Positions 1 through 56,747 of a stretch of 56,747 nt of DNA are shown here, piece after piece; the first letter of the stretch is position 1, and each line of letters opens with the position of its first letter. Made by a program: the position numbers and the translations under genes. Location: contig JBBDMM010000014.1 of assembly GCA_040878325.1 (NCBI GenBank), forward strand, positions 1 to 56,747. The letters run 5' to 3'. Under the pieces are notes generated by a model. It ran no database searches. It worked only from the letters and a program-made list of their open reading frames with translations, and was not told the DNA's origin. Origin of the DNA: Acidimicrobiia bacterium. Its GTDB lineage: Bacteria > Actinomycetota > Acidimicrobiia > Spongiisociales > UBA11373.

Positions 1-98
1 CCGGGCGGAAGCCCGGCAGACGGAGGGGGCAGCTGATCCTGCGAGCACTCCCACAACCCAGCCTCGGGAAACCGGATGCCGGGCATCGCCCGGCATCC
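1..98 (+). repeat. Palindromic repeat module, cut by the window edge
   Basis: The window opens inside a hairpin (CCGGGC arms around GGAA, 1-16). It continues with CAGACGGAGGGGGCAGC, a GCGAGCACTCC block, GGGAAACCGGAT and a second hairpin at 73-97 (GGATGCCGGG arms around CATCG). The same order of blocks recurs in reverse complement at the right end of the window and, partly, near 16.85 kb and 31.4 kb. The 73-97 hairpin also lies just past the stop of the leftward gene at 121-492 and could end its transcript, although no T-run follows. Confidence 0.7.
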
Positions 99-120
99 GC
101 ACAACACTGAGCAAGAAGGG

Positions 121-492
121 CTACTCACGCTCCGGCGGCGAACACGCCGGGGTTCCTCCCGGGAGCCGATGACGATGGCGGGCGACCAGGCGGTAAACGG
201 GCCAGGCGAGCCACGACACCGGCGTGAGCGAGCCGAGCCAGCCCAGCGGCCTCCAGTACCACTGGGCACGACGGAGCAGCACCGCGATGGCGTCCGGCCC
301 GGCTGCAGCCAGACCGGGCTCCACCCACAGGACCGCCGCCTCGGCTGCTTGCTGCTCGACCCCGAGGGCGGAGAGGTCAGCCCACTGCCAGGGGACGATC
401 TCCGCCTCAGTCCGTACATGCCGCTCGACGAACCGAGCGCAGCTCGTGCAGAAGGCGCAGTCGCCGTCGTAGAGGAAGGTCGGTCTGGTCAT
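121..492 (-). CDS. DCC-family thiol-disulfide oxidoreductase (DUF393)
   Basis: This 123-residue protein opens with FLYDGDCAFCTSCARF, the signature of the DCC family: an N-terminal YDGxC followed by a CxxC redox pair. Family members are small thioredoxin-like proteins thought to act in thiol-disulfide exchange; their substrates are mostly unknown. The length is normal for the family. There is no signal peptide, although the middle (WYWRPLGWLGSLTPVSWLAWPVY) is hydrophobic, as is usual here. It is transcribed away from the pilus operon, with about 190 bp of shared upstream DNA. The family call is firm; the physiological role is not visible from the context. Confidence 0.85.
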   Translation of the reverse strand: MTRPTFLYDGDCAFCTSCARFVERHVRTEAEIVPWQWADLSALGVEQQAAEAAVLWVEPGLAAAGPDAIAVLLRRAQWYWRPLGWLGSLTPVSWLAWPVYRLVARHRHRLPGGTPACSPPERE

Positions 493-630
493 CGGGTGCC
501 TCAGCCCCCCAGGGTAAGCCTCAACACGAGATCGTCCTGGCGCGGACTGGCCCGGAAAGGGAGCCTCGCGAAAACCTCACTTCGCGTACCCCTTGAGTCG
601 CGCCTCCTTGGCTGATAGTTCTTCGCCACC

Positions 631-653
631 GTCACTCGCCGAACGGCGCTGAC
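631..653. promoter_or_regulatory. Inverted repeat in the leader of the pilus operon
   Basis: GTCA and TGAC outer arms enclose a CGCCG-AA-CGGCG core. The element lies about 30 bases upstream of the GTG of the first operon gene. It could be a repressor operator or a leader hairpin. No match to a known operator is claimed. Confidence 0.3.
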
Positions 654-683
654 TCCCTCGGACGGCACCGGAAGGGGACGCGC

Positions 684-983
684 GTGGAGACGAATGGGCA
701 CCCAGATCTGGTCGGCATTGGCCGGGTTCTGAGGGAGCGCATGGACCGCACCCTCGAGGCCGAGATGGAGGCGGCCCGAGCCGCCGCACGGCGGATGCGA
801 GCACTGCGGGATGTCCTCATCGCGGCCGAAGACCGCGGGTCGAGCGTGCTCCTCGGTACGACCGATGGATCAGTGCACACCGGAACCATCACCGCGGTGG
901 GTGTCGACCACATCGAGATCTCGAACCAAACCGGATGCCGGATCCTCGCCCTCATTCATCTCGTGTCGCTGGAGGAACGATGA
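684..983 (+). CDS. Small protein heading the tad pilus operon
   Basis: A 99-residue protein with a GTG start preceded by GGAAGGGG. Residues of about 10-50 are charged and alanine/arginine-rich and should form an amphipathic helix (LRERMDRTLEAEMEAARAAA). The C-terminal half (SVLLGTTDGSVHTGTITAVG) alternates like a small beta barrel and resembles short Sm/SH3-like folds. I do not recognise a named family. Its stop overlaps the ATG of the CpaB-like gene (ATGA), so it is translationally coupled to pilus assembly genes and may regulate or assist the pilus. Soluble, no signal peptide. Confidence 0.7.
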   Translation: METNGHPDLVGIGRVLRERMDRTLEAEMEAARAAARRMRALRDVLIAAEDRGSSVLLGTTDGSVHTGTITAVGVDHIEISNQTGCRILALIHLVSLEER

Positions 984-1549
984 GCCGCGTTCGACTCGAC
1001 CTCCGCTTGGTCGCAGCCGGCGCCCTCGCCCTCATTGCCGGCCTCACCGTCCTGTCGCTGACCCGACCGGCCGCACGCGTGGACGTACTGGTGGCGGCGG
1101 AGGCGCTGCCGGCAGGCGTACCTCTCGACACTCTTGCGTTCACCAAGGCCAGCGTCGAGCCGATCGCCGGGCTCGTTCTGGCCGCCAAGGCCCCTGAACT
1201 CGTCGGATGGACACTTGCGGTCGACCTACCCGAGGGTGTCCCACTGACCGATTCGATCCTGGAGCCGCCACCCGGCGCCGAACCTCACCTGATCGCCGTC
1301 ACCCTCGAGATGGGACACGCCGTGCAAGGCCAACTGATCGCCGGCGATCTGGTCGACATCTACGTGACGGACGACCTCGAGACCAGGCTCCTCGCCGCCT
1401 CGGTGAAGGTGATCTCGGCCGAAGTCGACACCGTAGGACTCGTGGGAAGCGACGTGGCACTGTTGCTGGCAGTCGACGACGCCCTCGCCCCTCGGCTCGT
1501 AGCCGCGATGCAGACGGCGGCGATCGACCTCGTGCGGGTGACAGAATGA
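980..1549 (+). CDS. cpaB: CpaB/RcpC-like pilus assembly protein (SAF domain)
   Basis: This 189-residue protein has one N-terminal membrane segment (LRLVAAGALALIAGLTVLSL, residues about 8-27) followed by an SAF-like domain (VDVLVAAEALPAGVPLDTLAF) and a second beta-rich stretch. CpaB/RcpC proteins sit on the outer face of the membrane in Flp pilus systems and are thought to help guide or anchor the pilus. The ATG at 980 is preferred because GGAGGA lies just upstream and it overlaps the previous stop. Its own stop overlaps tadZ. The sequence is short for CpaB, but actinobacterial versions often are. Confidence 0.8.
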   Translation: MSRVRLDLRLVAAGALALIAGLTVLSLTRPAARVDVLVAAEALPAGVPLDTLAFTKASVEPIAGLVLAAKAPELVGWTLAVDLPEGVPLTDSILEPPPGAEPHLIAVTLEMGHAVQGQLIAGDLVDIYVTDDLETRLLAASVKVISAEVDTVGLVGSDVALLLAVDDALAPRLVAAMQTAAIDLVRVTE

Positions 1550-2580
1550 CTTTGCGGGTCGCCACGGTGCTTTCCGCCCGCGAGTGGGAGTCGCGCCTCG
1601 TCGCTGCCGCTCGCTCCTCGGCAACGGTGCGGCTCGTGCTGCGGGCGTTCCTCCCTGGGGAGGTCTCCGAACAGACCGAGTCACTTGACGTAGTTGTGGT
1701 GGGGTCTGAGACTCCTTGGGCGACCACTGCGCGGCTGATGGCATGGCGACGTGACGGGCTACGCGTCGTCGGGGTTCACCCGGTGGGTGATCGCCCGGCT
1801 GCGGACCGGCTCAGGGCGGCAAAAGTCGATCTGGTCCTGCCCGACGACCTCGGCGCTGAGGGCATGCTGCGGGAAATACGGCTCATCGAGCCAGCGGCTC
1901 ACCGAGCCGAGGGGACCGCTCCCCTCGTCGTGGTCACCGGCCCTCGTGGAGCTCCGGGCCGTACCGAAATCGCCCTTGCACTCGCCTGGAACTCGAGTGG
2001 CCGTGTGCCCACCACCCTGATCGACGCCGACCTCGACGCGCCCGCTCTCGCAGTTCGTTTGGGCATTCCGCCCCGACCGGACCTCGCAGACGCGGTCGAC
2101 TCGGTTCATGGCAGCGGGTCACTCCCCCTGGCGATGCTCCATGACATCGGCCGCCTCGCGGTGTTGCCGGGATCTCATCGACCGGGTGAGCCGCCGTTGC
2201 GCCCTGAACCGATCTTCGATGTGGTCGACGCTGCGCGCTACTCGCGGAAGGTCGTAGTGGACGCTGGTCCGTGGCCGGCGAATCTGGAGGTCACCAAGGC
2301 TGCCACCGAGGCGGTGATCGTGGCGGAGGGCTCGCCGCTGGGGATCGTCAGAGCTGCTGCCGTCACCTCTGAGTGGACCGGTCCGCCACCACGACTCGTC
2401 CTGAACCGGGTGCGGTCGGCCGATCGATCAGAGGTGGTGGAGGCGATCCGCCGCTGGACCGGCCTCGAGCCTGCCGCCGTGATCCCTCCGATCTCCAGGA
2501 TCGCCGGGAGCGTACGCGGCGCAGGAGCCCCCGTCCGCAAGCTGCGGGCGCTCGTGGCGCCACTGGGGGTCGAACCGTGA
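1546..2580 (+). CDS. tadZ: TadZ/CpaE-like MinD-family protein with an altered P-loop
   Basis: A 344-residue protein with an N-terminal receiver-like region (residues about 1-115) and a MinD/ParA-type domain. TadZ marks the cell site where the Tad secretion machine assembles. The P-loop region reads TGPRGAPGRTE (about 131-141): the lysine expected before Ser/Thr is Arg, and the following position is Glu. The second motif LIDADLDAPAL (DxD of the deviant Walker class) is intact. Position between cpaB and tadA supports the call. ATP hydrolysis may be weak or lost, as reported for some TadZ/CpaE proteins. The start overlaps the cpaB stop by 4 bases. Confidence 0.85.
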   Translation: MTLRVATVLSAREWESRLVAAARSSATVRLVLRAFLPGEVSEQTESLDVVVVGSETPWATTARLMAWRRDGLRVVGVHPVGDRPAADRLRAAKVDLVLPDDLGAEGMLREIRLIEPAAHRAEGTAPLVVVTGPRGAPGRTEIALALAWNSSGRVPTTLIDADLDAPALAVRLGIPPRPDLADAVDSVHGSGSLPLAMLHDIGRLAVLPGSHRPGEPPLRPEPIFDVVDAARYSRKVVVDAGPWPANLEVTKAATEAVIVAEGSPLGIVRAAAVTSEWTGPPPRLVLNRVRSADRSEVVEAIRRWTGLEPAAVIPPISRIAGSVRGAGAPVRKLRALVAPLGVEP

Positions 2581-3518
2581 ACGGGGATGGGTTCCTCGGC
2601 TCCGTCCTGTCCGATCCCCAGGTCGAGGAGGTCATCGTGCTTGGAGGCGAGCGCACCTTCGTCGTCCGTAACGGCGTGAAGACGCTCCTGCCCGAGGTCA
2701 TCGATACCGACACCCTGCGCCACTTCGTCGATCGGATCCTCGCTGGAACCGGACGTCGACTCGACCTCGCCAGCCCCATCGTGTCCGCCCAGCTCGAAGA
2801 CGGCAGCCGGGTCCATGTCACCGGACCCCCGGTGACACACCCCGCTCGGCTCAACGTGCAGATTCGGCGCTTCGTCCTCGCCTCGAGCGGGCTCGACCGC
2901 CTAGTCGAACTCGGAACGCTTCCCGAGACTCTGGCGGACCTGCTGGCGGACGCGATCAGATCGGACCAGACAATCCTCGTCTCCGGCGCGCCGGGAGCGG
3001 GCAAGACAACAATGATCAACTGCCTGCTCACCGCCGTCCCACCAGATCGACGAGTTGTCACTTGTGAAGAGGTCTTCGAGATCTCGGCCGACATTCCAGA
3101 TATCACGCAGATGCAGACCCGCGAGGCCGGGCTCGACGGCGGAGGGCAGATAACCCTCCGCGACCTAGTGCGTTCGTCGCTGCGGCAGAGACCCGATCGC
3201 ATCGTGGTGGGCGAAGTTCGTGGTCCTGAGGCATTGGATCTTCTGCTTGCTCTGAACGCAGGCTGCTCCGGGCTCGCCACCCTCCACGCCAACTCAGCCG
3301 TCGACGCCCTCGACAAGGTCGTCGGTTACTGCGTGCTCGCGGGCCAGAACGTGATCGTCGACTACGTGGCTGCATCCCTGGCGTCAGTGGTCGATCTCGT
3401 CGTTTTCCTCCGCCGAATGCCCACCCATCGGGTCGTCGAGGAAGTGGTGGGCGTCCTGGGACGCAAGGACGGGCAATTCCAGGTAAACCGCATCTACCAG
3501 CGGGCGGATTCGCCATGA
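2577..3518 (+). CDS. tadA: TadA/CpaF secretion ATPase
   Basis: A 313-residue ATPase that powers Flp pilus assembly or retraction at the inner face of the membrane. The Walker A motif is GAPGAGKTT (residues about 137-145). It is followed by the Asp box region, the Walker B/GEVRG segment (RIVVGEVRGPEALDLLLALN) and the His box TLHANS, all diagnostic of the secretion-ATPase superfamily. The start is GTG at 2577, overlapping the tadZ stop. The protein is shorter than typical CpaF (about 400-450 residues) because the usual N-terminal extension is nearly absent, which is common in actinobacteria. Confidence 0.95.
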   Translation: MNGDGFLGSVLSDPQVEEVIVLGGERTFVVRNGVKTLLPEVIDTDTLRHFVDRILAGTGRRLDLASPIVSAQLEDGSRVHVTGPPVTHPARLNVQIRRFVLASSGLDRLVELGTLPETLADLLADAIRSDQTILVSGAPGAGKTTMINCLLTAVPPDRRVVTCEEVFEISADIPDITQMQTREAGLDGGGQITLRDLVRSSLRQRPDRIVVGEVRGPEALDLLLALNAGCSGLATLHANSAVDALDKVVGYCVLAGQNVIVDYVAASLASVVDLVVFLRRMPTHRVVEEVVGVLGRKDGQFQVNRIYQRADSP

Positions 3519-4297
3519 GAGCGATAGCCGTGAGCTCCGCCATGCTCTGCGCCGTCACTCTCGGGGTCCCGAGGGTGTACCGATCGTTCTCGCTGCACCC
3601 CCGCCTTGTCGTCGACCTCGGTTCCGGCGCCGTCGTCGGTGCATTGAGCGCAGCAGTCGCTTCGTCGGCTGGCCTGCCCGACATGGTGGCAATCGCCGCA
3701 GGGGTACTGGTCGCTCCGCTCCCGGTATCGGCACGACTCTCGGTTCGCCGGAGGGAGGCGATGCGCGAGGCCTCGCGGTGGCCCGACTTCCTGGCTGCGG
3801 TGAGGGCTCGTATCTCCACCGGTGCCTCGCTCCCCGAGGCGACCCGTGCTGCTGCCCGCCACCTGGGTGGCCGCTTTGCCGAGATCGACCGTGGGCGAGG
3901 CGAACACTTTGCCGCAGGGCTCGATCGAGTTCGCTCGGACTGGGCCGATCCCCTCGCCGATCGTGTCCTCACCACGCTGTCGATCGCTGCCGGCGTCGGC
4001 GGCCGACATGTGGATTCAGTCCTCGCCGCGCTGGCCGTTTCGGTCGGTGACGAACTGCGGCTTCGCCGTGCGCACGACGCCGCCCTCACCCAACAACGAC
4101 TCACGGCGGGCATAGCCCTGGTTGCCCCGTGGGCGATGCTCGGTCTGAGCATCGCCACCAATCCGACTGCCACCGAGTCGTATTCGACAGCCACCGGAAC
4201 TCGGATCGTGATCGGCGGCCTGGCCGCGACCGTGACGGGGTTCCTCCTCGCGCGTCGGTCGGCGCGCCTGTCACAAGCACCGAGGCTCTTCTCGTGA
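3515..4297 (+). CDS. tadB: TadB-like pilus platform protein (T2SSF domain)
   Basis: A 260-residue membrane protein with the T2SSF/GspF arrangement. Two N-terminal membrane segments (about 38-75) precede a cytoplasmic helical bundle containing WPDFLAAVRARISTGASLPEA, and further membrane segments lie at about 205-255. TadB and TadC form the inner-membrane platform on which the ATPase acts. Start ATG overlaps the tadA stop and its stop overlaps the GTG of tadC. Confidence 0.9.
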   Translation: MRAIAVSSAMLCAVTLGVPRVYRSFSLHPRLVVDLGSGAVVGALSAAVASSAGLPDMVAIAAGVLVAPLPVSARLSVRRREAMREASRWPDFLAAVRARISTGASLPEATRAAARHLGGRFAEIDRGRGEHFAAGLDRVRSDWADPLADRVLTTLSIAAGVGGRHVDSVLAALAVSVGDELRLRRAHDAALTQQRLTAGIALVAPWAMLGLSIATNPTATESYSTATGTRIVIGGLAATVTGFLLARRSARLSQAPRLFS

Positions 4298-5013
4298 CGG
4301 CTGTACTCATTTCGACGGGGGTGTTTCTCCTCATCGCCTCACTGCATTCCCGTGTCGTGTCCATCGGTGACTACCTGGGCGCGCCGCACCCCGAGCACGT
4401 GCGGCGCTTCCGCCTGCCCCCGGCCGGTCCGGCGGTGGCGGGCGCCGCGTTCGGCGTCGTCGCAGCGATGGCTCTCGATCCCTCGAACACTGCGTCGCTC
4501 GCTGTGATCGGGATCGTCGGAGGCACCATCGTCGGCCGGGCGGCGAGATCGACAGCGCGCGAGCGTCGATCGGCGCGGCTCGCCCAGGAGCTGCCCACGG
4601 TCGCCGACACGATCGCCCTTCACGTGCTGGCCGGAGAGTCGGTGGCGACCGCCGTCTCCCGCTTCGTCGCCGCGAGCCGCGGAGTCGCCGCTGAAGAACT
4701 CAAAGCCGTCCGCGACTCGGAGTTGGGGCTCGAGGATTCGCTTCGGCGGGCGGCGCGGGACACCGTATATCCGGAAGCCGCCCGCCTGTACGACCTTCTC
4801 GGGCACGCCCACCGTACGGGTGGGGGTCTCTCCGATGCCCTCACCGCTCTCGCCGCCGACTATCGGGCGCTGCTGACTCGCGAGCTCACCGCCGAAGGGG
4901 GCCGCCGTGCTCTCACGACGTACGGCCCCATCCTCGCGCTGATGATCCCGGTGACCCTGCTGTTCCTGATGTACCCGACGCTCGCGGGGTTGAACGCCCT
5001 GTCACGACCATGA
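4294..5013 (+). CDS. tadC: TadC-like pilus platform protein (T2SSF domain)
   Basis: A 239-residue paralogue of TadB. The conserved helical bundle is seen in LAQELPTVADTIALHVLAGE and GLSDALTALAADYRALLTRE, flanked by N-terminal (about 1-20, 48-85) and C-terminal (ALMIPVTLLFLMYPTL) membrane segments. The GTG at 4294 fits the overlap with the tadB stop. It partners TadB in the membrane platform. Confidence 0.9.
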   Translation: MTAVLISTGVFLLIASLHSRVVSIGDYLGAPHPEHVRRFRLPPAGPAVAGAAFGVVAAMALDPSNTASLAVIGIVGGTIVGRAARSTARERRSARLAQELPTVADTIALHVLAGESVATAVSRFVAASRGVAAEELKAVRDSELGLEDSLRRAARDTVYPEAARLYDLLGHAHRTGGGLSDALTALAADYRALLTRELTAEGGRRALTTYGPILALMIPVTLLFLMYPTLAGLNALSRP

Positions 5014-5025
5014 AAGGAAGGCACC

Positions 5026-5199
5026 ATGCTCCGACTCCATCGCCTCAACGCGGACCAGCGAGGCGTCACAACCGTGGAATGGCTGGGAATGGCCGCAATC
5101 GCCGTCCTGGTGATCGCGGTCCTTCTCCCTCAGGTTCGCTCCGCGGCGAGCGATCTCTGGAACTCGATCGCGGGCCAGATGAGCGGCTTCTTCTCGTAG
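5026..5199 (+). CDS. flp: Flp-type pilin (57 residues)
   Basis: This very short gene has an AAGGAAG ribosome site seven bases ahead of its ATG. The product begins MLRLHRLNADQRGVTTVEWLG: a basic leader, a Gly at the expected prepilin cleavage point, and Glu at +5 of the mature chain. A hydrophobic helix follows (MAAIAVLVIAVLLPQV), then a short tail. This is the Flp/Fap pilin layout, and the mature pilin would be about 44 residues. It sits directly after tadC, the usual place. No prepilin peptidase (TadV/CpaA) gene is in the window, so processing must rely on one encoded elsewhere. Confidence 0.9.
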   Translation: MLRLHRLNADQRGVTTVEWLGMAAIAVLVIAVLLPQVRSAASDLWNSIAGQMSGFFS

Positions 5200-5219
5200 A
5201 CGACTCGGGATCCGCGATC

Positions 5220-5558
5220 GTGGAGGAGGTGGCCGCGATGGCGGCCACCTTCATCCTTCTTCTGCTCCTCGTCCAGGTTGCGATGGCCATGACTGCCCGG
5301 TCCGCCGCGGACGCCGTCGTGGCATCGGCGGCGCGGCGAGCAGCGATACCCGGAGTCGATCTCTCGGCAGAAACGGCGCGTCTCGAGGAGGCGCTCGTAC
5401 GCGTTGTCCCCGGAGCGGACGCTGTGTTCGCCGAAGTCAGGCTCACGGGGAGGGCGGCGGTCGCGACCGCGAGTTTCAGATGGACCCCGCCAGGCCCGGT
5501 CTTGACCCGCCTGACCATCGTGCTGATAACGGAGATACCGCGTGTCATCGAACCGTGA
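5220..5558 (+). CDS. TadE-like pseudopilin
   Basis: A TadE-family minor pilin: an N-terminal hydrophobic helix (AATFILLLLLVQVAMAM) and a short extracellular domain. Similarity to the next gene (DSGSAIV) begins at about 5208, upstream of the GTG at 5220 used here. The real start therefore probably lies further left; a CTG at 5157 is in frame and the reading frame is open back to 5010. The expected cleavage motif and Glu (SAIVEE) are present if the longer start is used. Part of the pilus operon, overlapping the next gene. Confidence 0.75.
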   Translation: MEEVAAMAATFILLLLLVQVAMAMTARSAADAVVASAARRAAIPGVDLSAETARLEEALVRVVPGADAVFAEVRLTGRAAVATASFRWTPPGPVLTRLTIVLITEIPRVIEP

Positions 5559-5910
5559 CAGCGGATCTGCGATCGTCGCCGATTTGGTGATCGGCGCCGC
5601 CATCGTTCTCGTGCTTGCCGCCGCGGCAGCAGCCACGGGGATGATCATCGACGCAGGCCAGGCTTCGCGGGAGGCCGCCCGGTCGGGCGCGGTCGAGCTG
5701 GCACGGGGTGTGAGAACCGATGCCGCGGTACGCCGCGCAGAATGGCTCGCCCCGCCGAATGCCAGTGTGGACCACGAGGTCGCCGGTGGCACAGTGAGGG
5801 TCGAGGTGCGATCAGAAGTGCGTCTCCCGCATCCGGTCCTTCTGTCCAAGCGCCTGACCATCGTCTCCCACGCGGTCGTTCCGATCGCGCCATACCGGTC
5901 CGGTCGTTGA
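5542..5910 (+). CDS. TadE/TadG-like pseudopilin
   Basis: A 122-residue protein starting with GTG. Its N-terminus SSNRDSGSAIVADLVIGAAI resembles that of the preceding protein and is followed by a hydrophobic segment (VLVLAAAAAATGMII). Such TadE-like proteins are minor components of Tad pili. The coding sequence overlaps both neighbours, its stop overlapping the TTG of the next gene. Confidence 0.75.
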   Translation: MSSNRDSGSAIVADLVIGAAIVLVLAAAAAATGMIIDAGQASREAARSGAVELARGVRTDAAVRRAEWLAPPNASVDHEVAGGTVRVEVRSEVRLPHPVLLSKRLTIVSHAVVPIAPYRSGR

Positions 5911-6296
5911 ACGACAACGGGGCAGTCCACCTCACAATCGTCGCGTTGCTCTTCGGGGGCATGTTGATGCTCGGTGTCGCCGTCGACATCTCCCGGTTTG
6001 GTGCGGCATGGCGGGAGGCGTCACACCTCGCCGCCACTGCCGCCGAAGCCGGAGCGGGGTGGATCGACGAGGAGGCCGCCTATGGCGGCGAGATTCTCGT
6101 CGACCGCGGGCGAGCCCGATCTGCCGCCCGAGCCGTGGCAAGTGGGCCCTGGCACCAGGTCGTCACCGACATCACCGAGGAACGGGTGTGCGTCTCCGTG
6201 TCGATCCAGGTGAGACCGACGTTGCTCTCGATCGTGGGGGCATCGAGCAAATGGGCGACCGCTCGCTCGTGTGCCGAACCCCGACGAGTCCCCTAG
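5907..6296 (+). CDS. TadG-like protein, last gene of the pilus operon
   Basis: A 129-residue protein with a TTG start that overlaps the previous stop (TTGA). The N-terminus LNDNGAVHLTIVALLFGGML matches the 'DxGAV' start of TadE/Rv3660-type pilus proteins and leads into a membrane helix, followed by a small extracellular domain. It converges with the histidine kinase gene, sharing four bases at the stops. Confidence 0.7.
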   Translation: MNDNGAVHLTIVALLFGGMLMLGVAVDISRFGAAWREASHLAATAAEAGAGWIDEEAAYGGEILVDRGRARSAARAVASGPWHQVVTDITEERVCVSVSIQVRPTLLSIVGASSKWATARSCAEPRRVP

Positions 6297-7996
6297 AACC
6301 CCACTGCCTGCCCGGCGAGCGCTGCGGGTTCGATGACGCATTGTCCGCCTCCGGTCGCGGCGGGCAGGGTCAATTCGAATGTGGCACCCTTGCCGGTGAC
6401 GACCAACCTCAGGTCGCCGCCCATGAGGCGAGCGAGTTCGCGGGACAACCACAGGCCGATGCCGGTGGAGGTGGGCAGGCCCTCGGGGTTGGGGCCCGAT
6501 CGGTAGCGGTCGAACAGTTTGGGCACCTCGACCGCCCCGACGCCCGGGCCGGAATCCTTGACCCTCACCCGCACTTGCTCGCCGTCCGCCTCGATGGTCA
6601 CCGCGATCGGAGGCAGGCCGTGCCGTACCGAGTTGTCGAACAGGTTGCGAAGTATCTGGCGGAGGCGGGCCGGGTCGGCGAAAGCGGCGGCGTTGCCGCT
6701 CACCGTGGTGGGGCTGGAGCGAACGACCGCGGCCTGGTCGGCAATCTTGGTCACTTCGGCGGCGAGGTCGTCGATTGCCCGACACGTGATCGGCACCACC
6801 CCGCCCTGCTGGAGACGGGCGACAACGAGCAGGTCCTGGACGATCCCCTCCATCGCGTCGGCCTCGTCGGCGATGAAATCGATCATCTCCACCTGGTCGG
6901 CCCGGGTCAGCTCGCCATCCCCCCCCCGGAGGGCGTCGGCAAACCCGACGATCGAGGTGAGCGGCGTCCGCAGTTCATGACTCACCACGGCGAGGAAGTC
7001 GTCCTTCTCCCGGTCGAGGATACGCAGCCTCGCGACCTCATTTCGGTGACGGGCCCGGGTACCCAGAGCAAGCGCCGCCAGAGTCGTGGCGGTACCCATG
7101 GCCAGACCCCCGGCGATGAATGCCAGGGCCCCCCAGATGTACGAGTCATGGCCCTGAGAATTCACGTCGACCCGCCAGGCACGACTGGCCGCGCTGATCG
7201 ACTCGGACCACGTACCTTCGGGTACCGGCGGCGAACCGTCGGTCACGTCGTGAACCGCCAGCGCGAGTGGCAACCCGACATCGGGTGGAAGCGCGGCTGC
7301 GAGAACCGCATCGAGGTCCATCGCTACGGCCACCACTCCCAGCAGCAACCCATCAGGCCCGAAGGCCGGTTCGAAAATCACGAAGCCATCTCTGCCCGGA
7401 TTGCTCGAGAACCTGAAAAACTCCGACATGGTCAACTGGAGCGAGTTCAGGGTCTGATCGATGGCGCTGGCGAATTCGGGGTCGCTGCCGGCGTCGAAGC
7501 CCCATGCCGGAAGCTGGTCCTTCGACCAGAAGAACCGAATGGGAAAGTAGGTGTCGCGCACCCCGACCGGAACCGGCTCGGTGCCATCCACTTCGAACAC
7601 GAAGGCGCCGGGATGGCCCCTGGCAAGTTCCTCTTCGAATTCGGCGAGGTCGGCTCGTGGCACGATCGGAATGAACCCGAGACCGAACATCCCCTCGGTC
7701 AGCCCGACGTCTTGGACGAACCCGTTGAACTCGCCTTCCGTCACCTCGACGCTGCCCCGGAACAGCGCTGCCACCGCTATCGCCTGATAGCCGGCGTCGT
7801 CGACCATGGTCTCGATCGCCAAACTCACTGCCTGCGCACGGGTGGAGAGAAGTTCATGGTCATGGCTGTGGCGGGACGCGACATAGCCCACACCGAGGAA
7901 GATGGATCCACCCAGGCACAAGCCAAAGAAGGCAGCCGCCCACCGCCGGGATGAATCCGGCCCCTCTACGCCCATTCTCCGCTGGAAGAGGTTCAC
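6293..7996 (-). CDS. Membrane sensor histidine kinase with CHASE domain
   Basis: A 567-residue kinase. A membrane segment at about 20-40 is followed by an extracellular region (about 45-285) with the CHASE-type pattern (FVQDVGLTEGMFGLGFIPIV ... FFWSKDQLPAWGFDAGSDP), which senses small external ligands. A second membrane segment lies at about 287-312. HisKA carries the phosphorylated His in VSHELRTPL (about residue 340). The ATPase domain has NLFDNSVRHG and DSGPGVG boxes. No response regulator is adjacent, so its partner is unknown. GTG start at 7996. It converges with the pilus operon, but nothing shows that it controls it. Confidence 0.9.
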   Translation of the reverse strand: MNLFQRRMGVEGPDSSRRWAAAFFGLCLGGSIFLGVGYVASRHSHDHELLSTRAQAVSLAIETMVDDAGYQAIAVAALFRGSVEVTEGEFNGFVQDVGLTEGMFGLGFIPIVPRADLAEFEEELARGHPGAFVFEVDGTEPVPVGVRDTYFPIRFFWSKDQLPAWGFDAGSDPEFASAIDQTLNSLQLTMSEFFRFSSNPGRDGFVIFEPAFGPDGLLLGVVAVAMDLDAVLAAALPPDVGLPLALAVHDVTDGSPPVPEGTWSESISAASRAWRVDVNSQGHDSYIWGALAFIAGGLAMGTATTLAALALGTRARHRNEVARLRILDREKDDFLAVVSHELRTPLTSIVGFADALRGGDGELTRADQVEMIDFIADEADAMEGIVQDLLVVARLQQGGVVPITCRAIDDLAAEVTKIADQAAVVRSSPTTVSGNAAAFADPARLRQILRNLFDNSVRHGLPPIAVTIEADGEQVRVRVKDSGPGVGAVEVPKLFDRYRSGPNPEGLPTSTGIGLWLSRELARLMGGDLRLVVTGKGATFELTLPAATGGGQCVIEPAALAGQAVGF

Positions 7997-8040
7997 AGAA
8001 GGCTCTATCGGACGGCGCAGGGGCAGGGTTGAGGGGCGCC

Positions 8041-8610
8041 TCAGTCGGCACCGAGTTCATCGTCCTTGTCGGCGATAAGGCGCCGGAGGGCTTCGAGGCC
8101 ACGGTGTTGCAGCGAGGTGACCGCGGTCAAAGGTTTCGACAGCCGCTTGGCTATCTCCGGAAGGGTCAGGTCGCCGTAGATGCGCAGCGCAATCACATCG
8201 GCCTGATCCGGGGTCAGTCGATCAATCAGGGCGCGCGCTCGAGCCGCCCCCATCAGGCCGAGCGCGGTGTCCTCTACATCCAGATCATCTGGTTGTTCGA
8301 GATCTGACGGATCGGTGAGCACCTCAGGCCGGCGACCGGCCGAACGCCATGAGTCGACCAGGCGGCGATGGGCGATCGTCAGGCACCAGGCGACGAACTC
8401 GCGCTCGCCTCCCGTGAAACGGCGGATCGAACGAACGATGTCGACGAAGGTGTCCCCGGCGACGCCCTCGGGGTCGGCAGCCCCCCGTACCACCAGGAAC
8501 CCGACCACCCGACCTGAGACCAGGCGGAACAGTGCGCGCCACGCCAACTCGTCGCCCGCCTTGGCGGCAGCCAGGCGGGCGGCGAAATCGGAGTCAGCGG
8601 ATGGCGCCAC
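8041..8610 (-). CDS. ECF-type sigma-70 factor
   Basis: A 189-residue protein with sigma region 2 (AWRALFRLVSGRVVGFLVVRG ... FVAWCLTIAHRRLVDSWR) and region 4 helix-turn-helix (LTPDQADVIALRIYGDLTLPE followed by IAKRLSKPLTAVTSLQHRGL). It directs RNA polymerase to an unknown regulon. The start is GTG at 8610 after a GGGGGAG ribosome site. It lies 68 bases downstream of, and in the same direction as, the DUF5667 gene, which is the likely regulator. Confidence 0.9.
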   Translation of the reverse strand: MAPSADSDFAARLAAAKAGDELAWRALFRLVSGRVVGFLVVRGAADPEGVAGDTFVDIVRSIRRFTGGEREFVAWCLTIAHRRLVDSWRSAGRRPEVLTDPSDLEQPDDLDVEDTALGLMGAARARALIDRLTPDQADVIALRIYGDLTLPEIAKRLSKPLTAVTSLQHRGLEALRRLIADKDDELGAD

Positions 8611-8678
8611 CGGTTCATTCTCCCCCGGCGGGAGGCGTTGGTGGCGGCGGCCGACCGGAGGCAGCTAGGCGAAACAGG

Positions 8679-9443
8679 CTACGGGGTGGTGCCGGGCGGG
8701 CCGGCGTCGTCCGGAGGATCCGGCGGAATGTCGGGGGGGCCGGCGTCGTCCGAAGGATCCGGCTTGTCGTTGGGCGGGCCAGGCTGTTCGACGGGCGGGC
8801 CCGAGGTGTCGTCTCCAGGCGTCCCGTCCGGCGGTCCACCAGGAGTGCTGTCGGGTGGGCCGGGATTCTCGTCGGGTGGTCCGGAGTCGCCGTCGGCTTC
8901 CCCGATCGCCCCGGCCAACTCGGCCACCCTCAGACCGTCAACCGCATCGATATTGTCCGACAGATAGGTGAGCAGGTCGGCAACGCCAACGGGTGGGCCG
9001 GTGTCGCCCACCGCCGCAATCCGGTCGGCGGCGGCCAGCAGGGCGAGGCGGGCGGCTTCGCTGCCGGCATCGTCCGCTTCACCCAATAGGGATTCGGTGG
9101 CGTGCTGGAGTCCGCGCACGGTGTCGCCGCGTTCTATCAGGGCGGTGACCTCGCCGAGTCGCTCCGCACTTCCGCCGCTGCCGAGGCCGACCCGCTCGAG
9201 AGCGCGATCGACGCCGTAGAGGAAGTCACCGGGTGCCGATCCATTGGCGGCGAACGCCACCCCGCCCAACCCGCCGAACGCCAGGGTGATCGAGGCGGCG
9301 ACGGTGGCAAGACGCGTCCGGAGTCGACCGGCGAGCCGGGGCCGCAAACCGAGGGCGACGGCCCTTTCAGTGAGGTCGGTGAATACAGCCCGGTCGGCTT
9401 CTGAACGAAGCTCCGAAACCATGCGATCAATCGGATCCAACAT
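8679..9443 (-). CDS. DUF5667 membrane protein, candidate anti-sigma factor
   Basis: A 254-residue protein. A short cytoplasmic N-terminus (LDPIDRMVSELRSEADRAVF) precedes one membrane segment (LATVAASITLAFGGLGGVAFA, about 45-65). The DUF5667 motif NGSAPGDFLYGVDRALERVG follows, and then about 80 residues of Gly/Pro/Asp-rich repeats (GPPD). The topology and its place ahead of an ECF sigma gene suggest a membrane-bound sigma regulator with a cell-wall-spanning tail; this is inference. Order is unusual, since anti-sigma genes normally follow the sigma gene. A broken copy of its first codons lies at 11222-11266. Confidence 0.75.
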   Translation of the reverse strand: MLDPIDRMVSELRSEADRAVFTDLTERAVALGLRPRLAGRLRTRLATVAASITLAFGGLGGVAFAANGSAPGDFLYGVDRALERVGLGSGGSAERLGEVTALIERGDTVRGLQHATESLLGEADDAGSEAARLALLAAADRIAAVGDTGPPVGVADLLTYLSDNIDAVDGLRVAELAGAIGEADGDSGPPDENPGPPDSTPGGPPDGTPGDDTSGPPVEQPGPPNDKPDPSDDAGPPDIPPDPPDDAGPPGTTP

Positions 9444-9733
9444 TGCGCTCCCCGGAGTGTCGCCTGTTAATCGTCGCAGAAGGCGAGATCGATACGGGGG
9501 AATCGCGGGTCAGTCGTTCCCCCGTCCGAGGATGCCGCCGCGCTCGTCTTCCACTCCTTCGTACTGAACCAGTGGGCACCCGGGGACCGCACCCGCCTCG
9601 ATGATCTGCTCGGCGGCTGGGCACCGCCCACTACCACGGGGTGTGGCTGCGGTGGGACGGCTAGTCCAGCCTGTCGCTCGGCCAACGCCTGGCAATCCCC
9701 TGATCGCACCATCTCCACCGATACCCTCCGGGA
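9444..9733. other. Divergent intergenic region with coding-like remnant
   Basis: This 290-bp gap separates the leftward DUF5667 gene from the rightward beta-propeller gene. From about 9520 the plus strand reads LVFHSFVLNQWAPGDRTRLD, then changes frame into HGVWLRWDG before a stop at 9663. It looks like the end of a decayed gene of unknown family. Promoters for both neighbours must lie here, but no clear -35/-10 pair was found. Confidence 0.3.
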
Positions 9734-10996
9734 ATGCGGTCCCGACGGATTTCGCTCGGCGCGGCGGTGGTGCTCCTCGCTCTGGCTGCCACCCCGGCGA
9801 GCGCCGGTGAGCCGATCGACTGCGGCTCGGTAGAACCCGCACCGGGCACCCGTCCCCCACCGCTCGACGGCGACTTTCTGCTCCTCAACTACGACGACTT
9901 CGAGGCTGGCATCTCCTCGCTATCGATCTGGGACCTCGACACCTTGGCCGAGGCGATCGACCTCACCGGCGATTTCGGCTTTCAGGCGTTCGACGGGGCG
10001 TGGTCCCCCGTCGGGGACCAGATTGCTTATTCATCCGACGAATCCGGTCTCCCGATGATCTGGGTGATCGATGTCGACGGCACCGACCGTCGCCAGGTCA
10101 CTCGGACCTTCGGCACATCGCCCGACTGGTCACCCGACGGGCTGACCATCGCCTTCAGCGGGTCCGGCGGCCTGTGGTTCGTGGACGCCCGGGGATGCGG
10201 CGAGCGGCTGGTCTTCGAGACTGACAAGGGAATCCACGATGTCGAGTGGATGCCCGACGGATCGGCGATCGTGCTCGAGATGAGTGAGCCCGAGGGCGTG
10301 CCGATCCAGATCTACTCGCTGAGCATGCCGGGATTCGAGTTGACGCAACTAACCGATGAGGGGTCGAGCATCGAACCCGCCCTGTCGCTCGACGGCCGCT
10401 TCATCTTCTTCCGCACCACCGGCCGTGATGTCGACCAAACGGTCTTCGTGATGAACGCCGACGGTTCCCTTCAGCGCCCCTTGTACGACCTCGGGCTCAC
10501 CAACGACTTCCACCCTGCCGTCTCACCCACGGGCGACCGGGTAGCCTTCGAGTCCATTCGCGACTCGGCCAGCGCGCTCGTCATTTTGTCGGTCGACGGT
10601 TCGGTCACCGATCTGGTCGTTTCCCCCTTCGAGGAGCCTCGCTACCGCGACCCGGTCTGGTACCACGGGGTAACCGCCACCGAGCACCCCAGCCCGGGAA
10701 CCGAGACCACGACGACGACGGCCGGCGAAGACGCCACCACCACCTCGGCTGCTCCCGTCACCACGACTGCGGCGTCGCCCGGCGCGACGACCACCACCGC
10801 TGCGGCCGCGACCACCACCGTGGGCGCCGCCGGACCAGCCGACCCGAAGGGAGGCGTGCCGGCCCTCGTCTGGATCCTGATAGGGGCGCTCGTGCTGACC
10901 GGGGCCTTCGTCGGCGGCATCGCGTATGCCGGCCGCCGGGAATCGCACCGACCCGCTCCCCCGCCCCCACCGCCGCCACCACCTCCTGAGGGCTGA
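9734..10996 (+). CDS. Secreted, membrane-anchored beta-propeller (TolB/PD40-like)
   Basis: A 420-residue protein with a signal peptide (residues 1-24, cleaved after ATPASAG) and a propeller of WD40-like PD40 repeats (FDGAWSPVGDQIAYSSDESG, TSPDWSPDGLTIAFSGSGG, HPAVSPTGDRVAFESI). A Thr-rich linker (about 315-375) and a C-terminal membrane segment (ALVWILIGALVLTGAFVGGI) follow, then a proline-only cytoplasmic tail (ten consecutive Pro). The propeller would face outward on a stalk. Function unknown; such domains bind proteins or sugars. Confidence 0.8.
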   Translation: MRSRRISLGAAVVLLALAATPASAGEPIDCGSVEPAPGTRPPPLDGDFLLLNYDDFEAGISSLSIWDLDTLAEAIDLTGDFGFQAFDGAWSPVGDQIAYSSDESGLPMIWVIDVDGTDRRQVTRTFGTSPDWSPDGLTIAFSGSGGLWFVDARGCGERLVFETDKGIHDVEWMPDGSAIVLEMSEPEGVPIQIYSLSMPGFELTQLTDEGSSIEPALSLDGRFIFFRTTGRDVDQTVFVMNADGSLQRPLYDLGLTNDFHPAVSPTGDRVAFESIRDSASALVILSVDGSVTDLVVSPFEEPRYRDPVWYHGVTATEHPSPGTETTTTTAGEDATTTSAAPVTTTAASPGATTTTAAAATTTVGAAGPADPKGGVPALVWILIGALVLTGAFVGGIAYAGRRESHRPAPPPPPPPPPPEG

Positions 10997-11020
10997 TCCG
11001 CCTCGTCGACCTGACCTCCA

Positions 11021-11209
11021 GTGACCAGGGTCGCGAAAGGCATCTCTGGGCGTCGCTGGTCGTTCCAATGGGACGCCACCCCCGGAGACCACGTACTCAC
11101 CAGCCGGGCGTTCGACGCCGACGGGGCGGCTCAGCCCGTAGCGCCTCCGTGGAACATCCAGGGCATGGGCAACAACCTGGTTCAGGAGGTCGCGGTTTCG
11201 GTGCGCTGA
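11021..11209 (+). pseudogene. Remnant of a molybdopterin sulfite oxidase-type protein (C-terminal end)
   Basis: The translation WSFQWDATPGDHVLTSRAFD and then PPWNIQGMGNNLVQEVAVSV matches the last strands of the Mo-co dimerisation domain of sulfite oxidase-family proteins (W-x-W-ATPG-H-L-RA-D ... PWN-GM-N ... V-V-V). Only about 55 residues survive. The molybdopterin-binding domain and catalytic Cys are absent, and the DNA immediately upstream belongs to the end of the beta-propeller gene. This is therefore a gene tail left by a rearrangement or deletion. Confidence 0.65.
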
Positions 11210-11221
11210 GCACCCGCCAGC

Positions 11222-11266
11222 TGCTTCCTCGCGAAGCTCCGAAACCATGCGTCAGACGGATCCACT
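11222..11266 (-). pseudogene. Remnant of a DUF5667-type gene start
   Basis: Read leftwards, this stretch aligns with the first codons of the DUF5667 gene at 9443. Both contain GGATCCG, a short variable part, then CGCATGGTTTCGGAGCTTCG and GAAGC. One base is missing between the two blocks, which breaks the frame. Nothing of the rest of the gene is present. It shows that a second copy once existed here. Confidence 0.55.
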
Positions 11267-11437
11267 GTCGCCGTCCCGTAGGTCGCTGACCTCGGATCAT
11301 GAATCGGCGCAATCCGAATGGTCACGGCCAAGTAGCCGGGAAGGGCAAGGGGTTGGAACGGCAAAGGCCTTTCAGAGTCTGGGTGCAATCCTGCAGCAAG
11401 CATGAGTATTCTTTTCCGATTAATCCCAGGGGGGTCC

Positions 11438-12244
11438 ATGGCCACCACCAAGCCCATCAAGATCGAAGGGCCGACCGACCAGACGATTGAGCTTGGGAAC
11501 CAAGCGACACTCGAAGTATCCGTCACGGGTGGAACGGTCCCGTACAAGTATCAATGGTCTGAGAAGAACACCGAGAAGGAGACGACAGGAGAAGAAATCG
11601 GTTCCCCAGACGGGAACAAGCAGGCGTACGCCCCGCCCACTGCCAAAGAGGCTGTGACCAAGTGGTATCGAGTCAAAGTCACCGACAGCACGAAACCGAA
11701 AGCGAAAACTAAGTCGTCTCGATGGGCAAAGCTTGAGGTAACCACTCCTCCCGACCGAGAGCCCGTCTTCATCTGGAGCGACAGCTTCGCATCCAATGCC
11801 GGTCTCGTCGTCTCGTTTGCGTTCGTGCTGATGCTCATACCGATGTGGGTAGTCGCCTACTCGGTGCTAAGAACAGAAAACGTTGGGACGCACTTCCAAG
11901 GGGCGATAGCGGTCCAGTTGTTGATCGTTGGTGCATTCCTTGCCGCTGTGGCTGCATTCATGTCACTCATCGAACTCCGCGGACGGGGGGTCAGACTTGA
12001 CCAACTCGACAAGCTGGGGTCTTCGGCATGGGAAGCAATTCCCAAGGCGATGAGTGAATTTGCGAAACTCAAGACGACTGCGGCAGTAGGCATCCTCGCG
12101 ATCGCATGTCTCGTGATGGCCACCATGGTGACGTGGAAGAGTCTCGATGCAGCAAGCACCACAACGACCACAACCGTCGCACCTGTCTCAACAACGGTTC
12201 CCACCGACGACCCTACAACAACGCTTCCCCCCGAAACTCCATGA
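11438..12244 (+). CDS. Ig-like-domain membrane protein of the accessory cassette
   Basis: A 268-residue protein. The start at 11438 is chosen for the AGGGGGG ribosome site, against an upstream ATG at 11402. Residues of about 5-100 form an Ig/PKD-like fold (IEGPTDQTIELGNQATLEVS ... YKYQWSE ... WYRVKVTDS). Membrane segments follow at about 118-142, 155-178 and 215-235. A Thr/Pro tail ends the protein. There is no signal peptide, so the Ig-like part may be cytoplasmic or translocated via the first helix. Base composition here is visibly less GC-rich than in the neighbouring genes, suggesting acquisition. Function unknown. Confidence 0.7.
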   Translation: MATTKPIKIEGPTDQTIELGNQATLEVSVTGGTVPYKYQWSEKNTEKETTGEEIGSPDGNKQAYAPPTAKEAVTKWYRVKVTDSTKPKAKTKSSRWAKLEVTTPPDREPVFIWSDSFASNAGLVVSFAFVLMLIPMWVVAYSVLRTENVGTHFQGAIAVQLLIVGAFLAAVAAFMSLIELRGRGVRLDQLDKLGSSAWEAIPKAMSEFAKLKTTAAVGILAIACLVMATMVTWKSLDAASTTTTTTVAPVSTTVPTDDPTTTLPPETP

Positions 12245-12256
12245 GCTAAGGCAGAC

Positions 12257-12787
12257 ATGCCTATACCCAAGTGCGTTCGCCTACACATTGCCGTCCTCGC
12301 GGAACCCGACGTATCCATCGATCAAATGGTCGAATCAGCCACGACGGTGCTATCCCACGCAGGAATCACACTGGTTCACGCTTCGACATTCGTCCTTGAG
12401 GACAACCCTCTGGCCGACCTCAGCATCGGAGACTGCTCTGCGCGCGCCAGTCTCACCGATGACCATCGAGAACTCCTTTCGATTCGGGATTCTGCCGCTA
12501 GCGACGAAATCGTCGTCTTCTTCGTTAGAACGACGACGCCGCCTCTCGACGGCTGCGCTCTGCACATGGATTTCCCGGCGGCGATCGTTACGAGGTTTGC
12601 CCCAATCTTGACGCTCGCTCACGAACTGGGACACATTCTTGGGCTCGAGCATGCGGACGATATCAACCGGCTGATGTACCGTTCAGCCAGCAGGATCAAT
12701 CCCCCCCCGACCGTGACCGACGATGAGCAGAAAACGATGAAGAGGAGCCGTTGGGCGCTCGCCTGTGAGGAACGAACCCATGCGTGA
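12257..12787 (+). CDS. Small metzincin-type zinc metalloprotease
   Basis: A 176-residue protein whose centre carries HELGHILGLEH, a full HExxHxxGxxH zinc-binding site with the catalytic Glu. It is followed about 10 residues later by a Met (NRLMYRSAS) that fits a Met-turn. This is the metzincin (matrixin/archaemetzincin-like) signature. There is no signal peptide, so it probably acts in the cytoplasm, unusual for a metzincin. It starts 12 bases after the Ig-like membrane protein stops and overlaps the HEAT-repeat gene, so the three genes form one unit. The substrate is unknown. Confidence 0.8.
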   Translation: MPIPKCVRLHIAVLAEPDVSIDQMVESATTVLSHAGITLVHASTFVLEDNPLADLSIGDCSARASLTDDHRELLSIRDSAASDEIVVFFVRTTTPPLDGCALHMDFPAAIVTRFAPILTLAHELGHILGLEHADDINRLMYRSASRINPPPTVTDDEQKTMKRSRWALACEERTHA

Positions 12788-13229
12788 TGAAATCCTGGAG
12801 CTTCTTGAACACGTCGAGCTCGATTACTCCGCTGCCGCCTCAAACCTCGGGGCGGAAGCATTGCCCGAGTTGATGTCCATCGTGCAAGGTGATGACCCCA
12901 GGCTGGCTGCCCGAGCGGCATATCTCGCCAGCCGCCTTGATGTCCCTGGCAGGGCAGCCGTACTACAGGCGGCGAGCAAAAATACACGCGCTGAAGTCCG
13001 AATTGCGGCCGCCGCTGGATGGGCAAACCTGAAGTCCGTCGTAGCGTACGAACCCCGATCGAAAGGGAGAGACGCCGAACCATTGGACGCGAGAGAGGCC
13101 GAACCCTTCGTCTATCCGGAGATCGCGGCCCTTCTGAAAGATGCGGATCCCGGTGTCAGACGCGCCATGAAGCGTTCCCTTGAGCAGTCCAAACCCCAAT
13201 CCGACGGGGCCGGTGAGCCGCGGACATGA
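12780..13229 (+). CDS. HEAT-repeat protein of the accessory cassette
   Basis: A 149-residue protein built of helical repeats (LPELMSIVQGDDPRLAARAA, VLQAASKNTRAEVRIAAAAG, IAALLKDADPGVRRAMKRSL) typical of HEAT/PBS-lyase repeats, which serve as protein-binding scaffolds. The ATG at 12780 follows GAGGAAC and overlaps the metzincin stop by eight bases. It is the likely binding partner or regulator of the protease, an inference from coupling. A GTG at 12765 is an alternative start. Confidence 0.75.
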   Translation: MRDEILELLEHVELDYSAAASNLGAEALPELMSIVQGDDPRLAARAAYLASRLDVPGRAAVLQAASKNTRAEVRIAAAAGWANLKSVVAYEPRSKGRDAEPLDAREAEPFVYPEIAALLKDADPGVRRAMKRSLEQSKPQSDGAGEPRT

Positions 13230-13311
13230 AGCAGCGGCTCAGATGGCAACGGCCACACACGGAATCAGGCATCGCGCAATCATCAAACGCCCCCTGGGCG
13301 GCAATTGGAGA

Positions 13312-14202
13312 TCAAGACCTTCGCGCCGCCTCCACCCGCTGCTGTGCGATCTCGACATACGCCGGCTGGTTGTCGTAGCCGATGAAGTGACGGCCGGTCT
13401 CGACGGCGGCCACTGCGGTGGAGCCCGAGCCCATGAAGGGGTCGAGCACCAGGTCACCCTCGAAGGTGTATAGCTCGATCAGGCGGCGGGGCAGCTCGAC
13501 AGGGAACGGGGCGGGATGGCCCAGGCGGCGGGCCGAGGCGGGTTTGATGTTCCACACCGAGGTGGTGGCGGCGAGGAACTCGTCCTTGGTGATCGAGTCG
13601 GGGCCGACCCGGGCCCGGCTGTACGACCCCTTCGACGCCACCAGAACGTACTCGTGGACATCGCGCAAGGTGGGGTTCTTCGCCGATCGCCACGAGCCCC
13701 AGGCGCACGAGCCGCCGGCACCGGCGGCCTTCACCCACACGATCTCCCCGCGCATCAGAAAGCCGATGTCGTGCATTAGCCCGGCGACGTGGTGGTTGAG
13801 CGGCAGGTAGGGCTTTCGCCCCAGGTTGGCGACATTCACCGCCGCCCGGCCACCCGGCTCGAGCACCCGGTAGGTCTCCTTCAGCACCCGGTGGAGCAGG
13901 TCGAGGTAGTCGGCCAGAGAGAGGTCCTCGTCGTACTCCTTGCCCACGTTGTAGGGCGGTGAGGTGATCATCAGGGCGACGCAGTCGTCGGGGACGATCT
14001 CCATCACCTCCGACGAACCGCAGATCAGCTGGTCGAGAATATCCACAGGCACCGGCTGGGGCTCTCCGAGGACGGTCTCCGGGGCGTGGTCGAGCAGACG
14101 GCGGCGATAGAACGCCGAGGCGTCGTGGCTCTCCCTCTTACCTGCGCCGAAACTGGCGGTCTCCGTCGCCACCGCGCGTGACCTCCCGATGCGAAGAGTC
14201 AC
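13312..14202 (-). CDS. Orphan beta-class DNA methyltransferase
   Basis: About 296 residues. Catalytic motif IV is TSPPYNVG and precedes motif I (LDPFMGSGSTAVAAVETGR), the order of the beta class of N4-cytosine/N6-adenine methyltransferases. SAM binds at the FxGxG loop and SPPY flips and methylates the base. No restriction gene or specificity subunit is adjacent, so it is an orphan enzyme with an epigenetic role, or the remains of a restriction system. The GTG at 14202 is chosen; an open frame continues 17 codons upstream into the repeat-bearing gap. Confidence 0.9.
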   Translation of the reverse strand: MTLRIGRSRAVATETASFGAGKRESHDASAFYRRRLLDHAPETVLGEPQPVPVDILDQLICGSSEVMEIVPDDCVALMITSPPYNVGKEYDEDLSLADYLDLLHRVLKETYRVLEPGGRAAVNVANLGRKPYLPLNHHVAGLMHDIGFLMRGEIVWVKAAGAGGSCAWGSWRSAKNPTLRDVHEYVLVASKGSYSRARVGPDSITKDEFLAATTSVWNIKPASARRLGHPAPFPVELPRRLIELYTFEGDLVLDPFMGSGSTAVAAVETGRHFIGYDNQPAYVEIAQQRVEAARRS

Positions 14203-14266
14203 CCTATCAACTTGTCCACAGGGTGTTGGGGATTCAAGAGGGGGGCGTCGCATTCGCGCCGCCCCC

Positions 14267-14287
14267 GCGATTGGCGATTGGCGATTC
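14267..14287. repeat. Tandem heptamer GCGATTG, three copies
   Basis: Three abutting 7-bp units, the last ending in C instead of G. They lie between the methyltransferase and the zinc-ribbon gene. The same unit recurs at 16810-16823, and its complement ends the degenerate array at 20273-20321. Confidence 0.85.
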
Positions 14288-14339
14288 GACAGACGCTTGA
14301 GCCGTCACCCAGGGTCAGGGCGGGCTACTTGCTACGTCT

Positions 14340-14501
14340 TCACGCCGACTTGCTGAGTTCGGTGGCTACCGGGGACTCCACGTGGGCGTCCTGGATCAAG
14401 GCGATGATCTCCTGCCAATCGGCGTTGATGGCGCAATTGCCGCAGAACATGGTCTCGCCACGCTTGACGACCGCATCTCCGCCGCACTGAGTGCATTCCA
14501 T
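14340..14501 (-). CDS. Small zinc-ribbon protein (53 residues)
   Basis: The product starts MECTQCGGDAVVKRGETMFC and continues GNCAINADW. The two CxxC pairs about 14 residues apart form a four-cysteine zinc ribbon. A short acidic/hydrophobic helix (WQEIIALIQDAHV) follows. Such minimal ribbons usually bind nucleic acid or a partner protein. No strong ribosome site is visible, but the cysteine pattern and helix argue for a real gene. It is flanked by heptamer arrays on both sides. Confidence 0.65.
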   Translation of the reverse strand: MECTQCGGDAVVKRGETMFCGNCAINADWQEIIALIQDAHVESPVATELSKSA

Positions 14502-14614
14502 ACGAAGGGGTTTCGGTCGAAGTCGCGCCCTTCATAAGCAAAAAGAAGAATGGTGCGGAAGAGCGAAAGGCGAAACCCGGCGTTCGCGTCCGAGACTCAA
14601 CGCCATTCCTGCCT

Positions 14615-14635
14615 GGAGACTGGGGACTGGAGACT
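14615..14635. repeat. Tandem heptamer GGAGACT, three copies
   Basis: GGAGACT, GGGGACT, GGAGACT, placed immediately downstream of the stop of the Fe-S oxidoreductase gene. It is the same unit as the seven-copy array at 42281-42329. Confidence 0.85.
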
Positions 14636-14640
14636 GGGTC

Positions 14641-16764
14641 TCAGCGCACCTGCTCGTCGAGCAGGGTGGCCAGGTCCTTCACTTGGACGTCGGCGCCGAG
14701 TTCCTTTACGCCGTCGTCGAGCATCACGAAGCAGAAGGGGCAGCCGGTGGCGATCACATCCGCCCCCGTCGCCAGGGCCTCCTCGGTGCGCTCGAGGTTG
14801 ACCCGCTTGCCTACCGACTCCTCCATCCACATCCGGGCCCCCCCGGCGCCGCAACAGAACGATCCGGTGCCGTTGCGAGGCATCTCCACCAGGTCGCCCG
14901 ACCGCTTCACCACTTCCCGCGGGGCGATGAACACGTCGTTGTGGCGGCCCAGGTAGCAGGGGTCGTGGAAGGTGATCGTCTGCCCGGTCTTCGCCTTCGG
15001 TTTGAGGCGGCCATCCTTCACCAGGCCCATGAGCACCTGGCTGTGGTGCATCACCTCGTACTCGCCGCCGAATTGGGGGTACTCGTTGGAGATGGTGTTG
15101 AAGCAATGCGGGCACTGGGTGATCACCTTGCTCACCCCGAGGTCGTTGAGTGTCTGGATGTTCTGCAGCGCCAACTGCTGGAACACGTACTCGTTGCCGG
15201 CGCGCCGGGCCGGGTCGCCGGTACACAGCTCCATCGGTCCGAGGATCGCAAAGTCGACCCCGGCCTCGTGGAGCAATCGGGCCGTCGACACGGTGGTCTT
15301 GCGATTCCGATCGTCGAACGACCCGGCGCAGCCCACCCAGTACAGATACTCGGCCGTGACGCCAGGGTCACCGAGACGCTTCACCTCGAAGTCGAGTTCC
15401 CTCGTCCAGTCGGCGCGCCCCTGCTGGCTGGAGCCGTAGGGATTCGACGAGTTCTCCAGACTGATGAACGTCTGGCCCAACTCCTGCGGAAAGTTCCCCT
15501 CCATCAGCGTCAGGTAGCGGCGCATGTCAAGGATCTTGTCCAGGATCTCGATGTCCACCGGGCAAACCTCGTCGCACGCCCGGCACGAGGTACAGGCCCA
15601 GACCTCCTCGGCGGTGATTCGCTCGAACACCGAGTCGGCGGTGACCGTGATCCCCCGGTCCACCCCCACCGGCGGGCTCACCGGCGGATTACCGGTCCGG
15701 GCCGCCACCTCCCCCAGCTTGAGGACGATCTCGCGCGGGTCGAGCGGCTTGCCCGTCTGGTTGGCAGGACACACCGAGGTGCACCGGCCGCAGACGGTGC
15801 AGGCGTCGGTGTCGAGCAGTTGCTTCCAGGTGAAGTCGGACACCTTCGACGCCCCGATCGTCTCGATCGTCTCGGCGGCTTCGACCAGGTTCGGCATCTC
15901 CCGCATCGCCCCCTTGTGGCGGTCACGGGGCGACAGCGCCATGTTGAGCGGGGAGGTGATCATGTGGCGCAGCTTCGTGGTGGGTATCGCCACCAACAGG
16001 GCGAGGAACGCCACCACATGGGCGACCCACAGACCCTGGTGGAGGCCCGATGCCGCCGACTCGGGGACCAATGCGCTCAGTGGGTAGGCGACGAACGACC
16101 AGGTCTCAAAGTCGGGGCGACCGTCCACGGTGATCCGGGCGGCTTCGACGGCGAAACCGGTGAGGCCGATCAAGAACAGTAGAGCCAGGTTGAAGGCATC
16201 CTCCGGCCGGGTCTTGGTGCGCAGCTTGCGGGGACGCAGCCCGTACCGCCTGCCGGCCGCCATCAACAGACCGCCGAGGAAAACCAGCCCGAACCCGTCG
16301 AGGATGGCCGAGTACCACTGATACACCGCCCCCTCGAGGAACTTCAGGTTGGCAGGGGCGAGGTGGTCGATCTCGAGGGTGACCGTGCCGAGGAACAGCA
16401 CGATGAACCCCGAATAGATGGCGAGGTGCATGAGGCCGGCGGCGCGGTCCTCGAACACCGACCGATGCGAGAGTCCCCGCTCCAACGCCCGGATCCGCTG
16501 CCACCACCGGTCGACCCGCTTCTCATCGGCGCCGCGCATCCAGTTCTTCGCCCGGACCGCAAAGAAGTAGGCGAACAGCGCCACGAAGATCGTCGACGCC
16601 ACATAGAAGAGCACGATCACCGGGTCGGGGATGTTCCCGAACACCACCCGCCCCACCTCGGGCTCGTGATCATCCGGAATCGAACCGCCCCACCACAGCA
16701 GGAGCACGCTCGCCGGGAGCAAGACGACCAGAGCCCAGACGATGCGAATGCTCCAGCGCTTCAT
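14641..16764 (-). CDS. Membrane Fe-S oxidoreductase (HdrD/EtfD-like)
   Basis: A 707-residue protein. The N-terminal half has about six membrane helices (for example 10-27, 48-70, 112-132, 150-170) of the nitrate-reductase-gamma type that bind haem and quinone. Two 4Fe-4S motifs follow (CTVCGRCTSVCP, about 322-332; CTSCRACDEVCP, about 391-401). Two cysteine-rich CCG-type domains follow (WVGCAGSFDD ... CPHCFN; DPCYLGRH ... CCGAGGARMW). This layout matches actinobacterial EtfD, which passes electrons from ETF to menaquinone during beta-oxidation. The genuine start is the ATG at 16764; the open frame upstream of it is repeat and antisense DNA. No ETF genes lie nearby. Confidence 0.9.
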   Translation of the reverse strand: MKRWSIRIVWALVVLLPASVLLLWWGGSIPDDHEPEVGRVVFGNIPDPVIVLFYVASTIFVALFAYFFAVRAKNWMRGADEKRVDRWWQRIRALERGLSHRSVFEDRAAGLMHLAIYSGFIVLFLGTVTLEIDHLAPANLKFLEGAVYQWYSAILDGFGLVFLGGLLMAAGRRYGLRPRKLRTKTRPEDAFNLALLFLIGLTGFAVEAARITVDGRPDFETWSFVAYPLSALVPESAASGLHQGLWVAHVVAFLALLVAIPTTKLRHMITSPLNMALSPRDRHKGAMREMPNLVEAAETIETIGASKVSDFTWKQLLDTDACTVCGRCTSVCPANQTGKPLDPREIVLKLGEVAARTGNPPVSPPVGVDRGITVTADSVFERITAEEVWACTSCRACDEVCPVDIEILDKILDMRRYLTLMEGNFPQELGQTFISLENSSNPYGSSQQGRADWTRELDFEVKRLGDPGVTAEYLYWVGCAGSFDDRNRKTTVSTARLLHEAGVDFAILGPMELCTGDPARRAGNEYVFQQLALQNIQTLNDLGVSKVITQCPHCFNTISNEYPQFGGEYEVMHHSQVLMGLVKDGRLKPKAKTGQTITFHDPCYLGRHNDVFIAPREVVKRSGDLVEMPRNGTGSFCCGAGGARMWMEESVGKRVNLERTEEALATGADVIATGCPFCFVMLDDGVKELGADVQVKDLATLLDEQVR

Positions 16765-16809
16765 TGGGACGGGAGTGTAAAGAGGGTCGGCCGCCTTCGG
16801 CGACCTCCC

Positions 16810-16823
16810 GCGATTGGCGATTG
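16810..16823. repeat. Tandem heptamer GCGATTG, two copies
   Basis: Two perfect units followed by a partial third (GCGGG). It lies in the gap between the divergent oxidoreductase and methyltransferase genes, directly before a palindromic module. Confidence 0.75.
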
Positions 16824-16842
16824 GCGGGAAGCATTTAGCGTT

Positions 16843-16935
16843 GGCGTGCTCGCTGGGTCCGCTGCCCCCTCCGTCACCGCCGAAGACGGCGGTGCCACCT
16901 CCCCCGCCGAAGACGGCGGAGGAGGACGCACGTGG
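16843..16935 (-). repeat. Palindromic repeat module with twin GCCGAAGACGGC hairpins
   Basis: Read leftwards, the order is the leader GCGTCCTCCTCCGCCGTC, GGGGGAGGTGG, a hairpin (16875-16894, CACCGCCG arms, AAGA loop), CGGAGGGGGCAGC and AGCGAGCAC. A second hairpin (16904-16919) is in the leader. The same block order is found at 31.1-31.6 kb and 51.6-51.8 kb with other hairpins in the variable slot. It lies upstream of the methyltransferase gene starting at 16966. Confidence 0.75.
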
Positions 16936-16965
16936 GGCAGGCCGTCGGCCGTTAGCCTCCCCCGG

Positions 16966-17508
16966 ATGCGCCCCCTCGATCGGTTGTTGCAGCGGTGGCG
17001 GATTCGCAAGGCGTTGCCTTGGGTGCGGGCCGGGGATCGGCTGCTCGACATCGGTTGCTACGACCGCAGCCTGATCGACCGGGTCGGCGATCGGGTCGTC
17101 AGCGCCGTCGGGGTGGATGTGGATGTTGCTCCGGCCGACGATGGCAAAGTCCGCCTCCTCAAGGGCCGTTTCCCTGATGATTTCTCGTTCGACCCCGGAT
17201 CGTTCGATTGCGTCACCTGCCTGGCGGTGCTCGAGCACGTCGAGGATCCCGACGCCTTCGCCAACGCCTGCCACCGGGTGCTCTCCAGCGGGGGGAGGGC
17301 AGTGCTGACCGTGCCGCACCCATTCGTCGATCGAATCCTCGCGGTGCTGGTGTTCCTGCGCCTGATCAGGGGGATGCACGTCGAGGAGCACCACGGTTTC
17401 GAGGTCGCTGAGACGGTGCCGATATTCCAGTGCGCCGGCTTCCGGCTGTTGAAGCGGCGCCGATTCCAACTCGGCCTGAACCACCTGTTCGTCTTCGAGA
17501 AGCCCTAG
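16966..17508 (+). CDS. Class I SAM-dependent methyltransferase
   Basis: A 180-residue protein. The SAM-binding motif is LLDIGCYDRSL (residues about 26-36), with VGVDVD as the acidic motif II, and DCVTCLAVLEHVEDPDAF as the post-motif typical of Methyltransf_11 proteins. The C-terminus (HGFEVAETVPIFQCAGFRLL) is a usual lid region. The ATG at 16966 follows a palindromic module. It converges with the glycosyltransferase at 17527, so it probably works in the same lipid- or glycan-modifying context; the substrate is unknown. Confidence 0.8.
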   Translation: MRPLDRLLQRWRIRKALPWVRAGDRLLDIGCYDRSLIDRVGDRVVSAVGVDVDVAPADDGKVRLLKGRFPDDFSFDPGSFDCVTCLAVLEHVEDPDAFANACHRVLSSGGRAVLTVPHPFVDRILAVLVFLRLIRGMHVEEHHGFEVAETVPIFQCAGFRLLKRRRFQLGLNHLFVFEKP

Positions 17509-17526
17509 CGATCCATGCGGGCGAGT

Positions 17527-18690
17527 TCAGCCGAGATCGACCTTCTTGTCCATGCCGAGGATGGAGAGAAAGAAGCTGGCGAGCACGGCCCACCATCCAA
17601 GGACCAGGCCGAGCGAAGCGGGAATCACGATTCGCAGCTGCTCGCCCGGGTCGAGGTCACCCCAGCCCTGCTCACGCCAGCGCCAGAAGGACAACACCGC
17701 GGCGATCAGCCCCGCCAGGAACACCAGGAATCCCAGCAACAAGCCCCGTTCGAGCCGGAACCGCGCCCCCAAGCGATCGATGCGGTCGTCCGCGGGGAGA
17801 AACCCCTTCGAGACCGCGTAGATCTTGGTGAAGAGGGCGAACGTGATCGACTGTGTCCCGATGATGGTCAACGCGGCGGCATACACCAGGGCACTCAGGT
17901 CGAGGGTCACCCCGCCCAGTTCCACCGGACCCACCACCAGCACGGTGGTGAGGATCAGGCCGACCGCGAGCATCACCAACCCGGGTACCAGGAACAGCCA
18001 CCGCGGGCTGTAGAGGAGCAGGAAGCGCAGATGGCGCCACCCGTCCGACCAGGTCCTCAGGTGGGGGGGCCGAGTTCGTCCCGCGGGCCGCAACACCGTC
18101 GGCACCTCGCGGATGTCGAAGTGGTTGAGCCCGGCCCGCACGACCATCTCACTGGCGAACTCCATTCCACTGCTGCGAAGGTCGAGATCGAGGATGCGAT
18201 CGCGTCGGAAACCGCGCAGCCCGCAGTGGAAGTCGGCGACCGGGACCCGGAAGAACAGTCGACCCACGAACGAGAGCACCGGATTGCCGACGTAACGATG
18301 CAGGAACGGCATCGCCCCTTTCTCGATCCCGCCCCGAAAACGGTTGCCGATCACCAGATCGGCTCTGCCACGCAACTCGGCCAGAAACGGTTCGAGGGCG
18401 GTGAAGTCGTAACTGTCGTCGGCGTCGCCCATGATCACGAAACGGCCTCGGGCCGCGGCGATCCCCGTCCGAAGTGCCGCCCCATAACCCTTGGCGGGCA
18501 CATCGATCACCCTGGCGCCCGCCGCGGCCGCCAGGGCCTGGGAGCCGTCGGTGGAACCGTTGTCGGCGACGAGCACCTCACCCTCGACGCCGTGGCGCTC
18601 CATCCATCCGATCGCCTTCGTCACACAGACGCCAACCGTCTCCGCCTCATCCAGACACGGCATCAGCACCGTGAGTTCGAGGGCGCTCAT
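17527..18690 (-). CDS. Polyprenyl-phosphate GT2 glycosyltransferase with membrane domain
   Basis: A 387-residue protein. The N-terminal GT-A domain (residues 1-230) has VLMPCLDEAETVG, the nucleotide-sugar region VADNGSTDGS, the DADDSYD metal site and CGLRGFRRDRI acceptor segment of DPM1/DolP-glycosyltransferases. The C-terminal third carries four membrane helices. Such enzymes load a sugar onto a polyprenyl-phosphate carrier for use outside the membrane. The start ATG overlaps the stop of the upstream membrane protein gene (ATGA), the likely user of the lipid-linked sugar. Confidence 0.85.
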   Translation of the reverse strand: MSALELTVLMPCLDEAETVGVCVTKAIGWMERHGVEGEVLVADNGSTDGSQALAAAAGARVIDVPAKGYGAALRTGIAAARGRFVIMGDADDSYDFTALEPFLAELRGRADLVIGNRFRGGIEKGAMPFLHRYVGNPVLSFVGRLFFRVPVADFHCGLRGFRRDRILDLDLRSSGMEFASEMVVRAGLNHFDIREVPTVLRPAGRTRPPHLRTWSDGWRHLRFLLLYSPRWLFLVPGLVMLAVGLILTTVLVVGPVELGGVTLDLSALVYAAALTIIGTQSITFALFTKIYAVSKGFLPADDRIDRLGARFRLERGLLLGFLVFLAGLIAAVLSFWRWREQGWGDLDPGEQLRIVIPASLGLVLGWWAVLASFFLSILGMDKKVDLG

Positions 18691-20249
18691 GGCACTCGCC
18701 ACAGCACGAACCGATCGTTCTCCCACTCGAGGGTCAATCCGAGATCGGCTGCTTCCGCGTCGGTGAGCAGCACCTGGACATAGGTCGAGTTCTTCACCAT
18801 CACGAACCAATCTGCCCGGGCGAGGAGGTGGGCGTTATTCGTCAGCTGCAGCGACTGCCGATCGGAATACAGGTTCATCGATCGGGCGCGAAAGAATGAC
18901 ACCACCTCATCGTGGCGCGTGCGCGACCTCACCTCATCGAACATCTCCACCGACGATGGGTGCTCCGGGCCCCAGTAGGGGTAGTCGTAGGCGAGCCGGT
19001 ACTGCGTCTTGTTGTAGAGGCCGGAGGCGTTGCCGACCACGAATATCATCATGAACACCGCAGCCACCGTCCCCGGCAGCATGCGCGTCCGCTTCGACCA
19101 CGACCCGGCTCTGGAGCCGGCCGCATCGATGGGGGTCGAGGCAATCCCCTGGTAGGCGAAGTAGACCAATAGGGGCGTGATCGAGAAGAGGTAGCGCCCC
19201 TCGTGGAAGGGAAGCGTCGAGATGATGAAGGCGACCGCAAGCAGGTAGAGGATCAGCGGGGCATCCTCCCGGTAATGGTTGAGCAACCGAACCAGGATGC
19301 CGAGGACGGCAAGCATCAGGAAGACGGTGAACGCCACGAGGGCGAGGTCATGGCTCCCGAGGAGGCTCCACCCGGGAACACCCTGGTCCTTGAGACCGAT
19401 GTGCTCGCCGAGGATGTCCCTGAACCAGATCAGATTGTGTCTGATCTGGTTCAGCCCCCCACCTTCGTACTTCGGCCACACCACGGTCGGCAGGACCAAC
19501 TGCAGGAAGACGAGGAAGCCGGCCGCGGTCACATACGGGGTCGCCAGCCGCCGCCGCGGCGCCGGCCCCCCGTCACGGGCGGACCGCCCTTGCCACAGCA
19601 GTCCCCCGTGAACGGCGGCAAGCGAAAGGAACAGGGCCACCCCCTCGCGGCGGATGCTGAAGGTGAACGCGAGCAACAGCCCCATCCCGATCAACGGCCG
19701 GGCCGGGCCAGCCAGCCAGAGCCCGCGCAAGCGCAATCGGTCCATCCACCAGAGCGACAGGCCCACGAAGAACAGGTACGGGAAGTCGGCCAGCACGCTG
19801 TCGGTCGCGCCCACGTAGATGACGCTGAAACCGATCAGGCTCACCATCACCAGACCGCCGACCTCGCCGACTCGCCGGGCAACGATCTGAAAGAACACGA
19901 CCAGGAAGCCGGCAAAGAAGAGGGTCTCGAGGATCTTCAGCTTCGGATAGTCGAGTCCCCACAGTCCGACCACCGGTGAGAGCAACAAAGGAGCGCCCCA
20001 CGGGTAGGAGTACGGGCTGAAGGCGTGGGAAGACGATTCCTGGACGGTGATTCGGGTGGTGGCAAGCACCTCGCCGACGTTGCCCTCGACCAGAGCCTGG
20101 CTCTGGCGGAGGTAGAGGGAGAAGTCGTCGCCCCAGTCGTGGCCGGCCCGTTGATTGACGATGCAGAGCACCCCGATCACGCCGACGAGGATGAGGACCC
20201 GAAAGTTCCGGGTTTTCAGGAAAGCGACGAGCGAAACGCGAATACCCAC
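18687..20249 (-). CDS. Multi-pass membrane glycosyltransferase-like protein (GT-C type)
   Basis: A 520-residue protein with about ten to twelve membrane helices. The early loop carries an acidic pair (GHDWGDDFSLYLRQSQALVE), the position of the catalytic Asp in GT39/ArnT-type GT-C enzymes, which transfer sugars from polyprenyl-phosphate donors. The soluble C-terminus (about 425-520) is extracellular. It is coupled to the polyprenyl glycosyltransferase gene, which supports this function. No Pfam-level signature beyond topology can be seen, so the donor and acceptor are unknown. GTG start at 20249. Confidence 0.75.
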   Translation of the reverse strand: MGIRVSLVAFLKTRNFRVLILVGVIGVLCIVNQRAGHDWGDDFSLYLRQSQALVEGNVGEVLATTRITVQESSSHAFSPYSYPWGAPLLLSPVVGLWGLDYPKLKILETLFFAGFLVVFFQIVARRVGEVGGLVMVSLIGFSVIYVGATDSVLADFPYLFFVGLSLWWMDRLRLRGLWLAGPARPLIGMGLLLAFTFSIRREGVALFLSLAAVHGGLLWQGRSARDGGPAPRRRLATPYVTAAGFLVFLQLVLPTVVWPKYEGGGLNQIRHNLIWFRDILGEHIGLKDQGVPGWSLLGSHDLALVAFTVFLMLAVLGILVRLLNHYREDAPLILYLLAVAFIISTLPFHEGRYLFSITPLLVYFAYQGIASTPIDAAGSRAGSWSKRTRMLPGTVAAVFMMIFVVGNASGLYNKTQYRLAYDYPYWGPEHPSSVEMFDEVRSRTRHDEVVSFFRARSMNLYSDRQSLQLTNNAHLLARADWFVMVKNSTYVQVLLTDAEAADLGLTLEWENDRFVLWRVP

Positions 20250-20272
20250 GCCGTGAGATTATCGGGCACAGG

Positions 20273-20321
20273 CCAACAGCCAACAGCCACCCAACGCCCA
20301 TGCCCATCGCCAATCGCAAAT
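20273..20321. repeat. Degenerate heptamer array (CCAACAG type, about seven units)
   Basis: Two perfect CCAACAG units are followed by five divergent 7-bp units that end in CGCCAAT and CGCAAAT, close to the complement of the GCGATTG unit. It lies between two leftward genes, upstream of the membrane glycosyltransferase. Confidence 0.6.
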
Positions 20322-20386
20322 CCTCTTCCCAATCAGCAGGCCTTACCGTTCCGGGACGGGCTTGTCGCCCGATGGCACTCATCGGA

Positions 20387-21100
20387 CTACCTGGTTCCGA
20401 TGAGAAGACCGCGTTCGAGGTGAGTGCCGACGGGGTCGAACTGGGCCTTCAGCCCGGCCCTCCCGGCAGCCTCCACAAGTCGCTCCGGCGGGTGGACCCC
20501 CATCAGATGGCGTTCCGTGAAGGTCTCCGACCCTTGGGGTGTGGTCACGAGATAAGTGAACTCCATATCGCTACAGCCGGCATCGGGGTCGTACTGCATC
20601 CGGGAGGTTCGGGCCATCGCCCACTCGTCGGCCTCCACGGTGAGGACCCGGATCCAGGGCGGGTGGATGTTGTCGGGCATCAGCCACGGCTCCACCACCA
20701 GCACTCCCCCGGGGGCCAGGTGCCGGGCCATGGCGGCGATGGCGGCATCGAGTCGGTCCCCGGTGTCGGCGTAGCCGATCGACGAGAACAGGCAGGTCAC
20801 CGCGTCGAAGGTCCTCCCCAAATCGAAGTCGGTGAAGTCGCCGACATGCAACGGCACTTCGGGTACCCGCGTCCGGGCGATCTCGATCATCGCCGGGTCG
20901 ACATCCACGCCTTCCACCCGGAAACGGTCCTGCCAGATCTCCAGGTGCTTCCCCGTGCCGCAAGCCACATCGAGCAGCGACCCGGCCCCGGGGTTGCGCT
21001 CCCGGATGATCCGTTCCACCACCGCGGCATGTCCCGGATAGTCGAGGTGCGCATAAGCCCGGTCGTAGAGGTGGGCGGTCGGATGAAAGGGGCCAGACAT
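20387..21100 (-). CDS. SAM-dependent methyltransferase (DesVI/TylM1-like)
   Basis: A 237-residue protein. SAM motif I is LLDVACGTGKHLEIW (about 42-56), followed by VEGVDVDPAMIEIA and TCLFSSIGYADT. The FSSIGY segment is typical of the sugar N,N-dimethyltransferase group (DesVI/TylM1). The N-terminus YDRAYAHLDY also fits this group. It probably methylates a small metabolite, possibly an amino sugar, but no aminosugar synthesis genes are adjacent, so the substrate is uncertain. Confidence 0.75.
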   Translation of the reverse strand: MSGPFHPTAHLYDRAYAHLDYPGHAAVVERIIRERNPGAGSLLDVACGTGKHLEIWQDRFRVEGVDVDPAMIEIARTRVPEVPLHVGDFTDFDLGRTFDAVTCLFSSIGYADTGDRLDAAIAAMARHLAPGGVLVVEPWLMPDNIHPPWIRVLTVEADEWAMARTSRMQYDPDAGCSDMEFTYLVTTPQGSETFTERHLMGVHPPERLVEAAGRAGLKAQFDPVGTHLERGLLIGTR

Positions 21101-21121
21101 GAAGAGACGCTACCAAGAGAG

Positions 21122-21234
21122 TCAAGATTCAAGAATCAAGAACCAAGGACCAAGAAGCAAGAACGCGTCGGGGGGTACCCGACGCGTTCTGTCGAATTGC
21201 GAATTGCGAATTGCGGGGCCGAGCGAAGCGAGGC
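21122..21234. repeat. Compound element: TCAAGAA x6, hairpin, GAATTGC x3, GAGCGAAGCGAG
   Basis: Six 7-bp units of the TCAAGAA type (21122-21163) lead into a hairpin with 11-bp arms (AACGCGTCGGG / CCCGACGCGTT, 21162-21188). TCTGTC, three GAATTGC units (21194-21214) and the palindrome-like GGGGCCGAGCGAAGCGAGGC follow. A second copy with fewer units lies at 24184-24278. The element fills the gap between divergent genes, so promoters for both must lie in or beside it. Confidence 0.8.
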
Positions 21235-21296
21235 CAATCGCTGGCCGCATCGATTCTGCTGTCTAGCCTCTGCCGGATTCGCCGACGGAGGCCACG

Positions 21297-22037
21297 ATGC
21301 CCGTACCGAGGGACAAGGTCACTGTGGTCATCCCGACTTACGACGAACGTGAGTCGATCGAGAGCGTCGCCCGGGGTGTGAGAGCCCACGGGTACCGCCT
21401 TCTCGTGGTGGACGACGATTCGCCCGACGGCACCGGCGAGATCGCCGACCGACTCAGCGAGCGCGACGGGCTCATATCGGTCCTCCACCGTCCCACCAAG
21501 CAGGGTCTCGGTCGCGCGTATGCCGCCGGATTCGAAGCGGCCCTGCGGGGAGACCCCGAGATCGTGTGTCAGATGGACGCCGACCTGTCGCACGACCCCG
21601 AACGCCTACCGGCATTGGTCGCCGCGGTCGAGGCCGGCGCAGACCTCGCCGTGGGCAGCCGTCTCATTCCGGGCGGTGCGATCGTCGACTGGCCGGCGGG
21701 CCGGCGCCTCTTGTCGCGGTGGGGGAACCGCTACGCCCGGGTGGCACTCGGCGTCCCGGTACGCGATCTGACCAGCGGCTTCCGCGCCTTCAGGTCCCAC
21801 TCGCTCCAACGACTCGAAAGCGAGTCTTGCCGGGCGAACGGGTATGCATTCCAGATCGAAACCGTATGGCGGGCCCATCATGCAGGCATGCACATCGTCG
21901 AGGTCCCCATCACGTTCAGCGAACGCACCGCAGGAAAGTCAAAACTCGGCGGGGACGTCGTGTTCGAGGCGATGTGGCTGGTGACCCTGTGGGGTTTCTG
22001 CCGGGCGATGCGAAGGCCGCCGCCGGCACGCCGATGA
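21297..22037 (+). CDS. Dolichol-phosphate-mannose-synthase-like GT2 enzyme
   Basis: A 246-residue single-domain enzyme. VVIPTYDERESIESV binds the nucleotide, VVDDDSPDGTGEIAD and QMDADLSHDPERLP are the diagnostic DPM1 motifs (DAD metal site), and RTAGKSKLGGDVVFEA is the conserved C-terminal loop of soluble polyprenol-phosphate mannosyltransferases. It transfers a hexose, probably mannose, from a nucleotide sugar to polyprenyl phosphate at the inner face of the membrane. Its stop overlaps the start of the large membrane protein downstream (ATGA). Confidence 0.9.
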   Translation: MPVPRDKVTVVIPTYDERESIESVARGVRAHGYRLLVVDDDSPDGTGEIADRLSERDGLISVLHRPTKQGLGRAYAAGFEAALRGDPEIVCQMDADLSHDPERLPALVAAVEAGADLAVGSRLIPGGAIVDWPAGRRLLSRWGNRYARVALGVPVRDLTSGFRAFRSHSLQRLESESCRANGYAFQIETVWRAHHAGMHIVEVPITFSERTAGKSKLGGDVVFEAMWLVTLWGFCRAMRRPPPARR

Positions 22038-24178
22038 GAGAGCCGGTGGATTCCACGACCGGCGCTGAGGCAGCGGTGAAGCCGAAGGCCCGTTCGACGC
22101 GCCGCTCCCGCTGGATCCGGGGAGCGGTGCTCGCGCTGATCGTCACCGGCGTAGTCATCGCCACCATCGCCAACGAGAGCCGAGTCTCGAACGTCGATCC
22201 GACATATGTGCGGGTAATGGTCGAGCGGACCCATGCCTATGGCGGAACCTTCTACGACAACCTCATCTACAACAAGGGGCCGCTCGAGCCACTGCTTCAC
22301 CAAATAGCAAGCCTCGTCACCTCGTACGACACCTACTGGCTGGGGATCGCCGCAATCCAGGGGCTGCTCACGCTGGTCATCGCACTGGCCGCGGCGCGGA
22401 CCACGCGCTTTTCCGGGGCGACGGTTCTGGGTGCCCTGGCCGTGGGGACCGTTGCCTTCATCCACTTCGCCTTCTCGAAGTCCGACTACGCCGGGGCCGT
22501 CTACGTGCGGTACCTCATGGTGGCATTGCTCGCGGTGGGGTGGGTCGTCCTGATCTCCGAGCGCGCATGGCTCACCGAGAAACGTCGCCTCATCGCAACC
22601 GCGGCAGTCTCGGTGACGGTGGCAGTGGCGGTCCAGACCCTGCTCACCACGGCGCTCGCCGCAATGGTGCTGCTGGCCGCAACCCACCTCCTGCTGCGTG
22701 AAAGAGCCCCATCGGGGGAGCAGATCAAACTCGTCGGTGTCTCCCTCATCTGCCTGCCCCTGGCCTTTCTCACCGCTCCCATCTGGTACTGGGCCCGAGG
22801 CGCCTTCGATGCGTTCTGGGCGGGATGGTGGGTACACGCAGGCTTCAGTGCGTCGGGCCTCGAGCGAACTTTCGGGGAGCAGCTGACGCTGGGCTGGAAG
22901 CAGCTGCGAACCCACCACCTCGAAAACCCCCTGGTCCTCGTCGTGGTGGTGCTCTTCGGGATCTTGGTCGCCGTCAGATGGCGCTCGTGGAACCGGCGCC
23001 AACGGATCGTCCATGGCACGGCCATCGCCTGGTGGGTGGCCGGCTGGGCCGAGCTCGTCGTGTCACAGCGATACTCCACCCACTACTTTTCGGTGGTGGC
23101 GGTCCCGGTCGTGATCATGGCCGCCCTGCTGATAGGTGCGGCGGCGGCAGCCTCCAGCTCTCGGGCGCCGCGAGTGGCAGCCGCGGCCACAGTGGTCGCA
23201 TTGGCGGTCGCAGGGCATCTTGTTGCCCCCGGGGCGGTGTGGTCGGCGCTCAAGGAGGTCCGAGACTTCAGAGGAGTCAGCACGGTGGCCGAGCAGCGCG
23301 CGGCCCGGTTGGGCCCCCAAAACCGCACCATGCGAGCCATACTCGACCTCGTGTCCGCCGAGGGCGACCCGCTGCTCGCCTGGCAACACGATCCGACGCA
23401 ATTCATGCTGATGGAGCGGGTGTCGGCGACACGGTTCGGCTATGTCCGGCCGCTCGTCGGCGAAATCTACCTCGGAGCCACGAGCCCCGATTACGTGCTT
23501 CCACAGACCTGGCCGTGGTTCTTCGAGGACATCAACGAGAGCGACCCGACGACGCTGATCGAAGTGGGCTCGGCGATACCGTCCGAGACCCCCTTTGCGT
23601 CCTATGCCGGCGACAACTTCACCCCCGTCTACATGAGAGAAAAAGTCATCGTGTCGTTTCGCAACGACGTGGCACGAGACTTCATCGGGCCGAGCGCGCA
23701 CACCCGCTGGGAACCACAGCCTTCACGACCGGGAAGCGGATGGTCCATGGAGGGCGAGGTGCTTGTCTACACACCGGCGTCGGAGCCCGCACAGACCGAC
23801 CTTCACCCGATTGCTTCCTCGTGTTCGCGGATCGAGGGCACCGTCTCATGGACCGCCGGCCGGAGCCAGGGCATCAGCATCTATTTCCACGATGCGACCG
23901 GTGGCTCCGAGCCGCTGCACTTCACCATCCTGAGAACGGAAGTCTTCTCGGCGTCGGAGCGAAGCCTCTACGAGACACACACGCTGATCGACGACGGCCC
24001 CAAGGGGTTCGCCATCGTCGTGGGCCGGCAATCGGCCGCGCTGATCATGGAGGGACGCGTCGTGGCCGCAGTCCGCTTGTCGCCCTCCGTGACGGTCACG
24101 ATCCAACCACGCGCCGATCGGGTGGAGCTATCAGACATGCGCATCGGATCCCCACCCGAGGGAGGCGGATGTCCGTAG
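22034..24178 (+). CDS. Large membrane protein with extracellular C-terminal domain, GT-C-like
   Basis: A 714-residue protein. After a basic N-terminus, about ten membrane helices span residues 30-430. The first loop has NVDPTYVRVMVERTHAYGGT and NKGPLEPLLHQ; acidic first loops are typical of GT-C glycosyltransferases. Residues 430-714 are soluble and end in a beta-rich, lectin-like part (EGTVSWTAGRSQGISIYFHD). It is translationally coupled to the polyprenol-phosphate mannosyltransferase, which suggests it uses the lipid-linked sugar outside the cell. The exact family is not recognised. Confidence 0.7.
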   Translation: MREPVDSTTGAEAAVKPKARSTRRSRWIRGAVLALIVTGVVIATIANESRVSNVDPTYVRVMVERTHAYGGTFYDNLIYNKGPLEPLLHQIASLVTSYDTYWLGIAAIQGLLTLVIALAAARTTRFSGATVLGALAVGTVAFIHFAFSKSDYAGAVYVRYLMVALLAVGWVVLISERAWLTEKRRLIATAAVSVTVAVAVQTLLTTALAAMVLLAATHLLLRERAPSGEQIKLVGVSLICLPLAFLTAPIWYWARGAFDAFWAGWWVHAGFSASGLERTFGEQLTLGWKQLRTHHLENPLVLVVVVLFGILVAVRWRSWNRRQRIVHGTAIAWWVAGWAELVVSQRYSTHYFSVVAVPVVIMAALLIGAAAAASSSRAPRVAAAATVVALAVAGHLVAPGAVWSALKEVRDFRGVSTVAEQRAARLGPQNRTMRAILDLVSAEGDPLLAWQHDPTQFMLMERVSATRFGYVRPLVGEIYLGATSPDYVLPQTWPWFFEDINESDPTTLIEVGSAIPSETPFASYAGDNFTPVYMREKVIVSFRNDVARDFIGPSAHTRWEPQPSRPGSGWSMEGEVLVYTPASEPAQTDLHPIASSCSRIEGTVSWTAGRSQGISIYFHDATGGSEPLHFTILRTEVFSASERSLYETHTLIDDGPKGFAIVVGRQSAALIMEGRVVAAVRLSPSVTVTIQPRADRVELSDMRIGSPPEGGGCP

Positions 24179-24183
24179 GAGAG

Positions 24184-24278
24184 TCAAGAATCAAGAGTTA
24201 AGGCGAGGCCTTCCGCCTTCCGCAAGAGAAAGACTCTGTCCTCTGTCGAATTGCGAATTGCGGCGAGCACAGCGAAGC
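24184..24278. repeat. Second copy of the compound heptamer element
   Basis: Two TCAAGAA-type units (24184-24197), a small hairpin (AAGGCG / CGCCTT arms), TCTGTC, two GAATTGC units (24248-24261), then a diverged GGCGAGCACAGCGAAGCC. The order is the same as at 21122-21234. It lies between the convergent stops of the membrane protein and pspA. Confidence 0.75.
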
Positions 24279-24299
24279 CAACCGCGGATCCGGGCGACC

Positions 24300-25010
24300 T
24301 TATATCCCCAATTCCGCCCTTAGTTCCTCGAGCTTGGCGTCGGCCTGGGTCATCGAGATGGCCTCGCGCAGTTCGACCTCGGCACCTTCGGGGGTCGACT
24401 CGCGCAGCTCGGCATTGGCCATCGCCTCGGACTTGCGCTGCTCGATCTTGTCTTCGACCTTCTCGAGGCTCACGCTGTCGTCGCTGACCGACGACGAGAT
24501 CGAGTCCATGGCCTTGTTGACCGACTCCTGCATCTTTGCCTGCTGGAGCGAGCCGAGCATCTCCATCCGCTTGGCAGCCAACTCCTGCAGCCGCATGGCG
24601 TTCTGCTGGACCGCCTTCTTGGCGTCGTCGGCCTGACCGATCGACGACTCGTACTGGCTCTTGAGCGAACCGAGGTTGTTCTCGGAAGCCTGCAACCGCA
24701 TGGCGAGGCCCTGGGCCGCCCGGGTCCACTTGTCGAACCCGGCCGAGTCGCCCTTCTCGCCCGAGTCCTTCGCTCGCAACAGCGCCTGCTTGGCGAGCTC
24801 ACGCGCCTCGCCGACGTCTTCGGCCGCACGCTCGATCTTGCCCTCGAGCGAGATGCGGTGCGCAACAACCTTGGCGGCCTGGTTGCGCAGTTCCTGGTCG
24901 CGCTTCCTTGCCTCCTGGATCGCCTGCTCGATCTCGATCTCAGGGTCCATCGCCGCTTCGGTCTTCACCCGAAACAGCGTCTTGAGGTAACCCCAGAAAC
25001 GCTTGAACAT
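24300..25010 (-). CDS. pspA: PspA/IM30 family membrane-stress protein
   Basis: A 236-residue protein that is almost entirely coiled coil, beginning with the amphipathic helix FKRFWGYLKTLFRVKTEAAM and the family segment DPEIEIEQAIQEARKRDQEL. PspA/Vipp1 proteins bind the inner face of the membrane, form ESCRT-III-like assemblies and protect it from stress. It lies 64 bases downstream of the TPM-like gene in the same direction, a common partnership. No pspBC or PspF homologue is present. Confidence 0.95.
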   Translation of the reverse strand: MFKRFWGYLKTLFRVKTEAAMDPEIEIEQAIQEARKRDQELRNQAAKVVAHRISLEGKIERAAEDVGEARELAKQALLRAKDSGEKGDSAGFDKWTRAAQGLAMRLQASENNLGSLKSQYESSIGQADDAKKAVQQNAMRLQELAAKRMEMLGSLQQAKMQESVNKAMDSISSSVSDDSVSLEKVEDKIEQRKSEAMANAELRESTPEGAEVELREAISMTQADAKLEELRAELGI

Positions 25011-25074
25011 TGAGAATCCTCTCTACTGCCGTGATCGCGATGGAGTCTAGAGATCGCGCGCAGTGGCGAGACCG

Positions 25075-26346
25075 TCAGCGCTTCCGCCGACGGTCCCTTC
25101 CCGCGCGAGACCGCGTGCCCGACGAAGTGGTGGACCGGCGCCGGGTCGGCTGCGGGGTGGGGGTCTGAGAGGTGGACGACGACCGGGCGGCCGTGCGCCG
25201 CGACCCACCCCAGTCGTAAGAGGCGGCCTGCCCGGCTCCACCGGCCAGGATGCTGAACGTGTCCAACCAGCTGAACCCGCCCCCGCCGTGCGACCGGGGC
25301 GCCATCGGGGCAGGCACCCGTCGACCCTCTACGTCGATCATCCGCGGCTGGGGCTGGGTGCCCCGGCGGAGCTTCTCGGCATCCTCGCGGCACACCCGCA
25401 CCGTCTTCTTGCCCGCCGGCGTGGAGATCTCCGCGGTTTCGGTCGCGTTGGAGTGGGTCGGATCGAAGAAGCATTCATAGCGCTGCTCCTTCGCCGGCTT
25501 GTCGGGTGGCTCCTTGCCGGTGGCGATGGCGGCGGCGGCATCCAGCTGCCACCGGGCCTCGCCGAGGCGGTCCGACAGGCTCTCCAGGGCACGCAGATCG
25601 GTCGCGGTCCCGAAGGATTCCTCGGCCTCGGTGTAGGTGGCGCTCGCCTGACGCAGATAGGTGTCGTCCTGAGAGGTTGTGGAGGCAGACACGAGATCGG
25701 TGATCTCGAGGAGGATGTTCGCTATGGCATCGAGCTGAGAGCGGATCTCGGTCCGTGCCTCCTCCACCGCCCGAACATTCGCCGCATGCGACGACTTCTT
25801 GCTCTTGCGGATCGCCAACCACACCAGCAGCACCAATCCGCCGACGATGGCGACCAGAATCAGCAGTCCGGACCCCGAGCCCGATCCGGACACCGGGGCG
25901 GTGGGCGTCTCGGTGCCGGTGATGCTGTCGACCACCCCCGAGACATAGCCCTCGTCGCCACCGCTCTCTGATCCGGCGAAGCCGCGATCGAGCGCAGTCT
26001 CGATCTCGTCCTGGGTCAGCTCGTTGCTGACCATGCCTTCGTCGCTGGCCGACAGCACCAAAATGGTGCCGACCCCGAGCCGGTTGAGCAGGGAGTCGGC
26101 GAAGGTGGTGGCGCCTCCGGCCGGATCGTCCTCGAGCAGCACGACATAGAAGAGGAAGCCGGCGTTGCGGGCTCGGGCGACATCATCCGAAATCTCGGAT
26201 TCGTTGCGATCGAGGCCCGAATCCACATACAAGCCGAACTGCTCCAATTCGACCGCCACCGAATCGGCATCCTGGGCGAGGGCGGGTGCGGCGATCAGCA
26301 ACGCCGAGAACAACAGTGCGGTCGAGACGGAGGCGAGCTTCTTCAC
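25075..26346 (-). CDS. TPM-domain membrane protein linked to PspA
   Basis: A 423-residue protein with a signal peptide (about 1-24, ending PALAQ) and an extracellular TPM-like domain (ELEQFGLYVDSGLDRNESEI ... LLNRLGVGTILVLSASDEGM). One membrane segment follows (GLLILVAIVGGLVLLVWLAI, about 155-174). The cytoplasmic part contains helices and a CFFDPTHSN ... VCREDAEKLRRG segment that may bind metal. The C-terminus is Ser/Thr/Arg-rich and low complexity. TPM proteins often accompany PspA and are linked to membrane maintenance. GTG start at 26346. Confidence 0.75.
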   Translation of the reverse strand: MKKLASVSTALLFSALLIAAPALAQDADSVAVELEQFGLYVDSGLDRNESEISDDVARARNAGFLFYVVLLEDDPAGGATTFADSLLNRLGVGTILVLSASDEGMVSNELTQDEIETALDRGFAGSESGGDEGYVSGVVDSITGTETPTAPVSGSGSGSGLLILVAIVGGLVLLVWLAIRKSKKSSHAANVRAVEEARTEIRSQLDAIANILLEITDLVSASTTSQDDTYLRQASATYTEAEESFGTATDLRALESLSDRLGEARWQLDAAAAIATGKEPPDKPAKEQRYECFFDPTHSNATETAEISTPAGKKTVRVCREDAEKLRRGTQPQPRMIDVEGRRVPAPMAPRSHGGGGFSWLDTFSILAGGAGQAASYDWGGSRRTAARSSSTSQTPTPQPTRRRSTTSSGTRSRAGRDRRRKR

Positions 26347-26420
26347 GGCCAGGAGATTAGATGGTGCCCCGCCGATCGGGGCCATGCGCGCAGGGCCGCC
26401 ACCGTCACCTGAGTTCGGCA

Positions 26421-27956
26421 TCACCCGTCGGAGGTCGCGGTCCTGAGGACATACATCCGCCCGGAGAAGGTGACCGCCAGGATCAGGTCCGGCGCCACGG
26501 TGGCGATCCCGGTCACACAGCCTCTGGTGGCCATAATGTCGACATAGGCGGTACGGGAGTCCACCGTCCATGCTCCCTCGCGATGGATCACCTGGAGCGC
26601 CTGGAGCCGGCCGCAGCTCCCCATCAGCAGAGTGGAACCGAGCCCGACCTCGTCGGCCCATGCGACACCGGCCGAGCCGACGGTGTCGGTCACCCACACC
26701 GGCCCCCGAGTCCGCCGGCGGGGCTCGCCAAAGGTCCCGTCGACGGGGAAACCGAAGTCGTCTCCCTCGTCGATCTGCAGCACTTCCTCGCGTCGCCACG
26801 CACCCGACTGGGTGGGCCCGTCGTTGTCGACGGCCCACAGCGACCCATCGGAGGCGAAGGTGAGGCCATAAACATTCCGGAGCCCGCCGGCGAACACCTC
26901 GACGCCGGCTCCATCGGGATCGACTCGAAGGATCGAACCGAGCCAGGTTCGGTTGGGATGGTGGAGCGTCTCAATCACCTCGGGGGCGAGCCCGAGGCGA
27001 TCGAAGTTGCCCACCGACAGGTAGACCCGGCCATCAGGTCCCACAGCCAGGCCGTTGACTCCGTGATCGGTACCGGCCACGGGTAGGCCATCGAGCACCA
27101 ACCGGCCGCCCAGCAAGGCTCCGTCCGGTCCGATGGTGAACGCAGTGAGACGGCCGCTGGAGCCTTCGACGATCGCAACCTCCCCCTGCGCCGGCATCGC
27201 CTCGTCGACGTGCTCGCCCTTGCAGGTGGGGAAGGGCTCGTCGCATGGCAATGGGCCGATTTCGCTCACGAAGAGTTCGTCGCCGACGATGGCCAACCCC
27301 CGCGGATACTCGAGGCCCTCGGCGACCGTGACCAGCTCGAGCGGGTCCGTCGACGCGGCGTCGGATGGCCGGAACATCACGATCCGGCCTTGCCCGATCG
27401 TCATGTAACCGAGATCGCGCTCCCGGTCCACCGCGATCCCGAGCGGAGACCCGTCGAACTCGTGGAAGGCGACCAGCGTCAATCCCAGGGACAGGGCCGG
27501 ATCGGTGCCGGCCTCGGTGGTGGCCGTGGTCGACGACCCGGTGGTCATGGTGGTCGTGGTGGTGGCCCCCACCGCTTCGACGTCGATGGCGGGCGTCGCC
27601 GTCACCGCAACGGCCGCCAGCCCGAGCGCGGCGAGTGTCCCGAACAGCGCCAACTGTTCGATCGTGCTGGGACGGCGGTCCTGCCTCCGGTTCAGAAGGG
27701 GCAATACCCGCGTGAACAGGTAGTCGACGAGGATGAGTGAGCCTGCCACTGCGGCCACCAGCCCGATCACGGTCCAGAGCCGGTCCAAGTTCGCCCAAAA
27801 CCGCTCGAAGGTCGCGGGCCGCAAGGCAATGATCGCCACCAGGCCCACCGTCCCCGCAACCGCAGGCACGACGGTTACGCCGAGCGCCCGCCGGCCCCCG
27901 ATCTGGCGGGGCGACTGGATGACCAGCGCCAGGGCCAGCGAGGCGGCGGCGATCAC
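26421..27956 (-). CDS. Membrane-anchored PQQ-type sugar-dehydrogenase-like propeller
   Basis: A 511-residue protein. Four N-terminal hydrophobic segments (about 1-15, 27-48, 62-82, 105-120) and a Thr-rich linker (about 130-150) precede a six-bladed propeller of the glucose/sorbosone dehydrogenase family (LEYPRGLAIVGDELFVSEIG, HGVNGLAVGPDGRVYLSVGN, AGGLRNVYGLTFASDGSLWA). The conserved GN, LR and N-Y residues that form the PQQ site can be recognised. It probably oxidises a sugar or related alcohol outside the cell, or merely binds one. The GTG start at 27956 is uncertain; the frame is open further upstream. Confidence 0.75.
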   Translation of the reverse strand: MIAAASLALALVIQSPRQIGGRRALGVTVVPAVAGTVGLVAIIALRPATFERFWANLDRLWTVIGLVAAVAGSLILVDYLFTRVLPLLNRRQDRRPSTIEQLALFGTLAALGLAAVAVTATPAIDVEAVGATTTTTMTTGSSTTATTEAGTDPALSLGLTLVAFHEFDGSPLGIAVDRERDLGYMTIGQGRIVMFRPSDAASTDPLELVTVAEGLEYPRGLAIVGDELFVSEIGPLPCDEPFPTCKGEHVDEAMPAQGEVAIVEGSSGRLTAFTIGPDGALLGGRLVLDGLPVAGTDHGVNGLAVGPDGRVYLSVGNFDRLGLAPEVIETLHHPNRTWLGSILRVDPDGAGVEVFAGGLRNVYGLTFASDGSLWAVDNDGPTQSGAWRREEVLQIDEGDDFGFPVDGTFGEPRRRTRGPVWVTDTVGSAGVAWADEVGLGSTLLMGSCGRLQALQVIHREGAWTVDSRTAYVDIMATRGCVTGIATVAPDLILAVTFSGRMYVLRTATSDG

Positions 27957-27999
27957 GAACCAGTCGGCGGCGGCGAGCCCGGTGAGATGGCTCAGGCCA

Positions 28000-28914
28000 T
28001 CACCTCCCGAAGAGGGCCCGGATGAAGAACCACAGGTTCGCCGGGCGTTCGGCCATACGGCGGGTCAGGTACGGGTACCAGGCATCGCCGTAGGCGATGT
28101 AGACACGCAAAGGCTTCCCCTCGGCGACGAGCGAGCGCTGTAGCGACTCCCTGATCCCGTAAAGCATCTGCAGCTCCCAGGGTTCCTCCCTCCGCTCGGC
28201 CAGCCCGACAGCGAGGGTGATCCGCGCCTCGTCGTGCGTGGCGATCGCCGGCTTCGCCGATCGCTGCGCCATGAGCACACCACAGAGCCGGTCGAAGGAC
28301 CGGTCCACTTCCTTGCGCGATCGAAAGGCGATCTCCTCTGGCTCGTCGTAGGCGCCCTTGCATAGGCGAATGTGGCCCCCCAGCGGGGCCACCCTGGCTA
28401 GATCCGCATGGGTTCGGCGAAGGTATGCCTGGAGGGCAACGCCGAGGTTGCCGTGCACTCGCTGCGTCGTCTCGTAAAGACCGAGCGTCGCGGAGGTGTG
28501 GTCACTGTCCTCCATGTCGATGGTCACCGTGAGCCCTGAGGCGGCCGCGGTGGCCGCCAGTGTCTCGAGCGACCTGGCGCAGAGGTCGTCGTCAAACCCC
28601 ATCCCCAACTGGGTCAGCTTGATCGAAATGTTGGCATCGAGTCGCTCCGCCGCGATGCGGTCGAGGCATGCCAGATAGGCATCGCGCGCCGCCTCGGCGG
28701 AGACCCGATCGGTCACGTGCTCGCCGAGATGATCCAGCGAAACCGGCACGCCCGATGAATTGAGGCGTCGGGCGGCAGCCACCGCCTCGTCGAGCGACTC
28801 ACCGGCAACGAACCGCAATGCCACCCGTCGGCCCACCCGGGTATCGGTGAACAGCCAACGCACCCAACGCCACCGGGTGATGCCAAGCACGAGACGCACG
28901 ATGAACCCCTTCAC
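28000..28914 (-). CDS. putA: Proline dehydrogenase
   Basis: A 304-residue monofunctional flavoenzyme that oxidises proline to pyrroline-5-carboxylate and passes electrons to the quinone pool. The barrel motifs are ISIKLTQLGMG, TVTIDMEDSDHT, VALQAYLRRTHAD, RLCKGAYDEPEEIAF and AIATHDE, with the C-terminal VYIAYGDAWYPYLTRRMAER, where the paired Arg residues bind the proline carboxylate. GTG start at 28914 overlaps the proC stop (GTGA). No P5C dehydrogenase gene is adjacent. Confidence 0.93.
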   Translation of the reverse strand: MKGFIVRLVLGITRWRWVRWLFTDTRVGRRVALRFVAGESLDEAVAAARRLNSSGVPVSLDHLGEHVTDRVSAEAARDAYLACLDRIAAERLDANISIKLTQLGMGFDDDLCARSLETLAATAAASGLTVTIDMEDSDHTSATLGLYETTQRVHGNLGVALQAYLRRTHADLARVAPLGGHIRLCKGAYDEPEEIAFRSRKEVDRSFDRLCGVLMAQRSAKPAIATHDEARITLAVGLAERREEPWELQMLYGIRESLQRSLVAEGKPLRVYIAYGDAWYPYLTRRMAERPANLWFFIRALFGR

Positions 28915-29744
28915 GGGGCCTCCCCGGGGTCCGCAGCCCGCTGTCCCATCTCACGCGATCGAGCGGCGGCTGCCCGTACCGCGTCCTCCACCAACGCCCG
29001 AAAGCCTCTTTCCTCCAGCAAGTGCACCGCGGCCGCAGTGGTTCCCCCCGGGCTGGTGACCTGGGCTCGCAGCCGGGTCGGGCTGAGGTCCGAGTCGGCC
29101 AGCAACATCCCCGCCCCTCGCAATGTTCGCTCGACCAGCTTCTCGGCGAGGTGGCGGGGGATCCCCTCCCTGATGGCCGCGTCGCAGAGCGCCTCGGCGA
29201 GCAGAAACACATATGCCGGCCCGGTACCGGACACCGCGGTGACGGCATCGAGCAGGGACTCGTCGAGTACCACCGATTGGCCAACCGCTTCGAGCACCGT
29301 CCTCGCCTTGGCGAGGTGATCATCCGAGGCGTGGGTGCCACGGGCGAGGGCAGTGATTCCCTCGGCGATCTGGGCGGGCGTGTTGGGCATCGCCCGCACC
29401 ACCGGGACCGTTCCCAGGGCCCGTTCGAACACCGCGATGGGCACTCCGGCGGCGAGCGAAACGATCACCTGGACGGAGGTGACCGTCGGGGCCAAGTGCT
29501 CTAGGAGCCGGCCGACATCGTTGGGCTTGACGGCCACCACCACGATGTCCCGGCCGGCAGCGGCCTCCGCGGCGTCCAGGATACACCGCACCCCGGTGGC
29601 TTCCGCCACTTCGCGGCGCCGCTCCTCGCGCCGGGCCGCCAGCACGATCGAACCGATTGGCCACCCGGCCTTCACGAGCCCCGTGGCAAGCGCTTCGCCG
29701 ATGGCGCCCGCACCGAGGATGGCGACGGTGGAGTGGCCTCCCAT
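28911..29744 (-). CDS. proC: Pyrroline-5-carboxylate reductase
   Basis: A 277-residue enzyme that reduces P5C to proline with NAD(P)H. The Rossmann motif VAILGAGAIGEALATGLVKA is at the N-terminus. The family signature is seen in VVRAMPNTPAQIAEGITAL, in AVTAVSGTGPAYVFLLAEAL and in RLRAQVTSPGGTTAAAVHLL. The ATG at 29744 is preferred to upstream alternatives because it directly precedes the Rossmann strand. It is translationally coupled to proline dehydrogenase, which catalyses the reverse conversion. Confidence 0.95.
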   Translation of the reverse strand: MGGHSTVAILGAGAIGEALATGLVKAGWPIGSIVLAARREERRREVAEATGVRCILDAAEAAAGRDIVVVAVKPNDVGRLLEHLAPTVTSVQVIVSLAAGVPIAVFERALGTVPVVRAMPNTPAQIAEGITALARGTHASDDHLAKARTVLEAVGQSVVLDESLLDAVTAVSGTGPAYVFLLAEALCDAAIREGIPRHLAEKLVERTLRGAGMLLADSDLSPTRLRAQVTSPGGTTAAAVHLLEERGFRALVEDAVRAAAARSREMGQRAADPGEAP

Positions 29745-29847
29745 GATCGCGGAGTGTAGGGAGGGGGCCATGCAGGGCATCCCGGGTTGCCCGACACGGA
29801 GTGGTGTCTAGGAGTACGCTCCCCGGCAACTCAGCAGGGGGGATGAC

Positions 29848-31095
29848 TTGAGGGGTACTCGGGCGCTGGTTCTGGCATTCGTTCTGGTGGTCGCGGCATG
29901 TGGCGGCTCGGCGGATTCGACGTCGACTACTGAAACCGCGTCGACGACGACGACAGGCGCAGCCACCACCGTCACCAGCGACGACGGGATCATCGAGATC
30001 GAGGTACCGGCCGACGCCGGTGCCGAGGTCACTGTCGCCACGGTCTCGGAGGTTCCCGAGGAGTTCGAGGGCCTCCCGCTCGTCGGGCCCGTCTATGAGT
30101 TGGGTCCCGACGGAGCCACGTTCGGCACCGCGGTGACGATCACGGCAACCTTCGACGCCGACGACGTGCCCGGGCACCCGGGCACCCTGCTCCTTCCCGT
30201 TCTCCTCTCGAGTGACGGGACCTTCGACACGCTCGTCGACATCCACGTGGAAGTGAGTGAGTCCCAAGCGATCGTGACCGGAACGACGGAGCACTTCAGC
30301 CTGCTGACGTTCGTGGCATTGGGGCCTGAGGGGGATCATGGCGCAGGTGCCAGAGTCGCGATGGATCCGCCCTCGGTCGAGCGGAAGGTGGGCGAGTCCT
30401 TCGTGGCCAAATCGGTTCTGGCCATGTTCTCGGAGGACCACGACCGGGTCCTGGTGGACGAGTGGCACTTCGATCCGAGCGTGCTCGCGGGAGGCGTTAC
30501 AGAGACCTCGATGGGCACCACCTTCACGTGCATTGCGCCCGGTACTTCGGAGTACGCCGCCGACGTTCGACTCACCGCCGCCCCGCTTTCCAACGTGGCC
30601 ATAGAGCAGGACGGAGAGAAACTCACGGTCCTGGAGCAACTGCTCAAGGCCGTAACCGAAGGTCGCGCCGTGGTGGAGGTCACCGCAGAGATCACCATCA
30701 GCGGAATCGCCACGTGTGTCGAATCCGGTGACACCGACGCTCTGTGCGATCCGGACAATGACGTGGGCTGCAACCGGTTCGACATCGGCGGTTACACCGT
30801 CACCACCAAGTTGCCGGAGCAGGCGGGCGACTCGTTCAACCTGCAGGCCCACGTCACCGATCCCACTGGGACGCCGGCGGCCGGAATGGACTTCTACGGG
30901 AGCACATGGCAAACCGGCGGGACCCCTGGCGACCCGAACGCCCAACACATCGGTCCGATCCAGACCGACGCGGACGGAAACGTGGTGATCGGCTTCATGA
31001 GCTACCCGGACCCGTGGGACGTGTACTTCTCGTTCATGAACGAGGTGAGACTGGCAGGGATGTTCGACGCGAACGGCTTCTTCTTCTTCCCCTAG
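29848..31095 (+). CDS. Secreted lipoprotein with Ig-like domains
   Basis: A 415-residue protein with a TTG start after AGGGGGGATGAC. The signal peptide ends in a lipobox (VAAC, Cys about 18), so the mature protein is lipid-anchored outside the membrane. A short Thr-rich linker precedes a ZU5-like strand region (IEVPADAGAEVTVATVSEVP) and two further beta-rich domains with conserved Cys pairs (TFTCIAPGTSEYAADV; CVESGDTDALCDPDNDVGC). Function unknown. The C-terminus ends FFFFP, directly before the large repeat block. Confidence 0.75.
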   Translation: MRGTRALVLAFVLVVAACGGSADSTSTTETASTTTTGAATTVTSDDGIIEIEVPADAGAEVTVATVSEVPEEFEGLPLVGPVYELGPDGATFGTAVTITATFDADDVPGHPGTLLLPVLLSSDGTFDTLVDIHVEVSESQAIVTGTTEHFSLLTFVALGPEGDHGAGARVAMDPPSVERKVGESFVAKSVLAMFSEDHDRVLVDEWHFDPSVLAGGVTETSMGTTFTCIAPGTSEYAADVRLTAAPLSNVAIEQDGEKLTVLEQLLKAVTEGRAVVEVTAEITISGIATCVESGDTDALCDPDNDVGCNRFDIGGYTVTTKLPEQAGDSFNLQAHVTDPTGTPAAGMDFYGSTWQTGGTPGDPNAQHIGPIQTDADGNVVIGFMSYPDPWDVYFSFMNEVRLAGMFDANGFFFFP

Positions 31096-31109
31096 AGGAC
31101 GGAGAGGGC

Positions 31110-31640
31110 AGCAGAGAAGGGTTCTCCTCCGCCGTCTCCGACGGGGGAGGTGGCTGCCGGAAAAAGAAGCGTCCTCCTCCGCCGTCCTCGGCGCGGGAGG
31201 TGCCGAGCGCAGCGAGGCGGAGGGGGCAGCCAAGCGAACGATGTGAGCCGACAGCGTGCGGCCCAACGAGATCTTCAAGACCGGGCCCAGGCTCGCACGC
31301 AGAGTCAGCTGCCCCCCTCGCAAGGAACCCAAAGGGTTCCCGCACTCCCCGGGAGACGCAGAAAAAAGAAGCGTCCTCCTCCGTCGTCCTCGACGGGGGA
31401 GGTGGCTGCCGGGCAATCGCCCGGCAGACGGAGGGGGCAGTGGAGACAGAGGCACTCCGACGACAGTGCCTCCGAAAGTCGGTTGACGGGCCGCCCGTCA
31501 ACCGAAGACGGCCCTTTCGGATCCAGTCCTGCTCGCAGGGGGCTCACTTCGTTCGCTTAGCTGCCCCGCTCGCCCCTCCGGGGCACTTCCCCTCGGAATA
31601 CCGGGGGGAGACGCTCGGACAGAAGGTCCTCGTGCTGGTC
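31110..31640 (+). repeat. Block of stacked palindromic repeat modules
   Basis: This gene-free stretch holds three leader blocks (TCCTCCGCCGTC...GGGGGAGGTGG at about 31125, 31175 and 31375) and three G-rich blocks (GGAGGGGGCAGC type). Between them lie different hairpins: GCCGAGCGCAGCGAGGC, a GGAACCC/GGGTTCC pair (31324-31340) and CTGCCGGGC/GCCCGGCAG (31406-31427). A tail hairpin with GGTTGACGGG arms (31481-31503) and two end blocks finish it. The end blocks contain GCTGCCCC, a hairpin (31572-31584) and GGGGGGAGACGC. The rest of 31096-31696 shows no gene. Confidence 0.8.
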
Positions 31641-31696
31641 AATGACCTCCTCAATCCCCGGCCCAACCCCAGCTCTCCCCCCTATCGTTGCCGGCG

Positions 31697-32389
31697 ATGA
31701 CCGAGCCGAGATTCATCCCCTACCGACCACCCCGGCTCCCCCCCGAGGAAACCCGGCGGCGGGCGCGGGAGTTCTACGAGATGCTCGATGGCCGGCGTAG
31801 TGTCCGGATGTTCTCCCCCGACCCGGTGCCCCGCGAAGTCATCGAAGACCTCGTCCGAACCGCGTCGACCGCTCCCTCTGGTGCCCACCGGCAGCCGTGG
31901 CGGTTCGTCCTGGTCGGTGATCTCGAAGTGAAGACTGCGATCCGCGACGCCGCCGAGGCCGAGGAGCGCGAGAACTACCTGGGGGGCCGCCTCCCCCCGG
32001 ACTGGCTCGAAGCCCTCGCTCCGCTGGGCACGGATGAGAACAAGCCCTACCTGGAGATCGCCCCCTGGCTGGTGGTGCTCTTCGAGGAGCGGTACCAGGT
32101 GGACGCCGACGGCGCACGGCGGAAGAACTTCTACGTCAAGGAAAGCGTCGGCATCGCCGCCGGGATGTTCGTGGCGGCAGTGCACCACGCCGGCCTGGCG
32201 ACGCTGCCCCACACCCCCAGCCCCATGGCATTCCTGGCGAAGGTGCTCGGCCGGCCCGAGAACGAGCGACCGTTCGCCCTCTTCCCGGTGGGCTACCCGG
32301 CACCCGACTGCGTGGTACCCGACATCCAAAGAAAGCGCCTCGAAGAAGTGATCGCCGACCCCCCGGATTCTGCAGCGGGCAGCGGGTAG
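31697..32389 (+). CDS. Nitroreductase-family flavoprotein (iodotyrosine-deiodinase-like)
   Basis: A 230-residue FMN enzyme. The N-terminal RRSVRMFSPDPVPREVIEDL and APSGAHRQPWRFVLVGD are the FMN-phosphate-binding motifs, and the C-terminal GLATLPHTPSPMAFLAKVLG with PFALFPVGYPA is the second FMN contact. The long lid between (LPPDWLEALAPLGTDENKPY) resembles BluB/IYD-type members that act on aromatic or halogenated substrates. The stop codon lies inside a heptamer array (32372-32399), so the last five residues are repeat-encoded. Confidence 0.85.
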   Translation: MTEPRFIPYRPPRLPPEETRRRAREFYEMLDGRRSVRMFSPDPVPREVIEDLVRTASTAPSGAHRQPWRFVLVGDLEVKTAIRDAAEAEERENYLGGRLPPDWLEALAPLGTDENKPYLEIAPWLVVLFEERYQVDADGARRKNFYVKESVGIAAGMFVAAVHHAGLATLPHTPSPMAFLAKVLGRPENERPFALFPVGYPAPDCVVPDIQRKRLEEVIADPPDSAAGSG

Positions 32390-32420
32390 CGGGCAGCCGG
32401 GCCGAGCGAAGCGAGGCCCT
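32372..32420. repeat. GCAGCGG heptamers x4 followed by GAGCGAAGCGAG palindrome
   Basis: GCAGCGG, GCAGCGG, GTAGCGG, GCAGCCG, then GGGCCGAGCGAAGCGAGGCC. The second part is the same motif that ends the compound element at 21215-21234. The array overlaps the end of the nitroreductase gene and its TAG stop is formed by the third unit. Confidence 0.8.
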
Positions 32421-34856
32421 CTAACTGTCGACGTCGTACTTGCCGCGGGGGAGGTTCGTGAAGGAGTACGCGCCCTGGGCGTCGGCCACGGTCGACATGG
32501 TGTAGTCGTCGGCAGTTCCGAAGGCGGCGTCGAAGCCGGCCCAGGTCAGGATCACGACTGCGCCCGGATCCACCGGATGGAAGGACTGGTTGATGATCCT
32601 GCGACCCCGGTAGCCGAAGTCGAGGCCCGAGACCGTTTCGCCCGGCCCCACGGCGACGGCGGACTCGGCGTCAGCGGTGCCATCGGGGCCGGTGGTAATG
32701 GACAGACCGGCAGGCACCCCCCCAATGACCCTGATGAAGTACTGGCCGGCGGCGGACGGGCTCAGGGCGAACCTTCCGGCCGCGTCGGTGGTGGTCGAGC
32801 CGATGGCCGCACCGTTCGAATCGAGGAGTTCGACGACCACGCCCGGGATCCCCGGTTCATCGTCGTCCATCGCCTGATCGCCGTCGAAGTCAACGAAGAC
32901 GTCGCCCTCGAGTATCTGGGGCAGGTACTCGTACCCGATGGCCGCCGCCGCTATGTGGCTTCCGCCGCTCGCCACGATGGTCTGTCGGGCATTGCCGGTG
33001 GTCAGCCCCATGCCGGGTGGCAGTGAGCCGGCGAGCACTTCTACCTCGACCGGGCCCGGGGTCACCAGGGCCGACCACGACCCGCCGCTGCCCGTCACCG
33101 CGGTCATGGAGCCCAGCCCACCGATCGTCACCGACACCCGGGCACCGCCTATGCCGGGTTCGCCCCCGTCCCTGACGCCGTCCCCATCGAGATCGGCAAA
33201 CACCAGGCCGCCCACGGTGGTCCCCGCCGGGGTGAAACCGATGGCAGTAGCCGAGACGCCGGTGGCCGGGTTGGCTTCGTTGTCGGTGACCCGGGCGATC
33301 AGGTTGCTGGTGTAGTTGCCGTCACCGTGCTCGCCCTCGACCGCACCGCTGAAGGTGCAGGTGAGGACGCCGCCGACGCTGATCGGTAGCCCGGCCTTGG
33401 GGAGACACGAGTTGGCGGACACCGCCGGGTTGTTCGGATCCAGAAGATTGCCGAATGTCATGTCGTAGAGGACCGCCAACACGACCGGTTCGACGCTTTG
33501 GTTGACGAGTCGAACGGTGAAGGTGATCGGGCCACCCGGCTCGACGACGACGATCGACGATGGGGTGATCGACGCCGCGACGGCAGGCAGGGAGTCGGCG
33601 AACTGGACACTGAACGACCTCGATGCCGTCGCTCGATTCGACTGGCGGTCGACGACCACGACCCGGGTGGAATGGGCGCTCGGCCCGGTGGAGGTGTCGC
33701 CGAGGACTGCTCCGACGAAGCTGCAGTTGATCGTGACACCCGGACGATGGGTGCGTGCCAGGGCGGGGCAGGTGTTGTCGGCGACGAGGGAATTGTTCGG
33801 ATCGAGCAGGTCGCCGAACACCGAGTCGGTCAGCGAGGTGAGCCTCACCTGCTCCTCCGATCGGTTGGTGATCGTGAGCGCCACCGGAAGGGCACCGCCG
33901 GGCTCATCGAGGGTGGTCGCCGACGGGACGACTTCGAAGGCCACGATCGGATCGACATCGTTGAACGCCACCACCAGGGTGGCGGTGTCGGTAGCCACGT
34001 AGCCCACGGCGTCTTCGGTGCGGACGGTCAACACGCCCGAGTAGTCGGGCTCCCCACCGAATCCGGAGACGACGCCCACATAGGTGCACGAGAGACTGCC
34101 CCAGGGCTCCATGGTCAGGTCGGCGGTGGCGCAGGTGTTCTCGCTGACGAGCGAGTTGTCGGGGTCGAGGAGGTCGCCGAACAACTGATCGGCAAGGGCG
34201 GTCACCTCGACGCGGCGATCTGAATCGTTGGTCAACTCGACAGCGAAGACGACCGGTCCGCCGGGCTCATCGACGGAGTCTCGGTCGGCCGACACCGCCA
34301 GCACCGCGTTGAGAGGGGGCAGCGGCGGGTTCGTGGTCGAGGGGTCGGGCTGGCCGACGGTGGTCGACGGCGCGATCTGATCGTCGGGATCGGGGTCGGG
34401 AATGGCGATACCTGATTCGGGCCGGGGGAGGTCAATGCCGATCACGTCGGCGGCGTCGGCGATCACCCGCTGAATCGGATCGGGCAATACGCCGGCGACC
34501 GCCCCACCACCGAGGGTGAGCGCCAGCATCGAACCGATGAGCACCTTGAGGGCGACGCCGTGAAGGACGAACCGGCGGACACCCAGCGGCCCCCTGGCGG
34601 ATGCGGCAGCGGCAACCGGCGCACCCATGGCGTCGCGAGCGGTGGCCGCAGCCATCTCGGCGAGCCGATCTGCCGAGCCCGGGGGCGTATCGGCGACCAT
34701 TACCGAGCGGAAACGGGTGATAGCATCGGCCAGACCGGCGAGGTCCGGCCGGTCATCCGGGACGCGGCCGGACAACAGGCTTTCGACAGCCTGATCACTC
34801 AGCGCGCGCGGCATGGCATCACTCTCATCACCCCTGTAACCGCCAAACACGCTCAT
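32421..34856 (-). CDS. SdrD/DUF11-type surface protein with anti-sigma-like N-terminus
   Basis: An 811-residue protein. Residues 1-100 are cytoplasmic and resemble sigma-binding regions of membrane anti-sigma factors (ALSDQAVESLLSGRVPDDRP). One membrane segment (LIGSMLALTLGGGAVAGVLP, about 107-127) and a Pro/Thr linker follow. Outside lie three DUF11-like repeats, each with EPGGP...TNDS/TNRS and a FGDLLDPNNS motif. Three SdrD B-like domains follow (VFADLDGDGVRDGGEPGIGG, VFVDFDGDQAMDDDEPGIPG), whose acidic loops bind calcium. The start overlaps the stop of the ECF sigma gene (ATGA). Most likely a surface sensor that controls this sigma factor; inference. Confidence 0.8.
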   Translation of the reverse strand: MSVFGGYRGDESDAMPRALSDQAVESLLSGRVPDDRPDLAGLADAITRFRSVMVADTPPGSADRLAEMAAATARDAMGAPVAAAASARGPLGVRRFVLHGVALKVLIGSMLALTLGGGAVAGVLPDPIQRVIADAADVIGIDLPRPESGIAIPDPDPDDQIAPSTTVGQPDPSTTNPPLPPLNAVLAVSADRDSVDEPGGPVVFAVELTNDSDRRVEVTALADQLFGDLLDPDNSLVSENTCATADLTMEPWGSLSCTYVGVVSGFGGEPDYSGVLTVRTEDAVGYVATDTATLVVAFNDVDPIVAFEVVPSATTLDEPGGALPVALTITNRSEEQVRLTSLTDSVFGDLLDPNNSLVADNTCPALARTHRPGVTINCSFVGAVLGDTSTGPSAHSTRVVVVDRQSNRATASRSFSVQFADSLPAVAASITPSSIVVVEPGGPITFTVRLVNQSVEPVVLAVLYDMTFGNLLDPNNPAVSANSCLPKAGLPISVGGVLTCTFSGAVEGEHGDGNYTSNLIARVTDNEANPATGVSATAIGFTPAGTTVGGLVFADLDGDGVRDGGEPGIGGARVSVTIGGLGSMTAVTGSGGSWSALVTPGPVEVEVLAGSLPPGMGLTTGNARQTIVASGGSHIAAAAIGYEYLPQILEGDVFVDFDGDQAMDDDEPGIPGVVVELLDSNGAAIGSTTTDAAGRFALSPSAAGQYFIRVIGGVPAGLSITTGPDGTADAESAVAVGPGETVSGLDFGYRGRRIINQSFHPVDPGAVVILTWAGFDAAFGTADDYTMSTVADAQGAYSFTNLPRGKYDVDS

Positions 34857-35407
34857 CGGGGTATGCCTTCGCTTTCGAGATGCTTGCCCAGCGCAGCCAG
34901 CCCCCTGCGCTGCAGGGCCTTCACCGCACCCTCTGATTTGCCGACAACCGCGGCGATCTCGGGCACGGTCAGGCCCGACAGGATGCGCAAGAGCAGCACA
35001 TCGCGCTGGGCGGGGACCAGCTTGAGGATGAGGGCGCGAATCCGCTCAGCCTGAGACGAGTCGATGACCTCACCGGCGGTGACATCGCCCTCGTCCGGGA
35101 GCAGGTCGGCGATCGTATCGGTGGGATCGACGGGATTGCGCCGCAACCGCCGTCGTTCGTCGATCACGCGGTTGTGTGCAATCTGAAACACCCACGACCG
35201 GAATCCCTTCTCCACACCCTCGAAGCTGTGGATGTTCCGGGCGAGTTGGAGAAACACTTCGGCGAGGAGATCGTCGGGTTCCCGAGCGCCCTGGGCGCGG
35301 ATGTACCCGAGGACCTGGCCGGCGAGGTCGTCGTGAAGCCTTCTCCAAGCCCACGCGCCGCCCGCCTGCGCGGCGCGCAAGACGTCAGCAAATTCCTGCT
35401 CCAGCAA
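34853..35407 (-). CDS. ECF-type sigma-70 factor coupled to a surface anti-sigma protein
   Basis: A 184-residue sigma factor. Region 2 is AWRRLHDDLAGQVLGYIRAQ ... DDLLAEVFLQLARNIHSFEG ... FRSWVFQIAHNRVIDERRR. Region 4 is LVPAQRDVLLLRILSGLTVP with the recognition helix VVGKSEGAVKALQRRGL. It is coupled by ATGA to the SdrD-type membrane protein, the usual arrangement for a sigma/anti-sigma pair. It lies 99 bases downstream of the S8 protease-RTX gene in the same direction and may share its transcript. Confidence 0.93.
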   Translation of the reverse strand: MLEQEFADVLRAAQAGGAWAWRRLHDDLAGQVLGYIRAQGAREPDDLLAEVFLQLARNIHSFEGVEKGFRSWVFQIAHNRVIDERRRLRRNPVDPTDTIADLLPDEGDVTAGEVIDSSQAERIRALILKLVPAQRDVLLLRILSGLTVPEIAAVVGKSEGAVKALQRRGLAALGKHLESEGIPR

Positions 35408-35506
35408 ACTCGCCAGCCCTCCAATTCCGGGGACGGGGAGCCAGAAACCTACCCCTTGGCAGCCCGTGACCCGGCCGCCGGCGGCAAGCGGGGGCCCAAC
35501 AACGCG

Positions 35507-37552
35507 TCACACCTCGCAGCCGGACACGATCTCACCCCGGCATTCGTCCGTGCCGGGACCACCATCGAGCGTGTCGTCAGCCTGGCCACCCTTCAAGAAG
35601 TCGGCCCCGCTGTCACCGAAGATCGAGTCCCGCCCCTTCCCGCCAAAGATGGAGTCGGCGCCGGATCCACCCCGCAGATCGTCATGGCCCTTGCCACCGC
35701 GGATGTCGTCGGCGTCCGGACCACCGAACACCAGGTCGCCGCCCTTGCCGGACCACGCCCGATCGGTGCCGTCGCCGAGATCGATGATGTCGGCGCCCGC
35801 GAGCGCGCACACCCAATCGTCTCCAGATTCACTGCTGATCTGGTTGGCGCCCGAATTGCCGGTGATCACGTCGTCAGCGCTTGTGCCCTGGATCGTCACC
35901 TGACCGCTGACCGCGACGATGGTGGCGTCGCTCCCCCCGCATTTTCCCTGCGGAACGGAGGCGAGGGCAATCCTGCCCACGCCGTACCGGTTGTCGTGGC
36001 CGCTCGGCCCGAGATCGATGGTCCTTCGCGCCAGCAGATCCCACGCTTCGGCGCCGCGCGCTCCTGTCGCCTGCATGAACAGTGCCATTGCGCCGGCGGC
36101 ATGGGGGGAGGCGGCAGAGGTTCCGAGGAATCCGGAGTCGCACGAATCCGACGGCCCGAAGGTGCCCGTCGACACCCCGTCGAAGGCGCTGAGATCAGGC
36201 TTCCGGGCTCCCCCGGCGGTCGGGCCCTCAGACGAGTAGGGCCGAATCTCGCTGTCGGTACGGCACACCGCACCGACGGCGAGAACAGAGTCCAGAGTCG
36301 ACGCGTCGTTCAGGCTCCCCGCGGCGACCCGTAGCCCGCTCGGCAGGTTCTGCGACGGTACGAAGAGGTCCAGAGCGACGCCGGGCGAGACCACCACGCC
36401 CGCCTTCGTTCGAATCTCGATGCGGAAGACCCCGTTGTAGGGCGCCGTGACCGCTTCGATCGGCGGCCCGGGATCGGCCGGCGACTGAATGGTGGTCGAT
36501 GAGTCGACAGTGTCCCCGCTCCCGTCGACGAGATACAGATCGACGTCGATGTCGGTGGCACATTGGTTGCACTGGCCGAGGCTCAGACGCCAGTCGTCCC
36601 ACCGCAGGTAGACCGAGTTGCCGGCCTGGAGCGCAATCTCCATCGGTTCCCCGAAATCGAGCGTCTGACCCCCCGCCCAGAATCCGCGCCAATGGCGCTG
36701 GCGGTAGTTGCCGGCCGAGTTGAACCAGACGGCTCCGGAATCGACCACTTCGCCGATGTGGTCGAAGACTCCCCAGGGGTCCCGGCCATCGAGGGGTACG
36801 GTGTTGAAGTAGGCGAGGGACTGAGTGACGATGTCGATGCGCCGAGTCCGGACGAAGTCGGCGATGTCGGGGCCGTCCCAGACGAGACAGGTGCGATAGA
36901 GATACAGCTCCACTCCAGGGGCCATGTCGTAGACGATCTCGGCGACCGCGGTGCCGTGGTCACTGTCCCCTCCCAGCCCGCCCCCGCAGGTCGGGCCGAC
37001 CGCACTGCCCGCGATCGGGTTGGGCAGGTCACCGGCGTTCTGGGCACTTCCCAGCCCGGAAAAACCCGAATCGACCACGAGCACCCGAATGCCCGCCCCA
37101 TCGCGTCCCGCGTCGTGCCAGACGTCCGCCCCCTGACCCGCAACCCCTTCACCGATCACGCCATCGGGCAAAGCCTCGGCCGGGGTCGAGACGAACTCCA
37201 CCGTGGCGTCCCCCGCCAGGTCGAGCAACGAACCGGGATCGATCTCCACCAGGAAGGTGCCGCCCCTCTCGGCGCGGATCGTTCCGCCCAGCCGGCCGAT
37301 GGCCGACCGGGTGCCGGCCGAATCTCCACCCCCCACCACCTCGACCAGGATGTCGTCGCCCACAACCGGCACGCCGCGCCGGTGGGCCTCCCCGATCGCG
37401 ATCTGGCCGGCGGCGAGATCGGCGAGACGAGCGTCGATCTTGGGAGGGGGATCAGACCTGCGAGTGGGGCCGGCCGTGGCACCGCCGACGGGCACCGCGA
37501 CCAGGGCGGCGGCGAGTAGTAAGCCGATCCGGCGCCATCGATTGAGTTTCAT
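35507..37552 (-). CDS. Secreted S8 subtilisin-like protease with RTX repeats
   Basis: A 681-residue protein. A signal peptide (1-28) and a propeptide-like region precede the peptidase domain. The catalytic Asp is in VLVVDSGFSG (about 161), His in DSDHGTAVAEI (about 199) and Ser in GFLGTSAASPHAAG (about 479). A long insert with CNQC lies between. The last 115 residues are calcium-binding nonapeptide repeats (GGKGHDDLRGGSGADSIFGG). Sec export plus RTX repeats without a type I secretion system suggests calcium-stabilised folding in the cell wall. The ATG at 37552 after GAGGGCGG is preferred to an ATG 63 bases upstream. Confidence 0.9.
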   Translation of the reverse strand: MKLNRWRRIGLLLAAALVAVPVGGATAGPTRRSDPPPKIDARLADLAAGQIAIGEAHRRGVPVVGDDILVEVVGGGDSAGTRSAIGRLGGTIRAERGGTFLVEIDPGSLLDLAGDATVEFVSTPAEALPDGVIGEGVAGQGADVWHDAGRDGAGIRVLVVDSGFSGLGSAQNAGDLPNPIAGSAVGPTCGGGLGGDSDHGTAVAEIVYDMAPGVELYLYRTCLVWDGPDIADFVRTRRIDIVTQSLAYFNTVPLDGRDPWGVFDHIGEVVDSGAVWFNSAGNYRQRHWRGFWAGGQTLDFGEPMEIALQAGNSVYLRWDDWRLSLGQCNQCATDIDVDLYLVDGSGDTVDSSTTIQSPADPGPPIEAVTAPYNGVFRIEIRTKAGVVVSPGVALDLFVPSQNLPSGLRVAAGSLNDASTLDSVLAVGAVCRTDSEIRPYSSEGPTAGGARKPDLSAFDGVSTGTFGPSDSCDSGFLGTSAASPHAAGAMALFMQATGARGAEAWDLLARRTIDLGPSGHDNRYGVGRIALASVPQGKCGGSDATIVAVSGQVTIQGTSADDVITGNSGANQISSESGDDWVCALAGADIIDLGDGTDRAWSGKGGDLVFGGPDADDIRGGKGHDDLRGGSGADSIFGGKGRDSIFGDSGADFLKGGQADDTLDGGPGTDECRGEIVSGCEV

Positions 37553-37611
37553 CCGCCCTCCGGCCGCGATCGCGCCGCGGCCCGAACCCCGATTCTCGCG
37601 AAATCGCCCGG

Positions 37612-39702
37612 TCATGCGGGCGTCAATGTGTCGGTGCCGGTTCCGCCGTCGAGCACGTGGTCGGGTCCCGGGCCTCCAAACAGCATGTCGTCGCCCGGCC
37701 CCCCGAACAGCTGGTGACCGGCGCCCGAGCCGCCGTTGATCGTGTCGTTGCCCTTGTTGCCATACATTCGCGTGGCGTCGCCGCTGCCGCCGACGAGCGT
37801 GTCGTGGCCGCCACGGGCTCGCAGCACATCGCCGTTGCCCGGCCCCGCCTCGAGGTGGTCGCGGCCCGCGCCACCCAACAACAGGTTGCCGTCGCCGGCA
37901 ACGGCATGGAGCGCGTCCTCGCCGGCGCCACCAAACAAGTCGTCGGAGCCCGCGCCACCGAAGATCGTGTCGTTCTCAGACCCACCGAGGAGTGAGTCGT
38001 CGCCGTTGCCTCCATCGAGATGGTCGTCGCCCTGGCCGCCCCGAAGGGTGTCCGCGCCGTCCTCGCCGTAGATGGTGTCGCTGCCCGAACCACCGCTGAG
38101 GATGTCGGCGGCACCCCGGCCGAAGATGAGGTCGCTGCCCCCGCGCCCGTGGATCCAGTCGGAATGCCCGCCGGTGTTGTCACCCCCGCAGATGGTGTCG
38201 CCGAACGAGGTTCCGTCGATGCGGACGCTGCCCTCGTAAAAGCCGTCCCAGAACACCACCCTCGGCGCGGACGCTTGCTGGAGGTTCACGATCACCGTCC
38301 CGTCGGCATTCGAGGGGAACCCACCCGGGTAGAGCACGTGGGCGGGATTGCCCGCTTGGTAGGCGATGCCGTTGCACGACGGCACTCCCCCGGTCGAGCC
38401 GACCGCGCCCGGGCACGGTGGCGAGCCCGGCGGGGATCCGACGTTGTAGACCTGCATCGATTTCAGCCCCAGATAGGTGCGCAGCAGCCGGGTGCTGACC
38501 GCGGCCGAGCCCCCGGTCCCCTGGAAGGTGATCTCCAGCGCCGCCCCCGACACCGAGCATTCGGAGATCGAGACCCCGGTGACCACCCCCAGGGAGGGAA
38601 TTCCGGGCCGACCTTCCAGCGCCGCCGCCAGCTCCTGGCCGGTGAAGTCGCGCTCCCATCGAGCATTCGGATTGAGATCGGGATTGGCACTCCAGTGATC
38701 GTCGACAGCCCTCAGGTAGGGAACGGCGGTCGACCCCCCGAACCCGTCCTCGTAGTTCTCGGTGAAGCCGTAGGTGCTCGACGAGTAGAAGGTCTTGACC
38801 GGCTTGTTGTTCGACTGGCCCGGGTGCGTCACCACCTTCCCGGCGGTGTTGTGCACCGCGTCGATCCACACCTGCCACCCGAACCCATACCCGACATAGA
38901 CCTGATCGGCGGTCGTCACCGACAGCTGGCACCAGCAGTCGGTCCGGTTGCTGGGGTCACCCCGGTCGAGGGCCGTGCGGACCGCATAGGACCGGGCGGT
39001 GACCGCCTGGGACTCGAGCGCCGCCATCCCTCCGTACTCGGGAAGACCCCATGAATACGGCATCTCCCTAATGCCGAGGACATAGTCCTCGACCTCGATC
39101 TCGAGCGAAAGGTTGAACTTCCCCTTCCCGGTGTGCGGGCGCACGTGCAGCTCACCGCGGGCATAGGTGCAGGTGGAACAGCCGACGATCTGTAACGCCC
39201 TGGTGGGCGAGTCCTCGTTGCCGTCCCACTCGATGTCCATGTCGCAAGGCCCGGTGATCGTGCCGCCCGGCCCACTTACGGTGCAGTTGTGGTTGCCGAT
39301 CGCCTCGATCACGATGGTGTCGCCGACAACCGCGGTGAAGCTCTCCGAATCCGACGAAACGGTGACAGGCAACTGGCCGGAGGCGATCGAGACCACCCGC
39401 AGCGAAACCGTGCCGAGCGATGTCGAAGTCGCCACATTCACCCATAGAGGCTCGTTTGCCAGCGCCGGGGAGAGATTCACCACCGACGAGTCGGTGTAGA
39501 AGTGCTCGACGATCTGCTGGTAGGAGTAGCCCTCCTTCGACATCCCGAAGGCGCCGTACTGGCTCTTTCCCACGGAATGTCCCCAGCCGCCGCCTTCGAA
39601 GGTGAACACCTGGCCCCCGGCGGCATCGGCCGGAAGGGGCGGGATGAGGGTTCCGACTAGGGCGAGGGCGAACGCGAGGGCTCGGACAGCAGTTGCTTGC
39701 AC
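37612..39702 (-). CDS. SpoIID/LytB-domain protein with RTX repeats
   Basis: A 696-residue protein with GTG start and signal peptide (about 1-28). The SpoIID domain is marked by FEGGGWGHSVGKSQYGAFGM at its N-terminal end and by YVLGIREMPYSWG plus ALESQAVTARSYAV, which surround the catalytic region of this peptidoglycan lytic family. A module of about 75 residues (GNPAHVLYPGG ... VVFWDGFYEG) follows and is shared with the RTX protein at 55085-56590. The final 150 residues are RTX repeats. It probably cleaves or binds peptidoglycan outside the cell. It precedes the S8 protease gene by 59 bases. Confidence 0.85.
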   Translation of the reverse strand: MQATAVRALAFALALVGTLIPPLPADAAGGQVFTFEGGGWGHSVGKSQYGAFGMSKEGYSYQQIVEHFYTDSSVVNLSPALANEPLWVNVATSTSLGTVSLRVVSIASGQLPVTVSSDSESFTAVVGDTIVIEAIGNHNCTVSGPGGTITGPCDMDIEWDGNEDSPTRALQIVGCSTCTYARGELHVRPHTGKGKFNLSLEIEVEDYVLGIREMPYSWGLPEYGGMAALESQAVTARSYAVRTALDRGDPSNRTDCWCQLSVTTADQVYVGYGFGWQVWIDAVHNTAGKVVTHPGQSNNKPVKTFYSSSTYGFTENYEDGFGGSTAVPYLRAVDDHWSANPDLNPNARWERDFTGQELAAALEGRPGIPSLGVVTGVSISECSVSGAALEITFQGTGGSAAVSTRLLRTYLGLKSMQVYNVGSPPGSPPCPGAVGSTGGVPSCNGIAYQAGNPAHVLYPGGFPSNADGTVIVNLQQASAPRVVFWDGFYEGSVRIDGTSFGDTICGGDNTGGHSDWIHGRGGSDLIFGRGAADILSGGSGSDTIYGEDGADTLRGGQGDDHLDGGNGDDSLLGGSENDTIFGGAGSDDLFGGAGEDALHAVAGDGNLLLGGAGRDHLEAGPGNGDVLRARGGHDTLVGGSGDATRMYGNKGNDTINGGSGAGHQLFGGPGDDMLFGGPGPDHVLDGGTGTDTLTPA

Positions 39703-39816
39703 CCGCCCGATTGTGTCACAGGGGCGGACTTGTGCAGCATTCGCGTGGCTCGGTCCCATTTGGCATGGTTCGGCACCTGGGCCACAAAACAAGAGGAAAG
39801 CCCCAGCGGGTTGTCC

Positions 39817-39843
39817 TAAGGCTGCGGACTCCCCGGGCCGATA
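39817..39843 (+). promoter_or_regulatory. Candidate sigma-28 (FliA/WhiG)-type promoter
   Basis: TAAG, a 16-base spacer and GCCGATA closely match the TAAA-N15/16-GCCGATAA consensus of flagellar-type sigma factors. It lies 80 bases before the ATG of the beta-helix RTX gene and points towards it. No other such pair was noticed in the window. Confidence 0.4.
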
Positions 39844-39922
39844 CTCAGAGAGGAAGCAGTTTCCAGACAACCGCCACGGCCGCTCCGCGAGCGCCCTGAT
39901 GCGCGACGAAAGAAGACCAACC

Positions 39923-42154
39923 ATGCTCGAGCAAGGCACCAACCGAATGTCCAGGCGTTGGAGCACCGCAGGCCGAGCGCTCACCGTTGTGCTCATGGTG
40001 GGGGCGATGCTGTTCCCGGTGGTCTCCGTAGGCGCCGCCGTCACCCTCGTCGTCGACGGCGACGGGTTTGGAACGGCAGCCAACTGCGACGAGGGCGTCA
40101 CGGTGGCCTTTACGAGCATTCAGGCTGCGATCGACGTCGCCGTTGCCGGGGACACGGTGTTCGTTTGTCCTGGTACCTATGACGAGCGGTTGGACATCGA
40201 CGTCCAGATCACCCTCACCGGCTCCGGCATCGGCTCGACCATCGTTCAACCATCGTTCGCGCCGCCCGGGGGTGGCCACGGCGCCAACGCCGACGTCGAC
40301 ATCGACGATGCCGCCGACGGCACCATCATCGAGAGCATCTCGTTCGACTTCAACGGCGCCGCCGACAACCGCGGGGGCTGGGGCATCCTCATCTCCGACC
40401 TCGCCGGCCCCGATGTCACCGACGTCACGATCCGTAACAACGACATTCAGATGGGGGTAGGAGCAGGCGCGGCGGGTGCCGGGCAGGGGCTCGGAATCAC
40501 CACCGGCAAGGACGCCAACGTGGGTGGCCTGGTCATCTCGGGCAACGCTTTCCATGGTGACCCCACCGATACCGGGTCGGGAGCCGCCAACGGCGCCGAG
40601 GCGATCTATATCAACCCCAACACCTCGGGATCGGTGACGATCAGCGGGAACACCTTCGATCAGCACCTCTTCGTGGGCATCTCAGTGGAGTCCGACGACG
40701 TGACCGTCGTCGGGAACACGGTCGCCTCCACGATCGCGCCGCAGACAGCAGGGACCAACGGCATCCGGGTCAACGACTTCGTCGGCTCACGTGCCTGGTC
40801 GAACATCGTGATCGCCGACAACATCGTTGCGGGTTTCGAAAACGGCTTGCGGCTCGGCCCCAGCTCGACGGCGAGTTCGGGGATCGCGGTTTCCGTGACC
40901 GGCAACACGTTCTCCGACAACACCACCGCGATCCGAATTCGCCAGGACATCGATGCCACCGCCAATCACAATTCGATCGCAGGGACCTCGCTGACGACGG
41001 GAGTCGTGGTCGAGGCAGGGGCGCCGTCGGCCGATGCCGAGTGCAACTGGTGGGGCGACGCCACCGGCCCATCGGGGGATGGCTCCGGCTCGGGCAGCAC
41101 GGTGTCGCCCGGCGCGGATTTCACCCCCTGGCTGACCACGGACGACCTCTACGAGCTGTGCATCTCGGAAACCGTCGGAACCGGAGAATCCCTCACGACC
41201 GACTTCGACGCCGATGGGGCGTCATCGGAGGTACCGGTCGAAGTGGAAGTGTCGATCCCGGTTGGGGGCAACGCCGGCCCGGTGACGATCACCGAGACCA
41301 CCGGCGAGCTGGTCAGCGGTTACACCCTCTTCGGTACCCAGGTAGTGATCACCGCGCCGGCCCAGACGGCGACGGTGCCACTGGTGATCACTTTCACGCT
41401 CGATGCTTCGGTTATCCCCGCAGGGACCGTTGACAGGGCGATCGTCGTGTTCAAGGACGGAGTGGCCGTGCCCGGCTGCGTCGACACGATGGCGTCGCCA
41501 GACCCATGCGTCGCATCCCGGACGACATTGGCCGACCCTCACGCCGGTGATGTCGAGATCATCGTGCGAAGCTCGACGGCGTCGACATGGCTCTTCGGCA
41601 CGATCCTGAGGAAGTGCGCCGGGCTGGTACCGACGATCGTCGGCACTCCCTTCGACGACGCCATCGTCGGCACCACCGGTGACGACGTGATCTGGACCGC
41701 CGGCGGCAACGACACCGTCGTCAGTCTGGCCGGCAACGACACCATCTGCCTCGGACCCGGTGACGACATCGCCTACGGCGGCGACGGTGACGACGTCATC
41801 GGAGGCGGATCGGGAGTCGATGTCGTCTATGGGGACGCCGGCAACGACGAGATCAAGGGGCGGGGCGGCCCGGACACCCTCTACGGAGGACTTGGGAACG
41901 ATCTGCTCATCGGCAATGCCGGGGGCGACACGCTCTACGGCCACGAGGGCAGCGACATCCTCAGAGGCGCCCTTGGTGCCGACACCCTGCACGGCGGCGC
42001 GGAGGGTGACCTCCTCAGGGGCGGCGTGGGCGCCGACGCTCTTCACGGCGGGGAAGGCAACGACAAGCTGCAAGGCGGATCGGGTTTCGACACCGGATCC
42101 GGCGACGCCGGGACGGATACCTGCGGTGGGGTCGAATTGGCCTCGAGTTGCTGA
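39923..42154 (+). CDS. Secreted parallel beta-helix protein with RTX repeats
   Basis: A 743-residue protein with a signal peptide (about 10-38, ending SVGAAV). Residues of about 50-400 show right-handed beta-helix coils (VTFSIQAAIDVAVAGDTVFV-like opening, VSGNTF/ISGNAF/IADNIV ladders), typical of pectate-lyase-like or Omp-type surface proteins. A beta-sandwich region (about 400-570) and some 150 residues of RTX nonapeptides (GGDGDDVIGGGSGVDVVYGD) follow. No catalytic set could be identified, so it may be an adhesin or a glycan-binding enzyme. It diverges from the SpoIID-RTX gene. The ATG at 39923 is chosen; 39899 is possible. Confidence 0.8.
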   Translation: MLEQGTNRMSRRWSTAGRALTVVLMVGAMLFPVVSVGAAVTLVVDGDGFGTAANCDEGVTVAFTSIQAAIDVAVAGDTVFVCPGTYDERLDIDVQITLTGSGIGSTIVQPSFAPPGGGHGANADVDIDDAADGTIIESISFDFNGAADNRGGWGILISDLAGPDVTDVTIRNNDIQMGVGAGAAGAGQGLGITTGKDANVGGLVISGNAFHGDPTDTGSGAANGAEAIYINPNTSGSVTISGNTFDQHLFVGISVESDDVTVVGNTVASTIAPQTAGTNGIRVNDFVGSRAWSNIVIADNIVAGFENGLRLGPSSTASSGIAVSVTGNTFSDNTTAIRIRQDIDATANHNSIAGTSLTTGVVVEAGAPSADAECNWWGDATGPSGDGSGSGSTVSPGADFTPWLTTDDLYELCISETVGTGESLTTDFDADGASSEVPVEVEVSIPVGGNAGPVTITETTGELVSGYTLFGTQVVITAPAQTATVPLVITFTLDASVIPAGTVDRAIVVFKDGVAVPGCVDTMASPDPCVASRTTLADPHAGDVEIIVRSSTASTWLFGTILRKCAGLVPTIVGTPFDDAIVGTTGDDVIWTAGGNDTVVSLAGNDTICLGPGDDIAYGGDGDDVIGGGSGVDVVYGDAGNDEIKGRGGPDTLYGGLGNDLLIGNAGGDTLYGHEGSDILRGALGADTLHGGAEGDLLRGGVGADALHGGEGNDKLQGGSGFDTGSGDAGTDTCGGVELASSC

Positions 42155-42162
42155 CGCCCTGA

Positions 42163-42182
42163 GGGAGGGCTATGGCCCTCCC
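42163..42182 (+). terminator. Hairpin after the beta-helix RTX gene
   Basis: GGGAGGGC and GCCCTCCC arms around TATG start eight bases past the stop codon. No T-run follows, so termination would depend on the hairpin alone or on Rho. It is immediately followed by the inverted heptamer structure. Confidence 0.45.
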
Positions 42183-42184
42183 CG

Positions 42185-42329
42185 AGTCTCCAGTACCCAG
42201 TCCCCAGAGACAGAGGGTCCGAGAAGCGTCCTCCCCCCGGTCTTCGGCGGGGAGGACGTCTGTTCTCTTCCTGTCTTCCTGGAGACTGGAGATTGGAGAC
42301 TGGAGACTGGAGACTGGAGACTGGAGACG
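42185..42329. repeat. Inverted heptamer arrays flanking a 10-bp-stem hairpin
   Basis: Left arm: AGTCTCC, AGTACCC, AGTCCCC (42185-42205), the complement of the GGAGACT unit. Centre: a hairpin with CGTCCTCCCC and GGGGAGGACG arms around 42227-42258, which resembles the leader of the palindromic module. Right arm: seven GGAGACT-type units (42281-42329). The structure lies 35 bases upstream of the glycosyltransferase start. Confidence 0.8.
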
Positions 42330-42363
42330 TAATATCGGGAGCCTTCCCCACTCCGGAGGGCCA

Positions 42364-44292
42364 GTGAGCCGAGTCGCCCGGGCCATGAAGCGGTTCAATG
42401 CAGAGCGCCGACGGCGCGGCTGGCGAGCCGCCTTCGGGCTGGTGTGGCGGCGACTGCGCCGGACTGCAGATCCAACCCCGAGCGCCAAGGGCCTCCGCGA
42501 CCAACGCCACAAGCCGAAGGATCGAAGCCGCCGGCCCCAGGGCAAGAGAGGCCGAGGCGGGCGCAAGCGCAAGAAGAACCCTAAGAAGCGCCTGCCGACG
42601 GTTCAGGAATGGCTCGACGCCTACGGGTCGATCGAGCCGCCTGATCCCGGTCCCACGCGATTCACCGTCATCTGCCCGGTGCACGACGCCCCCCCGAAGT
42701 ATCTCCGGAAGTGCGTGCAGTCGGTGCTGGCACAGACCCATCCCCACTGGGAGTTGATCCTCGTCGACGATGCCTCGTCGAATCCTCGAACCATCGGCGA
42801 GTTGGACAAGCTGGCCGGGCTGGACGAGCGAATCCGCGTCGAGCGCCTGAAGACGAACCTTGGCATCGCCGGCGCAACCAACGCCGGCGCCGAGCTGGCT
42901 TCAGGTGAATATCTGGTGTTCCTCGACCAGGACGATCTCCTCGTCCCCACCGCCCTCGGCTGGCTGAGCACCTGCGCCCCCGAAGCCGACCTGATCTACA
43001 CCGACGAGGACAAGGTCGAAGAGGGAAGACATCGCGCCGCATTCTTCAAGCCGGCCTGGTCGCCCCGCCTCCTGCTCGGCGTCAACTACGTGAACCACAT
43101 CACCTGCCTGCGGACCTCAGTGTTTCGCCAGGCCGGTGGATTGCGCACAGGGCTCGACGGCGTCCAGGACCATGACCTCCTACTGCGGTTGTCCGAACAC
43201 CCGATGTCGGTGGCCCACCTGCCCAACATCCTGTATCACTGGCGAGCCTGGGAGGGCTCAGCCGCCGGAAAGCCCCAGGACAAGCTGCACATCGAGGCTC
43301 GCGGTATCGCCATCGTCGACGAGGCAATCCAGCGAAGGGGGTGGAACGCTCGCGCCTCCTTGGGGAACGGGGCTCCCTTCAACTACCGCGTCCTGTTCGA
43401 CCCGGAGCCCCAACCGCCGCTGGTCAAGGTCGTGATGCCGACCCGCGATCGCGCCAGGTTGCTCCGCCGCGCAGTCGATGGGGTGCTCAGCCGCACCGAC
43501 GGAATCCGGACCCATCTGGTGATCGTCGACAACGGGTCCCGGGCACCCGCCGCCATCGAGTTCCTGGACGAGGTGGGGAAGCGCGACGACGTCACCGTCC
43601 ACACCGTGGACGACGCGTTCAACTTTTCTCATCTGTGCAATGAGGGTGTTGCCGCGGGGCCGGATTCCGACCTCGTGCTTCTGCTCAACAACGACATCGA
43701 GATACGCCACCGCCGTTGGCTGTTGCAGCTCTCGGGATGGTTGCGAGATCCCGAGGTGATCGGCACGGGGCCGATGCTGCTCTACCCCGATGGACGGGTC
43801 CAGCACGGCGGCGTCCGGCTCAACTTCGGGCCGTTCGCGGGCCACTACGCGAGGACCCAGCCGAATCGGCCCCGGCCGAGCAGCCTTCATGACCAGGCGC
43901 GCGAGGTGTCGTGTCTGACCGCTGCATGCCTCCTGGTGCGGACCGCCGACTTCCACGCAGTAGGGGGGATGAACGAGGACCTGGCCATCGACTTCCAGGA
44001 CGTCGAGCTCTGCCTCCGGCTCGCGGCCGAGACCGGCGGCACATTCATGTACGACCCCACCTATCCCCTGACCCACGACGAGTCGGCCAGCCGCGGGCAC
44101 CTCGGCGCCGGCAGCCCCTACACGTTGGCGAGGATGCGATTCCTGTGGGGGGCGCAGCTCGACGAGCCCGATCCCTATTACAACCCCCACCTGAACGGCG
44201 GTTTCCACAAGGTGACCAAGGCATTCATCCCGGCCGATGTCGAGGAGCGGCTCGAACGCCTTGAACCGCGGTTCAGCCGCCCCTCGACCTGA
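42364..44292 (+). CDS. Two-domain GT2 glycosyltransferase with a basic N-terminal tail
   Basis: A 642-residue protein. Residues 1-75 are strikingly basic (RGKRKRGGRKRKKNPKKR-like runs of Arg/Lys). Domain one (about 98-330) has TVICPVHDAPPKYLRKCVQS and FLDQDDLLVP; domain two (about 350-600) has VKVVMPTRDRARLLRRAVDG, LLLNNDIEI and GGMNEDLAIDFQDVELCLRL. Such tandem GT2 enzymes often extend rhamnan-type glycans, fitting the neighbouring rhamnose genes. GTG start at 42364 follows GGAGGG. The basic tail may bind membrane lipids; the function is inferred. Confidence 0.85.
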   Translation: MSRVARAMKRFNAERRRRGWRAAFGLVWRRLRRTADPTPSAKGLRDQRHKPKDRSRRPQGKRGRGGRKRKKNPKKRLPTVQEWLDAYGSIEPPDPGPTRFTVICPVHDAPPKYLRKCVQSVLAQTHPHWELILVDDASSNPRTIGELDKLAGLDERIRVERLKTNLGIAGATNAGAELASGEYLVFLDQDDLLVPTALGWLSTCAPEADLIYTDEDKVEEGRHRAAFFKPAWSPRLLLGVNYVNHITCLRTSVFRQAGGLRTGLDGVQDHDLLLRLSEHPMSVAHLPNILYHWRAWEGSAAGKPQDKLHIEARGIAIVDEAIQRRGWNARASLGNGAPFNYRVLFDPEPQPPLVKVVMPTRDRARLLRRAVDGVLSRTDGIRTHLVIVDNGSRAPAAIEFLDEVGKRDDVTVHTVDDAFNFSHLCNEGVAAGPDSDLVLLLNNDIEIRHRRWLLQLSGWLRDPEVIGTGPMLLYPDGRVQHGGVRLNFGPFAGHYARTQPNRPRPSSLHDQAREVSCLTAACLLVRTADFHAVGGMNEDLAIDFQDVELCLRLAAETGGTFMYDPTYPLTHDESASRGHLGAGSPYTLARMRFLWGAQLDEPDPYYNPHLNGGFHKVTKAFIPADVEERLERLEPRFSRPST

Positions 44293-44301
44293 CGGCCCGG
44301 C

Positions 44302-45156
44302 TCAGCGCCGCTGCGAGCGCAACCGCTGCAGCCCCGCGACCAGCGGTAGCAGCGACGCCTCCCACGGTGGAAGGGGGTCCAACCCGAGGCCGGCGAGGCG
44401 CTCCGATCGGAGCACCGAGTACGCGGGTCTAGCCGCTCGGCGCGGATACTCCGCGCTGGAAACGGGCACCACGCGCTCCGGATTCAGGCCGGCGAAACCC
44501 ACCGCAGCTCGAGCGAGCCCGAACCAGGTGGTCTCACCTTGGTTGGTCAGATGGAGCAACCCCGTCGTTTCGGCGTCGACCGCTCCGAGGACGGCGCCAG
44601 CGAGGTCGTCGGCGATCGTGGGGCACCCGAACTGGTCGTCGACGACCCGCAATTCACCGGCACCTTCGCCGGCCAGTCGGAGAATCGTGTCCACGAAGTT
44701 GGGATGGGTCGCCGAGATGAGCCAGGAGCTGCGGACGACGAGCGCGCCGGGGTGCGCTTCCAGGGCGAGTTGCTCCCCCGCCTCCTTGGACCGCCCGTAG
44801 GCGTTCGCGGGTGAGGTCGGATCCGATTCGACATAGGGGCGGTCGCCGCGGCCATCGAAGACATAGTCGGACGAAAACGTGACGAATGGCAGCGACCGCT
44901 CGGCGGCCAGCCGGGCGAGCACGCCCACCGACACCGCGTTGACGGCGAAAGCCATCTCCTCATCGTCCTCGGCTTCGTCGACCACGGTGTAGGCCGCGCA
45001 GTTGATGATCGATGTCGGAGCCAGCGCCGCCACGGCCTCCCCGATGGTGCCGGGCTGGGTCAGGTCGAGTTGTCGTCGTGAGGGAAACGACGCGCCGGGT
45101 AGCAGTCGACGAAACGCCGAACCGAGTTGCCCCGATCCTCCAGTGACCAGGATCAC
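44302..45156 (-). CDS. rfbD: dTDP-4-dehydrorhamnose reductase
   Basis: A 284-residue enzyme for the last step to dTDP-L-rhamnose, NAD(P)H-dependent. The Rossmann motif VTGGSGQLGSAF is at the N-terminus, followed by INCAAYTVVDEAEDD, FSSDYVFDGRGDRPYVE and the catalytic YGRSK (Tyr-x-x-x-Lys). The GTG at 45156 is preferred because it overlaps the rfbA stop (GTGA). It converges with the GT2 gene at 44292. Confidence 0.93.
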   Translation of the reverse strand: MILVTGGSGQLGSAFRRLLPGASFPSRRQLDLTQPGTIGEAVAALAPTSIINCAAYTVVDEAEDDEEMAFAVNAVSVGVLARLAAERSLPFVTFSSDYVFDGRGDRPYVESDPTSPANAYGRSKEAGEQLALEAHPGALVVRSSWLISATHPNFVDTILRLAGEGAGELRVVDDQFGCPTIADDLAGAVLGAVDAETTGLLHLTNQGETTWFGLARAAVGFAGLNPERVVPVSSAEYPRRAARPAYSVLRSERLAGLGLDPLPPWEASLLPLVAGLQRLRSQRR

Positions 45157-46211
45157 TCGCCCCGGACCTCCGACCGTTCGCCGAGCATCATTTCGCAATA
45201 GCCCGACGGGCCTGAGCCCAGCAAGCGGCTGTCTCGACCGACGACGCTGTTTCGCAGCCGCCAGTCGTGAATCTGCACGCCGGGGAACACGATCGACTCC
45301 TCCACCACGGCATCAGTCAGGATCGAGTCCATTCCGATCGAGGTACTCGGGCCTACCGACACCCCTTCGAGCACGGCATCCCGCCCGATCACCACCGGTC
45401 CCCGCACCGTGCAGCCCACCAACTGCGCCCCTTCATCGACGTGGATCGGCCCTTCGATGGTGCAGTCGACGACTCGCCCCCGAATGTCGTCCTCGAGCTC
45501 CTCGAGGACGAGCTCGTTGGCGTGGAGGAGGTCCTCCTTCTTGCCCGTGTCCTTCCACCACCCGGTGACCAGGCTGGGCCGTACGGTCCGCCCGGAATCG
45601 ACCATGTACTGGATGGCATCGGTGATCTCGAACTCGCCGCGCGCCGATGGCTCGATGGCGCCGACCGCCTCAGCGACCGTGGAGTCGAAGAGGTATGCCC
45701 CCACCAGGGCGAGATCGGAGGGCGGATCCTTGGGCTTCTCCACCAGGCGGACCACGGCGCCGGCGCCGTCGAGTTCAACCACGCCGAAAGCACCAGGGTC
45801 CTCCACCCGGGCGAGGAGGATCTGGCAGTTGGGGCGCTCGCGGAGGAAGTCGTCGACCACCCCGTTGACGCCATGCTTGAGCAGGTTGTCCCCCAGGTAC
45901 ATGAGCACGTCGTCGCCGTCGACCCACGGCAGAGCCGTCTTGAGGGCGTGGGCCAGCCCCCGCGGCTGGTCCTGAACGATGTATGTCACCTCGAGGCCGA
46001 AGGCGGCTCCGTCCCCCACCGCCTGCCGAATCTCCCCGGCGGTGTCCGGGGCGACGATGAGCCCCACCTCCCGGATGCCGGCCGAAGCAAGGTCCTCGAG
46101 GCCATAGAACAGGATCGGCTTGTTGCCGACCGGCACCAACTGTTTCGCAATGGAGTAGGTGATCGGTCGGAGGCGGCTGCCGGTTCCACCACACAGAACG
46201 ACGCCTTTCAT
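45153..46211 (-). CDS. rfbA: Glucose-1-phosphate thymidylyltransferase, long form
   Basis: A 352-residue enzyme that makes dTDP-glucose from dTTP and glucose-1-phosphate. The nucleotide-binding loop is VVLCGGTGSRLRPITYSIAK; substrate residues are in MYLGDNLL and EKPKDPPSDLALVGAYLFD, with the metal Asp in GWWKDTGKKEDLL. Unlike the usual 290-residue RmlA it has a C-terminal left-handed beta-helix of hexapeptide type (GPIHVDEGAQLVGCTVRGPV), placing it in the long StrD-like class. It overlaps rfbB and rfbD by four bases each. Confidence 0.92.
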   Translation of the reverse strand: MKGVVLCGGTGSRLRPITYSIAKQLVPVGNKPILFYGLEDLASAGIREVGLIVAPDTAGEIRQAVGDGAAFGLEVTYIVQDQPRGLAHALKTALPWVDGDDVLMYLGDNLLKHGVNGVVDDFLRERPNCQILLARVEDPGAFGVVELDGAGAVVRLVEKPKDPPSDLALVGAYLFDSTVAEAVGAIEPSARGEFEITDAIQYMVDSGRTVRPSLVTGWWKDTGKKEDLLHANELVLEELEDDIRGRVVDCTIEGPIHVDEGAQLVGCTVRGPVVIGRDAVLEGVSVGPSTSIGMDSILTDAVVEESIVFPGVQIHDWRLRNSVVGRDSRLLGSGPSGYCEMMLGERSEVRGE

Positions 46212-47179
46212 GATGGTTGCGCCTTCAACGGCCTCCACCAGTCCTGCCGCTGCCGATACCACTCCACCGTGTCAGCGAGCCTTTCCTCGAGGGTATGGCG
46301 CGGGGCCCACCCCAGCGCTCTCATCTTGGACGAGTCGACGGCGTACCTCCGATCGTGGCCGGGGCGGTCGGTGACGAATTCGATCGCCGATTCGTCGGCC
46401 CCCATCAGTTCGAGCAGGGAGCGGGTGAGGTCGATGTTGGTGATCTGGGCGTTGGCGCCGATGTTGTAGATCTCGCCGGGGACACCCGCCTCCACAAGCA
46501 GGTGGATGGCCGCACAATGATCGTCGACGTGAAGCCAGTCGCGCTCGTTGCCCCCGTCGCCGTAGAGCGGCACCTTCCCGCCGTCGATCAGGTTGGTGAC
46601 GAACAGGGGGATGACCTTCTCGGGTGACTGGTACGGGCCGTAGTTGTTGGTGCACCGGGTGACGATCGGTTGGTAGCCATAGGTGACCCCGTACGACGAC
46701 ACCAGGAGGTCGGCCGCGGCCTTCGACGCCGAATAGGGGGAGGAAGGCACCAGCGGAGCGGCCTCGGAGGCGAAGCCGCTCTCGAGGGAGCCGTAGACCT
46801 CGTCGGTCGAAATCTGGATGAAGGTCGGCACCCCGTGGCGGCGGGCGGCGTCGATCACCATGCCGGTTCCCACCACGTTGGTCTCGAGAAACACCACAGG
46901 ACCGGTGATCGAGCGATCGACATGGCTCTCGGCGGCAAAGTTGACCACCACATCGTGCCCGGGGACGACGGTCTCGACGAGTTCCGGATCGCGAATGTCG
47001 CCATGAACGAAAGTGTGGCCCTCGAGCCCGTTCAACTCGTCGATGGTCGCTTCGACGCCGGCATAGGTGAGGGCATCAAGATTCGTGATCTGGGCACCCG
47101 CCTCATTCTCGAGAACATGACGAATGAAGTTCGAGCCGATGAAGCCCGCTCCGCCGGTGACCAGATATCTACGTGTCAT
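46208..47179 (-). CDS. rfbB: dTDP-glucose 4,6-dehydratase
   Basis: A 323-residue short-chain dehydrogenase. The NAD motif is VTGGAGFIGSNF. Catalytic residues are in QISTDEVYGSLE (Thr-Asp-Glu) and YSASKAAADLL (Tyr-x-x-x-Lys). NNYGPYQSPEKVIPLFV and GDGGNERDWLHVDDHC form the sugar-nucleotide site. It converts dTDP-glucose to the 4-keto-6-deoxy intermediate. The ATG at 47179 is 13 bases after the rfbC stop. Confidence 0.95.
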   Translation of the reverse strand: MTRRYLVTGGAGFIGSNFIRHVLENEAGAQITNLDALTYAGVEATIDELNGLEGHTFVHGDIRDPELVETVVPGHDVVVNFAAESHVDRSITGPVVFLETNVVGTGMVIDAARRHGVPTFIQISTDEVYGSLESGFASEAAPLVPSSPYSASKAAADLLVSSYGVTYGYQPIVTRCTNNYGPYQSPEKVIPLFVTNLIDGGKVPLYGDGGNERDWLHVDDHCAAIHLLVEAGVPGEIYNIGANAQITNIDLTRSLLELMGADESAIEFVTDRPGHDRRYAVDSSKMRALGWAPRHTLEERLADTVEWYRQRQDWWRPLKAQPS

Positions 47180-47192
47180 GCCGGTGCCTTCA

Positions 47193-47744
47193 TCAGTCGA
47201 ACAACGCGGCTTCGGCGAGGGTTGCGCCCCCGGCATCTCGCTCCGAGACCGTCGGCTGCCGTCCGTCCAGAGGCCAGTCGATGGCCATCTCGGGGTCGTC
47301 CCATCGCAGGCAGCGGTCGACGTCGGGAGCGTAATGAGCCGATGACTTGTAGAGCACATCCGCCACTTCGCTGAGGGTGAGGAAGCCGTGGCCGAATCCG
47401 AGAGGAATCCACAACTGCAGCGCATTGTCCTCGGTCAGCTCGACCCCCACCCATTTCTTGAAGGTGGGTGAGCTCCGCCGCAGGTCGACGGCCAGATCCC
47501 ACACCGAGCCCCGCGTCACCCGGACCAGCTTCCCCTGGGCATGTGGCGGCAACTGATAGTGAACGCCTCGCAGCACGCCCGAGAAGGATCGCGAGTGGTT
47601 GTCCTGCACGAACTCGACGTCTTCCCCCACGACCTCCGCAAAGGTCCGCCGATTCCAACTCTCCATGAAGAAGCCACGGTCGTCACGGAAGACGTCGGGG
47701 TCGAGCAAGACAGGTCCGCGGAGTCCAAGGTCGATCTTCTTCAT
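47193..47744 (-). CDS. rfbC: dTDP-4-dehydrorhamnose 3,5-epimerase
   Basis: A 183-residue cupin enzyme. RGVHYQLPPHAQGKLVRVTR carries the catalytic His and substrate residues, RDDRGFFMESWN opens the fold, and PLGFGHGFLTLSEVADVLYK closes the barrel. First gene of the rfbCBAD operon. The ATG at 47744 is chosen because the open frame upstream is translated repeat DNA. The upstream gap holds CCTCCCG heptamers and a 20-bp direct repeat that may be an operator. Confidence 0.93.
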   Translation of the reverse strand: MKKIDLGLRGPVLLDPDVFRDDRGFFMESWNRRTFAEVVGEDVEFVQDNHSRSFSGVLRGVHYQLPPHAQGKLVRVTRGSVWDLAVDLRRSSPTFKKWVGVELTEDNALQLWIPLGFGHGFLTLSEVADVLYKSSAHYAPDVDRCLRWDDPEMAIDWPLDGRQPTVSERDAGGATLAEAALFD

Positions 47745-47773
47745 GGTCGCCCAGCGACGATAGTGGCAGCCCG

Positions 47774-47801
47774 CCTCCCGCCTCCCTCCTCCCGCCTCCC
47801 G
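47774..47801. repeat. Tandem heptamer CCTCCCG, four copies
   Basis: CCTCCCG, CCTCCCT, CCTCCCG, CCTCCCG, 30 bases upstream of the rfbC start. The same unit recurs at 50956-50983. Confidence 0.8.
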
Positions 47802-47804
47802 GCA

Positions 47805-47849
47805 GCCTTCATGACATCGTTCCGTCCCTGCCTTCAAGACATCGTTCCG
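47805..47849. promoter_or_regulatory. 20-bp direct repeat upstream of the rhamnose operon
   Basis: GCCTTCATGACATCGTTCCG occurs twice (47805-47824 and 47830-47849) with one mismatch and a 25-bp centre spacing. Two near-identical sites a little over two helical turns apart upstream of rfbC suggest an operator, but a simple local duplication is equally possible. Confidence 0.4.
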
Positions 47850-47887
47850 CGGGCGCCGCGGTACGGCGAATCGCCAGTCGCCTCCGG

Positions 47888-48631
47888 TCAGGCGGGGGTC
47901 GGGCGGTAGGAGCGCGCGGGATCGATCCGAGCCAACTCGATGCCGGTTTCATCCGTCAGGTAGTCGTATCCGATTGCCTGCATCTTGTGGTCGGGGTCGA
48001 GGCGGTTGTACCGGTCCCGGCGAGCGATCCGATCTTCGGGGTGCAGCATGCGCAGGTGGTAGATGATGAGATCAGCCGACGGGAAGCTCCCGTCGGCCAG
48101 GCGACCGTTTAGCGGTGCCCAATGACCGTGCAGCCTCTGCTCGTGGAACTCGTGGTCGTCGCGGGATGCGAACATGCGGGCTTGCTGCTTCCGTCCCCAG
48201 ATGCCGTCGATGCGGATCGTCGTTGGGGAGCCCCACACCTCGCGAAACCATACGTAGTATGCGGAATACCCCTCGCGCCGCGCCCGATTGATCTCGGACT
48301 CGGCACGCGCCCTGAATCCGTGCTCCAGGCGCTCGTCAGCGTCCAGGCCCAGGAGCCAGTCGGGCCGATGACGTCGGGCCGCCTCCACGAGGAGACGGTG
48401 GTTACGGGCGTCGTCCCAGTGGTGCGGCTCCCGCACCGGCTGCCGGATCAGCTCGAGGACCTCGGGCCGGCCCATCACGTATTCCGCGGACCCGTCGGTG
48501 GATCCGTCATCCAGTGCCACGACCCCGTCCAATTCGGCAGCCACATTGACGAAGTAACCGGGCAGGAAGCGCATCTCGTCGCGGAAGGCGAGCAGCGACA
48601 ACAAGCGGGCGGGTCGACGGCGCGTCAACAC
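47888..48631 (-). CDS. GT2-like glycosyltransferase (Glyco_tranf_2_4 type)
   Basis: A 247-residue protein. LLSLLAFRDEMRFLPGYFVN, VVALDDGSTDGSAEYV and LLGLDADERLE form a GT-A nucleotide-sugar site (DxD as LDAD). The stretch WDDARNHRLLVEAARRHRPD is typical of enzymes with Glyco_tranf_2_4. The C-terminus HLRMLHPEDRIARRDRYNRL also fits that group. It probably adds one sugar in the surface glycan. It reads in the same direction as the rhamnose operon, with the repeat-bearing gap between. Confidence 0.8.
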   Translation of the reverse strand: MLTRRRPARLLSLLAFRDEMRFLPGYFVNVAAELDGVVALDDGSTDGSAEYVMGRPEVLELIRQPVREPHHWDDARNHRLLVEAARRHRPDWLLGLDADERLEHGFRARAESEINRARREGYSAYYVWFREVWGSPTTIRIDGIWGRKQQARMFASRDDHEFHEQRLHGHWAPLNGRLADGSFPSADLIIYHLRMLHPEDRIARRDRYNRLDPDHKMQAIGYDYLTDETGIELARIDPARSYRPTPA

Positions 48632-48699
48632 TCGTGGAAGATGAAACCGTGGAATGAGGCTCCCCCGCTCTCGAACTCAGCAGAGTCTATGGTCCACCC

Positions 48700-50019
48700 G
48701 TGCGAATCCTGCTCACCAACCATCAGCTCGATGTCAGGGGAGGCTCGGAACTGTATCTGCGGGACGTCGCCGCGGCGCTCAGGCGGCGGGGTCATCACCC
48801 CATGGCCTACTCCCCGTTCCTCGGACGGGCCGCCGAAGATGTGCGGGAATGTGGAGTACCGGTGGTCCGGGACCTGTCACTGCTCGACGATCCCCCGGAT
48901 CTTATCCACGGTCAGCACCACCTCCCGACGGTCGAAGCCCTGCTGCACCTTCCGGGAGTCCCGGCGGTTTTCTTCTGCCACGGGTGGCTGCCGTGGCAGG
49001 AGATGCCACCTCGCTTCTCTCGCATCGTGCGCTATGTCGCCGTCGATGCGTTACGCCGCGATCGCCTGGTCACCGAAGAGGGCATCCCCCCTGAAATGGT
49101 CGAGGTGGTCCCGAACTTCGTCGATTTAGCGCGGTTCCGTCCGCGTCCGCAGCCGCTTCCCGGGCGGGCGAAACGCGCCCTGGTGTTCGGCAACAATGCG
49201 GTACCGGGTGAAGGCTTTCATCATCTCGCGGTGATCGCGTGTGAGGAGCGCGGCATCGAGGTCGAGAGCCTTGGGGTCCAGACCGGGCGATTCCTCGATC
49301 GGCCCGAGGACGTCCTGGCGGATTACGACATCGTGTTCGCCCGGGGCCGGGCCGCCATGGAGGCCATGGCGGTCGGGTGCGCCGTGGTCATGTGCGACGC
49401 GGAGGGTTTGGGACCGATGGTGACCCGTGCCACGGTCGAGGGACTTGCCGCCGCCAACTTCGGCATGGCTGCGTTGGATGATGCGCCCCGGATCGATCTG
49501 ATTCGAGACCGCCTGGACCAATACGACCCTGTCGATGCCGCTGCAGTGCAGGCCTGGATCAGAGAACATGCTGGCATCGAGGCAGCGGTCGATCGCATCG
49601 AGAAGGTGTATGCGGACGTGATTGCCGGCTGGTCCGGACAAGCCGGCGTCGCCGCTGCCTCCGAGGCAGCCGAGCTGGCAGCGTATCTGCACCGGCTGCA
49701 CACCCTGGTGATTCCCCAGGCGATGCGGGAGGCCCAGGGGTACACCGAGCTCGACATCGGACGACGCGTTTCGGCGGCCCGAGCCGAGATCGGGGTGCTC
49801 CGCGAGCGGCTGGATGCCGCCCTCGAGGCGTCGACCGCATCCGTTTCCCTCGCCCGGGAGTTGACCGTCCAGGTGGAGTCACTCCAGGCCGACCTGGAGC
49901 TGCTGCGCTCCTCGCGCGCTGTGCGACTACAAACCTGGTTGAGGGCTCACCCCATCTTGGCCCGCTCGTATCGGCTGCTGGTTGGGGGGAGACTGCCGGA
50001 GCGCGATCGGGAGCTGTAG
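48700..50019 (+). CDS. GT4-like glycosyltransferase with C-terminal coiled coil
   Basis: A 439-residue GT-B protein. The N-terminus MRILLTNHQLDVRGGSELYL has the acceptor-side glycine loop. VVPNFVDLARFRP and the donor-site part FARGRAAMEAMAVGCAVVMC mark the C-terminal Rossmann half. Residues of about 335-405 are heptad-rich (GVLRERLDAALEASTASVSL) and should form a coiled coil, perhaps for oligomerisation with other glycosyltransferases. GTG start at 48700. It is the only rightward gene in this part of the cluster. Confidence 0.8.
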   Translation: MRILLTNHQLDVRGGSELYLRDVAAALRRRGHHPMAYSPFLGRAAEDVRECGVPVVRDLSLLDDPPDLIHGQHHLPTVEALLHLPGVPAVFFCHGWLPWQEMPPRFSRIVRYVAVDALRRDRLVTEEGIPPEMVEVVPNFVDLARFRPRPQPLPGRAKRALVFGNNAVPGEGFHHLAVIACEERGIEVESLGVQTGRFLDRPEDVLADYDIVFARGRAAMEAMAVGCAVVMCDAEGLGPMVTRATVEGLAAANFGMAALDDAPRIDLIRDRLDQYDPVDAAAVQAWIREHAGIEAAVDRIEKVYADVIAGWSGQAGVAAASEAAELAAYLHRLHTLVIPQAMREAQGYTELDIGRRVSAARAEIGVLRERLDAALEASTASVSLARELTVQVESLQADLELLRSSRAVRLQTWLRAHPILARSYRLLVGGRLPERDREL

Positions 50020-50053
50020 CCCGTGCCACGCGGGCAGCGGCTGTGGGTCGGGC

Positions 50054-50935
50054 TCAGGCCTTTCCACGCCCGATCGCCGCTCCCAAGGCGTAAGCGAATG
50101 CACCCAACGGCACCAGGGGGGTGGCCAGGGCGATCCAGCGACGCTCGCCGGGGAGCGCCGCCGCCCACGCAACCCTGATCAGCGAGGGGAAGCGGCGGAG
50201 CGCGTTGCGGGCCACCGTGCGGCTCACCTCGAATTGACCCAGGTCCCGCCACGTCCGAACGCTGCGGGAACCACGGCGGTACTGATCGGCAAGGAGGGAG
50301 AAGATGCCCCTCGGGTTGCGATGGGCGGTCCGAACCCTGGGCTCCCACACCGGTTGGTACCTGCCTGATAGGCGCTCCTTGATGTCGGTGTCCTCCCCAG
50401 CTCGCAGGTTGGACCGGATGCCGCCGACTGCCTCCAGCACTTCCCGCTTGAACGAGAAACCGTAGAGCAGCGCCTGCGCCGGAGGGATCCCGGGCATGCG
50501 TGTCGACCACAGCAACACGTGTGCCGCCCAGGAGAACACGTTCTTTGGATAGGCGTTGGTGACCGCAGCGGCCACGACTGGCGCACCCGATCTGTGCCCT
50601 TCGACGCGCGCCGCCAGCCAACCGGCCTCTGCGATACAGTCCGCCGCAAGGAACGACACCAAAGGGGCGCTAGTGGCGGCGATCCCCAGGTTGACGGCAC
50701 CGCCGAAGAACAGTCTCTCGGGATGGTCGATGACCGGAACTTCGATGCCGGCTGCGGCGAGGGCGGCGGCCGGCTCCCCGCCCCCGGAATTGACCACAAC
50801 CACCTCGACGGGGACGTCCTGGACGAGGATGGATCGGACGGCGGCCACCATGTCCCGTTGGCTCCGGTAGCTGACCACGATGCAGGCGATCTCGGGAGAC
50901 TGCTTCAACGTCGCAAGCGTAACGATCCGGCCCAC
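50054..50935 (-). CDS. GT2 glycosyltransferase (rhamnosyltransferase-like)
   Basis: About 293 residues. IACIVVSYRSQRDMVAAVRS and VVVVNSGGGEPAAALAAAGI form the nucleotide-binding part, and VSFLAADCIAEAGW replaces the usual DxD loop. KREVLEAVGGIRSNLRAGED with TDIKERL supplies the ED-type base. A C-terminal hydrophobic segment (ATPLVPLGAFAYALGAAI) could anchor it. The start is uncertain: GTG at 50935 is used, because the open frame upstream is translated repeat DNA. Confidence 0.8.
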   Translation of the reverse strand: MGRIVTLATLKQSPEIACIVVSYRSQRDMVAAVRSILVQDVPVEVVVVNSGGGEPAAALAAAGIEVPVIDHPERLFFGGAVNLGIAATSAPLVSFLAADCIAEAGWLAARVEGHRSGAPVVAAAVTNAYPKNVFSWAAHVLLWSTRMPGIPPAQALLYGFSFKREVLEAVGGIRSNLRAGEDTDIKERLSGRYQPVWEPRVRTAHRNPRGIFSLLADQYRRGSRSVRTWRDLGQFEVSRTVARNALRRFPSLIRVAWAAALPGERRWIALATPLVPLGAFAYALGAAIGRGKA

Positions 50936-50955
50936 CGATGCAGGAAGCCTGCCCG

Positions 50956-50983
50956 CCTCCCGCCTCCCGCTTCCCGCTTCCCG
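50956..50983. repeat. Tandem heptamer CCTCCCG/CTTCCCG, four copies
   Basis: Two CCTCCCG units followed by two CTTCCCG units, directly upstream of the GT2 gene start and abutting a palindromic module. Confidence 0.8.
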
Positions 50984-50984
50984 C

Positions 50985-51068
50985 GCCGCCGTCTTCGGCA
51001 GTGGCGGAGGGGGCAGGAGGCAGGGAAGAAGCGCCTCCCCCGCCGAAGACGGCAGGGGGAGGACGCTC
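50985..51068. repeat. Palindromic repeat module, left flank of the DUF559 gene
   Basis: CCGCCGTCTTCGGCAGTGGC, then GGAGGGGGCAGG, then the leader block in opposite orientation (GCCTCCCCCGCCGAAGAC ... GGGGGAGGACGC). Both orientations of the family meet here. Confidence 0.65.
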
Positions 51069-51087
51069 ACATGGCCCAGTTCCCTTC

Positions 51088-51537
51088 CTAGCTCCGTCCG
51101 AACTCGCCGGCTTCGGTCGCCGCACGGATCTTGCGTTCGAAGACTTCGTCGCCGGGCTGAAGCGACTCGACGATCGGGTGGCCGTTGAGGACCCGAGTGA
51201 TCTCCGCAACGACGGCAGGGCTGAACTCGAGGACATGCCAGGCCCAGAACCGCAGGACCCGGTAACCGTGGCGATTCAAGTACTCATCTCGCTCGGCATC
51301 GGTCTCAGATCGATAGTGCTGTGAGCCATCCACCTCGACGCCGAGTCTCTCCTTGAGACACACGAAGTCAACGATGTATCGGCCAATCACATGCTGCCGC
51401 CGGAACCGATACCCCAGCGCACCTTTCCGGAGTTCCATCCAGAGTCGGACCTCCCCCAGCGGCATCCGGCCCCGGTTGTGGCTCGCGAACGGCTTCAGTG
51501 GTCTCAGTTCATCTCGCATCGCCGAATCATGAGCCAT
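51088..51537 (-). CDS. DUF559-family endonuclease-like protein
   Basis: A 149-residue protein. The core matches DUF559, a PD-(D/E)xK nuclease relative of Vsr mismatch endonucleases: EVRLWMELRKGALGYRFRRQ, then IGRYIVDFVCLKERLGVEVD with the acidic metal residues, DGSQH, and HGYRVLRFWAWHVLEF. A 30-residue charged tail follows the domain. An ATG at 51537 or 51519 fits the start; the frame remains open for 66 codons upstream only because the repeat module there lacks stops. The biological role of the family is not established. Confidence 0.85.
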   Translation of the reverse strand: MAHDSAMRDELRPLKPFASHNRGRMPLGEVRLWMELRKGALGYRFRRQHVIGRYIVDFVCLKERLGVEVDGSQHYRSETDAERDEYLNRHGYRVLRFWAWHVLEFSPAVVAEITRVLNGHPIVESLQPGDEVFERKIRAATEAGEFGRS

Positions 51538-51595
51538 CAGTAGGACGCAAAGTCCGGTTGAAGCCAGAAGACGGGCCCAGTCCCGCTCACGGTGG

Positions 51596-51835
51596 CATCC
51601 TCCCTCGTCTTCGACGGGGGAGGTGGGGAACCCTCCGGGTTCCTGAGGAGGGGGCAGCCCAGCGAACGAAGTGAGCCGACAGCGAGCACCCTGACCACGG
51701 TGCCTCTGGAGGACGGTTGACGGGCCGCCCGTCAACCGAAGACGGCCTGACGGGTCCAGTCCTGCTCGCAGGGTCGGCTGCCCCCCTCGCCCCTTCGGGG
51801 CACTCCCCCCGGAAATACCGGGGGGAGACGCAAGG
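51596..51835 (+). repeat. Complete palindromic repeat module, right flank of the DUF559 gene
   Basis: The order is a leader (TCCTCCCTCGTCTTCGACGG), a variable hairpin with GGAACCC/GGGTTCC arms (51627-51643), GGAGGGGGCAGC, GCGAACGAAGTGAGCCGAC and a GGTTGACGGG-armed hairpin (51715-51737). GTCCAGTCCTGCTCGCAGGG, a GCCCC/GGGGC hairpin (51789-51801) and a CTCCCCCCGG/CCGGGGGGAG hairpin with an AAATA loop (51803-51827) complete it. It is the fullest copy in the window and can be aligned block by block with 31110-31640. Confidence 0.8.
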
Positions 51836-51869
51836 AAATCAACGGAGGACCCTCACAGGACCAACCTCT

Positions 51870-52838
51870 CTACCGAGCCTCGCCGTGACCAGGACCCGGC
51901 ACCTCCTCGATGTCCTCTCGGCGCCCTGTTCGACCGGTGGTGCCGTCGTCGATCGCCATCTGTACCAGGCGCTCGTATACCGGGAGCCAGTCGTAGGCTC
52001 TTTTGGCGACGCGGCGCCGCCATGACTCGATGAATCGCTGCTGGTCCTCGACGATCCGCGCCGCGGTCCACCCGGTGTATCTGGTGCCGAAGACGATCCG
52101 ATTGCGGATGAAGTAATAGACGAAATAGGGCTGCGGCAGGGCGCCTGAGGAGCGTTTGAAGTGGCGGACCCGGGAGCGCGGCTCGTGCATCGCCCACCAC
52201 CCGGCCAGCCGGGCGCGCACGCTGAAGTCGGTCTCCTCGAAATAGAGGAAGTAGTCCTCGGGCAGCAGTCCGGCGTCGGCAAACACCTCGGACCTCACCA
52301 GCATCGCCGCCCCGGTGACGTAGTCGACGACGGACGGGCCGAGCGCGGGTACTTCCGAATCGCGCTTTCCCATGGCGAGGTGGCGGGTCGCTCCCCCCCT
52401 CCCCCACACGATCTCCCCGCCGTTGAACCAGATCTCCTCGCTGTGGCCGTGGAGCACGCGGGATCCGATGATCCCCGCCCGGGGATGGGAGGCAGCGGCC
52501 GCCAGCAGCAGGCTCAGCGCCTCGGGTTCCACGACGACATCGGCGTTGAGCATCCACACGAAGTCGGCGCCTGCCTGCAATGCCACCGAGATTCCCAGGT
52601 TGTTGCCCCCGGCGTAGCCGAGGTTCTCCCGCGACTCGACGAACGAGACATCTGCCGGCAGCCCCGACCGGAGAACTTCGAGTTGGCGCGAGGGTGACCC
52701 ATTGTCGACCACCACGATGGCGGGCCGCGGGGTCGATTCGAAGAGGCTCGCCACCGCCCGCAGGGCATCCCGCGAATGCCGGTGGTTGAGCACCACCGCG
52801 TAAACCCTGGGGACCGCCCCACCGGACCTGTCGGTCAT
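51870..52838 (-). CDS. GT2 glycosyltransferase (rhamnosyltransferase WbbL-like)
   Basis: A 322-residue enzyme. VYAVVLNHRHSRDALRAVAS, VVVDNGSPSRQ, NLGYAGGNNLGISVALQAGA and WMLNADVVVEPEAL are the hallmark motifs of the WbbL/rhamnosyltransferase group. LLPEDYFLYFEETDFSVRAR gives the acidic base. It probably transfers rhamnose made by the rfb genes of this cluster. Last gene of the sulfotransferase-GT4-GT2 operon, overlapping GT4 by four bases. Confidence 0.88.
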   Translation of the reverse strand: MTDRSGGAVPRVYAVVLNHRHSRDALRAVASLFESTPRPAIVVVDNGSPSRQLEVLRSGLPADVSFVESRENLGYAGGNNLGISVALQAGADFVWMLNADVVVEPEALSLLLAAAASHPRAGIIGSRVLHGHSEEIWFNGGEIVWGRGGATRHLAMGKRDSEVPALGPSVVDYVTGAAMLVRSEVFADAGLLPEDYFLYFEETDFSVRARLAGWWAMHEPRSRVRHFKRSSGALPQPYFVYYFIRNRIVFGTRYTGWTAARIVEDQQRFIESWRRRVAKRAYDWLPVYERLVQMAIDDGTTGRTGRREDIEEVPGPGHGEAR

Positions 52839-54124
52839 CGGCGCGCCAGCGTGACGATCTCGCGCGCCTGCTCGGCGAATCGACCGGCGATCCGATGCGG
52901 GTCGTGGCGCTCCAACACCTCGGCCGAAACCTGTCGGGGCACCGCGACACGGTGGCCCACTGCCTCGCGGAGGGCCCGGGCGAGATCCTCGTCGTCGGTG
53001 GCCTCGAACAGCCTCACCAGACCGGAGCGCTCAAAGTCGGCCGACACCGCGGTCCGGGGCACGATGACGGGCACGCCGAACGAGAGCCCGAGCAGCAGCA
53101 CGCCCGAGTTCAAGAATTCCCGGTAGGGAAGCACCACGACGTCGGCAGCCCTGAAGAGGATGGAGACCGCGGCTTCCGGCGGTCCATCCTCGGTCATCGA
53201 AGCTCCCGCCGTCGACGACACGAGCCGTCGCAACCCGGAGTTGTCGTCGGTTGCCAGGGTCCGGCCGGCGATCATCACCCGCACGTCCTGGCCGGTCTCC
53301 CCGCGCAATCTGGGGAGGAGACCCACCAGCCGATCGAAACCCTTGTAGTGCCTGATCGCGCCGAAGCCGAGGAGCATCACCGCGTCGTCGGGAAGGTCGA
53401 GCAGGGCACGGGCCGCGTCGCGGCCGACGAAGTCCTCGTATGCCCCCGTGTAGAGGGGGTGTTCGATCGCGAAAACCTTGGCCGGATCCAGCGGGTACAG
53501 CCCGGCCACCGCTTCCTCCGTCGACTGGTGGAGGACATGGATGCCGTGCGCCAACCCTGCAAGCCGGCGCCGCAGTTCGACCTCGACCTCAGGGAACCGG
53601 CAATCGTGAGGGAGTTCTTCGTGGATCGTCCAGACAAGCACCCCACCGCGGGCCACGAACCGTTCGATCGGCTCGATGAAGCTTTCGGTCTTCGCCCGGG
53701 CCTCGGCAACGGTCTCGGCGCCCACCTGGGCCGACCGTGTCCAGTGGAGGTGGAGCACGGAGGTCGGGGGAAGGTCGTCGACGCGCTCGATACGGTCAAG
53801 CGGCCGCGGGGCGAATCCGAACTCGGGAGCCCGGGCGTAGAGCAGCCGCATGTAGGCGTTCCAGTTGCCGGCCGGGTAATAGGCGAGGTCGTCCAAGGGC
53901 TGGCTCTGGCGGGGCACGAGGTCCTTGAGTTGGCGTGCCCATCGGTCCCCGTCGGAACGCGTCCGCTCTTTCAAGACGGCGATCCTCTGGCGCGCCTTGC
54001 GAAGGTCCCGTGCCGCCTGCGAAGAGTTCCCTCCGCTCCGGCCGCTGCCCGCGTTCCCCGTCCGATAGCGGTTGACCATCCGCTTCACCGGCCCCGGAAC
54101 CATTCGCCGCCATCCCCGGGTCAT
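52835..54124 (-). CDS. GT4-like glycosyltransferase
   Basis: A 429-residue GT-B protein. Residues of about 20-70 are a basic coiled coil (ARDLRKARQRIAVLKERTRS). VLHLHWTRSAQVGAETVAEA and GGVLVWTIHEELPHDCRFPE belong to the acceptor half. The donor half has LLGFGAIRHYKGFDRLVGLL, and the EX7E-like region reads VLPYREFLNSGVLLLGLSFG. It is coupled to both neighbours by four-base overlaps and probably works in the same sulfated glycan. Confidence 0.85.
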   Translation of the reverse strand: MTRGWRRMVPGPVKRMVNRYRTGNAGSGRSGGNSSQAARDLRKARQRIAVLKERTRSDGDRWARQLKDLVPRQSQPLDDLAYYPAGNWNAYMRLLYARAPEFGFAPRPLDRIERVDDLPPTSVLHLHWTRSAQVGAETVAEARAKTESFIEPIERFVARGGVLVWTIHEELPHDCRFPEVEVELRRRLAGLAHGIHVLHQSTEEAVAGLYPLDPAKVFAIEHPLYTGAYEDFVGRDAARALLDLPDDAVMLLGFGAIRHYKGFDRLVGLLPRLRGETGQDVRVMIAGRTLATDDNSGLRRLVSSTAGASMTEDGPPEAAVSILFRAADVVVLPYREFLNSGVLLLGLSFGVPVIVPRTAVSADFERSGLVRLFEATDDEDLARALREAVGHRVAVPRQVSAEVLERHDPHRIAGRFAEQAREIVTLARR

Positions 54125-55029
54125 CGAGCATCTCCGGTGGGCCCCTCGTAGCCGAGCCGCCGAGCCAGCGCACCGGCGGTAACCTCGATCCCGGCGCGCT
54201 CCGCCTCCGACAGTGGCGCTTGCGCGACTCCGTCGTCGTTGCTCTTCCCTGGCTTGCGGGCGAGCTTCACCCGCAGCACCTTCCGGTCGATCGAGGCCCC
54301 GATGAGCCGCTCGATACGGTCCAAACCAGTGCCGGTACTGAAGTCCTCGTACCCGATGACCTCACCACCCAGCCGGGGCGACCATTCGAGGAACGACTCG
54401 GTGAGGGTCTGCCACATCGCCCCGAAGTCCTCGGCGGTGGTGACCTGGACATCCGGCCACCGCCACCACCACGACCCCATCTTGGGTCGAAGGTCGTGGA
54501 AGACCCGATACGACAGAAAGGCGTCGTAGGGGTTGCGGTGCACGAAGACGAACCGGGCGTCGGGGAAGAGTCGTTGGAGGTAGTAGGCATGCTCGCCGTC
54601 GAGTCGCACCTCCTTGAGGCCCCACCGGCCGAACCCCGCTTCATGAGCCGGGGTGGCAAACAGCCGATCGAACAGGGCGCGGTGGGCCGCCAGCAGGTGC
54701 TCCGGATGCGGATACGCCTTGGCGGTCCAATCCCCCGGGTCAGGCGCACTGTCGACGATCGAATCCTTCGGGGGCCAGCGGTCACCGGCGGGGCGCAACG
54801 AGTCGGCCATCCGATCGACGAGGCCCGCGAGATCGTACGGCTCACCCCACATCAGGATCTCGTTGGAGGAGGCGACCAGGCGCTGCATCAGAGTGGAGCC
54901 CGAGCGCCAGCCGCTGGCGAGGACGAACACCGGGCCGTCGGCCTCGGGGAGGGGTGCGAGGCCGAACCGCTCATCGAGCGATTGAATCGCCCCCGCAATC
55001 GTCGGTTTCGTCACAAACCCCCCGAACAT
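54121..55029 (-). CDS. PAPS-dependent sulfotransferase
   Basis: A 302-residue protein. The 5'-phosphosulfate loop is ASGWRSGSTLMQRLV (about 38-52) and the 3'-phosphate site is RFVFVHRNPYDAFLSYRV (about 175-192), both diagnostic of Sulfotransfer_3-type enzymes. It moves sulfate from PAPS to a hydroxyl, here most likely on the surface polysaccharide. The first gene of a three-gene operon with two glycosyltransferases. PAPS synthesis genes are not in the window. Confidence 0.88.
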   Translation of the reverse strand: MFGGFVTKPTIAGAIQSLDERFGLAPLPEADGPVFVLASGWRSGSTLMQRLVASSNEILMWGEPYDLAGLVDRMADSLRPAGDRWPPKDSIVDSAPDPGDWTAKAYPHPEHLLAAHRALFDRLFATPAHEAGFGRWGLKEVRLDGEHAYYLQRLFPDARFVFVHRNPYDAFLSYRVFHDLRPKMGSWWWRWPDVQVTTAEDFGAMWQTLTESFLEWSPRLGGEVIGYEDFSTGTGLDRIERLIGASIDRKVLRVKLARKPGKSNDDGVAQAPLSEAERAGIEVTAGALARRLGYEGPTGDAR

Positions 55030-55084
55030 GAGAGCACGGCGCGGCTGTCGATGATATCCCCGGGCTGCCTAGCCGGCCGGGGGC

Positions 55085-56590
55085 TCAGTCACACGGGTCG
55101 AGGGCCAGTTCCACCCCGGTGTTGTCGGCGGTGCTGAAAGAGAGATCGTCGTCGCCCGGCCCCCCGTCTGCGGTGTCGAAAGCACCGTCGTCGCAGTTAC
55201 CGAAGAAGGTGTCGTCTCCGGCGTCGCCCGACATCGCGTCGATGGCGTCGTCGGAAACGTCGAATCCCCCGGGACCACTGGGGTGATTCCCGTACAAGAG
55301 GTCGTGTCCCGTGCCCCCGGCCAGGGTGTCGGCGCCTTCGCCTCCATGGAGTTCGTCGTTCCCTTCACCGCCATCGAGGTCGTCGGGGCCGGCACCCCCC
55401 GCGAGGAAATCGATTCCGGCGCCGCCCAGGAGGGTGTCTCCGGCGTCTCCGGCCTCGAGCGAGTCACCGCCGTCGTCACCGGACATCATCGAAGGGTTCT
55501 CACCGCCAACGAGCAAGTCGTTGCCGGGCCCGCCGTAGCCCGCGTGGCCGACGCCCTGGCCGATGACGATCGCATCGTGGCCCTCGCCTCCGAGGAACGA
55601 GTGTCCCTCCCCCGTTCCACCGCTGAGGGTGTCCACCCCCTTGCCCCCGTAGACCGTGTGCGAAGGACCTGACCCCGAGGCGAGCAGGTCGGCGTCCCGG
55701 CCTCCGTTGAGCAGATGAACGGATCCCTCGCCGCCCGTCAGCGTGTCGTCATCGTCACCGCCGTAGAGCCCCTGGCCCGCGCCGGAACCGCCGGTGAGGG
55801 TGTCGTCGCCTCGACCACCAAACAGCCGCTGCGAGGCCCCGATGCCCCCGCCGAGCGTGTCATCGCCCCTGTTGCCGACCAGAAGCTGACTCGCCCCGGA
55901 TCCGGCAAGCAGGTCGTCGTCCCCTGCGTTTCCGTACAGGCTCTGGCCGGCACCCGCACCACCCAGCACCACATCGGCAGCGTCGCCCCCGCGCAGCTCC
56001 TGCGCGGCGCCACTCCCCCCGAGAACCGTGTCGTCGTCTTGCCCGCCCCGACCCAGCGCGCCAGTGCCGTCACCCAACACCAGGGTGTCGCGACCCCGCC
56101 CGCCCCCGAGTAGCGCTCCCTCCGAGGAGGGTGCGTCGGTCGCCGTGCCGGCAACCACCAGATCGTGGCCTCGGTTCCCAAACAGCCGGTCGCCACCGAC
56201 ACCGGTGTCCGGGTCGAAGTCGGACATCGAGCCCATCCCGAAAACGCGATCGCTCCCCTGCTTACCCCAGATCTCGTCGTCGCCGGTCGTCCCGCAGATC
56301 ACATCGCCGAAGTCCGAGCCGAAGATCAGGACGCCGACGGCCCCCCCGGGGAACATCCCGTCCCAGAACACCACCCGGCCACCGCCGGCGCTGCCGAGAT
56401 CGAGCAGCATCAACCCCGACACCGGGTCGACCGGGCTGCCGTCGCCGTACAGAACATGGGTCGGGTCACCGGAGTCGTAGGCGATTTCGTCGCAGAATGG
56501 ACCGAAGCCCGCTCCGGCCGGTGTCGCCGTGAGAAGGCCGAGAACCAGAGCCACCAGCGCTGGAATCGAGATCTTCTGAGTGAGAGTCAC
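55085..56590 (-). CDS. Secreted RTX-repeat protein
   Basis: A 501-residue protein with GTG start and a signal peptide (about 1-28, TATPAGAG). Residues 30-100 (GDPTHVLYGDGS ... VVFWDGMFPG ... FGDVICGTTGDD) repeat the module found before the RTX tail of the SpoIID protein. The rest consists of about 25 calcium-binding RTX units, many separated by GSGAxQxLxG inserts (GGSGAAQELRGGDAADVVLG). No enzyme domain is present, so it is probably a structural or adhesive wall protein. The frame upstream of 56590 is not part of the gene. Confidence 0.85.
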   Translation of the reverse strand: MTLTQKISIPALVALVLGLLTATPAGAGFGPFCDEIAYDSGDPTHVLYGDGSPVDPVSGLMLLDLGSAGGGRVVFWDGMFPGGAVGVLIFGSDFGDVICGTTGDDEIWGKQGSDRVFGMGSMSDFDPDTGVGGDRLFGNRGHDLVVAGTATDAPSSEGALLGGGRGRDTLVLGDGTGALGRGGQDDDTVLGGSGAAQELRGGDAADVVLGGAGAGQSLYGNAGDDDLLAGSGASQLLVGNRGDDTLGGGIGASQRLFGGRGDDTLTGGSGAGQGLYGGDDDDTLTGGEGSVHLLNGGRDADLLASGSGPSHTVYGGKGVDTLSGGTGEGHSFLGGEGHDAIVIGQGVGHAGYGGPGNDLLVGGENPSMMSGDDGGDSLEAGDAGDTLLGGAGIDFLAGGAGPDDLDGGEGNDELHGGEGADTLAGGTGHDLLYGNHPSGPGGFDVSDDAIDAMSGDAGDDTFFGNCDDGAFDTADGGPGDDDLSFSTADNTGVELALDPCD

Positions 56591-56639
56591 CAAGCCAGAG
56601 TACGCCACCCCTGGAGAGAAGGTTGTGGGGGCAGGTTGC

Positions 56640-56747: not shown

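Follow-up and report, generated by a model that had tools for sequence, protein, structure and literature searches.

The window analysed here, 56,747 nucleotides long, is an entire contig (C14) of an Acidimicrobiia genome of 2.21 Mb in 18 contigs, and contains exact copies of the purine tract GGAGGGGGCAGC at positions 22, 16861(-), 31219, 51647 and 56717(-). Its start and its end are contig ends that each lie inside a repeat copy, which indicates that the assembly breaks at the repeat. A sequence-only reading had described a family with constant blocks and exchangeable hairpins around these sites, and every constant block it named was found in its place. Alignment of the copies gives a unit with the order Y, loop, R1 (together forming hairpin H1), a variable hairpin slot, the purine tract R2 and a tail. 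H1 is composed of GCGTCCTCC-arm, loop and arm-GGGGGAGG, its arms being Y and R1, and R2 is GGAGGGGGCAGC. In a complete element, a left unit is joined by a linker, which may contain a palindrome, to an inverted right unit ending CTCCCCCCGG..CCGGGGGGAGACGC.

The contig start truncates a forward-strand unit (1-33), leaving its slot hairpin CCGGGC/GCCCGG (1-21) and R2 (22-33), and a central-loop hairpin GGATGCCGGGC/GCCCGGCATCC without strand (74-98) follows downstream of R2. A single reverse-strand unit (16861-16929; R2 16861-16872, slot CACCGCC/GGCGGTG 16873-16897, H1 16898-16929) lies between divergent genes, on the start side of both. The gene-free block at 31.1-31.6 kb proved to be a composite of a damaged unit and two pairs rather than a single element. 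The damaged unit is reduced to an H1 hairpin remnant (31123-31150, forward). The first pair opens with a forward left unit (31169-31230) consisting of H1 (31169-31200), the tandem-GA slot GCC-GA-GC-GCA-GC-GA-GGC (31201-31218) and R2 (31219-31230), followed 3' of R2 by the optional tandem-GA hairpin GCGAACGATGTGAGC (31234-31248, forward), and closes with an inverted right unit (31308-31359, reverse) of R2' (31308-31319), slot GGAACCC/GGGTTCC (31320-31343) and a shortened H1' (31344-31359). The second pair comprises a forward left unit (31371-31441; H1 31371-31402, slot CTGCCGGGC/GCCCGGCAG 31403-31429, R2 31430-31441), the strandless central palindrome TCGGTTGACGGGC/GCCCGTCAACCGA (31479-31505) and a reverse right unit (31542-31614) with a tandem-GA hairpin (31542-31556), R2' (31560-31571), slot GCCCC/GGGGC (31572-31584) and H1' (31585-31614).

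Further along, an H1-like hairpin (51031-51066) and a slot-like hairpin (50985-51005) probably represent a decayed unit on the reverse strand (50985-51066). The pair at 51.6 kb has a forward left unit (51595-51658; H1 51595-51623, slot GGAACCC/GGGTTCC 51624-51646, R2 51647-51658), a central palindrome CGGTTGACGGGC/GCCCGTCAACCG without strand (51714-51738) and a reverse right unit (51777-51831; R2' 51777-51788, slot GCCCC-GAA-GGGGC as read on that strand 51789-51801, H1' 51802-51831). Between left unit and palindrome lies GCGAACGAAGTGAGC (51662-51676, forward), which had been listed as a constant block and is itself an optional tandem-GA hairpin, GC-GA-AC-GAA-GT-GA-GC. Finally, the contig end truncates a reverse-strand unit (56717-56747) to R2 (56717-56728) and part of the slot. 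Tandem-GA hairpins of the GGGCCGAGCGAAGCGAGGCCC type also stand alone, outside triplex units, at 32398-32418 of the window and at other sites of the genome. The window contains eight short tandem arrays as well, all of period 7 (14267-14286, 14613-14637, 21118-21163, 21193-21215, 32372-32402, 42279-42328, 47770-47801 and 50947-50984), the units of which are mostly unrelated in sequence (GCGATTG, CTGGAGA twice, AGAATCA, CGAATTG, GCAGCGG, CCCGCCT and GCCTCCC). Elsewhere in the genome, similar heptamer arrays flank a large number of triplex elements, and such arrays recur in a genome of the same genus (G001).

An inverted partner accompanies many units, R2 being complementary to the partner's R2'. 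The median length of the paired elements, most of which come from Alphaproteobacteria, is 113 nt (n=54). At the element ends, 2-3 nt of the flanks show additional, covarying complementarity (mean 2.45 against 0.78 when permuted), and DNA folding of two window elements gave z = -5.5 and -7.0. Left and right slots were identical in none of 42 pairs; unlike arms have likewise been reported for TMECO pairs (PMC4666352) and REP heterodimers (PMC3733652). Direct tandem units were seen on contigs C9 and C18 (periods of about 57-60 and 83 nt), so that head-to-tail multiplication of single units is possible too. The DNA flanking two elements forms a longer perfect palindrome around each (20 and 8 bp), which gives the impression of an insertion into the loop of a pre-existing hairpin, and a unit with the slot ATCGGCC-GCA-GGCCGA lies directly behind the apparent 3' end of a tRNA gene (contig C6, 246200-247000).

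Pattern searches across the genome counted 36 exact copies of GGAGGGGGCAGC and 13 of the reversed control; nearly all the exact copies are preceded by a hairpin slot. Related copies were found in G001 and in two genomes of the same family (G004 and G010), and the element sequence of G010 contig C167 also occurs in VGBK01000167.1, from an Actinomycetota MAG. A strict pattern run across 198 genomes of the phylum matched this genome only, so the exact subtype is patchy. The repeat has relatives in Actinomycetota, Alphaproteobacteria, Ruminococcus and Lewinella: when R1 and R2 were fixed and the slot was left free, the pattern matched more than 120 stretches in species genomes, among them those of Caulobacter, Parvularcula, Hyphomonadaceae, Sphingomonadales, Ruminococcus, Lewinella, Acidimicrobiia and others. 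Four Caulobacter genomes contain 96, 59, 34 and 28 right-type units and Parvularcula maris contains 62; the reversed-control pattern had no match in these genomes. Plasmids yielded two weak partial matches and phages five, with no polymorphic series; Rfam returned chance-level matches only, none above the gathering score, and a literature search by sequence string retrieved no bacterial repeat paper on this family.

The slots of this genome include CCCC-GAA-GGGG, GGCCC-GAA-GGGCC, CACCGCCC-GCA-GGGCGGTG, CTGCCGGGC..GCCCGGCAG, GGAACCC..GGGTTCC and GCC-GA-GC-GAA-GC-GA-GGC. That such slots are palindromic beyond chance, a point raised with the first description of the family, is borne out by comparison with shuffled controls: the longest perfect stem of the 27 distinct slots averages 5.63 bp against 3.17 (sd 0.17), and 23 of the 27 fold better than their shuffles at p<=0.05. 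The remaining four form one class, of the GCCGA(A)GCGAAGCGAGGC type, whose stem contains tandem G-A mismatches, which the energy model barely credits. A first scan found no perfect stem of at least 3 bp in the slot of 31 of 185 parsed units; about half of these belong to the tandem-GA class and the rest include mis-parsed units.

Stem sequences vary and the loops follow rules. In a census of hairpins with a stem of at least 5 bp across all loci collected, the slot triloops read on the purine-rich strand are GNA in 46 of 61 cases, with all four middle bases represented, and TNC once, against 107 GNA (6%) and 94 TNC among 1812 background hairpins of the same loci. Slot tetraloops are GNNA in 9 of 17 cases (GNRA in four), TTCG being absent, and the neighbouring H1 loops are less enriched than the slots (GNA in 7 of 47 triloops). 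Tandem GA/GA accounts for 12 of the 16 symmetric 2x2 internal loops of the slots, within stems as different as GCC-GA-GC, GCC-GA-CC, TGGGT-GA-GC and TGCT-GA-AC; this class occurs in the present genome and in a Ruminococcus MAG. Tandem GA steps are stable in DNA. The GNA and GA excess is confined to the purine-rich strand. The p-values of this study ignore the shared ancestry of the copies, a concern that is lessened, not removed, by the fixed loop ends with a free middle base and by the occurrence in several phyla.

GNA and GNNA loops form extra-stable minihairpins in single-stranded DNA (PMC4686876), from which the purine-rich strand probably folds as single-stranded DNA rather than RNA. An RNA-level role may also be considered for this strand, since RNA, too, can form sheared GA pairs. 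The loop rules match those of the d(GCGAAGC) minihairpins of Hirao and Yoshizawa, as described in PMC4686876, where they are known from synthetic DNA, whereas here they belong to a natural repeat; our literature search returned no report of GNA/GNNA minihairpin enrichment in a natural repeat family.

The two purine tracts are related by a second rule, R2 being the mirror of R1 and not its direct copy. Left units combine GGGGGAGG with GGAGGGGG; in right units, GAGGGGG accompanies GGGGGGAG or GGGGGAGC. Scoring the number of Gs after the A in R1 against the number before the A in R2, in the 85 distinct units whose tracts were not fixed by the search patterns, the A position agrees in 74 (48 two-two and 26 one-one; some off-diagonal cells are parser errors that were kept in the counts), with a Fisher p of 3e-13 that overstates independence given that the copies are related. 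Such mirror symmetry is not demanded by Watson-Crick pairing and is demanded by an antiparallel purine third strand. Y, R and R tracts on one strand, with the second purine tract mirroring the first, are the arrangement of the class II intrastrand triplex motif, which forms a triplex in vitro in the E. coli TMECO repeat (Holder et al. 2015, PMC4666352). The same authors saw no triplex protection of TMECO in vivo and obtained a normal duplex when the complement was present (PMC4666352).

The present repeat shares with TMECO / PIT (Holder et al. 2015, PMC4666352; Hoyne, Maher) the Y-R-R order, a G/C-rich composition, many intergenic copies, inverted pairs of two unlike types and a high turnover between strains. 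It differs by its stem, GGGGGAGG or GGGGGGAG instead of GGGNGAGGG, and by its second loop, which has 3 nt in TMECO / PIT and 1-6 nt in the class II definition, and is here an exchangeable-hairpin slot of about 10-43 nt; accordingly, stem sequence and loop both depart from the TMECO consensus CCCTCNCCCN3-6GGGNGAGGGN3GGGNGAGGG. As the ITxF search for triplex motifs admitted only loops of 1-6 nt (PMC4666352), a hairpin-bearing second loop would have escaped earlier searches. On our best reading, what is new is the hairpin slot in place of the second loop, within a known kind of repeat, the intrastrand triplex repeat.

The G-runs of R1 and R2 could also suggest a G-quadruplex-forming repeat with a hairpin loop, and a switch between triplex and G4 is known for archaeal repeats that resemble them in composition (PMC8044849). 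We consider this very improbable, as the mirror position of the A and the Y arm are conserved although a quadruplex needs neither, and G4 was excluded for TMECO by NMR (Holder et al., PMC4666352). Those archaeal repeats, the recurrent PQS of Methanomicrobiaceae, are likewise interspersed and intergenic and form a purine-motif triplex in vitro, but they have the C tract 3' (another triplex class), short loops and no hairpin slot (PMC8044849).

Other repeat classes share part of this organisation. The GTAG and CGTC REPs and BIMEs are palindromic and form inverted dimers, preferentially heterodimers, but REPs are single hairpins of 20-40 bp with no mirror purine tract (PMC3733652). An origin as a GTAG REP with its RAYT was rejected, the Y1 transposase being lacking: Y1_Tnp (PF01797) was absent from this genome and 39 relatives, in which control profiles did match. 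The CGTC REP type is also devoid of a transposase, and the copies of this genome carry GCGTC at both element ends; however, CGTC REP stems start with AT pairs and have loops of 4-5 nt (PMC3733652), whereas those observed here start with CC/CT and have different loops. The CIR repeats of Caulobacter (Chen and Shapiro 2003, reviewed in PMC2229807) resemble the paired elements by their length of about 110 bp, their two arms and linker and their alphaproteobacterial host. According to the review they are defined by GANTC sites, which only 8 of 54 paired elements contain; on the basis of its description, some CIRs may belong to the triplex repeat family.

The sequence-only reading had seen the GGAACCC/GGGTTCC hairpin in the left slot of one element (51624-51646) and in the right, inverted-unit slot of another (31320-31343), and had suggested that hairpins move between positions. 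Both occurrences are confirmed, but they are weak evidence of movement and could be a coincidence. A comparison of orthologous positions in close strains proved more informative. At 11 gene junctions of three Caulobacter genomes, whose coding DNA is 93-95% identical, elements were either replaced or shared, with no clean empty site. Two junctions carry the same element with the right slot switched between GTCGC-GNA-GCGAC and GTCGGC-GAA-GCCGAC, both arms having changed together. At another, the left slot loop is GTA or GAA and a foreign hairpin is inserted into the right slot in one genome. One junction has just half of the element common to the genomes, and one has the order of the two halves reversed in one genome. 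The three genomes carry three different hairpin repeats at three junctions, and at others a different repeat replaces the element in one genome. Exchange is thus real, at the level of the slot and of the whole element. Unlike hairpin repeat families substitute for each other at the same Caulobacter junctions; repeat turnover at gene ends is general and wider than the triplex repeat family. A search for empty sites in G001, whose coding DNA is 84-87% identical to that of the window genome where aligned, gave no usable pair, the neighbours of the window loci tried not being in shared order in this assembly of 420 contigs.

Each new slot is another member of the pool, which favours recombination between copies over stepwise mutation within this small sample, and we infer recombination as the exchange route. 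A mutational by-product, in which template switching at stable minihairpins makes perfect palindromes with neither selection nor function, is consistent with both arms changing together, with the tandem units on C9 and C18 and with GNA minihairpins as natural nucleation points. It is nevertheless improbable, as it accounts neither for the R1/R2 mirror rule nor for flanks conserved across phyla, nor for the recurrence of identical hairpins in numerous copies and species. A MITE-like element that a known transposase class moves in trans by recognising its hairpin ends would fit the inverted paired ends, which amount to the terminal inverted repeats of MITEs, the tens of copies per genome and the presence/absence differences at orthologous sites. 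The lack of Y1_Tnp makes this, too, a poor prospect, as do replaced sites that hold other repeats instead of being clean and empty; moreover, neither a target-site duplication nor a gene-bearing version was found.

The surroundings of the elements, defined from automatic and approximate ORF calls, show a marked bias. The paired elements with clear neighbours, mostly from Alphaproteobacteria, lie between convergent (14) or codirectional (17) genes and never between divergent ones (0/31), as compared with 124 of 511 background gaps (24%). The distance from stop codon to element is at most 20 nt in 39 of 45 cases, with a median of about 8, and the strand read as mRNA just past the stop codon in Alphaproteobacteria is frequently the purine strand. 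These observations, together with the retention of some hairpin repeat at orthologous gene ends even where the family differs, argue for RNA-level 3'-end elements, in which transcribed hairpins past stop codons would end or protect mRNAs and hairpin identity would be free, so that repeat families interchange. We regard this explanation as unlikely on several grounds. The bias is absent from the present genome, where divergent sites are also occupied, as by the copy at 16.86 kb, and in the two blocks of the window that were tested no element contains a T-run after a hairpin that would make an intrinsic terminator. The loops are of the DNA type (GNA, GNYA as frequent as GNRA, no TTCG), an RNA hairpin has no evident use for the R1/R2 mirror symmetry, and E. 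coli PIT motifs have neither promoter nor terminator activity, as cited in PMC4666352.

Taken together, the observed anatomy, mirror rule, loop rules and exchange lead us to consider it probable that these repeats are a dispersed family of paired intrastrand-triplex repeats, with a hairpin slot as second loop and slots exchanged between copies. Triplex folding itself is predicted from the sequence. The purine-rich strand would become single-stranded in replication, transcription or repair; Y and R1 would pair as a hairpin, R2, an antiparallel third strand of purines, would fold back onto R1, and a compact hairpin formed by the slot would bridge R1 and R2. Provided that the fold is all that counts, the slot would accept any very stable DNA minihairpin, which would leave the stems free to vary and keep the GNA/GNNA loops and tandem GA/GA. 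Slots and half-elements pass from one dispersed copy to another, gene conversion or replication template switching at the structure being the likeliest routes, and unlike hairpins on the two arms would avoid one long perfect palindrome. The elements would probably persist as non-coding, fast-replaced structures, tolerated or used at gene ends, and their copying enzyme is not a Y1 (REP-type) transposase of this genome.

The initial proposal of cassette exchange or selection for structure, unlike REP or ERIC elements, finds support in both of its halves: hairpins switch on both arms and whole elements are replaced at orthologous Caulobacter loci, and slots are palindromic beyond chance with fixed loop and internal-loop types on variable stems. 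The uniform duplications with non-palindromic slots that would have spoken against it were not what we observed. To that proposal are added the mirror-repeat (triplex) logic, the organisation in inverted pairs and the known relatives.

It is an appealing, still tentative possibility, to which we give slightly less than an even chance, that these cross-phylum repeats are under selection for a fold of single-stranded genomic DNA, combining a purine-motif triplex scaffold, a plug-in minihairpin slot and cassette exchange. Bacterial triplex repeats are long known, but neither a function nor a selection signature had been attached to them; the slot supplies the latter. The natural slot variants on one scaffold record the hairpins that were accepted, and these match the rules of synthetic single-stranded DNA; they would therefore allow one to ask directly whether genomic DNA folds in this way in cells. 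The fast replacement at gene ends of Caulobacter, a standard laboratory genus, makes the mechanism of their spread testable.
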